From: an uncultured bacterium
Lineage (GTDB): Bacteria; Patescibacteriota; Andersenbacteria; UBA10190; CAIZMI01
Direction of reading: 5' to 3'
Assembly: GCA_903934015.1 (NCBI GenBank)
Contig: CAIZMI010000014.1
Location: 1 to 44,534 of the forward strand
DNA length: 44,534 nucleotides
Below are positions 1 through 44,534 of this stretch, piece after piece. How positions within the stretch are numbered: position 1 is the stretch's first letter; every line of letters begins with the position of its first letter. The notes under the pieces were generated by a model. The model was not told the origin of the DNA. It saw nothing but the letters and a program-made list of their open reading frames with translations, and searched no databases. The position numbers were made by a program, and so were the translations under genes.

Positions 1-79
1 CAATATATAATTTTTTGTCCTTACTACTACGTAATATATAAACATAGTACATGACACTTATTATTATACCGCATGGAAT

Positions 80-132
80 CGCACAGAACCATAAAGGTTC
101 TGTGCGCCCCGCACCTTTATGGTGCGTGGGCG
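80..132. repeat. Paired hairpins with complementary loops
   Basis: Two adjacent stem-loops. The first (80-106) has a perfect 11-bp stem closing an ATAAA loop. The second (105-132) has an 11-bp stem with one bulged T at 127 and a TTTAT loop. The cores ACCATAAAGGT and ACCTTTATGGT are exact reverse complements, so the loops could kiss or one hairpin could be an inverted copy of the other. There is no T-run after either stem, so neither is a classical terminator. The block sits exactly where the 3' part of the neighbouring tRNA-Gln should be. Confidence 0.75.
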
Positions 133-185
133 AACCAAGATAAGCAGCTCCAAAGGCTACTGTCCTGCCGTTAGACGACCCCGGA
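131..185 (-). tRNA. tRNA-Gln(UUG) remnant lacking its 3' part
   Basis: Read on the minus strand, this starts with a TCCGGGG acceptor strand, followed by a D arm (GTC/GAC stem around TAACGGCAG) and a perfect 5-bp anticodon stem GTAGC/GCTGC. The loop is CTTTGGA, giving anticodon TTG (Gln). The variable region and the start of the T arm (GGTTCG) follow. After TTCG the match ends: no T-stem partner and no CCCCGGA acceptor strand occur in the remaining 130 bases. The rest is replaced by a hairpin pair. It is therefore either a broken tRNA, one interrupted by an insertion whose 3' half lies outside the window, or an assembly error. It lies 55 bases downstream of dnaX in the same direction. Confidence 0.6.
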
Positions 186-200
186 ATATTTATTCCTGCA

Positions 201-221
201 CAAAATATGCCCCATATTTTG
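201..221 (-). terminator. Weak hairpin after dnaX
   Basis: A perfect 9-bp stem CAAAATATG/CATATTTTG closes a 3-nt loop, 20 bases past the dnaX stop. The stem is AT-rich and has no T-tract behind it on the minus strand. It may be a weak terminator or a processing site in front of the tRNA remnant. Confidence 0.3.
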
Positions 222-240
222 CTTTTTGACAATATTTGGC

Positions 241-1926
241 TTACCCCCCAACCAATTCCCCACCCAACACCGCCAAAGCGTCAGAGGTCGGGTTTGTGTT
301 TACCGCAACAGGTGTTTCAGCAAAAGCAATCACCGGATTGACCATTTTTGGTTCAGGTAAACGTAAAGCCGCCGCTTCGCTTTTCAAAGCAACTCGCATT
401 AATATTTTTTCACCAATCAAGCTAACCAAAAGATCTTCGAGGGACTCTCGAACCTGATTATCACCCAAACGTTCTTTATATAGGCTATATTCCGTGATCA
501 TGTATAACATATTTCCCCTAACAAGGCAGGGCTTACAAGCTTCAAGAGTAGAAATCAATAACGGATTAAGTTTTCCGGTTTTTTCCATGAATTGCGCCCA
601 AACAACCATCACTTTCTCTAAAAGCTCGGGATTTTCCGCCATGGAATTTTGTTGTTCCGTCATCGCTTTATTTTGCGAACCATTTAAAATCGGAATTATT
701 TTTTCCTTGGCAATAATCGGCGCGCCCATAATTGGTGAGGCCATTTTTCCCACCGCGACAGCTTGAGCATTTTGTTGGGGAACGACATTTGGTGCTACCA
801 AATTTTGTGGTTTATTTGTTTGCGCCTCGCCACACCATTCCATGATTACCAGTTCTAACGGTAATTCTTCATATGTAACATCACGCATTTCTGACTTGGC
901 ACGTAAAAATAATCTTAATAATTTCGTAAAACTTTCTAACGAAAAATTTTTCGCGTGATTATGCAGTTTTTCAGTAACTTCATTATCAAACGATTCACTG
1001 TGGTTTTGTGCAACAGAAAAAGTAGCAACAGCACGAAGATAACGTGTAATATCATCCGTAAAGCGCCTCAAGGATGCGCCTCTTTCCATTACCCTTCTTA
1101 ACTGCTGAAGGGAACCTGAAACGTTTTTTGTTAAAATATTTTCAACAAATATTTGCACTTCCTTAAAACCAATAACGCCAAGCATTGTTTCAACATCGGA
1201 AATTTTAATTATTGTGTCTTGCATTGATAATACCTGCCCCAATAAACTTTCCGCATCACGAAAACAACCCTCGCTATGACTGGCAATTAAACTAATAGCC
1301 GAATCCTCAATCTCAACATTTTCAATCAAACAAATCTTTTTAAGTCTATTGATTAATTGTTCCGTCGTAGCCCTACGAAAAATAAACGTTTGGCACCGTG
1401 ACTTAATAGTTTCGGGAACTTTGTGTAATTCAGTCGTTGCTAAAATAAAAATCGCGTGACTTGGCGGTTCTTCTAAAGTTTTAAGTAACGCGTTAAATGC
1501 TTCCTTTGTAAGCATGTGCACCTCATCAATAATGTAGACTTTATATTTTCCGGCGGTTGGAGCAAGACTAATTCGATCTTTTAACGCACGAATCTCATCA
1601 ATACCCCGATTACTGGCGGCATCAATTTCAATCAAGTCCAAACTGGCCTTATTTTGAAAAGCGATACACTGAGGACAACTACCACACGGTTCACTTCCTT
1701 GAGGGCTTGAGCAATTAAGACGTTTCGCCATAATACGTGCGATTGTGGTCTTGCCTGTACCGCGAGGACCCGAAAACAAGTATGCATGCGTAATTTTCCC
1801 CTCACTTAAGGCATTTTTTATAACAACTAAAATGTGTTCCTGCCCTGAGACATCTGACAATGCTTGTGGTCGATGCTTGCGATAGAGAGTGCGCTCTTGG
1901 TTTGAACTTTGAGTAGTATTTTCCAT
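241..1926 (-). CDS. dnaX: DNA polymerase III subunit gamma/tau
   Basis: Clamp-loader ATPase of the replicative polymerase, acting at the fork. The 561-residue protein shows the family layout: an RPxxLSDVSGQE start region, Walker A GPRGTGKT (53-60), four zinc-binding cysteines (72, 81, 84, 87), the DEVH Walker B (134-137), an LLKTLEEPP stretch, and the SRC sensor (176-178). The C-terminal 200 residues are low in motifs, as in tau-type tails. It starts with ATG at 1926, with no clear SD. It is the last gene of the 3199-241 leftward block, 138 bases after the GtrA-like gene. I did not see an A-rich slippery site that would make a separate gamma form. Identification is secure. Confidence 0.96.
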   Translation of the reverse strand: MENTTQSSNQERTLYRKHRPQALSDVSGQEHILVVIKNALSEGKITHAYLFSGPRGTGKTTIARIMAKRLNCSSPQGSEPCGSCPQCIAFQNKASLDLIEIDAASNRGIDEIRALKDRISLAPTAGKYKVYIIDEVHMLTKEAFNALLKTLEEPPSHAIFILATTELHKVPETIKSRCQTFIFRRATTEQLINRLKKICLIENVEIEDSAISLIASHSEGCFRDAESLLGQVLSMQDTIIKISDVETMLGVIGFKEVQIFVENILTKNVSGSLQQLRRVMERGASLRRFTDDITRYLRAVATFSVAQNHSESFDNEVTEKLHNHAKNFSLESFTKLLRLFLRAKSEMRDVTYEELPLELVIMEWCGEAQTNKPQNLVAPNVVPQQNAQAVAVGKMASPIMGAPIIAKEKIIPILNGSQNKAMTEQQNSMAENPELLEKVMVVWAQFMEKTGKLNPLLISTLEACKPCLVRGNMLYMITEYSLYKERLGDNQVRESLEDLLVSLIGEKILMRVALKSEAAALRLPEPKMVNPVIAFAETPVAVNTNPTSDALAVLGGELVGG

Positions 1927-2064
1927 AGGTGAATTTACAGCTTAACACTTTTCAAGATTAGTGTGTTGTGTATTGCGTGTTGCGTAAGAAGGGCACAAAT
2001 ACCGCATGCCCATGACAATATGCTTTTAAATTCTGTCGAAATATTTTCTAAACCAGACTATTCC

Positions 2065-2595
2065 CTATCTCTCCTTTCGAAATACCAAAAACTTTGAGCC
2101 GAAGAAGTTGAAGAATAGGACAATTCCAACAGCGAGAATCTTCGCCGAAACATCAACATAATTTGGGAAAACTCTCAATAATCCAAAATCGGAAACGAAG
2201 AATCCAACCAAGAGCTGATTCATGATATAAGTAATAAAATTGAGCCCAAAATAACTTAAACCTTGTTTCGCCACATGACCGGTACCTGCGCTATTGCGAA
2301 ACGTCCAAAACTTATTGAATAAGAAATTTGATAAAATCGCCAACAAAACACTTATCATTGTGGCAATAATAATCGGAAAATGCGAAACACTACACGCCTC
2401 ACTGGCGTTTTGCGTAAGTGTTGTCCAATAAGAAGACTCCGCACCTTGGCCGAAACAAAAAACCGAACGCAAGCCAAGCAATCGCGTCATTATCATGTAT
2501 GTTCCAAAATCCACACAAAAACCGATTCCGCCGACAACCGCGAATCTAATAAATTCTCCTGACAGAAAAATCTTGGTTAAGCTAGATAATTTCAT
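2065..2595 (-). CDS. GtrA-like membrane protein
   Basis: A 176-residue protein with about four hydrophobic helices and the GtrA opening pattern: RFAVVGGIGFCVDFGTYMI near the N-terminus, then the NFLFNKFWTFR segment before the third helix. GtrA-family proteins are small inner-membrane proteins thought to flip polyprenyl-phosphate-linked sugars or to assist membrane glycosyltransferases. This copy has a somewhat long loop between helices 1 and 2 (about residues 45-70, with two cysteines). The start codon lies inside the 3' end of the upstream gene (14-bp overlap), so the two are probably translationally coupled. The GT39-type transferases nearby (4132-7313) could use the same carrier lipid; that link is inference. 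Confidence 0.85.
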   Translation of the reverse strand: MKLSSLTKIFLSGEFIRFAVVGGIGFCVDFGTYMIMTRLLGLRSVFCFGQGAESSYWTTLTQNASEACSVSHFPIIIATMISVLLAILSNFLFNKFWTFRNSAGTGHVAKQGLSYFGLNFITYIMNQLLVGFFVSDFGLLRVFPNYVDVSAKILAVGIVLFFNFFGSKFLVFRKER

Positions 2596-3199
2596 CTAAT
2601 TCTTCCTCCTTATCATCCTCCTCTTTTGTTTTGTCACTTTTTTTGCTCCCGGCCTTGATAACGTTTTCAACTGCTCCCCAAACAGCCTTTCCTTCAGCCG
2701 GCAATAGAATTGTTACGGTATCACCACGATCAATATGGTAGAAAGTTACAGAAGCAAGTAACAATCGATACTCCTTATCGTCCGACTTTACTACATATTG
2801 ACCTTGTTCGTTAATATCAAAAACACCACGCACACGTGTACGATCTTTTGGGCCAATCTGCTTATAAACAAATGCTCCGTCAGGCTCGATTGCCAATTTA
2901 AGCTTGTCACCTTCAACCAATTTTGATTTTGACGCATAATTTGCCGGAACAGGATATAACTGACCATCATCACCTTTCATGTGTTCTCCATCAAACTCAC
3001 CATTAATAATTTTACCGGCAAAGTTTTCGTCCGCTTCAATCGCGTCCATTTTAGCGGATGACGAAAACGTCGGCATAATAACATCCGATCCGGTTGAACC
3101 GGTGCCACCAATCAATTGTCTACAAAGTTGAATATTACGTTCCGCCTCCTCCAAGCGTCGCTTTAAGAGGGCGAGTGTTTCTGGTTCTAATGATGCCAT
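2582..3199 (-). CDS. Conserved CPR-type protein, coiled-coil start plus beta-rich domain
   Basis: A 205-residue soluble protein of unknown function. Residues 1-27 look like a short coiled coil (EPETLALLKRRLEEAERNIQ). The middle and C-terminal parts are beta-rich, with the recognisable stretch YPVPANYASKSKLVEGDKLK and a later YKQIGPKDRTRVRG. The last 20 residues are Lys/Glu/Asp-rich. From memory this protein type recurs in Patescibacteria genomes; I cannot name a domain with confidence. The EGDKL.L and GDTVTILLP segments resemble small barrel folds that bind nucleic acid or ribosomes, but that is only a guess. It is the first gene of the dnaX block and has a distinctive 5' hairpin (3229-3253). 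Confidence 0.75.
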   Translation of the reverse strand: MASLEPETLALLKRRLEEAERNIQLCRQLIGGTGSTGSDVIMPTFSSSAKMDAIEADENFAGKIINGEFDGEHMKGDDGQLYPVPANYASKSKLVEGDKLKLAIEPDGAFVYKQIGPKDRTRVRGVFDINEQGQYVVKSDDKEYRLLLASVTFYHIDRGDTVTILLPAEGKAVWGAVENVIKAGSKKSDKTKEEDDKEEELDEII

Positions 3200-3228
3200 A
3201 TGAAATTGCGTTTTTAAATTGTCTTTAT

Positions 3229-3253
3229 GTTAGTATTTCCTCCCCCTACTAAC
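3229..3253 (-). promoter_or_regulatory. 5' leader hairpin with SD-like loop
   Basis: On the minus strand a perfect 7-bp stem GTTAGTA/TACTAAC encloses an 11-nt purine loop GGGGGAGGAAA. It lies about 30 bases upstream of the ATG at 3199. The loop looks like a ribosome-binding sequence but is too far from the start to serve directly. It could be a protein or ribosome binding site in the leader. The only promoter-like sequence seen further up is a weak TATGCT-type -10 near 3265. Confidence 0.35.
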
Positions 3254-3340
3254 TGATTCGAAAATAGCATAACATGATATTTTTGTCCAGAAAATACAAA
3301 GTAAGCCCTCACCTGTATGGAAGTTCGATGTTTTTGTTAA

Positions 3341-3470
3341 ATTTACCCCCCCGAATCATCGGGGGTCCAAAACGTGGATTCCCGTTGTCACCATTCGACC
3401 CCGCTGTTCGACAACCCTGAGCTCACAGCCGAAGGGAGCTAATGATCGAGGGGCGGGAATGGATGATTTA
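3341..3470. repeat. Palindromic intergenic repeat remnant
   Basis: The 360-base gap between 3199 and 3560 holds no gene. A perfect 7-bp hairpin CCCCCGA/TCGGGGG lies near 3350-3367. It is followed at 3385-3462 by a degenerate palindrome whose arms include ATTCGACCCC and GATCGAGGGG. The central words (CCCTGAG, GCCGAAGGGAGC) resemble widespread intergenic palindromes of uncultured bacteria, recognised from memory only. GC is clearly higher than in the flanking genes. Confidence 0.5.
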
Positions 3471-3520
3471 AATAAGGGGTTTGTTTGTGATTACGGGCAA
3501 ATTCCATTGGAGTGAATAGG

Positions 3521-3553
3521 AAAAAAATACCGACGCACAGTGTTGTACGTCGG
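3521..3553 (-). terminator. Intrinsic terminator of the 3560-4021 gene
   Basis: A 6-bp GC-rich stem CCGACG/CGTCGG with a 12-base loop, followed on the minus strand by TATTTTTTT. It lies just after the stop of the leftward 153-codon gene, which fits a single-gene transcription unit. Confidence 0.75.
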
Positions 3554-3559
3554 CTGACT

Positions 3560-4021
3560 TCACGCGGTGGTGGTGACAGATTTCCTGACCTGCTTGATTT
3601 CAGTCAATAGGCAGGCCTGGAAGTACTGGAGAATATCCCCAAGGTAATTCTCAACGAGTTCTTCCCCATACAGGCCTCCGGCTTCCGAGCGGTTTGCCAG
3701 ATCCTGTAAAATTTCTAGCGCCGAGTGAGACCAGGCCAGAAAATCAAGATCTGCCAGCGGATCAGTTTTAGGCTTTCGTGAAAACACCTCCCTACGAATC
3801 CTGGCCAATTCTTCATCACGTCGAGCAATGCTTCCTTGATAATCCCTGATTTGCACATACGGCAGTTGCGCAATCCAGAGCGTCTCGTCGCGATCCTCAA
3901 GCTCCGCTTTCACCCGATTCATGTGTTCCAGGGAGGCAATGTAACCAACAACTGCCTCAAGCTGACCCATCAATCTCTGGATCTGGTGTCTTATCTCAGA
4001 AAGTCTCAAATGCTTACACAT
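3560..4021 (-). CDS. Hypothetical helical protein
   Basis: A 153-residue protein I do not recognise. It is predicted mostly alpha-helical from its pattern: a likely coiled coil at 5-45, an Arg/Glu-rich helix at about 60-90 (RRDEELARIRREVFSRK), then amphipathic helices to the end. There is no signal peptide or membrane segment. The start is well supported: AGGAGG lies 5 bases before the ATG. It has its own terminator and is transcribed alone. Its GC content and its strong SD differ from the AT-richer, SD-poor genes around it, like the genes at 7370 and 16170, which suggests separate acquisition or high-level expression. Confidence 0.7.
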   Translation of the reverse strand: MCKHLRLSEIRHQIQRLMGQLEAVVGYIASLEHMNRVKAELEDRDETLWIAQLPYVQIRDYQGSIARRDEELARIRREVFSRKPKTDPLADLDFLAWSHSALEILQDLANRSEAGGLYGEELVENYLGDILQYFQACLLTEIKQVRKSVTTTA

Positions 4022-4096
4022 AGTGGCCTCCTGCCCCAGTTAAAAAAAGATCCAACCAAAACATTCAACCAGGAACTGTACTCCTTTTTTTTACTT

Positions 4097-4125
4097 TTGT
4101 CAATGGTACACCAAAGTCATATACT
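4097..4125 (+). promoter_or_regulatory. Sigma70-type promoter giving a leaderless transcript
   Basis: TTGTCA at 4097-4102 and TATACT at 4120-4125 are separated by exactly 17 bases. The ATG of the downstream transferase is at 4132, about where transcription would begin, so the mRNA should have no leader and no SD. No other start codon fits better. Confidence 0.7.
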
Positions 4126-4131
4126 TAGTAC

Positions 4132-5727
4132 ATGACACCAACAAACAGAAAAATATTAGTCGGATTAATTTTACTCCTTGCCATTTTTGGTAGATTTTGG
4201 CACATCACAACAATGCCGGGCGGGCTCTTTCCCGATCAAGCAGCAAATGGTGAAGACGCGATTTCTATTCTACACGGACACATGCAACCATTTTACGAAC
4301 GTGGCAACGGTCGTGAAGCGTTATTTTTCTATCTACAAGCAGTTTTAATCGCCATCTTCGGTGTTGGGGTCTGGCCAATGTTTTTTGCCTCCGCACTGGT
4401 TGGAACAGCAACTGTATATTTCACTTACGCAGCGGGACGACGCATGTTCGGTGACCTTGTGGGAGTTTTGGCAGGATTGTTTATTGCCACGAATCAGTGG
4501 CATATTTCTTTATCGAGAACCGGTTTTCGCGCAATCACTATCCCCTTATTTCTGGCGCTGGTGACATATTTTTTCATGGGTATTTTTCAGGCAAAAAATG
4601 CTCGCGTGCGTTTATGGCAAGCAATAGGCTGTGGAGTTTCTTTTGGACTGGGTTGGTATACATACATTGCATTTCGCGCCTTTGTGGGTGTAATCATTAT
4701 TGTCGCCATTGTTTTATTACTGCAAAGTCTGCTTAGAAAGCCCCGTTTTTTTGGTTTCAAAATGTATCGCGCATCAATAGTTGCCCTATTTTTATCAACA
4801 GTAATCACAATGACACCGCTTTTTGTCTATTTCAACAATAATCCCGGATCATTTGCGGGACGATCGGGACAAGTTTCAATCCTTAATCCGGATATCAATA
4901 AAGGAAATTTGCTTGGTACGGCAACTGATGTTTTGGAAAAAAGCATTTTAGCATTTTTCACTGCCGGCGATATCAATCCTCGTCATAATGTACCAGGGCT
5001 ACCATTTCTTTCCCCTATTCCCGCAGTATTGGGATTAATTGGGATTATTGTCGCACTTGTTCGCTCTATTCAATATCTGCATCGTTTACTACGCGGAAGA
5101 CACACGGGACAAACGCTCGCATTTTTTATCATGCTTTTACTATTAGCAATAATGTTAGTCCCCGCTGTTGCGACAGCAGAAGGAATACCCCACGGATTAC
5201 GTTCAATTGGCGAAATACCGGTTGTTTTTTGGCTCGCCGGAATCGGTGGAGCATGGTTTATTCATCGTTTAAAACGCCTACCATCGTACGGTGCCCGAAG
5301 AATTGCTATCGGTACACTTCTGATTCTTTTCGCGTTGACTGCCGTTTACGATTTATCTTTATATTTTGGTGTCTCTGCTTCACTGCCTAAATATTGGTAC
5401 GAATACCGCAGTGATTTAACTACTGTAAGCAACTATCTCAACCAACGCGCAAGACTCAATTCGGGGAAATCGTATCTGGTTTTAGATGATTTCTCGGTTC
5501 AAACAGTTCATTTTCTTACAACAAACTATAATTACCCATATCTTTTATTAAAACCGGAAACTTGCGAATCCACAAACATCCAACCCGGGGACGTGATTGT
5601 CTTCACTCAGTCAACAATACCGGATGCGGAGAGATATCAAGAAAATCACCCCAAGGTGGAGGAATTAATGCGGACCAAAAATCAATTTGATCAGACAACA
5701 ATGATCGTTTACGGATTAAAGCCGTGA
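4132..5727 (+). CDS. GT39-type membrane glycosyltransferase
   Basis: An integral membrane protein (531 residues, about ten or more helices) of the GT-C fold, similar to dolichyl-phosphate-mannose protein mannosyltransferases and ArnT. These enzymes move a sugar from a polyprenyl-phosphate donor to an acceptor outside the cell. The first loop carries the acidic catalytic-type segment GLFPDQAANGEDA (about 30-42), and the C-terminal 100 residues form a soluble outer domain. The start at 4132 fits the promoter just upstream, implying a leaderless message. The stop overlaps the GTG of a second transferase of the same class (GTGA), so the two are coupled. Donor and acceptor cannot be told from sequence. 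Confidence 0.85.
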   Translation: MTPTNRKILVGLILLLAIFGRFWHITTMPGGLFPDQAANGEDAISILHGHMQPFYERGNGREALFFYLQAVLIAIFGVGVWPMFFASALVGTATVYFTYAAGRRMFGDLVGVLAGLFIATNQWHISLSRTGFRAITIPLFLALVTYFFMGIFQAKNARVRLWQAIGCGVSFGLGWYTYIAFRAFVGVIIIVAIVLLLQSLLRKPRFFGFKMYRASIVALFLSTVITMTPLFVYFNNNPGSFAGRSGQVSILNPDINKGNLLGTATDVLEKSILAFFTAGDINPRHNVPGLPFLSPIPAVLGLIGIIVALVRSIQYLHRLLRGRHTGQTLAFFIMLLLLAIMLVPAVATAEGIPHGLRSIGEIPVVFWLAGIGGAWFIHRLKRLPSYGARRIAIGTLLILFALTAVYDLSLYFGVSASLPKYWYEYRSDLTTVSNYLNQRARLNSGKSYLVLDDFSVQTVHFLTTNYNYPYLLLKPETCESTNIQPGDVIVFTQSTIPDAERYQENHPKVEELMRTKNQFDQTTMIVYGLKP

Positions 5728-7313
5728 CAACAAAACCAACCAGGGTCCGATCCTGGACAGGCTTGCTCCAGGGTCGGACCCTGATCAACGTCGCGCTATT
5801 CGTCATACTTCTATCATCATTCCTAATCCGCCTCAACCACCTCACTGATCGGTCTCTTTGGTTTGACGAGGCCTTTTCCTGGCGTTTGATTCAATTTCCG
5901 TTCATCGAATTTTTACAACGCTCAGCATCCGATGTGCATCCAATCCTTTATTATTTGGTCTTAATGATTTGGAACGCGCCTCTCCAAATACTCGGAATAG
6001 ACATAAGTCTATTCTGGTTACGCCTGCTTTCTGTGGTACTTTCCTCTGCAACAGTCCTGGGTGTTTATTTTTCCGGTAAGGTATTATTTGGTTCAAGACG
6101 TGTAGGGATAATTGGCGCCCTTTTAGCCTCTGTCTCTGCTTTTCAAGTGCAATACGCCTGGGAGGCCCGAATGTACGCCCTGGGGACGCTAATTCTTTGT
6201 TTTACGCTGGTATATGTCATCAAGACCATTGAACAAACAGAGACGCGGAAAATTTGGCGCGACGGTATTATTTTGGGTCTTTTAGTCGGTGCCCTATTTC
6301 ATGTTCACTATTTTGCGCTTTTTAGTATCGCATCGATATTTACTTTTATCGGCGGATTACTAGTTTTACGGTTTTTCCGCAAACCAATACACACCCTGCG
6401 TAGCACCAATACCTGGGCACTGGTAACAAGTATTGTATTGTCGGTAGTAATTTTTCTCCCGTGGCTACCGACATTTCTGCAGCAACGTGCCCAAGTGCAA
6501 CAAAATTACTGGATTCCACCAATGAATGATTGGTCAATTCCCAACACAATGTCTCGCCTACTGCTAGGCGGAGTAAGTGATTTTTCACATCAAACCGCAA
6601 TTATTTGCACTATTTTAGTCGCACTTATTATATTGATCCCACTAATCTTTGGTCGAAAAAAAGGTGACATTATTCTAATATCATCATTCATTATTCCATT
6701 TCTGGGCGCTTGGTATCTATCACGCGGAACGAGCATCTATCAGGACAGATATTTTGTTTTTGCGTCGATTCCGTTGATTATTTTGCTCGCCCGCAGTATT
6801 TCGTTATTGCCAAAAAAGATTTACATCAGCTCAATTGTTGCACTGGCTATTGCTGGTTACGGATTTTATACAGTCAGCCAATTTTGGAATTCATTACATT
6901 TTCAAGATCACCCTGGAACAATCTCAGCTGTGCAATATCTATCACAAAACGCAATGCAAAACGAACCAATTCTTGTTAGTTCTAGTTTTGTCTATTTCTC
7001 TGTTTTGTTTCACGAACAAGTTTCCCCCTTTACCAAGGGGGGATTAAGGGGGATTTCGCCCGTTAAATTATATTCCGAATCGGGAGAATTATCCCACTTT
7101 AGTGGCGGACCAATATTAACTAAAGATGACATAGTTAGTCCGAAAATATTCCAAGAAAAGCCAAAAGTAATTTGGGCGGTAGACACCACCGGCTTCGGCG
7201 GATCAAAATTACCTGTTCCAACCGAATATAAGTTAATCTCAGAAAAAAGTTTTTCGGAACTATTCGGACACCAAGGGGATATAATTGTTCGTAAATACCA
7301 GAGATATAAATAA
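5724..7313 (+). CDS. GT39-type membrane glycosyltransferase carrying two repeat insertions
   Basis: A 529-residue GT-C enzyme. The first outer loop has the classic RSLWFDEAFS acidic motif (about 45-54), followed by SDVHPILYY, and ten or so membrane helices follow. It starts with GTG in a 4-bp overlap with the previous gene; a TTG at 5763 is an alternative. Two palindromic repeats lie inside the frame. One at 5742-5785 codes residues 7-20, ahead of helix 1. The other at 7022-7058 codes about residues 433-445 (SPFTKGGLRGI), in the C-terminal outer domain. Both repeat types also occur in the intergenic region at 25545-25676. The reading frame stays open, so the gene may be functional. Confidence 0.85.
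   Translation: MTTKPTRVRSWTGLLQGRTLINVALFVILLSSFLIRLNHLTDRSLWFDEAFSWRLIQFPFIEFLQRSASDVHPILYYLVLMIWNAPLQILGIDISLFWLRLLSVVLSSATVLGVYFSGKVLFGSRRVGIIGALLASVSAFQVQYAWEARMYALGTLILCFTLVYVIKTIEQTETRKIWRDGIILGLLVGALFHVHYFALFSIASIFTFIGGLLVLRFFRKPIHTLRSTNTWALVTSIVLSVVIFLPWLPTFLQQRAQVQQNYWIPPMNDWSIPNTMSRLLLGGVSDFSHQTAIICTILVALIILIPLIFGRKKGDIILISSFIIPFLGAWYLSRGTSIYQDRYFVFASIPLIILLARSISLLPKKIYISSIVALAIAGYGFYTVSQFWNSLHFQDHPGTISAVQYLSQNAMQNEPILVSSSFVYFSVLFHEQVSPFTKGGLRGISPVKLYSESGELSHFSGGPILTKDDIVSPKIFQEKPKVIWAVDTTGFGGSKLPVPTEYKLISEKSFSELFGHQGDIIVRKYQRYK
5742..5785 (+). repeat. AGGGTCCG...CGGACCCT palindrome inside a gene
   Basis: Inverted arms AGGGTCCGA and TCGGACCCT flank an inner CCTGGACAGG/CTCCAGG core. 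A related copy lies at 25638-25676, sharing AGGGTCCG, CCAGGG and CGGACCCTGAT. Here it is read in frame as the N-terminal segment before the first membrane helix of the transferase. Confidence 0.75.
7022..7058 (+). repeat. CCCCCTTT...AAGGGGG palindrome inside a gene
   Basis: This copy of a CCCCCTTTA...AAGGGGG...TAAGGGGGATTTCG element is nearly the same as 25545-25582. It is read in frame as SPFTKGGLRGIS in the outer domain of the transferase. The element type, with a KGGLRGI reading, is common in repeat-rich bacterial genomes. Confidence 0.8.
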
Positions 7314-7342
7314 TAAAAAAAAATCTACCTTTTGGATAGAAT
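7312..7342 (-). terminator. Intrinsic terminator after the 7370-7681 gene
   Basis: On the minus strand TCTA-t-CC/GG-TAGA forms a short stem with an AAAA loop, followed by nine T. It lies about 30 bases past the stop of the leftward membrane-protein gene and could also affect the converging transferase gene. Confidence 0.5.
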
Positions 7343-7369
7343 TCTAAAAAACTAATTCCCCCCCCTACA

Positions 7370-7681
7370 TCACTTGCCTCGTCGCAATTGAGGCCAAAGA
7401 ATTAAGAACCAAATACACAAGTGCATGACAACCAAGACCACAACCGTAAGGCGCGTCCATTGCAGGACCTGATACAGATCCGCATTGGTTTCTCCTGGTT
7501 TGAGAAAAAACAGCTCAATCGTCATGACAATCCCCGCAATAACGATTGCGACCTGACCCAGGACCACCCATCGCCACGAGGTCTCACTGACCGAACGCCT
7601 CCAGTCCAAAAAGAACCTGGGCCCATTAAAAGCAAGTAGCACCCAAAACAACAGCACGAAATTCAAGTACGACTCCCACAT
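7370..7681 (-). CDS. Small hypothetical membrane protein
   Basis: A 103-residue protein with three hydrophobic segments (about 5-25, 39-62, 76-97) and a basic C-terminus LRRGK. I recognise no family. GAGGAGAAGG is placed just before the ATG, giving a strong SD. It has its own T-rich terminator and converges with the glycosyltransferase pair. GC content is higher than in its neighbours. Together with the strong SD, this groups it with the single genes at 3560 and 16170. Confidence 0.65.
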   Translation of the reverse strand: MWESYLNFVLLFWVLLAFNGPRFFLDWRRSVSETSWRWVVLGQVAIVIAGIVMTIELFFLKPGETNADLYQVLQWTRLTVVVLVVMHLCIWFLILWPQLRRGK

Positions 7682-7752
7682 TTCCTTCTCCTCTAAACAA
7701 TCAAAACCAGTTACAGCACGACCGATATATGTACACCCAAGCCACTAAATTG

Positions 7753-8760
7753 TCAATATCCCCGTTTTTTGCGTCTTATTTGTTCAATTATGTATGTAAG
7801 CCAATATGACGGTTTTAGTGGCAGATCCTGTGCGTGCAGGTAATCTTCTCGATAACCGCCAAAACCCTGTTTGAAGAGCGATAACCCCGCCCAGGGGTGT
7901 TTAGGATCGTCTGAGATGCCCCAAAAGTTATAACGCTGAATCCCAAGACGCTTTAATTCGCGAATAATTTCCCACTGCAAAAGATACGCACCAGGTACTT
8001 TCGCATGCTTACGTGTAGACGCACCCTGATGATAAAAACCGGTATTGCCATAGACAGTAATCAAGGCAGTTGAAATTATATCTCCCTGATATTCGGCAAA
8101 CGCAAGAAAAACATGGTTATCTTTATTTAGTGCGGAAAATTCCGCTTCCAAATATTTTTTTGAAAATCCAACAAATTTCTCACGATCAGCCGTTTCTTTG
8201 TAAACTTGCTCAAATAGATCCAGATCGTTTATGTCACGGCTAATTCGAATTTTCACACCATCTCGTTCGGCACGTCGCACCAAATTGCGTGTTGTTTTTC
8301 GCATTCCTTGCATTAGCACTTCTTCGGAAGGTTTGATGTCCAAAACCCACATCGTTTCGGCGTGCATATGCATCGGCGCCGGTCGCATCCCAAGTTTTTT
8401 GTAGAGTTCAATATTTGTATTAATCTGCAATTCCAACGGACTGATTCGCAAAAAAGCGGAACCGTTTTCATGCGCGAAATTCTTTAACGCCAAAATCAAC
8501 AGCTCAATTATTTTAGAATCATTATTTACAACGATCGGCCCGTGCGGGCAAAAGAGAAACTTGCCACGCCTGGCGGTGACTGTCACCCCCAATACGACAC
8601 CAATCAACCGATCACCATCAAAGCAACCATAGCGCACCACTTTTTCACCAAGCAGTTCCTGCATTACCCCATAATTCCAACTATGCAAAAATGTATTAGG
8701 GTTTTGGCCCAACAAGAATCCTTCCCAGTCGCTTTTGTTTTCAATTTCCCGTATTTTCAT
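7753..8760 (-). CDS. FemAB-family aminoacyl/peptidyl transferase
   Basis: Resembles FemABX enzymes, which add amino acids from aminoacyl-tRNA to the peptidoglycan stem peptide on lipid II. It is 335 residues from the ATG at 8760; a TTG at 8766 is the alternative start. Family hallmarks are the FLHSWNYG opening (about 24-31), two GNAT-like halves, and the C-terminal run with YHQGAS and AYLLQWEIIRELKRLG, then KQGFGG near the end. It is the last gene of the lysS-serS-ftsQ-murF-degT series but is set apart by a perfect 19-bp inverted repeat. The presence of murF and two aminoacyl-tRNA synthetases in the same run supports a cell-wall role. The amino acid used is not predictable. Confidence 0.85.
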   Translation of the reverse strand: MKIREIENKSDWEGFLLGQNPNTFLHSWNYGVMQELLGEKVVRYGCFDGDRLIGVVLGVTVTARRGKFLFCPHGPIVVNNDSKIIELLILALKNFAHENGSAFLRISPLELQINTNIELYKKLGMRPAPMHMHAETMWVLDIKPSEEVLMQGMRKTTRNLVRRAERDGVKIRISRDINDLDLFEQVYKETADREKFVGFSKKYLEAEFSALNKDNHVFLAFAEYQGDIISTALITVYGNTGFYHQGASTRKHAKVPGAYLLQWEIIRELKRLGIQRYNFWGISDDPKHPWAGLSLFKQGFGGYREDYLHAQDLPLKPSYWLTYIIEQIRRKKRGY

Positions 8761-8763
8761 TGT

Positions 8764-8816
8764 CAAAAACTTTAAGGATTATCCCTAAAGTTTACTATAG
8801 GGATAATCCTTAAAGT
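8764..8816 (-). terminator. Perfect 19-bp inverted repeat between degT and femAB
   Basis: The arms ACTTTAAGGATTATCCCTA (8769-8787) and its exact complement (8798-8816) enclose a 10-base loop. On the minus strand five T follow directly, as in an intrinsic terminator. The femAB ATG is only 8 bases past the stem, so the hairpin occupies the place of the SD. It could end or attenuate transcription from the upstream operon or control femAB translation. Confidence 0.75.
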
Positions 8817-8827
8817 AAACTTATATT

Positions 8828-10057
8828 TCATACATTGTTTTTTATGAACTCTACAATGTGCCACACTTCCCTATTTTTTAACTTATAGTAAATTGGCAAA
8901 TTAATAATTCTTTTTGCAACCGCCTCAGCAACTCTACATGAACCATTAACATATAGTACCGCTTCCAAATTAGTATCTTTTGGCGCAATCACCTCATACC
9001 AATCCCCAAGCAACATATGCTGTGCGCGCGCATTTAGTAAAATTTGTTTGGGCTTATTCACCAACACAGGATAACGCAATAAATACGGTATTGAATTTGC
9101 GTCCAAATTCGGTAAACCACGCATATTTCCAAAACCGGCCTTATACATTTCCACTATTTCCCGCCTGCGCGAATTGAAAATATCAACACGACTTAATTGA
9201 TGAAATGCCAGTTCAGCCAGTGCGTTTGAAAGCTTTGCGCAAACAAATGACGGCCTTTTACCGCTTTTTTCACTGCGTGCTATCGCCTTTGAAATTAAAC
9301 CCAATTTTTGCGAGATAACCAATTTTATCTTGCCAATTTGCGCTACAAAATACAAAGGCTTAATAACAAATTGAAACAAAATTGGGTGAAGCAACTGCTG
9401 AATAATCCAACCACGACCATTGGTAGGTAATTCTTCCAACGTGTTTTTAATATTAGAAAATATTTTAGAATTATTTATCAAAATTGCCCCGCCAAAAACA
9501 CTGGAAATTGCCTTATCGCGACCAAAACTATAAATTGAGGCGTCACCAATTGTTCCCAATAATCGTTCATGATATTTCCCGCCAATTGTATGCGCGCAAT
9601 CTTCAATCACCACCAAATTATGCTTTTGAGCAATCGCCATAATTTCATCCATTCGTGCGGGCATACCAAAAGTGTGTTGGATAATTACAACGCGACTACG
9701 AGAAGAAATTTTCTTTTCCAAATCTGCCGGATCCATCGTCAATTCTTTTTCCAAAATATCAACATAAATCGGTTTCAAGTTATTCCAAACTACCGGCCCG
9801 GGAACCGAAACACAGGTAAACGCCTGCAATAATACTTCCGTATTATCTTCTAAGTGCAAATTTTGAAGCAATACCGACAACCCCCAACGCGCGCTATTGA
9901 TAGTGTAAATTTCCTCTTTTCCAAGCACTTCTCGTAATTTTGCGACCAAACGCCCATTTGCCATTCCCTTACGCCATCGCCACGGCTGAAACATCAATTT
10001 CAATGCCAACAAGGTATCGGACAGTTCAAGGTTTGGAGCAAGCGATATTGCAATCAT
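8828..10057 (-). CDS. DegT/DnrJ/EryC1/StrS-family aminotransferase
   Basis: A PLP enzyme of the sugar-aminotransferase class, 409 residues. Visible features are the N-terminal INSARWGLSVLLQ glycine/alanine turn, IEDCAHT with the cofactor aspartate (D153), and YSFGRDKAISSVFGG with the Schiff-base lysine (K182). Members usually transaminate keto-sugars on nucleotide carriers with glutamate as donor. The protein lacks the most typical SFHxxK wording, having SFGRDK instead. It starts at an ATG overlapping the murF stop (ATGA). Its location between murF and femAB suggests it makes an amino sugar or other amine for the envelope; that is inference. Confidence 0.85.
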   Translation of the reverse strand: MIAISLAPNLELSDTLLALKLMFQPWRWRKGMANGRLVAKLREVLGKEEIYTINSARWGLSVLLQNLHLEDNTEVLLQAFTCVSVPGPVVWNNLKPIYVDILEKELTMDPADLEKKISSRSRVVIIQHTFGMPARMDEIMAIAQKHNLVVIEDCAHTIGGKYHERLLGTIGDASIYSFGRDKAISSVFGGAILINNSKIFSNIKNTLEELPTNGRGWIIQQLLHPILFQFVIKPLYFVAQIGKIKLVISQKLGLISKAIARSEKSGKRPSFVCAKLSNALAELAFHQLSRVDIFNSRRREIVEMYKAGFGNMRGLPNLDANSIPYLLRYPVLVNKPKQILLNARAQHMLLGDWYEVIAPKDTNLEAVLYVNGSCRVAEAVAKRIINLPIYYKLKNREVWHIVEFIKNNV

Positions 10058-11649
10058 ATTATACGAAGAGATTCACGAATAAATTTCGGCACGCGCCCCT
10101 CCAGCAACACAACAGTATTTTTACCAAGAATCGGATATAGCTTTTTTACAATCTCGCTTGGTTGCGTCTGAATTTCTATTTTAAAATCGGAATTATTCGA
10201 TAAACTACCAGCAATAAGATCTTTTTGAAAATCGATACCGGTGTAATAAACATGCGTTGCCGTGCGCGCCAACGTCGCGCCGACTAATTCATGTGCTTTT
10301 TTTGAATCACCACCCAATTCGATCATTGGCGTTAAAATAACAATTTTATTTGATTGTGAAAATGATTTCAAATTTTCAATTGCCGCAATAACCCCCTCAA
10401 CATTGGCATTATACGAATCATCAATAATCACCGCCCCTTTAGTGGTTGTGTATTTTTCCATTGTTTGTTTCACCATCTTGATATTTTGAAGCTTAGTTTG
10501 AATATCCGGCCATTTCTTTCCAACCACAATTCCAGCGACAATTCCTGCCAGAACATTACCGATTTGGTGTTGACCAACAACCGGAATAACCAAGTTTGTT
10601 TCCGGCACCAATCCAAATATTTTAATCTCAATCCCGTTTTCATTTGAGCTGATTATTTTGGCTTGCAAATCAGCTTCGTCACTCAAACCATAGGTTAAAA
10701 CTTCGCAATGAGTCGTCTTTTTTGCCAACTCCAAACAAACCGAATCATCGGCATTAAATATCGCCGTACCATCCTGGGGCAAGGCTTCGATCAGCTCATA
10801 TTTTGCTTTCCTAATATTTTCTCGCGAACCAAACAATCCAAGATGCTGATTCCCCACCGCCGTTAAAATTCCTATTTTGGGTTTTACCAGTTTTGCCAAA
10901 CTTTTAATTTCGCCGATACGGTAAGCCCCCATTTCAGCGACAAAATATTTTGTTTGACCGGTCAGCCTTTTAAGCATTAATTGCGCTACTCCGATTTCAG
11001 TATTTGTGTTACCGGGCGTAACCAATAAATCTTCACCATTTAATATCGTCTCCAAAACATTTTTTGTGCCAGACTTTCCATAACTTCCGGTAATACCAAT
11101 CGCAATAACCAGTCGTAAGTTTTCACGTTTATTCTTTGCCATACTAATCTTTCGCATCTTCAAAAAATAAGTTAGAGGAAAAAACAAAAAGACAAAAACC
11201 GCGACAATTACAACAATCAATCTATCCAATAAAATAAACAACCCCGCCAAAAACAAATTATTTACAAATATCAAACCGAGCAATATCAAAACAACTAAAA
11301 TCGTTAATACGATTAAACAAAGCGCCTTTACGGTCATTGTGGGGCGTAAAACTGTGTGCTGTCGCAATTCCTTGATAAGTAGCAATAAATCCAAAACATA
11401 AATGATGAGTACAAACCATGGATAAAGACCAAACAACGTGTTTCCGACAAAAAATAAAAACAACAGTAGCCATTTCGCCAATTCTATCGGACTCATAAAC
11501 ATTTGCGCGGTGCTTCCCAAACGAAGATACTCTCGCATTCTATCCCAGCGATATTCTTTTAGTTGCCAAACAGCCGTCTGCAATAAAACAAGGCGACAAA
11601 TTGCCACCAACCACAAAATGCAAATGAAAAAATAAAGCAAATTATTCAT
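10054..11649 (-). CDS. murF: MurF-like ligase with N-terminal membrane domain
   Basis: Mur-ligase that would join D-Ala-D-Ala (or a similar dipeptide) to the UDP-MurNAc peptide. The 531-residue protein has about five membrane helices in residues 1-165. The ATP-binding loop GSYGKSGT (188-195), the TPGNTNTEIG segment, the NADD motif and the SYNAN motif of MurF follow. Ordinary MurF (about 450 residues) is soluble and has a substrate-binding domain before the P-loop. Here that space is taken by membrane helices, so substrate recognition or location must differ. It overlaps the hydrolase upstream by 8 bp and the aminotransferase downstream by 4 bp. Class assignment is firm; the exact peptide is not. 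Confidence 0.85.
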   Translation of the reverse strand: MNNLLYFFICILWLVAICRLVLLQTAVWQLKEYRWDRMREYLRLGSTAQMFMSPIELAKWLLLFLFFVGNTLFGLYPWFVLIIYVLDLLLLIKELRQHTVLRPTMTVKALCLIVLTILVVLILLGLIFVNNLFLAGLFILLDRLIVVIVAVFVFLFFPLTYFLKMRKISMAKNKRENLRLVIAIGITGSYGKSGTKNVLETILNGEDLLVTPGNTNTEIGVAQLMLKRLTGQTKYFVAEMGAYRIGEIKSLAKLVKPKIGILTAVGNQHLGLFGSRENIRKAKYELIEALPQDGTAIFNADDSVCLELAKKTTHCEVLTYGLSDEADLQAKIISSNENGIEIKIFGLVPETNLVIPVVGQHQIGNVLAGIVAGIVVGKKWPDIQTKLQNIKMVKQTMEKYTTTKGAVIIDDSYNANVEGVIAAIENLKSFSQSNKIVILTPMIELGGDSKKAHELVGATLARTATHVYYTGIDFQKDLIAGSLSNNSDFKIEIQTQPSEIVKKLYPILGKNTVVLLEGRVPKFIRESLRII

Positions 11650-12451
11650 TGTGTTTTACCTCAACCGACAGTTGCTCTACCAGCATTGAAAATTCCTTGG
11701 CAAACAATTCCGGATTTCGCGCATGAATCGCATGACCTTCATTGGGGATAATCCGCAATTTCGAACCTTTTATAGTATTACAAATATATTCGGCATCGGA
11801 AACGGGGGTTTCGTAATCATTTTCACCCCATAAAAGCCTAGTTGGCGCGATAATTTTATTAACCAATGCAGATAAATCTTCACTAATAATTTTTTTAAAT
11901 ATCTCGCGTTTTTCACCGGCATACAAATAATCCGTACTGCCGGCAATTTTATATAAAATCTTTTCAGCAATTGGATAAAAAAAATGAAGCCCCGGCAGAC
12001 GCATAATCGCCTTTCCCGTTTTCGCTAAAATATTGAAGAATGACAACCTCGACTGGTTACGCTTTGTTGTTCCTGCGGTCGCGTATAAAACAATCCCCTT
12101 AAGCATTGCCGGTTGTTGAGAGGCTATATATATCGTCAAACGACCGCCAAACGAATGACCGGCCAAAATTAACGTAGTCCAACCTAATTTGTTAATTAGT
12201 TTATTTACCCAATCGGCATATTCTTTAATTCCCCATACAGTTAGTGGAATTGGTGCAAAACCAAAACCGGGCAAATCAGGAATCACGACTTCACCAAAAT
12301 CGTCCGAAACAAATTCAAACGCATCTCTATAACGTTCAGCTTTACTCCCCCATCCGTGCAAAAATAACACCGGCGTACTACCCTTTTTGCCACCACGTAA
12401 TATGCGATAATCTGTTCCATCAATCTTAATTTGTTCGTCAATCAGTTTCAT
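11642..12451 (-). CDS. Alpha/beta hydrolase
   Basis: A 269-residue single-domain alpha/beta hydrolase. The LHGWGS oxyanion region is at 31-36, PDLPGFG at 58-64, the nucleophile elbow GHSFGG at 98-103 (Ser100), a likely acid in WGENDYETP, and the catalytic His in NEGHAIHA. There is no signal peptide, so it should be cytoplasmic. The substrate is unknown. It overlaps both ftsQ (4 bp) and murF (8 bp), so it is firmly part of the cell-wall operon. Confidence 0.88.
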   Translation of the reverse strand: MKLIDEQIKIDGTDYRILRGGKKGSTPVLFLHGWGSKAERYRDAFEFVSDDFGEVVIPDLPGFGFAPIPLTVWGIKEYADWVNKLINKLGWTTLILAGHSFGGRLTIYIASQQPAMLKGIVLYATAGTTKRNQSRLSFFNILAKTGKAIMRLPGLHFFYPIAEKILYKIAGSTDYLYAGEKREIFKKIISEDLSALVNKIIAPTRLLWGENDYETPVSDAEYICNTIKGSKLRIIPNEGHAIHARNPELFAKEFSMLVEQLSVEVKHNE

Positions 12452-13269
12452 GTGCCATCCTTAAACTTAAAAAATGCCTTACCCTGTGCCCTCAAATCAA
12501 TATAGCTTAAAACAGGTCTTTTTGCGCTAGTAATTTGTTCAGTAAGAATTTTTTCCAAAACCAAGAACTGATCTTCCAATCCACGACTGTTGTCTAGCAC
12601 CAACATCCAACCCTCACTGGTAATCACATGCAACTCCTTGCTTCCTATCGCGGGAATAGTAATTTTGTTGACGTCTAATGCAAACCTGTCGGGAAGTAAA
12701 CGCTGAATATCGTGCATCATTGTAATTATTCCCGGATCCAATACCGGTTTACCAATATCGATCTGTGTTGTTTTTCGCTCATCACTAATAATCGGATAAA
12801 CATTCTTTTCCATCCTTTCTTTTGATACCTCTTCAAACGCCACACCACTTGGATCAAGCGCGTAACTATTCCCCCCGGAAATCAAAATCGCCACCGGCAC
12901 CTTTTCCTGTATGGAAATATGAATAGTGCTTGGGAGTTCTCGCAAAATTTGTACCGTCTTTATGATCGAAAATCGATTTGGTAATTCGTATTCCAACAAG
13001 TCTCTTGGTACGAGAAATATATTTGTCCTACCAAATAATTTAGCCTTATTTTGAACAACTTCCTTAACATAATTCTCAATTTGTTGCGCCACCTCTGGTC
13101 GAGTATTACTTACAACCACTTCTCTAATGACAAATTGATCAGGCAAAAAAGCACTTCCCAATCCCAAAACAATCACAACAATAATCATTCCACCAAGCAC
13201 CCAAAGCCATGTTCGAGAAGGGTCTTTTTGTAAAAAAGACTGCAATTCCGACTTAACGACTCGTGTCAT
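12448..13269 (-). CDS. ftsQ: FtsQ-like cell division protein
   Basis: A 273-residue bitopic protein: a cytoplasmic tail of about 20 residues, one helix (about 22-42), then a POTRA-type domain beginning at FVIREVVVSNTRP, followed by the beta domain (PSTIHISIQEKVPVAIL...YALDPSGVAFE). FtsQ/DivIB bridges early and late divisome proteins at the septum. The order after serS, with murF close behind, resembles division/cell-wall clusters, although ftsA, ftsZ and murC/murB are not in this window. The ATG is 13 bases after the serS stop. Confidence 0.85.
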   Translation of the reverse strand: MTRVVKSELQSFLQKDPSRTWLWVLGGMIIVVIVLGLGSAFLPDQFVIREVVVSNTRPEVAQQIENYVKEVVQNKAKLFGRTNIFLVPRDLLEYELPNRFSIIKTVQILRELPSTIHISIQEKVPVAILISGGNSYALDPSGVAFEEVSKERMEKNVYPIISDERKTTQIDIGKPVLDPGIITMMHDIQRLLPDRFALDVNKITIPAIGSKELHVITSEGWMLVLDNSRGLEDQFLVLEKILTEQITSAKRPVLSYIDLRAQGKAFFKFKDGT

Positions 13270-13282
13270 CGGCGCTTATTTA

Positions 13283-14593
13283 TTAGACAACGGAAATTTT
13301 CTCTCGTCCTCCAAAATATTCACGCAAAACTTCCGGAATAATTACACTTCCATCTTCCTGTTGATAATTCTCGATTATTGCCGCGATTGTTCTCCCGGCA
13401 AACGCCGTACCATCATTCATGTGCGCAAAAATAGTTTTTCCATCCGCAAACTTGATTTTAGTCTTTAAACGACGTGCCTGAAAATCTGTCATATAATCCG
13501 CCGTGTGTGTTTCGCGATACTTATTTTGACCTGGAAACCACGCCTCAATATCCGCCGCTCGAGCATTCGGTGTTCCCATGTCACCGGTACATTTCAAAAT
13601 TACTTGGTATGGAATATTTAATGTCCGCATTAAAGTTTCTTGAATGGCCGAAAATAACAGATGCTCCTGCAATGATGCGTCCGGCAATGAAAAAGATTCC
13701 ATCTCGCATTTTTCAAACTGATGCAAACGAATCATTCCCTTAGTGTCTTTTCCATACGAACCGGCTTCCCTTCTAAAAGCAGAAGAAACACCGACCAAAC
13801 GAATCGGCAATTCTTCGGTAATCAAAGTTTCATCCATATAGGTTGGGCCTAACGTATGCTCTGCACTGCCAACCAAATACAAATCATCCTGTTCGATATG
13901 GTAACGCTCTTCTTTTGGCTCCAATCGAGCCATCCGTTGCATCACTTCTGCTTTAACAATCACCGGCGGAATAATCGGTGTAAAAGGCTTATCAGAAACA
14001 GACAATCCAAATTCCGCGATAATTTTAGCCAAAGCATCTTTATTGGTTAAAATTCTCATCGCTTGCTGGATCAACGCATACTGCAAAAGCACTAAATCAC
14101 CGCGTAGGTAAACAAAACGGGAACCGGAAACTTTTGTCGCCCTTTCTGTGTCCAATAAATGCAATTTATCCGCTATTTCCCAATGTTCGCGCGGTTTAAA
14201 ATCAAATGTTTTTATCTCACCCCATTTGCTCAAGACTTGATTTTCACTTTCATCTATTCCAACCGGCGTATCGGTTGTTGGAATATTTGGCAACTGCTCC
14301 ATCAATATCTTATATTCTGCTTCCAAACTATCCAAATTTGCCCCACCGGCAAACGTCGCAATTTTTTCCTTCAACTCCTTCGCCGTCTTTAATTGCTCCT
14401 CTGTCGGTTTTACCCCACCAATACTAATAGTTAATTTATTTCTCTCAGCATTAAGGACATCAATTTCCTGTCGATATTTAACAATCTCCAAATTCAGCGC
14501 AACCAAACGATCAACATCGACAAAAACTTTTTTATCGATACAAACCTTTTTTACTAAATCAACATTTTCTTTGATGAAATTTATATCAAGCAT
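13283..14593 (-). CDS. serS: Serine--tRNA ligase
   Basis: Class II aminoacyl-tRNA synthetase charging tRNA-Ser, 436 residues, close to the usual 420-430. The N-terminal helical arm (about 28-105) is visible. Motif 2 is near FRREAGSYGKDTKGMIRLHQF, and motif 3 is near AGRTIAAIIENYQQEDGS, followed by VIIPEVLREYFGG. The 5' end overlaps lysS by 8 bp. Its location in front of ftsQ and murF may simply reflect operon packing, but seryl-tRNA is also a known substrate of some FemAB-type enzymes such as the one at the end of this run. Confidence 0.96.
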   Translation of the reverse strand: MLDINFIKENVDLVKKVCIDKKVFVDVDRLVALNLEIVKYRQEIDVLNAERNKLTISIGGVKPTEEQLKTAKELKEKIATFAGGANLDSLEAEYKILMEQLPNIPTTDTPVGIDESENQVLSKWGEIKTFDFKPREHWEIADKLHLLDTERATKVSGSRFVYLRGDLVLLQYALIQQAMRILTNKDALAKIIAEFGLSVSDKPFTPIIPPVIVKAEVMQRMARLEPKEERYHIEQDDLYLVGSAEHTLGPTYMDETLITEELPIRLVGVSSAFRREAGSYGKDTKGMIRLHQFEKCEMESFSLPDASLQEHLLFSAIQETLMRTLNIPYQVILKCTGDMGTPNARAADIEAWFPGQNKYRETHTADYMTDFQARRLKTKIKFADGKTIFAHMNDGTAFAGRTIAAIIENYQQEDGSVIIPEVLREYFGGREKISVV

Positions 14594-16088
14594 TTTTTTC
14601 AGTTTCAGGTCGCATTAATGGAAAAGTGATTACGTCGCGAATATGAGATTGATCAGTTAAAAGCATTGCTAAACGATCAATGCCCATACCCCAACCCGCC
14701 GTTGGAGGCAAACCGATTTTCAACGCTGTTAAAAAGGCATGATCAATATGTTGCGCTTCCGCGTCTCCGGCCTCGCGATACTGTTCCTGTTCTTCAAAAC
14801 GCTTTTTTTGATCTATTGGATCATTCAACTCGGTATAAGCCTTAAATAATTCCGAACCAACCGCCACCAATTGCGCGCGCTGAACCAATTTAGGATTACC
14901 TTCTACGCGTTTGGCCAAAGGCTCCATATAGGTTGGAAAATCTCTTACAACTACCGGTTGTACAATTTTCTTCCGAATTGCTTCCTTGAACAATGTATCA
15001 ACCAGCGCTGGCAATGTTTTCGATTCCGGCAAATCTAAATTATTAGCATTCATATAATTAATATAAATTTGCGGATCAATGTCTTCTAATACATCAATAC
15101 CTGTTTCTTTTTTAATCGTATCAACGTATGAAATCTGTTTCCATGGCGCGCTAAAATCCAACTCCACTCCTTGAAACATTATCTTATCTCCCTTACCAAT
15201 CGCGGAAAAAATCGCGGAAAACATTTTTTCGGATAAACTGATCAAATCATCAATGTTCGCATAAGCCATATAAAATTCACACATTGTAAATTCAGGATTA
15301 TGTTGACGATCCACACCCTCGTTGCGAAAATTACGCGCTACTTCAAATACCCGCTCAAAACCACCCACAACCATCCGCTTCAAATAAAGTTCCGGTGAAA
15401 TACGCAAAAATAAATCCAAATCCAAAGCGTTGTGATGTGTTGTAAAAGGGCGCGCCGAAGCCCCACCGGCAATACTTTGCAAAACAGGCGTTTCCACTTC
15501 CATAAAATTATTCCGTAATAAAAATTCGCGCATCGCTTGGATGATTTTGCTTCGCACCACAAACGTCTCCCTAGATTCCTTATTTATCAACAAATCCAAC
15601 TCACGTTGTCTGGCACGTACTTCAACATCTTTAAGGCCATACCAAGTATCAGGTAGCGGTGTAAGAGACTTTGTAAGAAGTTCCCATTTTTCACACTGCA
15701 CCGTTAACTCACCAGCCTCTGTTTTAATAACTGCCCCCGTAAACGCCACAATATCACCCAAATCCAAGGCTTCAATCAATGTATAATTTTCGACACCAAT
15801 TAAGTCACGCTTTATCCAGATTTGAATTTTTCCACCACCATCGACAATATCCGCGAAAGTAGACCCGCCATGTTTCCTTTTTGCGCTCAACCTTCCCGCC
15901 GTGGTAACAATGGTTTTGTCGTTAATTAAAGCCTCACTTTTTTCGTGAATATCAGCAACGGAATGTGTCCGCCCATTCCAAGTTGGATAAAGGTTCCGGC
16001 CTGCACCTTGAAGCCGTTTAATATGCTCTTCGCGTGTTGTAATCAAATCTTCGCGCATGGGGTGATTATACTGAAATTCACTAGTCAT
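14586..16088 (-). CDS. lysS: Lysine--tRNA ligase (class II)
   Basis: A 500-residue LysRS with an N-terminal OB-fold anticodon domain (about 55-150, VTTAGRLSAKRKHGGSTFADI) and the class II core. Motif 2 lies around FRNEGVDRQHNPEFTMCEFY. Motif 3 is GWGMGIDRLAMLLTD, followed by IRDVITFPLMRPE. It is the first gene of the leftward operon, and its promoter should lie in the 81 bases shared with the divergent gene at 16170. No clear SD is seen. The second Met (residue 11) is an alternative start. Confidence 0.96.
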   Translation of the reverse strand: MTSEFQYNHPMREDLITTREEHIKRLQGAGRNLYPTWNGRTHSVADIHEKSEALINDKTIVTTAGRLSAKRKHGGSTFADIVDGGGKIQIWIKRDLIGVENYTLIEALDLGDIVAFTGAVIKTEAGELTVQCEKWELLTKSLTPLPDTWYGLKDVEVRARQRELDLLINKESRETFVVRSKIIQAMREFLLRNNFMEVETPVLQSIAGGASARPFTTHHNALDLDLFLRISPELYLKRMVVGGFERVFEVARNFRNEGVDRQHNPEFTMCEFYMAYANIDDLISLSEKMFSAIFSAIGKGDKIMFQGVELDFSAPWKQISYVDTIKKETGIDVLEDIDPQIYINYMNANNLDLPESKTLPALVDTLFKEAIRKKIVQPVVVRDFPTYMEPLAKRVEGNPKLVQRAQLVAVGSELFKAYTELNDPIDQKKRFEEQEQYREAGDAEAQHIDHAFLTALKIGLPPTAGWGMGIDRLAMLLTDQSHIRDVITFPLMRPETEKNA

Positions 16089-16169
16089 GACAAATATAGA
16101 TTATTTCTTCTTTTCTGCTATTCTAACCGTGGGATTGAACATTCGACACTCAAAAATAAGGAACATACA

Positions 16170-17606
16170 GTGAGCAAAAAAACTTTCGGAATGATTCGTT
16201 GTGGCGGAATGGGTGTAAACATTTCCTGCCCAAGACTAGCAAAGGCTCTCGCCATGTTAGGTCAATACGGCACCGTTTCCGGTGTCGCGCTGGAAAGGGT
16301 GTTGGTGGCCATTTTGCAACGAGGCGACCCCGATGGAAACATTCGTCGCGCGTTGGCAACATTTCCATTTCAAGCGATTGTTAAAGAAGTAATGGAAAAA
16401 TACTTCGTCGACGGTGGTGTAAAGAAAGGTCGCTTCAAAAATGCTCCCTCTTTTACGATCAACCCAAGCGGACTCCTCATTGCCCTCGTAGTTTGCGCCA
16501 ACTACTCATTCGTTTGGCTTGCCAAGGAAGGACACGATCATCCGATCACTATCAACTACCTCGAAAAGATCGCTATGCCCCACCCCTTCGCTGTTTTAGG
16601 AGCAATGCTCGCTAACGTAGATTTCATCACGATGGGAGCGGGAATGGCTTTGCTGATTCCGGAAATGATCGTAGACATCCTCGAAGGAAGACCGGCACAT
16701 TATGAAGTCTTGGTTCTAGGTTCGAAATCAAATTCACACACGGTGTTGTTTGATTTTGAGTCATTCTTTGGGGCTAAGTTGCCTACAATGAAAAAACCAG
16801 GATTTATCCCAGTCGTTTCTTCTTACGTAGCCGCAAATGCTTTTGTCAGGTTGTCCAGCAGACTCCCCAAGGGAAGCATTTCCGGATTTGGCGTGGAGGA
16901 AAACACCGCGGCCGGACACAACGCTCCTCCACGACGCCCAGTTTTCGATGCTGGTGGAAACATGCTTCCGGTCTATGGAGAGAAAGACGTAATTGATTAC
17001 GCCAGAATTGCCTCTCTCGGTCTTCCTTTTTGGATCGGTGGCAATTACGCTTCGCCAAAAAAACTTGCCGAAGCCTTGGCACTGGGCGCACAAGGAGTTC
17101 AAGTTGGTTCCATTTTTGCCCTCTGTGAGGAATCAGGGATGGATCAAAGAATGCGAAGAAGACTGCGTGCTCTAGGTTTTTTTGGGAAACTGAAAACTAA
17201 CCAGGATATGCAAGTGTCGCCGACCGGTTACCCCTTTATGGTTGCCATGCTGGAAGGAACCGTTGCAGAAACCAAGGTTTTCGAAAATCGGGAACGCATT
17301 TGTGACCATGGTGTACTTTGTACACCTTACCAAAAATCCGATGGCACAATCGGGTACCGATGTCCAAGCGGGCCCATCGACCACTATGTTGCCCAAGGAG
17401 GAATCAGAGAGGACACAGAAGGACGAAAATGCCTTTGCAATGGTCTTCTCACGACAGCAGGAATGAACAATGAAGGAGAACCGGCAATTGTTACACTTGG
17501 AAATGTCGACTTCCTTCGCCATCTTATGACAGGCCCGGAAAGTTCCTACACCGCCGAGAATGCAGTCAGATGGTTGCTGAGTGAACAAAATCCGACTCCC
17601 CCGTAG
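16170..17606 (+). CDS. Long nitronate monooxygenase-like flavoprotein
   Basis: A TIM-barrel FMN enzyme of the NMO/2-nitropropane dioxygenase superfamily, 478 residues, longer than usual NMOs (about 320-380). It starts at GTG 16170, with AAGGAA six bases before it. Family marks are the glycine-rich GMIRCGGMGVNIS opening, GAMLANVDFITMG, ENTAAGHNAPP, and the FMN-phosphate region LPFWIGGNYASPKKLAEALALGAQGVQVGSI (read in two parts). The last 110 residues carry clustered cysteines (CDHGVLC, RCPSG, CLCNGL), a segment I recall from the longer NMO/PfaD-like branch. It is monocistronic, more GC-rich than the genes around it and ends in a strong terminator. The substrate is unknown, and it may be horizontally acquired. 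Confidence 0.82.
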   Translation: MSKKTFGMIRCGGMGVNISCPRLAKALAMLGQYGTVSGVALERVLVAILQRGDPDGNIRRALATFPFQAIVKEVMEKYFVDGGVKKGRFKNAPSFTINPSGLLIALVVCANYSFVWLAKEGHDHPITINYLEKIAMPHPFAVLGAMLANVDFITMGAGMALLIPEMIVDILEGRPAHYEVLVLGSKSNSHTVLFDFESFFGAKLPTMKKPGFIPVVSSYVAANAFVRLSSRLPKGSISGFGVEENTAAGHNAPPRRPVFDAGGNMLPVYGEKDVIDYARIASLGLPFWIGGNYASPKKLAEALALGAQGVQVGSIFALCEESGMDQRMRRRLRALGFFGKLKTNQDMQVSPTGYPFMVAMLEGTVAETKVFENRERICDHGVLCTPYQKSDGTIGYRCPSGPIDHYVAQGGIREDTEGRKCLCNGLLTTAGMNNEGEPAIVTLGNVDFLRHLMTGPESSYTAENAVRWLLSEQNPTPP

Positions 17607-17628
17607 CTTACGAGCTACGGTTTTTTTT
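17601..17628 (+). terminator. Intrinsic terminator of the NMO-like gene
   Basis: A perfect 7-bp stem CCGTAGC/GCTACGG with a 6-base loop is followed by eight T. The TAG stop codon of the gene lies inside the left arm. Confidence 0.9.
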
Positions 17629-17660
17629 ATTTTATTATGTTAATACAAAATAAAATAATC

Positions 17661-17724
17661 CCCCTACTTGACCTTCGTAGCTTTAGCGAAGAATAGGAGC
17701 CTTGGCGAAGGGGGGTATTTTTTA
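17661..17724. terminator. Palindromic repeat acting as bidirectional terminator
   Basis: CCCCCT at 17663 and AAGGGGGG near 17709 form the outer arms. Inside are a TTCGTAGC..GCGAAG hairpin and a CCTTGGCGAAGG element. T-rich tracts lie on both sides, so it can end both the rightward NMO-like gene and the leftward helicase gene. The inner words resemble widespread CTTCG/CGAAG palindromic repeats. Confidence 0.55.
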
Positions 17725-19263
17725 TTCTTCAATCAATTTCAGTTTTTTCAGACGCGCGGTAATCGCGCCTGTTTTACGACCAAAATGATTAGCCATATCT
17801 TTATAACCCTTTCCCTGCCCAAATAGCTCTGTCAACAATACGTCATCCTCTTTTTTCCATTTTTGGTACGCATTCGCATGGGTTTCGCGAATTTTTTCCA
17901 ACGAATATTTTTTTTCACCTTCCACACTATTTTTCAAAACACCCCCTATGGCATGAAGATAATTCCTATGCATCTTTTCCAGTTCATCCGCCGATAATTT
18001 TGAAAATTCATGCGACAAAGCCTCTGACTGCGCCCGAAAATCCACATCTTTTAATAAAACTTCCGGATGCACCAATAAAGCTTGTTTGTTATAACCGCAC
18101 AAAAACAAACCCTGCAAAGTACGAACGCGCGATAATGCCACATACCCCTGACCGGCCACAAATGCAGACCTAAGATCAATATATGCTGCGTCCAACGACA
18201 TTCCTTGACTCTTATGAACAGTTAAAGCCCACGCCAGTCTTAATGGAATTTGACTAACCCGCGCCAACACACGTCCGTTATCATCAATCGCCCAATCCAT
18301 TTTTTCCGTTTCAATTATTTTTCCCTCTTTTGTTTTTACCACCGGCATTCCGCTAAATGAATTAAATTCCATAACACGACCCAAAGTACCGTTAACAAAC
18401 AACCCCTTTGGACTGTTTTTTGTAAACATCACCACTGCCGATTTTTTTAATACCAAGGTCTCCGGAGACAAACACCCGCGTTTGATTTGTTCAACCAACA
18501 TCGATCTTCCAGATGTTTCCATTTTAAAAATCTTCGCCTCGCCGGGGATTTTTTTTAGCGCCTCACTGTTAACGCTATCTACGTCCAAATTATGCGAATA
18601 TAATCTGGTCAATTGTGTCGCTTCCTCATAATCCAGTTCCACACACCGCCTATCCAAATGCGCCAGATGTTCATCCGTTACCGCGTTTTTTCTTACAGCC
18701 GATAAAACATTTAAAAAATCCTGATCGCTTTGACGAAACTGCTCATGTAAATAGCAAACCAAAAATTTTCCCTTAAGGTAAGCCTGGCCATCAAACGCGA
18801 ATTTGGCCGGCGGTTCGCCCTGTCTGGCCACGGGTGGAAGTTGAAAAAAATCACCAACCAAAACTGTTTGCATCCCGCCAAAAGGCAACTCCGACTGTTT
18901 GATGGCGCGACAAACGCGTTCAATACTATCCAACGTACTGCCATCCAACATCGACACCTCATCAATTATAAGCACTTTTGTTTTAATTATTCTTTTTACC
19001 AAATACTCATTGCTCACAATATATTCAAGATCATTCTTGGATAGAATTTTTTTGATACCAATTCCGCTCCAGGAATTAATCGTCACCCCCGCCAAGTGCG
19101 TGGCGGCAATTCCGGTTGAAGCCGTCACAGCGACATTTATTTTCGCGGACTGAAGATACTTAATATATTCGCGAATAACGTGTGTCTTTCCACTACCGGG
19201 TTCACCGGTCAAAAAAACAGACGCGCCTGTTTTAAGAATATCTATAGCTTCTTTTTGTAGCAT
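17722..19263 (-). CDS. Pif1-like ATP-dependent DNA helicase
   Basis: A superfamily 1B helicase (5'-3'), 513 residues. Walker A GEPGSGKT is at 20-27, Walker B IIDEVSML around D101-E102, motif III GDFFQLPPV at 137-145, the RecD/Pif1-type ALTVHKSQG motif V, and GYVALSRVRTLQGL motif VI. After the helicase core a basic linker leads to a C-terminal segment of about 50 residues (KWKKEDDVLLTELFGQG...GAITARLKKL) that reads as a helix-turn-helix. Such Pif1 copies are frequent in CPR genomes and may act in replication restart or G4 unwinding; that role is inference. It is a single gene between two terminator regions. Confidence 0.92.
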   Translation of the reverse strand: MLQKEAIDILKTGASVFLTGEPGSGKTHVIREYIKYLQSAKINVAVTASTGIAATHLAGVTINSWSGIGIKKILSKNDLEYIVSNEYLVKRIIKTKVLIIDEVSMLDGSTLDSIERVCRAIKQSELPFGGMQTVLVGDFFQLPPVARQGEPPAKFAFDGQAYLKGKFLVCYLHEQFRQSDQDFLNVLSAVRKNAVTDEHLAHLDRRCVELDYEEATQLTRLYSHNLDVDSVNSEALKKIPGEAKIFKMETSGRSMLVEQIKRGCLSPETLVLKKSAVVMFTKNSPKGLFVNGTLGRVMEFNSFSGMPVVKTKEGKIIETEKMDWAIDDNGRVLARVSQIPLRLAWALTVHKSQGMSLDAAYIDLRSAFVAGQGYVALSRVRTLQGLFLCGYNKQALLVHPEVLLKDVDFRAQSEALSHEFSKLSADELEKMHRNYLHAIGGVLKNSVEGEKKYSLEKIRETHANAYQKWKKEDDVLLTELFGQGKGYKDMANHFGRKTGAITARLKKLKLIEE

Positions 19264-19331
19264 TAATCAATAATACTACAAAAAATCAACGTCACCCGCA
19301 TTCCACTTCCCCAATTTACCCAAAAAGGCAC

Positions 19332-19388
19332 GTTTGAAAAGTGAAATATTTTCAAACAAAATAGCGGTCGAATATCGACCGCTATTTT
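19332..19388 (-). terminator. Double hairpin terminator after greA
   Basis: A perfect 14-bp stem (left arm 19358-19371, AAAATAGCGGTCGA) with a 3-base loop, ending TATTTT on either strand. A second 9-bp hairpin GTTTGAAAA/TTTTCAAAC follows on the minus side (19332-19357). Together they separate greA from the helicase gene. Confidence 0.75.
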
Positions 19389-19404
19389 TCATATTAAAAT
19401 CAAT

Positions 19405-19866
19405 TTACCCGACACTTAATATCTTTACTTTCTTATTGCCGTTTGGCGTGCGCACCGACGCAATGTCGCCCACTTTTTTCCCTTGCAACGCCACACCCAA
19501 AGGAGATTCATTGGAAATTCTTCCTTTTGCCGGTTCAGCTTCATTGGGGCCAACAATCGTAAACACGGTTTCTTTCCCGGTCATATCAACCTTAACAGTA
19601 TCCCCAACACTAATCCGACCATTGGAATCTTTATGAATAATTTCGGCATTTTTAAGCAAAGATTCCAAATCAATAATCCGTTGTTCCAATAATCCTTGCG
19701 CGTCTTTTGCATCTACGTATTCCGCATTTTCAGACAAATCTCCCTGCTCCTTTGCAGTTTGAATTGCTCGCGCAACCTCATGACGACGAGTTGTTTTCAA
19801 AATATTCAGTTCTTCCTGTAACTTTCGTAGTCCCTCTTCGGTAATCGGATTTTTTTTCTGATACAT
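19405..19866 (-). CDS. greA: Transcription elongation factor GreA
   Basis: Rescues backtracked RNA polymerase by stimulating transcript cleavage. From the ATG at 19866 it is 153 residues, close to the usual 157. The N-terminal coiled coil contains TEEGLRKLQEELNILK and, at the tip, the acidic GDLSENAEYVDAKD; the C-terminal FKBP-like domain ends with the ESPLGVALQGKKVGD pattern. An upstream GTG/ATG at 19902 would add 12 residues not typical of the family. A plausible promoter lies about 120 bases upstream, and a double hairpin follows the gene. Confidence 0.95.
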   Translation of the reverse strand: MYQKKNPITEEGLRKLQEELNILKTTRRHEVARAIQTAKEQGDLSENAEYVDAKDAQGLLEQRIIDLESLLKNAEIIHKDSNGRISVGDTVKVDMTGKETVFTIVGPNEAEPAKGRISNESPLGVALQGKKVGDIASVRTPNGNKKVKILSVG

Positions 19867-19990
19867 GATGTTATTGGTTACTGACAAATTAATCTTAAAC
19901 ACATAATTTCGTGCTTGTGGTTGTGACAGTTGTTATTAGATAGTCACTTCACCATGCCAAACACCAATTTTTTATGTGCTATGGTCAGAT

Positions 19991-20019
19991 ACGGTACACG
20001 ATGATTAATTTATCGTCAA
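19991..20019 (-). promoter_or_regulatory. Probable greA promoter
   Basis: On the minus strand TTGACG (20014-20019) and TACCGT (19991-19996) are 17 bases apart. Transcription would start near 19984, giving a leader of roughly 118 bases. The leader contains a GTGAC/GTCAC hairpin. The -35 is good, the -10 weak. Confidence 0.45.
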
Positions 20020-20192
20020 GGACATATTTTATTCAAGACATAAACACACCAAAGGGCAATTAATTTTCAATGATCAAATACCAATTTTCTAATAATTATC
20101 AATGTTCAATTATTAAAACGCGTATTTTGAAATTTTATGAATTGAAAATTATTTGAAAATTGACCATTAAAAATTGATAATTAAATTGTTAT
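20020..20192. other. AT-rich spacer with repeated ATTGAAAATT words
   Basis: Between greA and the PBP2 gene there are 326 bases without a gene. The PBP2-side 170 bases are very AT-rich and contain several copies, in both orientations, of words like AATTTTCAAT, ATTATCAAT and ATTGAAAATT. They could fold into imperfect hairpins behind the PBP2 gene, but no convincing single terminator is seen. Confidence 0.4.
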
Positions 20193-22148
20193 TTATCTAA
20201 TTTTGGGTGCCACCGTTGGCAATGGTTTAATGAGTGTATTCTCACTTTTTCTGTCCCCGAAATACCAACCATAAACATCCTTTGCAATCGGTACGGCAAA
20301 TTTATCACCCCCACCCGCTTTTTCCAATAAAATTGTTAGCGCTATTTGCGGATTATCATAAGGCGCGAATGAAGTAAACCAAGCGTGCGTATTTTCTAAT
20401 CCGCTTGCCGATTGAGCGGTACCCGTCTTTCCGGCTACAGCAATCGATAAATCACTCAATGCCCTACCAGAACCGGTAAGCACCGTCTCTCGCATCGCCT
20501 GGCGCATTATATTGGCAATAGAGGCATCGATAGAATTTGCGGGACGTTTCACAGGCTTAATTTCTTCGATTACATCTCCATTATTATTTACCAAACTATT
20601 CACCAGCCGTGGCTCATAAAAAGTACCTCCATTGGCAATAACGGCCGTAATTTGCGCGATCTGCAGTGGCGTTACAAGAATGTCCCCCTGGCCAATCGAG
20701 GCGTGATAAGTATCGCCAATATACCAAGGTTCTTTTTTTGCTTCCAACTTCCAATCAGCCGTTGGTAAAAAACCATCATTTTCCCCGGGAATATCGATAC
20801 CTGTTTTTCCGCCAAAACCCATTTCTCTTGCCCATTTTTCAAGTTTTTCGATTCCAAGCCCTTTCGTGTCATCTAAACCTCCGCCAACTGTATAAAAAAA
20901 TGTATTTACCGATTCCGCAATGGCCTTATTCAGATTCGTAATTCCATGACCACCGGGTTTCCAATCGGGAAAAAACCATGATCCAACATGAATTCCACCC
21001 GTACTATTAACTGTCGTCCCCGGTGTAATAATTTTTTCCTCTAATCCGGCAACGGCAACAGCCAACTTAAATGTCGAACCCGGCGGATATTCCCCCTGAA
21101 TAGCACGATTTAGCATCGGCGTATCTTTATTAGAAAAAAGATCAGTAGCGTCTTTGCCGGAAATTCCCTGCGTTAACTTTGTGTTGTCAAACGATGGAAT
21201 ACTCACCATTGCCAGCACGCCACCGGTCCTTGGATCAAGCGCCACCGCTGTTGCCTTGGTAACTCCCGCGTTTTTTAGCGTAATTTCCAAATCCTGATAT
21301 AATCTTTTTTGCAAATCAGCATCTATATTTAATTTCAAATTTAATCCCGGCTTCGCAAGAACAGTACCAAGATCATTAATAATACGCCCCCCCGAATCAA
21401 CTTCTTCCCGTCTCGCTCCATGTTCCCCCCTAAGCACACTCTCATACGCGCTCTCAACTCCACTCTTGCCCAAAGATTCAGTCAATAAATAATCAGGATT
21501 TTTTTTGTGTTCCGTTTCATTTATTCGTCCCATATAACCGATAATGTGCGCGAAAATATTACCATCCTTATATTCGCGTGTCGGTAAATTTTCCACGCTT
21601 AAACCCGGAAGATCGTTCTCTCTGGCAAGCACAGCCACCATTTGTTCATGCGATATGTTGGATAAAAGCGGTACGGGTAATGTTGAAGTTCTATCCACTC
21701 CGCTCATTATTTCTTGAAAAGCTTGAGCCGGCACATTTACAAAAATCTCCCTCAATATATTAATTTCCGATTCAATGTCTTTTGGCAATTGAACTGGATA
21801 AATAACCAAATCGGTTGAAGCCACATTCTGCACAAGTTGCTGATTATTGTGATCGAATATTACTCCCCGAGGCGCATATTCAACCCTTAAACGCAACCAA
21901 TTATCCTGAACTTGTTTTCTAAAAATACTCTGTGATGCCTGAAGATACGTCCCTCTTATTACTAAAATTCCAAGTAATAAAATGCCGGCAAAACCCAAAA
22001 ATTTTAAACGGTTTATCGGCACGGCGTCAGCCATTGGATGTAATTCTCCCGTTGGCAAAACAAAAAAATCCTCACCACTGGCATGACTGGAACTGCGCAT
22101 ATTCGTGAGTATTTGTCGCGCTCTTATTTTCCCCTTATTAATTCTCAT
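20193..22148 (-). CDS. mrdA: Penicillin-binding protein 2 (elongasome transpeptidase)
   Basis: A class B PBP of 651 residues that cross-links peptidoglycan during side-wall growth. There is a short cytoplasmic N-terminus, one helix at about 48-66, and a dimerisation domain containing YAPRGVIFD (91-99). The transpeptidase follows, with STFK (Ser358, Lys361), SVN (413-415) and KTGT (574-577). All catalytic motifs are intact. The ATG at 22148 shares its A with the mreD stop codon (TGATG); the TTG just before it is less likely. It is the last gene of mreC-mreD-PBP2. No rodA or mreB is present in the window. Confidence 0.93.
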   Translation of the reverse strand: MRINKGKIRARQILTNMRSSSHASGEDFFVLPTGELHPMADAVPINRLKFLGFAGILLLGILVIRGTYLQASQSIFRKQVQDNWLRLRVEYAPRGVIFDHNNQQLVQNVASTDLVIYPVQLPKDIESEINILREIFVNVPAQAFQEIMSGVDRTSTLPVPLLSNISHEQMVAVLARENDLPGLSVENLPTREYKDGNIFAHIIGYMGRINETEHKKNPDYLLTESLGKSGVESAYESVLRGEHGARREEVDSGGRIINDLGTVLAKPGLNLKLNIDADLQKRLYQDLEITLKNAGVTKATAVALDPRTGGVLAMVSIPSFDNTKLTQGISGKDATDLFSNKDTPMLNRAIQGEYPPGSTFKLAVAVAGLEEKIITPGTTVNSTGGIHVGSWFFPDWKPGGHGITNLNKAIAESVNTFFYTVGGGLDDTKGLGIEKLEKWAREMGFGGKTGIDIPGENDGFLPTADWKLEAKKEPWYIGDTYHASIGQGDILVTPLQIAQITAVIANGGTFYEPRLVNSLVNNNGDVIEEIKPVKRPANSIDASIANIMRQAMRETVLTGSGRALSDLSIAVAGKTGTAQSASGLENTHAWFTSFAPYDNPQIALTILLEKAGGGDKFAVPIAKDVYGWYFGDRKSENTLIKPLPTVAPKIR

Positions 22149-22666
22149 CAATCCAAATTATAAATAATTTTTCCAAAAGCGTGCCCAAATGGCGTCTCCA
22201 GTAAATATGCGATCACAATAGCACCAATCGTCATAATAATTGCCGAAAAAAACGAAGGCAACAACAAAGATAAAATGATCCCTGTATCAAAACCGCTAAA
22301 TACTATTCCAAAAATAAAACGGAAAATAAAACATACGGAAAATACGACAAGCATCAAATAGCCAATACTATCGGCACTCGGAATATTTTTGGAAATGGAT
22401 AAAACAATAATTGCCAATAAACAATAAGTAATAAATATTATTCCCGGCGCGAGCGCGGACATGCTATCTCCCACCAAACCGCAAATCAACATAAAGGGAA
22501 TAATAGTTCTAAAAATAAATCTGGTTTTTTGCGGAATAATAAAAGCTGTCGTAAGCAAAAAAGCCAATATTAATGATATATCAATATGCATAAACAACCG
22601 TGATAAATATAAATCCAAACCGGCCAGAAAAATAGAAATACAAAACAAGGATAGATAATATTTCAT
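22148..22666 (-). CDS. mreD: MreD-like rod-shape protein
   Basis: A 172-residue very hydrophobic protein with about five or six membrane helices. Sequence conservation of MreD is low, so the call rests mainly on size, topology and its position between mreC and the PBP2 gene. MreD links MreC to the elongation machinery in the membrane. It lies 83 bases after mreC, and its stop overlaps the start of the PBP2 gene. Confidence 0.8.
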   Translation of the reverse strand: MKYYLSLFCISIFLAGLDLYLSRLFMHIDISLILAFLLTTAFIIPQKTRFIFRTIIPFMLICGLVGDSMSALAPGIIFITYCLLAIIVLSISKNIPSADSIGYLMLVVFSVCFIFRFIFGIVFSGFDTGIILSLLLPSFFSAIIMTIGAIVIAYLLETPFGHAFGKIIYNLD

Positions 22667-22749
22667 ACGCCCACGAGTATTAATTGGTTTACAATCAGGA
22701 TATCACTGTATTTTTGAAATGACTCAGACATATCTAAAACGAATATAAA

Positions 22750-23550
22750 TTACCAAGTCTTTATAATACTCACAATTCTTGCCTGGCGAATATCGACAAC
22801 CGGCGTAACTTTGGCTGATTGAAATATCTCATTTTCCGGCGCTTCCACCGATCTAATTTTTCCTACCAATAAATCCGGAGGAAAAATACCGTCAACCCCA
22901 GTTGTAACAACCGAAGCACCAATATTTATTTTTTCCGCTCGCGGAACTTCCTTGAGCGACACATCTAAACCCTTTGTTCCTTGGATAAGCCCAGGCGACT
23001 TCGTGCCTTTAACTATTGCCACCAATTTAAAATCAGCATCGGTAATCAGCATCACAGTCGCCACAAGATTATCCGCTCGCGCAATTTTTCCAACCACCAC
23101 CCCGTCATTTACAATAACCGGCATATTTTCCTTTATCCCATCGCGACTACCACGATTAATAATCAACGCGTCTTTACCGCCGTCATTACTATGAGCGATA
23201 ACATCGGCGCTTACCAATTGAAACTTATTTTTAGGCAACAAAAGAAGTTGTTCTCTAAGTGTTTTGTTTTCTTCCTCGATGCCGGAATATTTCGCTAAAG
23301 ATGCCTGATTTTTGGCAACCTCATTCTCAAGAATCCGCACCGTACGACTTAATGTCCCAACGCGAAGAAATGATAATAAATACACTCCTACAGCTTGCGT
23401 CGCGTTTGCACCCGGAACGGTTATTGGGGAAATTAAGCGCAAAAAGGCTCCTTGAAAAGGCGCCAGCCACCCGCGACTAAAAATATAGATCACGGCTATA
23501 AATAGAACCACAAAGGCAATTATTGGTCTTTTATTCTTTTCTTTAGCCAT
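22750..23550 (-). CDS. mreC: Rod-shape-determining protein MreC
   Basis: A 266-residue bitopic protein: one helix (about 8-27), a coiled coil (about 60-95, with EEENKTLREQLLLL), then the two beta barrels typical of MreC, with NRGSRDGIKENMPVI, GVVVGKI and TTGVDGIFPPDLLVGKI. It scaffolds elongation-specific PBPs outside the membrane. The ATG at 23550 is preferred to a GTG at 23562 because MAKEKNK is a typical N-terminus. Its promoter must lie in or beyond the repeat-rich spacer at 23563-23844. Confidence 0.93.
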   Translation of the reverse strand: MAKEKNKRPIIAFVVLFIAVIYIFSRGWLAPFQGAFLRLISPITVPGANATQAVGVYLLSFLRVGTLSRTVRILENEVAKNQASLAKYSGIEEENKTLREQLLLLPKNKFQLVSADVIAHSNDGGKDALIINRGSRDGIKENMPVIVNDGVVVGKIARADNLVATVMLITDADFKLVAIVKGTKSPGLIQGTKGLDVSLKEVPRAEKINIGASVVTTGVDGIFPPDLLVGKIRSVEAPENEIFQSAKVTPVVDIRQARIVSIIKTW

Positions 23551-23611
23551 CGTTAAAAACACTTTACCACAAGAAATGAAATCCCGTAGCGGGGGCGCTT
23601 AGTCGTAGTGT

Positions 23612-23636
23612 GTCATTCCTGCCGAAAGCAGGAATC
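23612..23636. repeat. ATTCCTGC/GCAGGAAT palindrome, copy 1
   Basis: A short inverted repeat GTCATTCCTGC...GCAGGAATC around a CGAAA-type loop. It resembles the dRS3-like class of dispersed palindromes. Further copies lie at 23773, 25599 and 28168, and a half copy near 25408. Confidence 0.8.
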
Positions 23637-23760
23637 AGCGTCGCTACTCCTTCCCTTTGTAAGTGGCGCGGCGGATGCCCCGAAAACACTCGGTGAGTGT
23701 TTGAGAGGGTGCCTGCGCCGACACATCAGTGTCGTGCTGGGCCGGGATGGGTTTAGTCGT
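23629..23760 (+). repeat. 132-bp direct repeat, copy A
   Basis: It differs from 25409-25540 at only three of 132 positions, by my alignment (23640, 23644, 23738). It can fold into a long imperfect stem: GGCGC..GGC..CCC pairs with GGG..GCC..GCGCC around an inner AACACTC/GAGTGTT hairpin with a GGT loop. It ends in GGGTTTAGTCGT. It lies 85 bases past the stop of the DUF2779 gene, with the second copy upstream of that gene in the same orientation. Confidence 0.9.
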
Positions 23761-23772
23761 AGCGCCCGTCGT

Positions 23773-23797
23773 GTCATTCCTGTCACAAACAGGAATC
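23773..23797. repeat. ATTCCTGT/ACAGGAAT palindrome, copy 2
   Basis: A variant of the dispersed palindrome with compensating changes in both arms (CCTGT/ACAGG instead of CCTGC/GCAGG), which suggests that the hairpin itself is maintained. It lies between repeat copy A and the nuclease gene. Confidence 0.75.
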
Positions 23798-23844
23798 CGC
23801 GTCGTCGTTCAAGGGAAGGCGCAAACGTGTTTAGTCGTCGTCAA

Positions 23845-25323
23845 TTACGAAAGATTCCTCAGTCTCTTATAAATCTCCACCATCGCCAAAGTATCAAGCT
23901 TACAATATTCAAGCAGATCACTTAAAATCTTTTCCTTTTCATTCATTCGCTTGCCGTCCAATATTGCCTCCATCCAAAGACGTTGCGCCGACCCTCCTTC
24001 TTGTATCCCCAAATTCTTATACGACAGTTCCGGCACCAGCACCGGCAAAACATTTTTAATCGAAGCACTCCCCTTAAAATCCTTATCAACATAAAGACCC
24101 GTCGAAAACGGCGTCATTAAATCAACAATTCGATTATTGAGCATTTTATAAAATTCGGTGTATTCCGGTAACCTTGAACCGATAAGTTCATTACACCCTT
24201 TTTCAAAACCCATGTTCCATGTAACAACAGAACCAGATTCGCCGATTTGCGCCTTTAAGATTTTACTCAACATCTCCGCCGGATCGCAATTATCTTTGTG
24301 CAAATAACCCATATGACGAAGCGCGGAGTCGGGAGCATCCAGAATATGCAACGAATACTGAAACGGATATTGCTTATACGGACGCATCCCGTCAAAATAC
24401 GGCACACTGCTGGATAAAGTTTCGTAATCAAAGAAATAAAGCGGAAAAATCAATTCGTCTAAAAATTGCTTAATCGTATCAATATTTATAATTGCTCTAC
24501 CTTGCTTGGTGGCGCGCACCTGAAGCGACTGTTTAAAATTTAATTTAAATACATTCGGAATATCAACAATCAATTTTACACCCACCTTTTCTAACTCACC
24601 GATAGTTTGCGCGCTAACACTGCACAAATCATAAATACTCAATGGTTGAATATCCGCAAGTCCCCTATAAACATTCAACCAATCCCCAACCGAACCAAGT
24701 TGAACAAGAGAAGGCGAAAGATCGGGACACTTATCCGAATTTACCACCTTCAAGGCCTGCTCTATCTGCTCCTTGGTATATTCACGTTTAGCCTTCACCG
24801 CTTCGGTTATTTCACTTGTTTTCGTTATTGCTTTTGGATCAATTTCCCCATTACGCACATAATCGCTATTAACATGAATAACAAATATATTACGCACGGT
24901 AAAACCGCACCCCTCAAGCACAACCATTTGAAATGCCAAATCAAATTCATGTTCGTCTTTCACTGATGTACTCGATTTAATTTCAATAAGATCAACTAAT
25001 TTCTCACCGACAATATCAACAATATCGCAAATAAAAGTTATCTGATTAAACTCAAAACGACCTTGAAAAATCGTTTTTGCGCCGTCTGCCAGTGTGCTTG
25101 CTGTCCGCTCCGGTAATGTTAAATATTCATTGTAATTATTAAAACCCAGACGAACACCATTTGGATATAATTGCTCGGCATATTGCTCAAACCTGTGACC
25201 CGAATCAAAAAGAGCCTGCGTTCCGGCATCAACCGGTGGCAGTTTTTTTGAATCATGTTTCTTTAACCACAACCAAGCCGGATGCCTCAAAAACAACATA
25301 TAATCGGATTTTGAAATCAACAT
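23845..25323 (-). CDS. DUF2779 dual-nuclease protein
   Basis: A 492-residue protein with two nuclease-like modules. Residues 1-150 read as a RecB/Cas4-type PD-(D/E)XK domain: SKSDYMLFLRHPAWLWLKK at the start, then D100, E114 and K116 in the CDIVD...LIEIKSS pattern. From about 290 on there is an RNase H-like (DEDD) exonuclease pattern: FFDYET (297-302), a mid motif WNMGFEKGCN, and YCKLDTLAMVEIY near the end. This matches what I know as DUF2779. The ATG at 25323 is preferred because the ORF upstream of it reads only through repeat DNA. The gene sits alone between two 132-bp direct repeats. A role in DNA repair, defence or mobility is inference. Confidence 0.85.
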   Translation of the reverse strand: MLISKSDYMLFLRHPAWLWLKKHDSKKLPPVDAGTQALFDSGHRFEQYAEQLYPNGVRLGFNNYNEYLTLPERTASTLADGAKTIFQGRFEFNQITFICDIVDIVGEKLVDLIEIKSSTSVKDEHEFDLAFQMVVLEGCGFTVRNIFVIHVNSDYVRNGEIDPKAITKTSEITEAVKAKREYTKEQIEQALKVVNSDKCPDLSPSLVQLGSVGDWLNVYRGLADIQPLSIYDLCSVSAQTIGELEKVGVKLIVDIPNVFKLNFKQSLQVRATKQGRAIINIDTIKQFLDELIFPLYFFDYETLSSSVPYFDGMRPYKQYPFQYSLHILDAPDSALRHMGYLHKDNCDPAEMLSKILKAQIGESGSVVTWNMGFEKGCNELIGSRLPEYTEFYKMLNNRIVDLMTPFSTGLYVDKDFKGSASIKNVLPVLVPELSYKNLGIQEGGSAQRLWMEAILDGKRMNEKEKILSDLLEYCKLDTLAMVEIYKRLRNLS

Positions 25324-25408
25324 TTTTTTAATGGGGAAAAAATAAATACTATAAATACAACAATACCCCGTTTTACATTTCAATGAAACATTAAAATAAT
25401 GAACTAAA

Positions 25409-25540
25409 CAGGAATCAGCATCGTTACTCCTTCCCTTTGTAAGTGGCGCGGCGGATGCCCCGAAAACACTCGGTGAGTGTTTGAGAGGGTGCCTGCGCCG
25501 ACACATCAGTGTCGTGCCGGGCCGGGATGGGTTTAGTCGT
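25409..25540 (+). repeat. 132-bp direct repeat, copy B
   Basis: The second copy of the element at 23629-23760, in the same orientation, 85 bases before the DUF2779 start. The left end starts with the right half of an ATTCCTG palindrome (AACAGGAATCAGC). The right end runs directly into a CCCCCTTT...AAGGGGG palindrome. Confidence 0.9.
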
Positions 25541-25544
25541 CGCC

Positions 25545-25582
25545 TTCCCCCTTTATTCAAAGGGGGACTAAGGGGGATTTCG
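25545..25582 (+). repeat. CCCCCTTT...AAGGGGG palindrome, intergenic copy
   Basis: The arms CCCCCTTTATT and AAAGGGGG are followed by ACTAAGGGGGATTTCG. It is the intergenic relative of the element found inside the transferase gene at 7022-7058. Confidence 0.8.
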
Positions 25583-25598
25583 TCGTCGTTCGTAGCGT

Positions 25599-25624
25599 GT
25601 CATTCCTGCCCGTGAGCAGGAATC
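25599..25624. repeat. ATTCCTGC/GCAGGAAT palindrome, copy 3
   Basis: GTCATTCCTGCCCGTGAGCA followed by GGAATC. It is nearly identical to the copy at 28168-28192. Confidence 0.8.
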
Positions 25625-25637
25625 CGCGTCGCACAGT

Positions 25638-25676
25638 AGGGTCCGTCACTGGCCGAAGCCAGGGCCGGACCCTGAT
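25638..25676. repeat. AGGGTCCG...CGGACCCT palindrome, intergenic copy
   Basis: The arms AGGGTCCG and CGGACCCT surround an inner CTGGC..GCCAG hairpin. It is the relative of the in-gene copy at 5742-5785 and lies 18 bases past the stop of the lipase-like gene. Confidence 0.75.
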
Positions 25677-25693
25677 TGGCACAGCAGTCGTTA

Positions 25694-27712
25694 TTATCGC
25701 AACCCCGCGTTTCCTAATCGTTGCACCAAAGCTGTCAAAACATTCACGGTTTGTTTATTCAACTTCCCGCTCGCAATCAATTTCTCAACCTTGTTGGCAA
25801 AATCCCGATAATCACCTTTTATTTCCTGTAATAACATCACGGCTGTTTTTGTTTTCTTCCCAGCCAAGGCCGTTTCATAAGCCCGTGCCCGCGAAAGCAT
25901 TTCATTCACTGGCCCAACCAGTAAAACGTAGTCTTTGCGAGCCATCCGCCCGTTTGGCGGAGGCGCGGCAATCTCCCGTTCCAGTCGTTGTCGAACCCCC
26001 AAAATAACTGCTGACAACTTCACCCGCACCGTCGTCGCTCCAAGCACCGAACCACTTTTATTTTTAGAAGTATTCGCACCGGATGAGCTACTGGTTTTAT
26101 TTTCTGTCTTGTTGTCTATGTTAGTAGTCGTTGTGTCACCGGAACCATCATCGGTTTCATTCGCTGGCAAATCAACACCCAATGTTTCCGAAACCGTAGC
26201 TTCAAAAGTCTTTTCTTCTCCTTTTTTTATCTCACCCTCGTTACTGTCATCAAACACACCATTATTGTTTACAAAAGTGGAATCAATATAGTAAGCACCG
26301 GCGGTATTGCCTGTAATTTTTAGCGTATACTTCCCCACTTTTGGATTACGAATAGTTATGAGAATAATATCCTCACTGTCTTCAGGGTCATCATCAAAAT
26401 TGGCGTTGTCTTCACCCAGTTGATTTTCGGTACGAGAAAGAACCTTTCCATCGGGATCAATAATTTCAAAATTGACGTTGGGAGAGACGGTAAAGGAGAG
26501 CATTGAATCAGGGGCAATATAACGATCGGGATCAAGTGTCGGCGGTTCTTCGTCTTCCTCTTGCGCGTAGACGGTAAAGATACTCGCCATACGATTAAAG
26601 AAATCAACGAATCCGGCATAACGAGACGATTTTTCATATCGTCCCTGCACAGCAGGATTTAAAAACCATGCGATTGAACTACTCGCGTCATCCGGAATCA
26701 ACGTATGAGAAATCCCAGGCAATTCGCTATTGTTTTCAGGGGCTAAACCGGGCAATTTCGAACTGGAAAGCAAAACTGTTTCATCGCCTTGAGCGGAATT
26801 AGCCGTGGGCGGATCCGGATTAGGATGCCCATCGCGCCAGCGCTTAATTGCGTTGTCTTCCGCTGTGCAAACACCACCAAGCAAGATTGTCTCCATCGTA
26901 TTTCCCGTTAAACCGGAAAACGTTATCACGCCATCATCTTGCGTCACAACATTCGATTTTACCGTATTAATATTCTTGTTTAATTCAATCAAAAAATTAT
27001 TCTTCTCCGCCATACTGTCGATTGCCACCATATTGTTCCCCATTTTTACAAACGGTTGTGTGGGCAAAATGTCACGGATTGAGGGGAAGAATTCGCGGAA
27101 GGAGAGAGGCGGAAGGATGTCTTTTTTATCACGAGTTCTTTTAAGCTGATTAATAATTTTATTTGAATAAAATTTTGTAAACACATCCCAACTCTGCGGA
27201 TATTGCCCACCTTCCCAAACTACATACGCTTCGGATGCGCCATAATTCGGTGTCCCCATCATCACCAGTTTGTTTACATCGTGTCCGTAACTGTCGTTTT
27301 GAATATAAGCGCGTGAAAGCAGACCACCCATACTGTGCGCTACCAAATCCACTTGTTCTTTCCCACTAACGCGTTTCGCCTCATTGATTTTCGACTTCAG
27401 ATACTTCGACCAGTTTTCCGATACCGGTTTACGCCAATCATAATAAGCAATGAAAAGATTTTCACCTTCAACATAACCATTATCTTTCAATTCATTAATT
27501 AACGTTTTATAGACATTCCCAAATGGAACAAATTTCCATTTATTATCTTCGACATCCTGATACATTAACTTTTTATCAAAAGACGCTAACATCCCGGGCA
27601 TAATCACAACCGGACAAATACCATCACACGAAGCACGAGCGGTTACCGCGAACAATAAGAAAACAAAGACGAAAAAAACGATGAAAATAAATTGTCTATA
27701 TTTGCCCACCAT
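25694..27712 (-). CDS. Secreted lipase/acyltransferase-like alpha/beta hydrolase
   Basis: About 672 residues. There is a signal peptide or anchor (hydrophobic 8-24, then ARASCDG) and an alpha/beta-hydrolase domain with VVIMPGM (35-41), AHSMGG (125-130, Ser127), GTPNYGA, and late GDETV and ISHTLIP segments that may hold the acid and His. This is the LCAT/PGAP1-like lipase pattern. A beta domain follows at about 400-510, then a Thr/Ser/Asn-rich linker and a helical C-terminal domain of about 120 residues. A CCGCC/GGCGG palindrome is read in frame at about residues 581-590 (APPPNGRMA). The ATG at 27712 was chosen over a GTG at 27727; either overlaps the upstream gene. It probably acts at the cell surface on lipids or host material. 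Confidence 0.75.
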   Translation of the reverse strand: MVGKYRQFIFIVFFVFVFLLFAVTARASCDGICPVVIMPGMLASFDKKLMYQDVEDNKWKFVPFGNVYKTLINELKDNGYVEGENLFIAYYDWRKPVSENWSKYLKSKINEAKRVSGKEQVDLVAHSMGGLLSRAYIQNDSYGHDVNKLVMMGTPNYGASEAYVVWEGGQYPQSWDVFTKFYSNKIINQLKRTRDKKDILPPLSFREFFPSIRDILPTQPFVKMGNNMVAIDSMAEKNNFLIELNKNINTVKSNVVTQDDGVITFSGLTGNTMETILLGGVCTAEDNAIKRWRDGHPNPDPPTANSAQGDETVLLSSSKLPGLAPENNSELPGISHTLIPDDASSSIAWFLNPAVQGRYEKSSRYAGFVDFFNRMASIFTVYAQEEDEEPPTLDPDRYIAPDSMLSFTVSPNVNFEIIDPDGKVLSRTENQLGEDNANFDDDPEDSEDIILITIRNPKVGKYTLKITGNTAGAYYIDSTFVNNNGVFDDSNEGEIKKGEEKTFEATVSETLGVDLPANETDDGSGDTTTTNIDNKTENKTSSSSGANTSKNKSGSVLGATTVRVKLSAVILGVRQRLEREIAAPPPNGRMARKDYVLLVGPVNEMLSRARAYETALAGKKTKTAVMLLQEIKGDYRDFANKVEKLIASGKLNKQTVNVLTALVQRLGNAGLR
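25941..25967. repeat. CCGCC/GGCGG palindrome inside the lipase-like gene
   Basis: GCCATCCGCCCGTTTGGCGG followed by AGGC, a short hairpin of a type common in repeat-rich CPR genomes. It is translated in frame as a proline-rich APPPNGRMA stretch at the border of the linker and the C-terminal helical domain. Confidence 0.5.
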
Positions 27713-28010
27713 AAAAACTTTGAACACCGAGCCCCATCATTAAATTGGTTATTATCACCGGAACTAGATAACCAACAACGCTAGCCACAATACTGACCAC
27801 AATTACAATAATAAAAATTTTCTTCGTTATCTTCATTCCGCGAATATTGTTTATTAATAACCATACAAACGGAATAATAAGAAATAAAATTGGTAAAAAC
27901 CAAATCGAGTAATCCAGTAAATATACAAGCAAGATTGAAGCTTTATCCGAAAAACTCGGATACCCCGCAGGATTCTCCCCCAACACCCGCAACAACATAT
28001 CCACAATCAT
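27696..28010 (-). CDS. Small hypothetical membrane protein
   Basis: A 104-residue protein with three hydrophobic segments (about 25-55, 64-90). No family is recognised. It overlaps the start of the lipase-like gene by 17 bases (32 if the GTG start is used), which implies coupled translation and possibly a partner function, such as a membrane helper for the secreted enzyme. CPR genomes often carry small proteins of this shape of the TrbC/VirB2 pilin type (two helices after a short polar start), but no decisive motif is seen here. Confidence 0.6.
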   Translation of the reverse strand: MIVDMLLRVLGENPAGYPSFSDKASILLVYLLDYSIWFLPILFLIIPFVWLLINNIRGMKITKKIFIIVIVVSIVASVVGYLVPVIITNLMMGLGVQSFYGGQI

Positions 28011-28066
28011 ACTTTAATTATAGCGCTAATTATTTTACAAACCAAACTATTATTCCGTTTTGAAGC

Positions 28067-28136
28067 CCTAATGACCTAAATAGGGGTGTTTTAGGTCAGC
28101 ATAGTGACCCAAATACATACTGTTTGCGTCATTAGG
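28067..28136. promoter_or_regulatory. Structured intergenic element with nested inverted repeats
   Basis: Outer arms CCTAATGAC (28067-28075) and GTCATTAGG (28128-28136). An inner hairpin GACCTAAA/TTTAGGTC overlaps the left arm. TGACCTAAATA and TGACCCAAATA are near-direct repeats. It lies between two divergent transcription units, so an operator or folded leader is possible. No clear -35/-10 pair is recognised around it. Confidence 0.45.
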
Positions 28137-28167
28137 TAGTGTTTTGAGATGTTCACAGCTAATTCAT

Positions 28168-28192
28168 TCATTCCTGCCCGTGAGCAGGAATC
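28168..28192. repeat. ATTCCTGC/GCAGGAAT palindrome, copy 4
   Basis: Matches the copy at 25599-25624 through the loop (CCCGTGA). It lies about 90 bases before the epimerase gene. Confidence 0.8.
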
Positions 28193-28284
28193 CACACCGT
28201 CATCACCGCAATCCAGCGGTCCATAACAGATACATGAAAAGCATCCAATAGACACCCTCTCCAATTCCCCATATGATTCACCGT

Positions 28285-29223
28285 ATGGCCAAATACCTCA
28301 TTACCGGTGGCGCCGGCTTTATCGGTAGCAATATCGCACGCGAACTCGTTAAAAAGAAACACCAAGTGGTTATCCTCGATAACCTTTTTTCCGGTCGTTT
28401 ACAAAACCTTGAAGACATTAAAGATAGGGTCGAATTTATCAACGGTGACATCCGAAATTTTGAGACAGTTAAAAATGCGATCAGTGGTGTGGATTATGTT
28501 TTACACCAAGCTGCGTTGCGCGGGGTTTACCAATCGGTTAAAGACCCCCAAGCCGTAAATGAAACCAATATCACCGGCACACTCAACCTGCTTGTTGCTT
28601 CACGTGACGCAAAAGTAAAAAGATTTGTTTTTGCATCGTCTTCATCGGTTTACGGATTAATTGGCAACAAGAAAAACATCGAAACGCTTCCACCTAAACC
28701 CGAATCGCCCTACGCCTTAACAAAATTGGCCGGCGAAGAATATTGTCGCTTGTTCTACAAAATATTCGGGCTTAAAACAATTTCACTCCGTTACTTCAAT
28801 GTTTTCGGTCCGCATCAAAACCCGGACGACAGTTATGCCGCAGTAATTCCAATTTTTGTTAAAAATGCACTAAATGATCAGCCATCGGAAATTCATGGCA
28901 CCGGCAATCAAAGTCGCGACTTCACATATATCGCAAACATTGTTCAGGCAAACCTTAAAGCCACCACCTCTTCAAAAGCAATTTTTGGCGAAGCGTATAA
29001 CATCGCTGCCGGACAAAACACCTCAATTCAAGAATTACACGACCTGATCCAAAAAGCTCTAAACAAGAACATCAAACCAGTTCAAAAACCTCCCCGCCCC
29101 GGCGACACGCCACGTTCATTCGCCGATATTTCAAAGGCAAAAACCTTCCTTGGCTATGATCCCAAAGTTGATTTTGCCCATGGTCTCAAAAACACTTTAT
29201 TATGGTACAAACAAAACATATGA
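28285..29223 (+). CDS. NAD-dependent sugar epimerase (extended SDR)
   Basis: A 312-residue extended short-chain dehydrogenase that would invert C4 of a UDP-sugar in the cytoplasm. The N-terminal NAD loop is TGGAGFIGSN. DIRN and LHQAA follow, then FASSSSVYG, the catalytic YALTK, and RYFNVFGPHQNP with DFTYI later. The pattern is closest to the WbpP/TviC-type UDP-GlcNAc(A) 4-epimerases. The ATG at 28285 (MAKYLITGG) is preferred to one four codons earlier. The stop overlaps the start of the nucleotide-sugar dehydrogenase (ATGA), which is the usual pairing in uronic-acid pathways. The exact substrate is not provable here. Confidence 0.88.
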   Translation: MAKYLITGGAGFIGSNIARELVKKKHQVVILDNLFSGRLQNLEDIKDRVEFINGDIRNFETVKNAISGVDYVLHQAALRGVYQSVKDPQAVNETNITGTLNLLVASRDAKVKRFVFASSSSVYGLIGNKKNIETLPPKPESPYALTKLAGEEYCRLFYKIFGLKTISLRYFNVFGPHQNPDDSYAAVIPIFVKNALNDQPSEIHGTGNQSRDFTYIANIVQANLKATTSSKAIFGEAYNIAAGQNTSIQELHDLIQKALNKNIKPVQKPPRPGDTPRSFADISKAKTFLGYDPKVDFAHGLKNTLLWYKQNI

Positions 29224-31958
29224 AAACTTCTTCCCCAAAGATAACGGTTGCGGTAGTCGGCCTGGGATATGTCGGTCTTCCGCTGGCACTGGCTTTTGGC
29301 AGAACAAATCTTAAGACAATCGGGTTTGATGTGAAAGAAAAACGCGTTGAAGAACTCAAGAAAGGAATCGATTCCACTGATGAATTATCTCGCAAGGAAG
29401 TAAAAAACAGTAAGCTAGTCTATTCATGCGACAACAATACCCTAAAAGAAGCCAATTTCTTCATTGTTGCCGTACCAACACCGGTTGATGATAAAAATGA
29501 CCCCGACATGTCCCTTGTAATCATGGCCAGTGAAACAGTCGGCAGATACCTCAAAAAAGGCGACATCGTTGTTTACGAATCAACGGTCTACCCCGGTGCC
29601 ACGGAAGAAGACTGCGTGCCAGTACTCGAGAGAGTTTCAGGACTTAAGTGGAAAAAAGATTTCAATGTTGGATATTCCCCTGAAAGAATTAACCCGGGAG
29701 ACAAAGAACACACACTAGAAAAAGTGGTCAAAATCGTTTCCGGTGATACACCAGAATCAACAAAGATTATTGCAACCACTTATAAGAAGGTTTGTAAGGC
29801 CGGAGTGCACGTCGCACCAAATATCAAAACAGCCGAAGCAGCTAAAGTTATCGAGAACACCCAACGTGATATCAATATTGCCCTCATGAACGAACTATCA
29901 TTGATTTTCCACAAGATGAACATCAACACCAGCGATGTTCTCGCCGCAGCCGGAACAAAGTGGAACTTCCTAAAATTTACTCCCGGGCTCGTGGGTGGCC
30001 ATTGTTTCTCCGGAAAACAACGTCTTACATTGATTAACGGCCACAAGCACAAATCAAAAACCTTAGCCGACTATTGGCAAGAACTTAAAAACAAGAAAGA
30101 TGTAAAAATTTCCGAAATTGGTGCAACAACCCTAATCGAGCCCTTAAAAACAATTAAAACATTGTCGTTCGATAAAGAAAATGGACGTGCCGTTTTCTCT
30201 CCCATCAAGGCTTTTTCCCTTAGACGCAATGACACGGGATTTCGTATTACTACCGCCGGCAATCATTCCATCGAAGTCAGCTCCAAACACCCGATGATCA
30301 TTGACGAAAATGGCGAATGGTTCGTCAAGTTTGCGGAAAACATTAATATCGGTGAACAAATACCCCTACTTCAAGATTTACCACACCGTGAAAATTTAAG
30401 AGCCGACATCGACCTGATAGCGGAAATGCCAAAAGAATGGCACAAACGTTACCGCGTCAAACGCAAAGAAGGGACATGGAAAGAACTGAAAGATCAACTG
30501 CAAATTAAAAAGAATACAGGTAAAAAAGCATCAAACTTTTATTACTTAGATTACCTTCCTCTCGAAGTCTTTTTGGCGCTTGAAAAGAAAAAAGCAATGC
30601 CTATCAAACGCGATGAGGTCGTACTGGCCAGCGGTCGAGGACACGGTTCATTTCAAACTTTTCCAGCAATCATCAAACTCGATGAATATTTCGCTCGCTT
30701 AGTTGGATATTACTTATCCGAAGGATGCATCACTCACGACAAAGGAACGCGTGTCCGATTCACTTTCCACAACCAAGAAACAGATACGATCGCCGATTGC
30801 CGACACTTGTTAAAAGAAATGGGAATACGCCGACACAGTGTTTTTCAAGATGCTTTTTGTCATAGCACACACATTAAAGCATCATCGGAACTGTTCGGTT
30901 TTCTCTTGGAAAAAATTCTGCAATGTGGCGTCCGAAGTGAAGATGCTCACATACCGGATGAAATCTTGTACGGAAACGACAAACTGCGGTGGAACGTACT
31001 AACGGGTCTTTTGCGTGGCGATGGCGGTGTATCATGGAAATACAATCATTTGCCCTACAAAAAGAATGGCAAAGTCTTTAAACATGCCCGCAACTTAGGC
31101 GCAATTAACTTTTTTTCCAGCAGCCCGGAATTGTTTCACGAAACCCAACTGATCCTAATGAGTTTTGGTATACCGTTTTATTTGGATAAAAAACGCCCAT
31201 TACTGACAATTCAAGGTGCAAAGAACATGGAAAAATTCAGCACCTTCTTCTTGGATTACAAAAAAACTAAACTGGATAGTTACTTCGCCAATAAACAAAA
31301 AAGTCCTGTTAGCAGATATTACAAATCTTACGGCGGATATTTAACCGCACCAGTGAAAAAAATTGAAAAAATTGAGCTTCCCGAACTTTACTCTGTGGAA
31401 GTGGAAAACACCCATACAGTGGTCAGCGATGGCGGTTTAATAACCCATAACTGCATCGGAGTTGATCCCTATTACCTTGTCCACAAAGCAAAACAGCTTG
31501 GTTATGAATCACAAGTAATCACCGCAGGAAGAAAGATCAACGACTACATGCCCGAATATGTCGCCCAACTAACAATCGACGGTCTTAAAGAAGCAGGAAA
31601 GCAAATTAAAGGAGCGAAGATTTTAGTAATGGGCCTCACTTTCAAAGAAAATGTAAAGGATTTCAGAAATTCTAAAATATTGGTGACGATTAATATACTC
31701 AAAAAACTTGGCGCTAATGTAATTGGCTTTGACCCACTATTGGACTCGGAAACAATCAAAAATGAATTTGGTATTGAATCGGTCGACAAGGTCAACGGAA
31801 CATTTGATGTAATTATTATTGCTACACCACATAAAAAGTTCATCAACATGCAAATTCAAATTTCTAAGTTTGCGACAAACAAGCTCGTAGTAATCGATAT
31901 AAAATCGCTCTATCCAGAATTAAAAAATCAACAGTATCTTATATACAGCAACTTTTAG
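29220..31958 (+). CDS. Nucleotide-sugar dehydrogenase interrupted by an intein
   Basis: A precursor of 912 residues. The exteins (261 + 168 residues, 429 together) form a normal UDP-glucose/UDP-HexNAc 6-dehydrogenase, which oxidises C6 of a UDP-sugar twice with NAD. It shows VVGLGYVGLPLALAFG at the start, VPTPVD, YESTVYPGATEED, SPERINPGD, and GGH|CIGVDPYYL, where the bar is the intein site and C the catalytic cysteine. The C-terminal UDP-binding part contains GLTFKENVKDFRNSK. The ATG at 29220 overlaps the epimerase stop by 4 bp. With the TviC/WbpP-like epimerase, a WbpO/TviB-type enzyme making a hexuronic acid is the best guess. The enzyme can be active only after splicing. Confidence 0.93.
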   Translation: MKTSSPKITVAVVGLGYVGLPLALAFGRTNLKTIGFDVKEKRVEELKKGIDSTDELSRKEVKNSKLVYSCDNNTLKEANFFIVAVPTPVDDKNDPDMSLVIMASETVGRYLKKGDIVVYESTVYPGATEEDCVPVLERVSGLKWKKDFNVGYSPERINPGDKEHTLEKVVKIVSGDTPESTKIIATTYKKVCKAGVHVAPNIKTAEAAKVIENTQRDINIALMNELSLIFHKMNINTSDVLAAAGTKWNFLKFTPGLVGGHCFSGKQRLTLINGHKHKSKTLADYWQELKNKKDVKISEIGATTLIEPLKTIKTLSFDKENGRAVFSPIKAFSLRRNDTGFRITTAGNHSIEVSSKHPMIIDENGEWFVKFAENINIGEQIPLLQDLPHRENLRADIDLIAEMPKEWHKRYRVKRKEGTWKELKDQLQIKKNTGKKASNFYYLDYLPLEVFLALEKKKAMPIKRDEVVLASGRGHGSFQTFPAIIKLDEYFARLVGYYLSEGCITHDKGTRVRFTFHNQETDTIADCRHLLKEMGIRRHSVFQDAFCHSTHIKASSELFGFLLEKILQCGVRSEDAHIPDEILYGNDKLRWNVLTGLLRGDGGVSWKYNHLPYKKNGKVFKHARNLGAINFFSSSPELFHETQLILMSFGIPFYLDKKRPLLTIQGAKNMEKFSTFFLDYKKTKLDSYFANKQKSPVSRYYKSYGGYLTAPVKKIEKIELPELYSVEVENTHTVVSDGGLITHNCIGVDPYYLVHKAKQLGYESQVITAGRKINDYMPEYVAQLTIDGLKEAGKQIKGAKILVMGLTFKENVKDFRNSKILVTINILKKLGANVIGFDPLLDSETIKNEFGIESVDKVNGTFDVIIIATPHKKFINMQIQISKFATNKLVVIDIKSLYPELKNQQYLIYSNF
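30003..31451 (+). mobile_element. Intein with LAGLIDADG homing-endonuclease domain
   Basis: 483 residues in frame, starting at Cys1 (CFSGKQRLTL, block A). Block B is SSKHPMII followed by WFVKFAENINIGEQIPLL. Two LAGLIDADG-like motifs appear as LVGYYLSEGC and LTGLLRGDGG. Block F is LYSVEVENTHTVVSDGG, and block G ends ITHN with the expected His-Asn. The residue after the intein is Cys, the +1 nucleophile and also the dehydrogenase's catalytic cysteine. All splice-junction residues look intact, so a class 1 splicing mechanism is expected. Both acidic endonuclease residues appear present (E in LSEG, D in RGDG), so homing activity is possible. Confidence 0.93.
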
Positions 31959-32079
31959 CGATCTCAACCAAATACCAACGTGATTTTTTAATATTGTGTT
32001 GAATAATTCCAAGAGAAATCTAGTTAGACTCACCGAGATTGCGCATCTTCGGATTTTCGGACACGAGATTGGAAATGAA

Positions 32080-33288
32080 ATGCGGAGGTTTCTTGGAAAC
32101 CTCTCATGGTCATTTTTCGGGGGCGTCATCGCCGCTGCAATCATGTTCGCAGTGAATATACTTGCCGGACGCTGGCTCGGCCCGGAGGAATATGGGAAGT
32201 ATAACGCGATTCTTTCTTTTGCAACGATACTATCGACGCTATATCTTTTCGGAATGGATACTTCCAGTGTACGGTACCTTTCAGATAAAAAACATGCTGA
32301 TTCTTCAAAAAAGATATTCACAACTGCATTGTATTTCGTGATGCTCATTCAGGGAATTATCACATTACTTTTGTTGCTCTGGTATAGGTTCTTTTCAAGT
32401 GAAGTTTTCTTCTCTGAATCATTTCTGCTTCTCGGGATTCTTCTTGCAATTATTATTTCTTTCAAGTCTTTATTTAATGGCTTTCTTCGCGCATTTCATA
32501 AGTATAAACAGCAAAGCTCATTAAGGATAATTGACGCGGTATTTGTTCTCGCTGCTATTTTCCTCCTTGTTTCTTTTTATCAGTGGCGCATCGCATCTTC
32601 TTACGCTTATTCTTTTGTAATTGGGGGCGGAGTATTTATCGGATTTTCGCTGTGGAACTTAAGAAAGAATATTTTCAGATTCGATTTTTCTCTTTTAAAG
32701 AAAATATTTTTTGAATACAATCGTTATGTGTTGGTGATGTCGCTTATCGGCATGGTGCTTGTAAGCGATAAGCTTATTATCGGAAAAATTCTTGGGATGG
32801 AGGCGCTTGGATACTTTAGTGCGTATTATGTGGCATCCCATTTATTTGTTGCTGAGCTCGGGGGGATATTCATGAATGTTTTTTGGCCTTCAGTGATAAA
32901 GAATGCTGAATCAATGGTGGAGCTTGTTAAAAAAACAACTAGGTTATTTATTTTTTTTACGCCAGTGTGGGTCTTCTTGATTGGTCTAAGTACCTTGGTA
33001 ATTTTTTCTTTTTTTGGGAAAGAGTATCCTCTCCGCTATGATTATGTCATCCTTTTCTCCATAAATACGTTCCTGGGATTTCTTCTCTCAATATTTATTG
33101 GATTTTTGAGTATCCATTATATACGAAAGTCAATTTTAATTTCATTTTTATTTGTCATTTTCTCAATCACTACTTTGGTTCTGACAAAAAACATAACACT
33201 TTATCTTTTTGTGCAGATATTATCACAGATAGTTTTTATTATGTGGATTAAACTATTCCTTTTAAAACAGGTATGGGTGCGAACATGA
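32080..33288 (+). CDS. Wzx-like polysaccharide flippase
   Basis: An oligosaccharide-lipid flippase of the MATE/MOP superfamily with about 12 helices, 402 residues from the ATG at 32080. A GTG at 31996 would add 28 polar residues. The start of helix 1 (LGNLSWSFFGGVIAAAIMF) followed by LAGRWLGPEEYGKYN is the standard opening of the family. It moves undecaprenyl-linked repeat units across the membrane. It ends in an ATGA overlap with the next glycosyltransferase. From here to about 39260 the genes are more AT-rich and use T-ending codons more than the two genes before it, which suggests a separate origin for this block. Confidence 0.88.
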   Translation: MRRFLGNLSWSFFGGVIAAAIMFAVNILAGRWLGPEEYGKYNAILSFATILSTLYLFGMDTSSVRYLSDKKHADSSKKIFTTALYFVMLIQGIITLLLLLWYRFFSSEVFFSESFLLLGILLAIIISFKSLFNGFLRAFHKYKQQSSLRIIDAVFVLAAIFLLVSFYQWRIASSYAYSFVIGGGVFIGFSLWNLRKNIFRFDFSLLKKIFFEYNRYVLVMSLIGMVLVSDKLIIGKILGMEALGYFSAYYVASHLFVAELGGIFMNVFWPSVIKNAESMVELVKKTTRLFIFFTPVWVFLIGLSTLVIFSFFGKEYPLRYDYVILFSINTFLGFLLSIFIGFLSIHYIRKSILISFLFVIFSITTLVLTKNITLYLFVQILSQIVFIMWIKLFLLKQVWVRT

Positions 33289-34517
33289 AAAGAAAGCATA
33301 TTATACAACTAGCGCATCCGATGCGAGAAATGTTGGCCGAAGTCGTTTTTGGACTAAAGGATTTTGAATTAGCAAAGAGCTCGTTATCTTTGGTGGTGCC
33401 CAATAGAAATACTCCCCAAACGCATTCCAAACCTTCGTTTTGTCACTTATTCATTATTAGGATATTGAGCATGGTTGCTAAACTTCAGAAAAAAATCGGA
33501 TTAATTAACTTCCGATTTTATGCAGGAAGGAGTTGCGATCTCCTGGTTGCCCATGGCGGGTTTCTGGTTACGAATAAGCCATATGTAACTTATATTGAAA
33601 AGGCAACGCAAATTTATGGATATACGGCAAAAAACTACAATAAACACTTGTCTATTTTCTTGATTAAATCTTTTTTAAAAAGCAAAAGATTAAAAAAAAT
33701 ATTGTTTCTTTCAGATGCCGCATTTAGGGGGATGCTTAATATAAGTTCTTTTGACCGTGAAACTAAGGCATTGATAAAGAGTAAGGGCGTCGTCGTTTAT
33801 CCTCCAATACGAAGGCCAAAAAAATCAAGTTTCAGTCGATTTGGTGATGAATTGACATGTGTGCGCTTTCTGTATATATCGAATGATTTTTATGGGAAGG
33901 GGGGATTGGAATTACTTCACGCTTTTTCTAGATTGAAAAATGAAGTAAAAAATATCCAATTGGTGTTGGTAACAAGTATTCAAAGTATTAGATCTGAACA
34001 CTATCAAAACGTGGCGAATACAGCCGGCGTTGAACTTCATGACTTCATTTTTACGAGGGAGGAGTTATTTGAAAAATTCTTTGACAGATGCCACATATTT
34101 TGTTACCCAACATATTCAGATAGCTTTTCTGCTGTTATAAACGAAGCGATAAGCTCTTGTATGCCTATCATAACAACGGATTTTTATGCTATTCCTGAAC
34201 GTGTCAAAGACGGATATAATGGGTATGTTTGTGCGAGTCCTTTTGTAAATTATGATGAGCACTACGTAATTTATAGCGAACATTTTACGGATCAACCTGA
34301 TTTTTACGAAAAAATTCGTATTTTTCAGGAAAGTGGGAGGTCGCAGTATATAGAGGAATTTTTGTATGAAAAAATGAAATTATTAGCTATGGATAGAAAA
34401 GTGCTTTATCAAATGGCATTAAACAGTAAGAATATTTTCAGGGAGCATATTGATCCTGATGAAACCAGAAGGAGACTCAATGAATTGTTTATCGAATCAG
34501 TAAAGAAATCTACATGA
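33285..34517 (+). CDS. GT4-type glycosyltransferase
   Basis: A 410-residue GT-B enzyme. The C-terminal half shows the retaining GT4 pattern: VRFLYISNDFYGKGGLELL (the donor-domain start), then FCYPTYSDSFSAVINEAISS with the family's E-x7-E-like acidic spacing, and PIITTDFYAIPERV. The N-terminal half is less conserved. The ATG at 33285 overlaps the flippase stop (ATGA). Sugar donor unknown. The next gene overlaps it by 4 bp as well. Confidence 0.85.
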   Translation: MKRKHIIQLAHPMREMLAEVVFGLKDFELAKSSLSLVVPNRNTPQTHSKPSFCHLFIIRILSMVAKLQKKIGLINFRFYAGRSCDLLVAHGGFLVTNKPYVTYIEKATQIYGYTAKNYNKHLSIFLIKSFLKSKRLKKILFLSDAAFRGMLNISSFDRETKALIKSKGVVVYPPIRRPKKSSFSRFGDELTCVRFLYISNDFYGKGGLELLHAFSRLKNEVKNIQLVLVTSIQSIRSEHYQNVANTAGVELHDFIFTREELFEKFFDRCHIFCYPTYSDSFSAVINEAISSCMPIITTDFYAIPERVKDGYNGYVCASPFVNYDEHYVIYSEHFTDQPDFYEKIRIFQESGRSQYIEEFLYEKMKLLAMDRKVLYQMALNSKNIFREHIDPDETRRRLNELFIESVKKST

Positions 34518-35161
34518 AAGACTTTAAAGCAGAGGTTCAAGTGAATAAAGAGCATTACTCATTTGGACATGAGGTATCCTTCCTGAATGTCTATAACCAG
34601 ATAGATGATGTTCTTTTTCTTGTAAAACAACGCAATATAGAAAATCCTAAAATACTTGTTATTGGGGTCGGTGATCACCTGTTAGATATAATTTTGAAAT
34701 ACAAATTTGGCTTTCATGTTAAAACATTTGATGTTGATAGCGCACTAGAACCGAATTTTGTCGGGTCAGTTGATAAAGTTGATTCCGCTGTCCATGAGTA
34801 CTTTGACATTGTAGTATGTGCGCATGTTTTGGAACATCTCCCGTATGAGTATTTCAATCAGTCGCTTCAGAAAATAAGGGCAATATCGGATTATGCGATT
34901 ATTTATTTGCCAATAGCTCAATTCGGACTCCGACTTAAATTTGAGATTTTTCCGATTATTGCAAAACAAATTAATTTTTTGTGTACATGGTTTTTTAAAA
35001 AACATAGTTTTGATGGGCAACATTACTGGGAAATAGGAACAAGAGGATATTCGTTGCCTTTTGTGAGGAATAAAATAAATAACTTTTTCAAAATAGAAAA
35101 GGAATATAATGCAAAGAATTGGCTGTATAGCTATAATTTTGTTTTAAAATCAAAAAAATAG
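34514..35161 (+). CDS. Class I SAM methyltransferase
   Basis: A 215-residue protein with a Rossmann methyltransferase pattern: motif I ILVIGVGDHLLDI (less glycine-rich than usual), the acidic end of strand 2 TFDVDS, and the strand 4 motif FDIVVCAHVLEHLPYE. It would methylate a sugar or lipid-linked glycan. It is the first of three small methyltransferases that alternate with GT2 genes. ATGA overlap with the GT4 gene upstream; very AT-rich. Confidence 0.75.
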   Translation: MKDFKAEVQVNKEHYSFGHEVSFLNVYNQIDDVLFLVKQRNIENPKILVIGVGDHLLDIILKYKFGFHVKTFDVDSALEPNFVGSVDKVDSAVHEYFDIVVCAHVLEHLPYEYFNQSLQKIRAISDYAIIYLPIAQFGLRLKFEIFPIIAKQINFLCTWFFKKHSFDGQHYWEIGTRGYSLPFVRNKINNFFKIEKEYNAKNWLYSYNFVLKSKK

Positions 35162-35165
35162 TCAT

Positions 35166-36107
35166 ATGACAACGGAAAATACCGTTTCCTTCTCTATTAT
35201 TACGCCTACCTTTAATCGGGCCTGGTGTATTGAGCGCGTTGTAAAATCAGTACTTCAACAGAAGTTTCAGAACTGGGAACTAATTATTGTTGACGATGGG
35301 TCAACGGACAATACGAAAAATGTTGTTGAAAAATACCTAATAGACCCTAGAGTAAGGTATTTTTATAAGAGAAATGGCGGGGTTGGAAGTGCAAGAAATT
35401 TCGGCATTGAGCATGCAAAAGGCGGACTGATTATGTTTATTGATAGTGATGACGAATTTACCGAAGGAGCATTTGATACAATTGCCTATGCAGAATGTCA
35501 TTATAATGATTTTGGAATTTTCATATTAGGAGCCACGAATCAGAAAGGAAAGAAAACCTATTTTATGGATGGCGACAGGAGACCTATTAGTTTTGAAGAG
35601 TTTATTAGCGAAAAATATTACAAGGGAGAGGCATACATGTGTTTTAGGCGGATTGTTTTTTCCGACAAAGAAGACCGATTTGATGAAGAAATAAACGGTG
35701 GAGAGTCGATTTGGATTTTTGGAGTGCTTAAAAAATATAAAGCTATAATGTTCAATACGATAGTTCGTATTTATTACACTGGATCTGCCGATTCAATGAT
35801 TACCTCAAATTTGACTATCAGCAAGATGAAGAATGTTAGTCGAATACAATCTAAATTATTAGAAGAATTTGGAGAAGATTTTCGAAAATACAATCACAAA
35901 AAGCTCGGCGAAATTTATCTTGTATTAGCTAGAGCGCTTGCGCTTACGGGGCCGCCCATTCTCAGTATTAAGTATTTTTTGCGTGGGATTTTATATAGCC
36001 CGTTTGATATTAAAAGAGTAACATTATACATACTTTCAATTTTTGATCGTAATCTGTATGTTAATAATTTTTTGAATTCCGTTTACAATAGAATCACACA
36101 CAAATAA
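35166..36107 (+). CDS. GT2-type glycosyltransferase
   Basis: A 313-residue GT-A enzyme of family 2: the opening SIITPTFNRAWCIERVVKSV, then LIIVDDGSTDNT, RNGGVGSARNFGI and the metal-binding FIDSDDEF. The C-terminal part is helical without membrane segments, so it is a cytoplasmic transferase using a nucleotide sugar. Five bases separate it from the methyltransferase before it. No SD visible. Confidence 0.9.
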   Translation: MTTENTVSFSIITPTFNRAWCIERVVKSVLQQKFQNWELIIVDDGSTDNTKNVVEKYLIDPRVRYFYKRNGGVGSARNFGIEHAKGGLIMFIDSDDEFTEGAFDTIAYAECHYNDFGIFILGATNQKGKKTYFMDGDRRPISFEEFISEKYYKGEAYMCFRRIVFSDKEDRFDEEINGGESIWIFGVLKKYKAIMFNTIVRIYYTGSADSMITSNLTISKMKNVSRIQSKLLEEFGEDFRKYNHKKLGEIYLVLARALALTGPPILSIKYFLRGILYSPFDIKRVTLYILSIFDRNLYVNNFLNSVYNRITHK

Positions 36108-36134
36108 GTAATTCAATCTTTTTTCACCGTCTAT

Positions 36135-36902
36135 ATGGGAAATTATACCAAAAATACCAACACAGAAACTTTTTATAATAATTATTTGCAAAATAGTTAT
36201 TATAAAGTTCAAAATAATTGGGACGATGATCGGCAATATCGAGGATATCTTATTAAGAATTTTCTTGAGTTTTTTCCAAAAGATAAGAAATCCAATGTTT
36301 TAGATATAGGTATTGGGGACGGAAAAACGCTTCGCGCTTTTAAAGAGTTTGGTTACGTGAATTATTTTGGAATAGATATTGCGGAAGATTTAATCAAAGA
36401 AGCAAAGACACGCGACTTGGCCTGTGAGCATGTTAAAAACACAGTAGCTTTTCTCGATTTAAACAAGAATAAGTATTCTCTCGTGAGTATTTTTCATGTT
36501 ATCGAACATATTTCAAAACAAGAATCAGTTGATTTTCTTGAGAGAATTAAGGAGTCTCTTACGGAAGACGGAAAGGTTATTATTGTTACTCCAAGTGTCC
36601 AGAATATTTTTTATGTCGGGCCATTCTGGGATTTTACCCACGTAAATTTTTTTACAGAAAGATCATTGAGTCAGCTGTGTGAAGCTGCCGGCTTTAAAGA
36701 GATTAATGTTCGATCTGAAAGAGTGCCAATAAACATCTACGGGAATGGGTTTTTAAATTACTTCAGGCTTCTTGTGAGTGATATTGTTATAAAATTTATT
36801 CAAATTGTAGTTAATAGTTTTATAAGATTTCTTCGTTTTGGTATTGGAACAATAAATCCAAAAATATTATCACCAAACCTAGTCTGTATTTGCAAAAAAT
36901 AG
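36135..36902 (+). CDS. Class I SAM methyltransferase
   Basis: 255 residues. Motif I is VLDIGIGDGKTL (about 57-68), followed by FGIDIAEDLIKEA and SIFHVIEHISK. The tail carries a hydrophobic stretch (about 215-240) that could bind the membrane. The pattern resembles methyltransferases that work on glycans (UbiG/Methyltransf_23-like). It lies between two GT2 genes. Confidence 0.88.
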   Translation: MGNYTKNTNTETFYNNYLQNSYYKVQNNWDDDRQYRGYLIKNFLEFFPKDKKSNVLDIGIGDGKTLRAFKEFGYVNYFGIDIAEDLIKEAKTRDLACEHVKNTVAFLDLNKNKYSLVSIFHVIEHISKQESVDFLERIKESLTEDGKVIIVTPSVQNIFYVGPFWDFTHVNFFTERSLSQLCEAAGFKEINVRSERVPINIYGNGFLNYFRLLVSDIVIKFIQIVVNSFIRFLRFGIGTINPKILSPNLVCICKK

Positions 36903-36904
36903 TC

Positions 36905-37903
36905 ATGAACAACAGCACCCTGCCTTTAGTTTCAGTGATTGTTCCCGTTTACAATCACGAGAAATTTATCGGCGAAACAATAAAAGGTGTGATCTCGCAA
37001 ACATTCCAAAATTGGGAGCTTTTGATTGTGGATGATTGCTCGACTGACAAGAGTTGGGAAATTATCCAAGAATACATAAAGAAAGATAGTCGGATTAAGG
37101 CATTCAGAAATGAGACAAACAGAGGGCTTATTCCAAACTGGAAATTTCTTATTGAAAATTCATCCGGAGACTATCTTGCTTTTCTTGAGGGCGATGATCT
37201 TTTTTACCATGATAATCTTGAGAAGAAAATCAATGTTTTTAAGAGATTTTCTGACCTTGGTATGGTGTATTGTAATTTTAATGTAATCGACAAGGATGGA
37301 AGCGTTCTTATAGGGGATTATAGATCGTTTCAGAAAATCAAAGTTTTTAGAAATCAGCCAATCAGTCCAAGCGCGTATCTTTCTTCGAAATATCATTTGA
37401 TTAATTCTTATGGTCAAATAATGGTCAAACGATCAGTTGTTGAAATGGTCGGTTACCCAAGAACACTTGACCCCTCCGCGAAGGTATTTCTACCCTCTGA
37501 TTGGGACTTTAATTTCAGGATCTCGACAAAAAATAATATCTATTATGTGGAAGATGTTCTTTTTGGTTATCGAAGACATGCGAATAATAACTCTTATGAT
37601 GCAGTGAAGGCTTATGCTCATATATCCCTTCTTTTGAATGAATATGAGAAAGTTTTTTCGGATAATCATGCCATATTGAAGGCGATACGATATAAGAGGG
37701 GGCGATATATTTATACAAAAATAATCTATTTTTTGGAAACAAAAAACAAGCCGATGGCATGGAGAGAATTTTTTGCTTATGTGAATAGCTTGCAGATTTT
37801 GTCCGTGGTAGATATTGATTTGAATATTAAGCTGTTGATTAGAATGTTTTTACCGGATTCGTTAAATTTATATATTAAAACACTTTATTATCATCAAGAT
37901 TAA
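36905..37903 (+). CDS. GT2-type glycosyltransferase
   Basis: 332 residues from the ATG at 36905, two bases after the previous stop; an upstream in-frame ATG at 36890 would overlap it. GT-A motifs: SVIVPVYNHEKFIGETIKGV, LLIVDDCSTDKS, RNETNRGLIPNWKF and FLEGDDLF. The acceptor region contains FLPSDWDFNFRIS. Cytoplasmic, with no membrane helix seen. Confidence 0.9.
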   Translation: MNNSTLPLVSVIVPVYNHEKFIGETIKGVISQTFQNWELLIVDDCSTDKSWEIIQEYIKKDSRIKAFRNETNRGLIPNWKFLIENSSGDYLAFLEGDDLFYHDNLEKKINVFKRFSDLGMVYCNFNVIDKDGSVLIGDYRSFQKIKVFRNQPISPSAYLSSKYHLINSYGQIMVKRSVVEMVGYPRTLDPSAKVFLPSDWDFNFRISTKNNIYYVEDVLFGYRRHANNNSYDAVKAYAHISLLLNEYEKVFSDNHAILKAIRYKRGRYIYTKIIYFLETKNKPMAWREFFAYVNSLQILSVVDIDLNIKLLIRMFLPDSLNLYIKTLYYHQD

Positions 37904-37907
37904 CAAT

Positions 37908-38459
37908 ATGACAAAACTCGATATCGGCTGTGGACAAAACAAAAAAAATGGATTTATAGGGCTTGATCGTGTGAGGATGCCTGGCGTGGACATCGTTTGC
38001 GATATTGATAAGGAAAAAATTCCACTTGAAGACAATTCTGTAGACAGGGTCTTTTCCATGCATTTCATGGAGCACGTTTCTGATTTATTAGTGGTTATGG
38101 AAGAGGTGTGGCGTGTCTGCAGAGACGGCGCAAGAGTAACTATTGCTGTTCCGTATTTCACGTCCGTTGGGGCCTTTCGCGATCCGACGCATAAGCAATT
38201 TTTTACCTATGAAACGTTCGACCATTTCACTAATACAAAAAAACTCCCGTCTTTCTATTCGGAAGCGAAATTTAGAATCGTCAAGAAACGAATCCTTTTC
38301 TACCCTTCAAATTCGAATATTTATGGGAAAATCCGTTTTATTCATATGGTGCCGTTCCAGTGGATTGCAGATTTCTGTCCATACTTCTATGAACACTCGC
38401 TGCTGAAGCTTTTTTCCGCACGAGATTTGTATGTTGAACTTGAGGTGGTAAAGAAATGA
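37908..38459 (+). CDS. Small class I SAM methyltransferase
   Basis: 183 residues: the KLDIGCGQNKKNGFIGLD start (motif I placed at the very N-terminus), then VDRVFSMHFMEHVSDL and a VTIAVPYFTS strand. The compact form beginning directly at motif I is common for methyltransferases of glycan clusters. It overlaps the following GT2 gene by 4 bp (ATGA). Confidence 0.87.
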   Translation: MTKLDIGCGQNKKNGFIGLDRVRMPGVDIVCDIDKEKIPLEDNSVDRVFSMHFMEHVSDLLVVMEEVWRVCRDGARVTIAVPYFTSVGAFRDPTHKQFFTYETFDHFTNTKKLPSFYSEAKFRIVKKRILFYPSNSNIYGKIRFIHMVPFQWIADFCPYFYEHSLLKLFSARDLYVELEVVKK

Positions 38460-39265
38460 AACATGGATTGGTGAGTATTATTGTCGTTTCCTATAACGCC
38501 GAAAAATATATTGAAAAAACGCTTCGGAGCTGTCTTGCACAGACATATCCGAGTTTTGAGATTCTTGTTCTAGATAACGCTTCGGATGATAAGACGGTGG
38601 AAGTTATCAAAAATATGACTGACTCCAGAATTACAGTCTTCGAAGGAAGGGAGAATGTTGGACCATATGCCGGACTGAATTTTATTTTGGGTCGAGCCGA
38701 AGGGGAATATATCGCTGTTCAGGATCATGACGATATTTGGTTTCCGGAGAAGATTGCAAAGCAAGTCGAATTCTTAAAGAACAACGACGACAGTGTTGCC
38801 TGTGGCACTAACACACTTTACTATTTTGAAAAAAAAGAAGTTTTAATTCTTAACAAGAAGTCACTTTACACGAATTTTGTAGATCACACCTCGCTCGTTT
38901 TTCGGAATATGGGATTTCGGTACGATATAAACCATACGCTTGCTGATGAGTTTTTTGAGAAAAGGGTTCTTTTAAAAGAAGGGAGACTTTTTTGTATTCA
39001 AGAGCCATTGACCGTTCACAGAATAAAAAAAGGGGGCGGAAACCTTTCTTCTTCAAGATTCACCCTTTCTTCCAAAAGCATGATGGACTTTTTCTCAGTT
39101 AACTCGATAAGCGCCAGAAGCTTTCTGTATCTTATTGACTTGCTTTTTGGAAAATTCCTCTCAGAAGGCGTTGTCTGGTTCGTGCGAAGAAAAATCACCA
39201 TGCGGAATGCCAAGTGGATTTCTCTTGAGAAATTTCAGGAGCACTTTCCGGAAGTTATTTTATAA
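38456..39265 (+). CDS. GT2-type glycosyltransferase
   Basis: 269 residues with SIIVVSYNAEKYIEKTLRSC, ILVLDNASDDKT, ENVGPYAGLNF and VQDHDDIWF. It is the last gene of the rightward polysaccharide series, and its 3' end overlaps the convergent GT4 gene by six bases. It follows the GC/AT style of the alternating methyltransferase/GT2 block. Confidence 0.9.
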   Translation: MKHGLVSIIVVSYNAEKYIEKTLRSCLAQTYPSFEILVLDNASDDKTVEVIKNMTDSRITVFEGRENVGPYAGLNFILGRAEGEYIAVQDHDDIWFPEKIAKQVEFLKNNDDSVACGTNTLYYFEKKEVLILNKKSLYTNFVDHTSLVFRNMGFRYDINHTLADEFFEKRVLLKEGRLFCIQEPLTVHRIKKGGGNLSSSRFTLSSKSMMDFFSVNSISARSFLYLIDLLFGKFLSEGVVWFVRRKITMRNAKWISLEKFQEHFPEVIL

Positions 39266-40357
39266 ACTCTTTAAAAATCGACTTAATCGTGAGGTTACGG
39301 TTTTAATATCGAATTTTTCTCGAATGTCACGCTTGGCATTTATTCCAAGCATTTCATATTTCTCAAAATCATTAAGTAAGTTTAAAATAGCGTTTTCAAG
39401 TGCTTCTGTGTCTCGTGGAGGAACAAGAATACCAGTCTCGGTGGTCCTAATGAGTTCGCGGTTCTCAGGAATATCAGTCGTGATGATGGGTAAACCCGCA
39501 GCCATTGCCTCCATGATTGCATTCGACATACCCTCAAAGAGAGTCGGAAGAATGAAACAATTACTTGCCCTGAGAATATCAGGAACATCATTACGACGCC
39601 CAAGCAATATCAAATGTTTTTTGGATTTATACCGATGCATCTGACGTTCAAGATTATCTCGTTCTGGCCCATCACCAACAAGAATAAGGTATGCTTTTTT
39701 ATTTTCTTGAAAAACCGACTCAAATGCCTCGAGTAGGTAATGATGTCCCTTATTCACTGCGAAATTGGCGACGCATGTAATAACAAATCGATTATCCGGA
39801 AGACTGAGTTCCTGAATAATTCTTGAACCATCAGCATTTTCATATGCATCAATATCAATACCATTCGGAATTACGATAATATTTTCCGATCTTACACCAA
39901 TACGACTGACATAGAAATCTTTGACAGCATCTGAGTTGGCAATATATTGTCTAACAATTGATTTAGTAAGCCATTCAAGGATTTGTGCTACGAAATATTT
40001 CGGGTGATTATAGGTGGTGCGTAGAGAGGAAATAATAGGCGTCTCAATAATATTGCGAAGCGCAATACGTCCAATCATATCTGCATGAAAAAGATACGTG
40101 ATGATGATGGCAGGTTTTTCTTCCTTAACATGTTTGCGAAGACGCCAGATTCCAGAGAAAACAGAGAGTCCGTTACAACAAACTGTTTCTACTTTAATAC
40201 CAGTAGAAATAAATGCCGGAGCAAGCTCTCCATTCTCTTTAAGAGTAATAATTTTATGATCAAAATCATTAATCAGCGGAAGCGATCTAAGGAGCATGTT
40301 CTCACATCCACCATTTCCAAGGGACTGAATAATGTGGAGAATTTTTTTATTAGACAT
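39260..40357 (-). CDS. GT4-type glycosyltransferase
   Basis: 365 residues, GT-B fold. The N-terminus HIIQSLGNGGCENMLL is typical of GT4 enzymes acting early in surface-glycan synthesis. Later come VTCVANFAVNKGHHYLLEAF, LVGDGPERDNLE, and LPTLFEGMSNAIMEAMAAGLPIITT (read in two parts) with the EGMSNAIME retaining motif. It is transcribed leftward. The gap to asnB upstream is 161 bases and holds only a tiny ORF. Confidence 0.92.
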   Translation of the reverse strand: MSNKKILHIIQSLGNGGCENMLLRSLPLINDFDHKIITLKENGELAPAFISTGIKVETVCCNGLSVFSGIWRLRKHVKEEKPAIIITYLFHADMIGRIALRNIIETPIISSLRTTYNHPKYFVAQILEWLTKSIVRQYIANSDAVKDFYVSRIGVRSENIIVIPNGIDIDAYENADGSRIIQELSLPDNRFVITCVANFAVNKGHHYLLEAFESVFQENKKAYLILVGDGPERDNLERQMHRYKSKKHLILLGRRNDVPDILRASNCFILPTLFEGMSNAIMEAMAAGLPIITTDIPENRELIRTTETGILVPPRDTEALENAILNLLNDFEKYEMLGINAKRDIREKFDIKTVTSRLSRFLKSL

Positions 40358-40425
40358 TCTGATCAGAGAATAATTAAATTAATAGCTACCGAAAAATTAA
40401 TGATGGACCACTAAAACTGACTGGT

Positions 40426-40503
40426 TTATTTCTTAAAAACATTCACGTAAAGCTTCTTTCTTGACATCAAATCAGAATAATACTTCAAATTTTCTTGTCT
40501 CAT
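40426..40503 (-). CDS. Possible 25-codon ORF
   Basis: Between asnB and the GT4 gene a 25-codon ORF starts ATGAGACAAG and reads MRQENLKYYSDLM, then SRKKLYVNVFKK. It is in line with the leftward operon and starts 16 bases after asnB. It could be a real small protein, a decayed gene start or chance. No homologue is recognised. Confidence 0.2.
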   Translation of the reverse strand: MRQENLKYYSDLMSRKKLYVNVFKK

Positions 40504-40518
40504 ACCAGTGTTTAATGA

Positions 40519-42408
40519 TTAATCAAAAAACTCTCTAAACCAGTGCTCCAAGGTAATTAACGACCAGATTCTGTGACCATGATCAATTCTTGTGGTGTTG
40601 TGTTCATCCAAAAGCTTTGCAATCTCTTCTTTCTTAAAAATTCCACGATTCATCGCCACCTCAGATAATAACATATCATATGAATAATCCTTTAGCTCAT
40701 TTCTAAACCAGGAATGAATCGGAATACCAAACCCCATTTTTTTTCTATACATAACATCGTGGGGTAAAATATTTTTGAGAGCTTTTTTGAGAATAAATTT
40801 TTTGTGATTAAAACCGTGCAATTTTAGCTTGAATGGTATCTGTGCCGTCATTTCCAAGAACTCATGATCTAAAAATGGAGAGCGCCCTTCAAGCGAAACG
40901 GCCATGCTTGCGATATCAACTTTTGCAAGAAGATCCTCGGGAAGATAAGTGACAAAATCAGCAAACATGGCTTGTTCCCCCACATCATCGGAACCGGCCC
41001 TAGAAAACTGATCAGCAACCAGTGAAGATGAATCAATATTTTTAAACTTAGCAGAAAACAAATCTGAATAAATTTGTTTTTTGAACGCGTCTGTAAAGTA
41101 GCAAATATAATTTACATAGCGCCTGCCTGCCGATTCACTCAACGTATCAGAAAATATTTGCCCGCGATAAAGTGAATTTCTTTTCAAATAATGTTTAGAA
41201 ATGTCGAGAGTTGGTTTGATAATCAAATTATGAATGCTTTTAAATTTCCGATACATATTAGAGAATTTTAGAGCACTGTAGCGACTATAGCCCGCAAAAT
41301 TTTCATCTCCTCCATCCCCATTTAACGCAACCGTCACATGCTCGCGCGACAACTTCGATACATAATAAGTTGGAAGTGCGCTCGAATCAGCATAAGGCTC
41401 TTCATAATGATTCACGAGCATAGGCAATAATTCCATCGCGTGAGGTTCAACAATGAATTCTCTATGGTCTGTTTTAAATTGTTCCGCAACCATTTTTGCA
41501 TAGGGCAATTCATTGTATTTTATATCTGAAAAACCAATAGAGAATGTTTTTATTGGGACCGTAGAGTGCCTACTCATCAAGGCAACAATCGCGCTTGAAT
41601 CAATCCCCCCCGAAAGAAATGCTCCTAAAGGCACATCAGAAATCATGCGTATTTTAACACTCTCGTCTAGTTTATTCAGAATTCGATCAATCCAATCACC
41701 TTCTGACAATGACAGCTTTTTTGTGTAATTTAACTCCCAATATTGTTTGTTTTCCAATCTTCCATTCTTTATATCCAGAAAAATATAATGAGCTGGCTCA
41801 AGTTTTCTTATTCCAGTAAAACCAGTAAATGGCGCCGGGCAATACTGGTAAGTCAAATAATGATGAATAGCCACGTAATCCGGCTCTTTTCTATATTCTG
41901 GTTGAGTTAAAATTGCCTTTAACTCAGAGGCAAACATAAACATTTTTCCGTCCCAATAATACTTAAACGGTTTTTTTCCCACTCGATCTCTCGCACAAAA
42001 AAGTGTTTCTTCTTTTGCATCATAGATTGCAAATGAAAACATTCCCCGAAGATATTTCAGACAACCCTCGCGGTATTTGTCATATAACGCCATTATTACT
42101 TCCGTGTCCGTTTTTGAACGGAATACATAACCACTGGAAACCATTTTTTCTCTTTGTTCTTGGAAATTATATATTTCACCATTGAATACAATCCAGTATC
42201 TATCCAGGAATGACATTGGTTGATGTCCAAGGGGCGACAAGTCGATAATCGATAAGCGTCGATGTCCCAAGCCAACATTCTTTTTGGGTGACAAGAAAAC
42301 ACCACCATCGTCAGGGCCACGGTGTTTTATCGCCTCATTCATGGCCTCTATATCAGCCTCGTTTACTACACCGCCATTTATGCAAATTTTTCCAGTAATT
42401 CCACACAT
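40519..42408 (-). CDS. asnB: Asparagine synthase (glutamine-hydrolysing)
   Basis: 629 residues from the ATG at 42408, which puts the catalytic Cys at position 2 (MCGITGK), as required for the class II glutaminase. The 30 extra codons upstream are rejected. HRGPDD (29-34) and YNGEIYN-like NGEIYN follow, then the synthase PP-loop SGGIDSS (266-272), ALNGDGGDENFAGYSRY and the RSPFLDHEFLE region. Such AsnB copies in glycan loci often amidate uronic acids rather than make free asparagine. With the dehydrogenase/epimerase pair making a uronic acid, that role is attractive but unproven. It lies 17 bases after the GT4 gene upstream. Confidence 0.93.
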   Translation of the reverse strand: MCGITGKICINGGVVNEADIEAMNEAIKHRGPDDGGVFLSPKKNVGLGHRRLSIIDLSPLGHQPMSFLDRYWIVFNGEIYNFQEQREKMVSSGYVFRSKTDTEVIMALYDKYREGCLKYLRGMFSFAIYDAKEETLFCARDRVGKKPFKYYWDGKMFMFASELKAILTQPEYRKEPDYVAIHHYLTYQYCPAPFTGFTGIRKLEPAHYIFLDIKNGRLENKQYWELNYTKKLSLSEGDWIDRILNKLDESVKIRMISDVPLGAFLSGGIDSSAIVALMSRHSTVPIKTFSIGFSDIKYNELPYAKMVAEQFKTDHREFIVEPHAMELLPMLVNHYEEPYADSSALPTYYVSKLSREHVTVALNGDGGDENFAGYSRYSALKFSNMYRKFKSIHNLIIKPTLDISKHYLKRNSLYRGQIFSDTLSESAGRRYVNYICYFTDAFKKQIYSDLFSAKFKNIDSSSLVADQFSRAGSDDVGEQAMFADFVTYLPEDLLAKVDIASMAVSLEGRSPFLDHEFLEMTAQIPFKLKLHGFNHKKFILKKALKNILPHDVMYRKKMGFGIPIHSWFRNELKDYSYDMLLSEVAMNRGIFKKEEIAKLLDEHNTTRIDHGHRIWSLITLEHWFREFFD

Positions 42409-42425
42409 CGCAATTAAATAATAAC

Positions 42426-43619
42426 TTAAATAGTATCTTTTTTCCCATCCATCATCGCTTCTAGAATATTTTTGTATTTCAAAACGCTTTCCGACCAATC
42501 AAATTTTCCGGTTACTGCCTTAAAAGCATTTTCACCCATTAGCTTTCTCAATTCCGCATCTACTGACAATTTGCGAATACTATTTGCAATAGTCTCTACA
42601 TCATGCGGTGCAAAAAGAACTATTTCGTCGACTTCTTTCAATATTTCCCTTGTTCCACCAACATTTGTTGCGATAATCGGCAAATGACACAGTGACGCCT
42701 CAATTACCGCCGTCGGCATCCCCTCCGTATAACTTGGATTAATAAAAATATCAGAACTTTTCAAGAGTCCAATCGCTTCTTTAAATTTCTTTTCTCCCCA
42801 AAAAATAACCTTCTCTTGCAAGTGTTTCTCGGTCACCATTTGTCTCAGTGCCACCTCCTCAGGACCGCTACCAATTAACCAAAGAACTAGAGGAAGATCA
42901 CTTAAACACGTCAATGCATCAAGGATATCCGCAACCCCCTTTCCGCTTATCAGCCTTCCTAAATATGAAATCACCACTTGATTGGGTGCTAAGTATTTTC
43001 TTGCCTGATCTGTTTTTTCAACCTCCGAAATTGCAGCTTCGTTTACACCCCGAAAGACAATGTTATATTTCCTGCCGCAATGCAGAGTACTTGCGAATTC
43101 CGCTGATGCGACAGAATTACAAACAACCTCATCTGCAAACCTGAATACCAACCAACCCAGTGTATGATCACAAAACCATGCAATAAAATTAACAATGTTA
43201 TTATTCAATTTTGGAAAATCTGAGCCGTGTTCTATGTGGAGCCATTTTATTCCGAGTGATTTCGCGAAAATCATTGTAATTAACGAAGAAAAGAAAAACC
43301 TTGTCCGCGAGATAACCGCATCATATCTTTCCCCCTTAAGCTGTTTGATTTGTTGATAAAATTTAAATTGCCAAAATTTAGGGATCGGATAATTAGCAAT
43401 CAATTCAAACGCAGGATAACGAATAACTAAAATTGTATTTCCACCCTCAACAGTCGCTTTTTCTGGGTTTTGAGTGTCTGGTATTTGCGGAAGATCAGGC
43501 GTAAAAACTGTTACAGCATAACCCACCCTACTTATCTCATTATTAAACTGCGCGGAGTGAGACTCCAATCCACCAACGTGTGGCGGATAGTAAGGAGAAA
43601 AAACTAGTAATTTTTTCAT
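42426..43619 (-). CDS. GT4-type glycosyltransferase
   Basis: 397 residues from the ATG at 43619, which overlaps the stop of the gene before it (ATGA). N-terminus LVFSPYYPPHVGGLESHSAQF (read in part), a donor site with ISYLGRLISGKGVADIL, LWLIGSGPEE, and YTEGMPTAVIEASLCHLPII carrying the E-x7-E motif. The pattern is close to WcaI/PimB-type mannosyltransferases, but the sugar is uncertain. Confidence 0.92.
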   Translation of the reverse strand: MKKLLVFSPYYPPHVGGLESHSAQFNNEISRVGYAVTVFTPDLPQIPDTQNPEKATVEGGNTILVIRYPAFELIANYPIPKFWQFKFYQQIKQLKGERYDAVISRTRFFFSSLITMIFAKSLGIKWLHIEHGSDFPKLNNNIVNFIAWFCDHTLGWLVFRFADEVVCNSVASAEFASTLHCGRKYNIVFRGVNEAAISEVEKTDQARKYLAPNQVVISYLGRLISGKGVADILDALTCLSDLPLVLWLIGSGPEEVALRQMVTEKHLQEKVIFWGEKKFKEAIGLLKSSDIFINPSYTEGMPTAVIEASLCHLPIIATNVGGTREILKEVDEIVLFAPHDVETIANSIRKLSVDAELRKLMGENAFKAVTGKFDWSESVLKYKNILEAMMDGKKDTI

Positions 43620-44534
43620 TTTATAATTTTCCAAATTTTCACCATCTCATTGTCATTGTATATTAGTTCAAATGAGTTTGGCTGACTGTCAAAAACAACT
43701 GTTTTGCATATACTATTTTTTTTATAGTATGGCCTATTAGCGTATGGATTTCTTGGATCATCCCTATAAAAATATATATATCCTGACGTCACCAAATCTT
43801 CCTTTCCAAGCTGGTTGTCTCCGTAGATACTTAGCGCGGCATATTTTGCAGAAATAGATTGGACACCGGCAATAGTCAACAGCTCGTTATTATTGGAATA
43901 ATCCTCAAATTCCTTTCTGAACCCGCTTTCAACACTTTCTTTCTTGGGTGAATAGGAAACCATACCACTGCTAAAATAATTCCAAACGCCATCTTTGTTT
44001 ATTACATCATTATCGCAAAAGAATGTTTCTGGCATTATATAATATCTGGACTGAGTAAAATATTGCAATAAGTTTTTATCACCGCGTGATAATAAAATTC
44101 TCTCGCCCGGAAGATTTTCACGAATCCACTTTGCAGCATTAAGGCGATAGTTAGGAAGCATAAAACTCTTTTGATGGTTGACATATATTGCCCCCACAAT
44201 ACCGATAAAAACACAACAAAGAAGGCCATAGCGCATTAATAAATTGGTTTCCCAATCACGAAGAATCAAAAATAGAATAAATAAAATGGTAATACCAGCA
44301 AAAATCCAAACCCTTTCAGGTAAAAATGAATAATTCAACAGTCTTGGCATTACTTCTGCGAAAGCAAAAAAGAAAGAAAAAGCCACACTCAAAATAACCA
44401 TCTCCCTAGAAATTGATATCATTTTTATTTTCTGAATCAATTGTTTTTTTTCTTTTAATACACAGTAGGTACTGTAAACAAAAAGAACCAGTAGTAGCGG
44501 ACCCACATAAAAAAGATAGTACTTTGCTACACCG
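43616..44534 (-). CDS. Membrane glycosyltransferase-like protein, 5' end beyond window
   Basis: The frame stays open to the right edge of the window (GVAKYYLFYVGP reads before the first GTG), so the N-terminus is outside. What remains (about 305 residues) has at least four hydrophobic helices and a C-terminal soluble part with AAKWIRENLPGERILLSRGD and YFTQSRYYIMPE. This resembles the outer domain of GT39-type or similar membrane glycosyltransferases. The acidic catalytic loop would lie in the missing part. It is coupled by ATGA to the GT4 gene. Confidence 0.6.
   Translation of the reverse strand, partial: GVAKYYLFYVGPLLLVLFVYSTYCVLKEKKQLIQKIKMISISREMVILSVAFSFFFAFAEVMPRLLNYSFLPERVWIFAGITILFILFLILRDWETNLLMRYGLLCCVFIGIVGAIYVNHQKSFMLPNYRLNAAKWIRENLPGERILLSRGDKNLLQYFTQSRYYIMPETFFCDNDVINKDGVWNYFSSGMVSYSPKKESVESGFRKEFEDYSNNNELLTIAGVQSISAKYAALSIYGDNQLGKEDLVTSGYIYFYRDDPRNPYANRPYYKKNSICKTVVFDSQPNSFELIYNDNEMVKIWKIIK

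What the first reader, a model, noticed from the sequence alone, without database searches (positions are those of the whole stretch)
80..185. tRNA-Gln(UUG) cut at the T loop and joined to a hairpin pair with kissing loops
The tRNA is normal through the anticodon arm and up to TTCG, then changes abruptly to two hairpins whose loops (ATAAA, TTTAT) and flanks are exact reverse complements. The break in the T loop is a known place for integrase or intron insertion. If this is the only tRNA-Gln gene, the 3' half must come from elsewhere.
Basis: partly seen in the sequence, partly recalled or inferred. Interest (0 to 1): 0.55.

Follow-up and report, generated by a model that had tools for sequence, protein, structure and literature searches.

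The report
Nuclease element inside a bacterial tRNA gene
The cut-off tRNA is one end of a tiny mobile DNA element that breaks a tRNA gene in its T loop, carries two hairpins and a GIY-YIG nuclease gene, and sits beside a complete replacement copy of the same tRNA; the same arrangement recurs at many tRNA genes in related small-genome bacteria.

Summary
Window 185->131 (minus strand) is the 5' part of tRNA-Gln(UUG). It is followed by two hairpins inserted exactly between TTCG and ATTCC of the T loop. At 52->1 comes the start of a GIY-YIG nuclease gene, cut by the contig end. Contig C28 of the same genome begins with the end of a GIY-YIG gene and then an intact tRNA-Gln(UUG). The layout [tRNA 5' part - hairpin pair - T-loop remainder - (nuclease gene) - complete tRNA of the same kind] recurs at other tRNAs of this genome and in other genomes of the phylum. 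Twenty-one of 21 sampled inserts fold as two hairpins; kissing loops occur only in the window copy. At tRNA-Gly the broken outer copy equals the sister species' intact gene (55/55), while the complete inner copy differs (46/56): the replacement tRNA most likely came with the element. Of 30 best GIY-YIG loci, 21 lie within 300 bp of an intact tRNA/tmRNA, all on the same strand (17 of 26 without training loci). Best explanation: a free-standing GIY-YIG homing-type element that splits a tRNA gene and supplies a substitute; not a split tRNA, intron or integrase site. Cleavage and mobility are inferred, not shown.

The parts
131..185 (-). 5' part (nt 1-57) of tRNA-Gln(UUG), the broken 'outer' copy, ending in GGTTCG of the T loop
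   Evidence: sequence; RF00005 22.9 bits, below cut-off; coordinates; same locus order dnaX -> tRNA-Gln(UUG) in sister genome G001
107..130 (-). hairpin H1 (CCCACGCACC ATAAA GGTGCGGGG; C-G of TTCG may extend the stem)
   Evidence: folding; near-identical H1 at other tRNAs of the same genome
80..106 (-). hairpin H2 (CGCACAGAACC TTTAT GGTTCTGTGCG)
   Evidence: folding; double hairpin in the same place in 21 of 21 inserts compared
75..79 (-). ATTCC: remainder of the T loop and start of the 3' T-stem strand of the outer tRNA
   Evidence: sequence; in other copies this segment matches the neighbouring tRNA's own T loop (Val ATACC, Gln-CUG AGTCC, Glu ATTCTC, Ser AATCTC)
1..52 (-). start of a GIY-YIG nuclease ORF (MYYVYILRSSKDKKLYI...), truncated by the contig end
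   Evidence: translation; aligns with N-termini of complete ORFs in tRNA elements, which match PF01541 where tested
241..1926 (-). dnaX (DNA polymerase III gamma/tau) upstream of the broken tRNA, same strand; locus anchor
   Evidence: ORF; 80% identical orthologue 770 bp upstream of an intact tRNA-Gln(UUG) in G001

Best explanation
The feature is the left end of a very small free-standing homing-type element in a tRNA-Gln(UUG) gene. Complete anatomy, seen in relatives: [native tRNA nt 1-57] - two hairpins - [ANNCC, the T-loop remainder] - GIY-YIG ORF of about 85 codons - [complete tRNA of the same isotype, its nt 1 within about 20 nt of the ORF stop]. Proposed mechanism: the GIY-YIG protein cuts an empty tRNA gene in or near the T loop (or, for sister subfamilies, the anticodon or D loop). 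The break is repaired from an element-bearing allele, so hairpins, ORF and a whole substitute tRNA are copied in. The native gene is left as a dead 5' part and the substitute keeps the cell alive. The hairpin pair sits exactly at the presumed cut site in the dead copy, so it probably destroys the recognition site there; it could also shape or terminate the transcript. Later the ORF can be lost, leaving [5' part - hairpins - short spacer - tRNA]. SHOWN: anatomy, insertion position, recurrence, same-strand coupling of ORF and tRNA, a different inner tRNA at tRNA-Gly, empty sites in the sister species. INFERRED: DNA cleavage, homing, role of the hairpins, and that contig C28 carries the rest of the window copy.
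For: (a) Window 52->1 encodes a GIY-YIG N-terminus. C28 starts with AKRREKYFKTTKGRNVIKIMLRSYF..., a GIY-YIG C-terminus (50% identity over 28 aa to a complete relative, E = 3e-8 for that single comparison), and runs straight into intact tRNA-Gln(UUG). (b) The same layout with a complete ORF: G000 C55 tRNA-Gly, G001 tRNA-Lys(CTT), G005 tRNA-Tyr, G163 tRNA-Ser and tRNA-Cys, G120 tRNA-Leu(UAA). PF01541 was confirmed on four of these ORFs; invariant residues Y5, Y15, G17, R25, H29, E60 in seven. (c) ORF-less copies at Val(CAC), Glu(CTC), Ser(GGA), Gln(CTG) repeat the tRNA 5' part at 100% identity. (d) Upstream tRNA copies in G000 and G001 end at nt 53-59 in nearly every case, and downstream copies mostly begin at 54-58. 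(e) Empty versus filled: the outer Gly part equals G001's intact gene 55/55, while the inner tRNA-Gly matches the outer 46/56. At Gln(CTG) the flank before the OUTER copy matches G001's flank (37/43, score 56, shuffle maximum 26), while the spacer before the inner copy does not. (f) GIY-YIG loci: 21 of 30 profile hits, and 8 of 30 hits of the general Pfam search, have an intact tRNA/tmRNA within 300 bp, all on the same strand; chance about 4.6% each. (g) L271 shows a second insertion into the already substituted tRNA (tandem ORF - 5' part - hairpins - ORF - tRNA).
Against: No cleavage or mobility has been shown. The intact inner tRNA still has the T loop, so if the enzyme cuts any GGTTCGANNCC the element would cut itself; extra specificity or weak activity must be assumed. 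Identity of outer and inner parts (56/56 at Glu in both species, although their spacers have diverged) calls for gene conversion or another constraint. Hairpin sequence is largely uniform within a genome but differs between genomes, which homing alone does not explain. Genes downstream of the C28 tRNA are not those downstream of G001's tRNA-Gln, so the C14-C28 join is likely but unproven. The loci counted in (f) are the best scorers, not a random sample.
Confidence: 0.72

Rival explanations
1. Split tRNA gene: the 5' half is joined in trans or by splicing to a 3' half elsewhere, with the hairpins or kissing loops holding the halves together.
For: The tRNA is truncated; in archaeal split tRNAs the halves carry extra complementary sequence (general knowledge).
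Against: A complete tRNA-Gln(UUG) exists. The hairpins pair internally, not with a partner, in 21 of 21 inserts, and loop complementarity is absent in 20 of 21. In the compared copies a complete tRNA of the same identity is adjacent.
Confidence: 0.03
2. Classical tyrosine-integrase element or island integrated at the T loop, with hairpins as attachment-site decoration.
For: T and anticodon loops are known integrase cross-over places (general knowledge). Some copies have the mirror layout, complete tRNA then a 3' remnant.
Against: The span between remnant and complete tRNA is about 100-420 bp and holds at most a GIY-YIG ORF, no recombinase. The window type duplicates the 5' part, not the 3' part that integrase islands usually bring. 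ORF and nearest tRNA are on one strand in all counted cases, often with the ORF stop at the tRNA start.
Confidence: 0.06
3. Passive history: tandem duplication of a tRNA gene, then insertion of a REP-like or RPE-like palindromic repeat pair into one T loop and decay of its 3' end; the GIY-YIG ORF is an unrelated passenger.
For: H1-like hairpins also occur alone away from tRNAs (C15:30054, C44:35632, C5:8018). ORF-less copies have 100% identical 5' parts.
Against: 5' parts stay identical while the 3' part is missing beyond 2-5 T-stem bases. The outer copy is native and the inner one different at tRNA-Gly. GIY-YIG ORFs are strongly and strand-specifically tied to tRNAs across the phylum.
Confidence: 0.12
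4. Regulatory or decoy RNA: outer 5' part plus hairpins is a retained, functional RNA (tRNA-like decoy or leader controlling the downstream tRNA).
For: At Glu(CTC) the outer 5' part is 56/56 identical to the inner tRNA in both G000 and G001, while spacers diverged and hairpins changed completely but kept their structure.
Against: Diverged or split outer copies (Ala 82%, Gly 80%, Lys and Pro interrupted by further inserts) argue against a general constraint. Many tRNAs lack it. Close direct repeats can be kept alike by gene conversion.
Confidence: 0.06
5. Assembly artefact at a contig end.
For: The window copy lies within 190 bp of the contig end; at least C5 and the G001 C8/C27 ends also break in such elements.
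Against: Equivalent complete copies lie well inside contigs in G000 (C15, C17, C34, C55) and in other genomes.
Confidence: 0.01

Closest known systems
Mobile endonuclease ORFs with host-gene duplication in fungal mitochondria (Allomyces macrogynus atp6; Glomus atp6, atp9, cox2, nad3; PMC3630166)
   Same: An endonuclease ORF is inserted in a gene together with a foreign copy of the gene part it disrupts; the native part is displaced and matches the sister species while the inserted copy does not.
   Different: There the C-terminal part of a protein gene is replaced (LAGLIDADG at Glomus atp6); here the whole tRNA is supplied, the enzyme is GIY-YIG of about 85 aa, the host is a bacterium, and a hairpin pair marks the break.
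Free-standing GIY-YIG homing endonucleases of T-even phages, above all SegB (PMC2988022; PMC13096335)
   Same: Intron-less GIY-YIG gene lying among tRNA genes; SegB breaks DNA and amplifies a tRNA-Tyr + segB unit by recombination between the tRNA 5' region and the segB 3' end.
   Different: SegB sits between tRNA genes in phages; here the gene splits a tRNA at a fixed position, has hairpins, and lies in bacterial chromosomes.
GIY-YIG ORFs in rRNA insertion sequences of CPR bacteria (PMC11270868)
   Same: Probably the same kind of bacteria; GIY-YIG proteins in inserts that match neither group I nor group II introns.
   Different: Host gene is rRNA; [quoted passage not shown]
Double-hairpin elements of fungal mitochondria; Rickettsia palindromic elements
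   Same: Short mobile-looking palindromes or hairpin pairs inserted into genes.
   Different: Here the pair is tied to one place in tRNA genes and to a nuclease ORF plus a substitute tRNA; kinship was not tested, the resemblance is from general knowledge.
UPF0213 GIY-YIG proteins (PDB 1zg2, 1ywl)
   Same: Closest solved structures by sequence (E about 1e-11).
   Different: Those are described only as hypothetical UPF0213 proteins; no element context was examined.

Membership tests
Free-standing GIY-YIG homing endonuclease gene | GIY-YIG catalytic domain with conserved catalytic residues | tested here: met
   PF01541 above cut-off in four complete relatives; Y, Y, G, R, H, E invariant in seven. 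For the window itself only the first 17 codons are present.
Free-standing GIY-YIG homing endonuclease gene | not housed in a self-splicing intron or intein | tested here: met
   No intron family matches in the window or in five element loci searched against Rfam; the ORF has its own start and stop next to a complete tRNA.
Free-standing GIY-YIG homing endonuclease gene | enzyme cuts the empty allele and drives its own copying | not testable with these tools
   Only indirect: empty sites in G001 and a different inner tRNA-Gly in G000.
Mobile ORF with host-gene duplication (Allomyces/Glomus type) | inserted copy restores the host gene; displaced native part matches the sister species | tested here: met
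   tRNA-Gly: outer 55/55 to G001, inner 46/56 to outer; inner tRNA complete. Inconclusive for the window's own Gln: its outer part is about equally far from the G001 gene and the C28 tRNA (48/57, 47/57).
Tyrosine-integrase tRNA-targeting element | encodes a tyrosine recombinase; usually brings a tRNA 3' part | tested here: not met
   Complete elements span about 100-420 bp with no room for, and no sign of, an ORF other than GIY-YIG; the window type duplicates the 5' part.
Group I intron in tRNA | group I core that rejoins the tRNA halves | tested here: not met
   No Rfam match; outer 3' half absent directly after the insert.
Split (trans-spliced) tRNA | matching 3' half gene and no intact gene of that identity | tested here: not met
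   Intact Gln(UUG) on C28.
Double-hairpin or palindromic repeat element | two adjacent hairpins at the insertion point | tested here: met
   21 of 21 inserts fold as two hairpins.
Double-hairpin or palindromic repeat element | dispersed independently of gene context | tested here: inconclusive
   Single H1-like hairpins occur elsewhere, full pairs mainly at tRNAs.

The most novel reading that the evidence does not exclude
A phylum-wide class of selfish 'tRNA-replacing' elements: a minimal GIY-YIG nuclease gene coupled to a complete tRNA that invades tRNA and tmRNA genes at loop positions, kills the resident copy and takes over its function, so that essential tRNA genes of these bacteria are repeatedly replaced by foreign alleles and become dependent on the parasite's own copy.
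Probability: 0.45. Interest if true: 0.85.

Novelty: new variant of a known kind. Interest (0 to 1): 0.72.

Why it matters
GIY-YIG genes were found in 189 of 192 genomes sampled from this phylum. Tying one subfamily of small stand-alone ones to tRNA genes gives these genes a biology: they would be homing parasites that avoid killing their host by supplying the gene they break. It would explain partial tRNA copies and some contig breaks near tRNAs in these genomes, and would be a route for lateral replacement of essential tRNA genes in bacteria with small genomes. It is directly testable with one small protein and one 75-bp target.

Tried and rejected
Kissing loops as a conserved feature: rejected, 1 of 21. 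Rfam families for the hairpins and for a second insert family: none. IS200/IS605-like or REP transposition of the hairpins (target TTCG): considered because the pair follows TTCG; not pursued because no such transposase was sought or seen and the GIY-YIG link is stronger. Shared genes between C28 and the G001 region downstream of tRNA-Gln(UUG), to support the C14-C28 join: none at 1e-6. Window's outer Gln as the sister species' native allele: not supported, it is about equally far from the G001 gene and from the C28 tRNA. Word searches of the held papers for GIY-YIG with CPR, Patescibacteria or Parcubacteria found no description of these elements, but most subscription papers are not held. Centring a search on a named locus to confirm the phylum name was not possible; 'Patescibacteria' is inferred from named loci with the same inserts, such as Portnoybacteria, and from genome size.

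Full report
WHAT IS THERE. The feature is on the minus strand. Reading from 185 down: the 5' part of tRNA-Gln(UUG) (185-131), hairpin H1 (130-107), hairpin H2 (106-80), ATTCC (79-75), a 22-nt spacer, then ATG at 52 opening MYYVYILRSSKDKKLYI up to the contig end. The whole window is contig C14 of a 1.34 Mb, 64-contig genome. The tRNA part scores 22.9 bits with the Rfam tRNA model, below the cut-off. The hairpins are far more stable than chance. The bases after H2 resume the T loop, so the pair is an insertion between nt 57 and 58.

NOT UNIQUE. A DNA search of the same genome finds the same thing at other tRNAs. At Val(CAC), Glu(CTC), Ser(GGA) and Gln(CTG) the order is: tRNA 5' part through TTCG, H1, H2, T-loop remainder, AT-rich spacer of roughly 40-60 nt, complete tRNA of the same identity. 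A survey around the 42 ARAGORN-predicted tRNAs finds upstream same-strand 5' copies at ten of them: Val, Glu(CTC), Ser(GGA), Gln(CTG), Arg(GCG), Arg(CCG), Gly(CCC), Ala(CGC), Pro(CGG), Lys(TTT). With the window's Gln(UUG) that makes eleven, and contig C5 starts inside a twelfth at Ala(TGC). About a dozen tRNAs have a 3' copy downstream, three of them weak matches, mostly beginning at nt 54-57. In the sister genome G001 5' copies are seen at Lys(CTT), Pro(CGG), Arg(TCT), Arg(CCG), Glu(TTC), Glu(CTC), Ala(CGC) and Val(CAC). Not all of these carry the hairpin pair: Arg(GCG), Arg(CCG) and Pro(CGG) in G000, and Arg(TCT) and Arg(CCG) in G001, carry another insert family at the same place.

OTHER GENOMES. 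A covariance model of the hairpin pair hits 13 of 380 genomes of the phylum. Most of the hits inspected are in a partial tRNA beside a complete tRNA of the same isotype; some weaker ones are single hairpins away from tRNAs. Two layouts occur: 5' part then complete tRNA (window type), and complete tRNA then GGTTCG - hairpins - 3' part (tRNA-Thr, Lys, Leu, Val). Twenty-one inserts with very different stems all fold as two adjacent hairpins; only the window copy has complementary loops.

THE NUCLEASE. In several copies the spacer is a GIY-YIG ORF of about 85 codons: G000 tRNA-Gly, G001 tRNA-Lys, G005 tRNA-Tyr, G163 tRNA-Ser and tRNA-Cys (anticodon-loop break), G120 tRNA-Leu(UAA) (anticodon-loop break). 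Four were tested and match PF01541; seven align with invariant Y5, Y15, G17, R25, H29, E60. The nearest solved structures by sequence are UPF0213 proteins. In the window-type layout the ORF usually stops within about 20 nt of nt 1 of the complete tRNA, or inside it. The window ORF fragment is the N-terminus of such a protein. C28 begins with a matching C-terminus followed by intact tRNA-Gln(UUG). In G001 the order dnaX then tRNA-Gln(UUG) on one strand supports that the window's broken copy sits at the ancestral locus. The C14-C28 join itself is inferred.

HOW GENERAL. PF01541 is in 189 of 192 genomes sampled; a profile from the tRNA-linked proteins hits 203 of 287. Of its 30 fetched best loci, 21 have an intact tRNA or tmRNA within 300 bp, all on the same strand. 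Without four loci that contributed to the profile it is 17 of 26. Of the 30 fetched best loci of the general Pfam search, 8 do, again all on the same strand. Chance is about 4.6% per locus. These are top scorers, not a random sample.

FOREIGN TRNA AND EMPTY SITES. At Gly(CCC) the broken outer copy equals the intact G001 gene over 55/55 bases, whereas the complete inner copy differs (46/56 to the outer copy): the resident was broken and a different tRNA took over. At Gln(CTG) the G001 site is empty, and its upstream flank matches the flank of the outer copy (37/43), not the spacer before the inner one. L056, L062 and L082 (Liptonbacteria, Portnoybacteria) show an outer tRNA interrupted by an insert with inverted-repeat ends that carries a complete tRNA of the same isotype (read by eye). 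L294 shows an outer tRNA-Ser split around ORF plus a different tRNA-Ser, and L271 a repeated insertion into an already substituted tRNA-Leu.

MECHANISM. The best fit is a free-standing homing-type element that carries the gene it breaks. Precedents: fungal mitochondrial endonuclease ORFs with a duplicated host-gene end (PMC3630166), and phage SegB, a GIY-YIG nuclease that amplifies a tRNA-Tyr + segB unit by recombination (PMC13096335). The step from anatomy to cleavage and homing is inference. The role of the hairpins is the weakest point: they sit where the cut should be and would remove the site; transcript processing is an alternative.

OPEN POINTS. Hairpin sequence is largely uniform within a genome but different between sister species, even at the shared Glu(CTC) element whose spacer is recognisably homologous and whose 5' parts are 56/56 identical in both. 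This suggests ongoing gene conversion or renewed insertion, and keeps a regulatory role possible at low probability. Why the intact inner tRNA is not cut is unknown.

Noticed in passing
L244 (G000:C18:20682-20983), L243, L236, L258, L183, L159, L175, L187: A second, unrelated insert family at T loops: a structured unit of about 100 nt (..GCCGGAG-stem-GAGGCGGTGGCCAGCCCGAG-stem-GAGGCGAGGCC..), three tandem copies at tRNA-Arg(CCG), in several cases preceded by an inverted T arm; no Rfam match in five loci searched.
   Followed up: partly
L223 (G001:C13:99813-99870 region): tRNA-Asn interrupted in the anticodon loop by what looks by eye like a group I intron.
   Followed up: no
G000:C15:30054, C44:35632, C5:8018; L086, L103: Single H1-like hairpins away from tRNAs, and apparently in frame inside a UvrD/PcrA-like helicase gene (L086, L103; L103 also seems to hold an intein), resembling Rickettsia palindromic elements.
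   Followed up: partly
L154 (G000:C18:1567-1788), L275, L292: GIY-YIG ORFs lying just downstream of tmRNA on the same strand.
   Followed up: partly
L273, L276, L283, L290: Another subfamily: the ORF follows a complete tRNA with CCA, separated by a shared hairpin-rich stretch beginning CGAAGTA..ACTTCATGGCAGGCCA.
   Followed up: no
L302:3120-3803 (G001, between dnaX and tRNA-Gln(UUG)): Opposite-strand 227-aa ORF with only weak helix-turn-helix matches at the locus where the window genome has the GIY-YIG element.
   Followed up: partly
L231:1-150 (G000:C59 start): A long near-perfect palindrome at the contig start, probably a chimeric assembly end.
   Followed up: no
G000 L251 versus G001 L186: The upstream flank of the tRNA-Glu(CTC) element in one species looks, by eye, like the inverted downstream flank in the other, suggesting an inversion at the element.
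   Followed up: no
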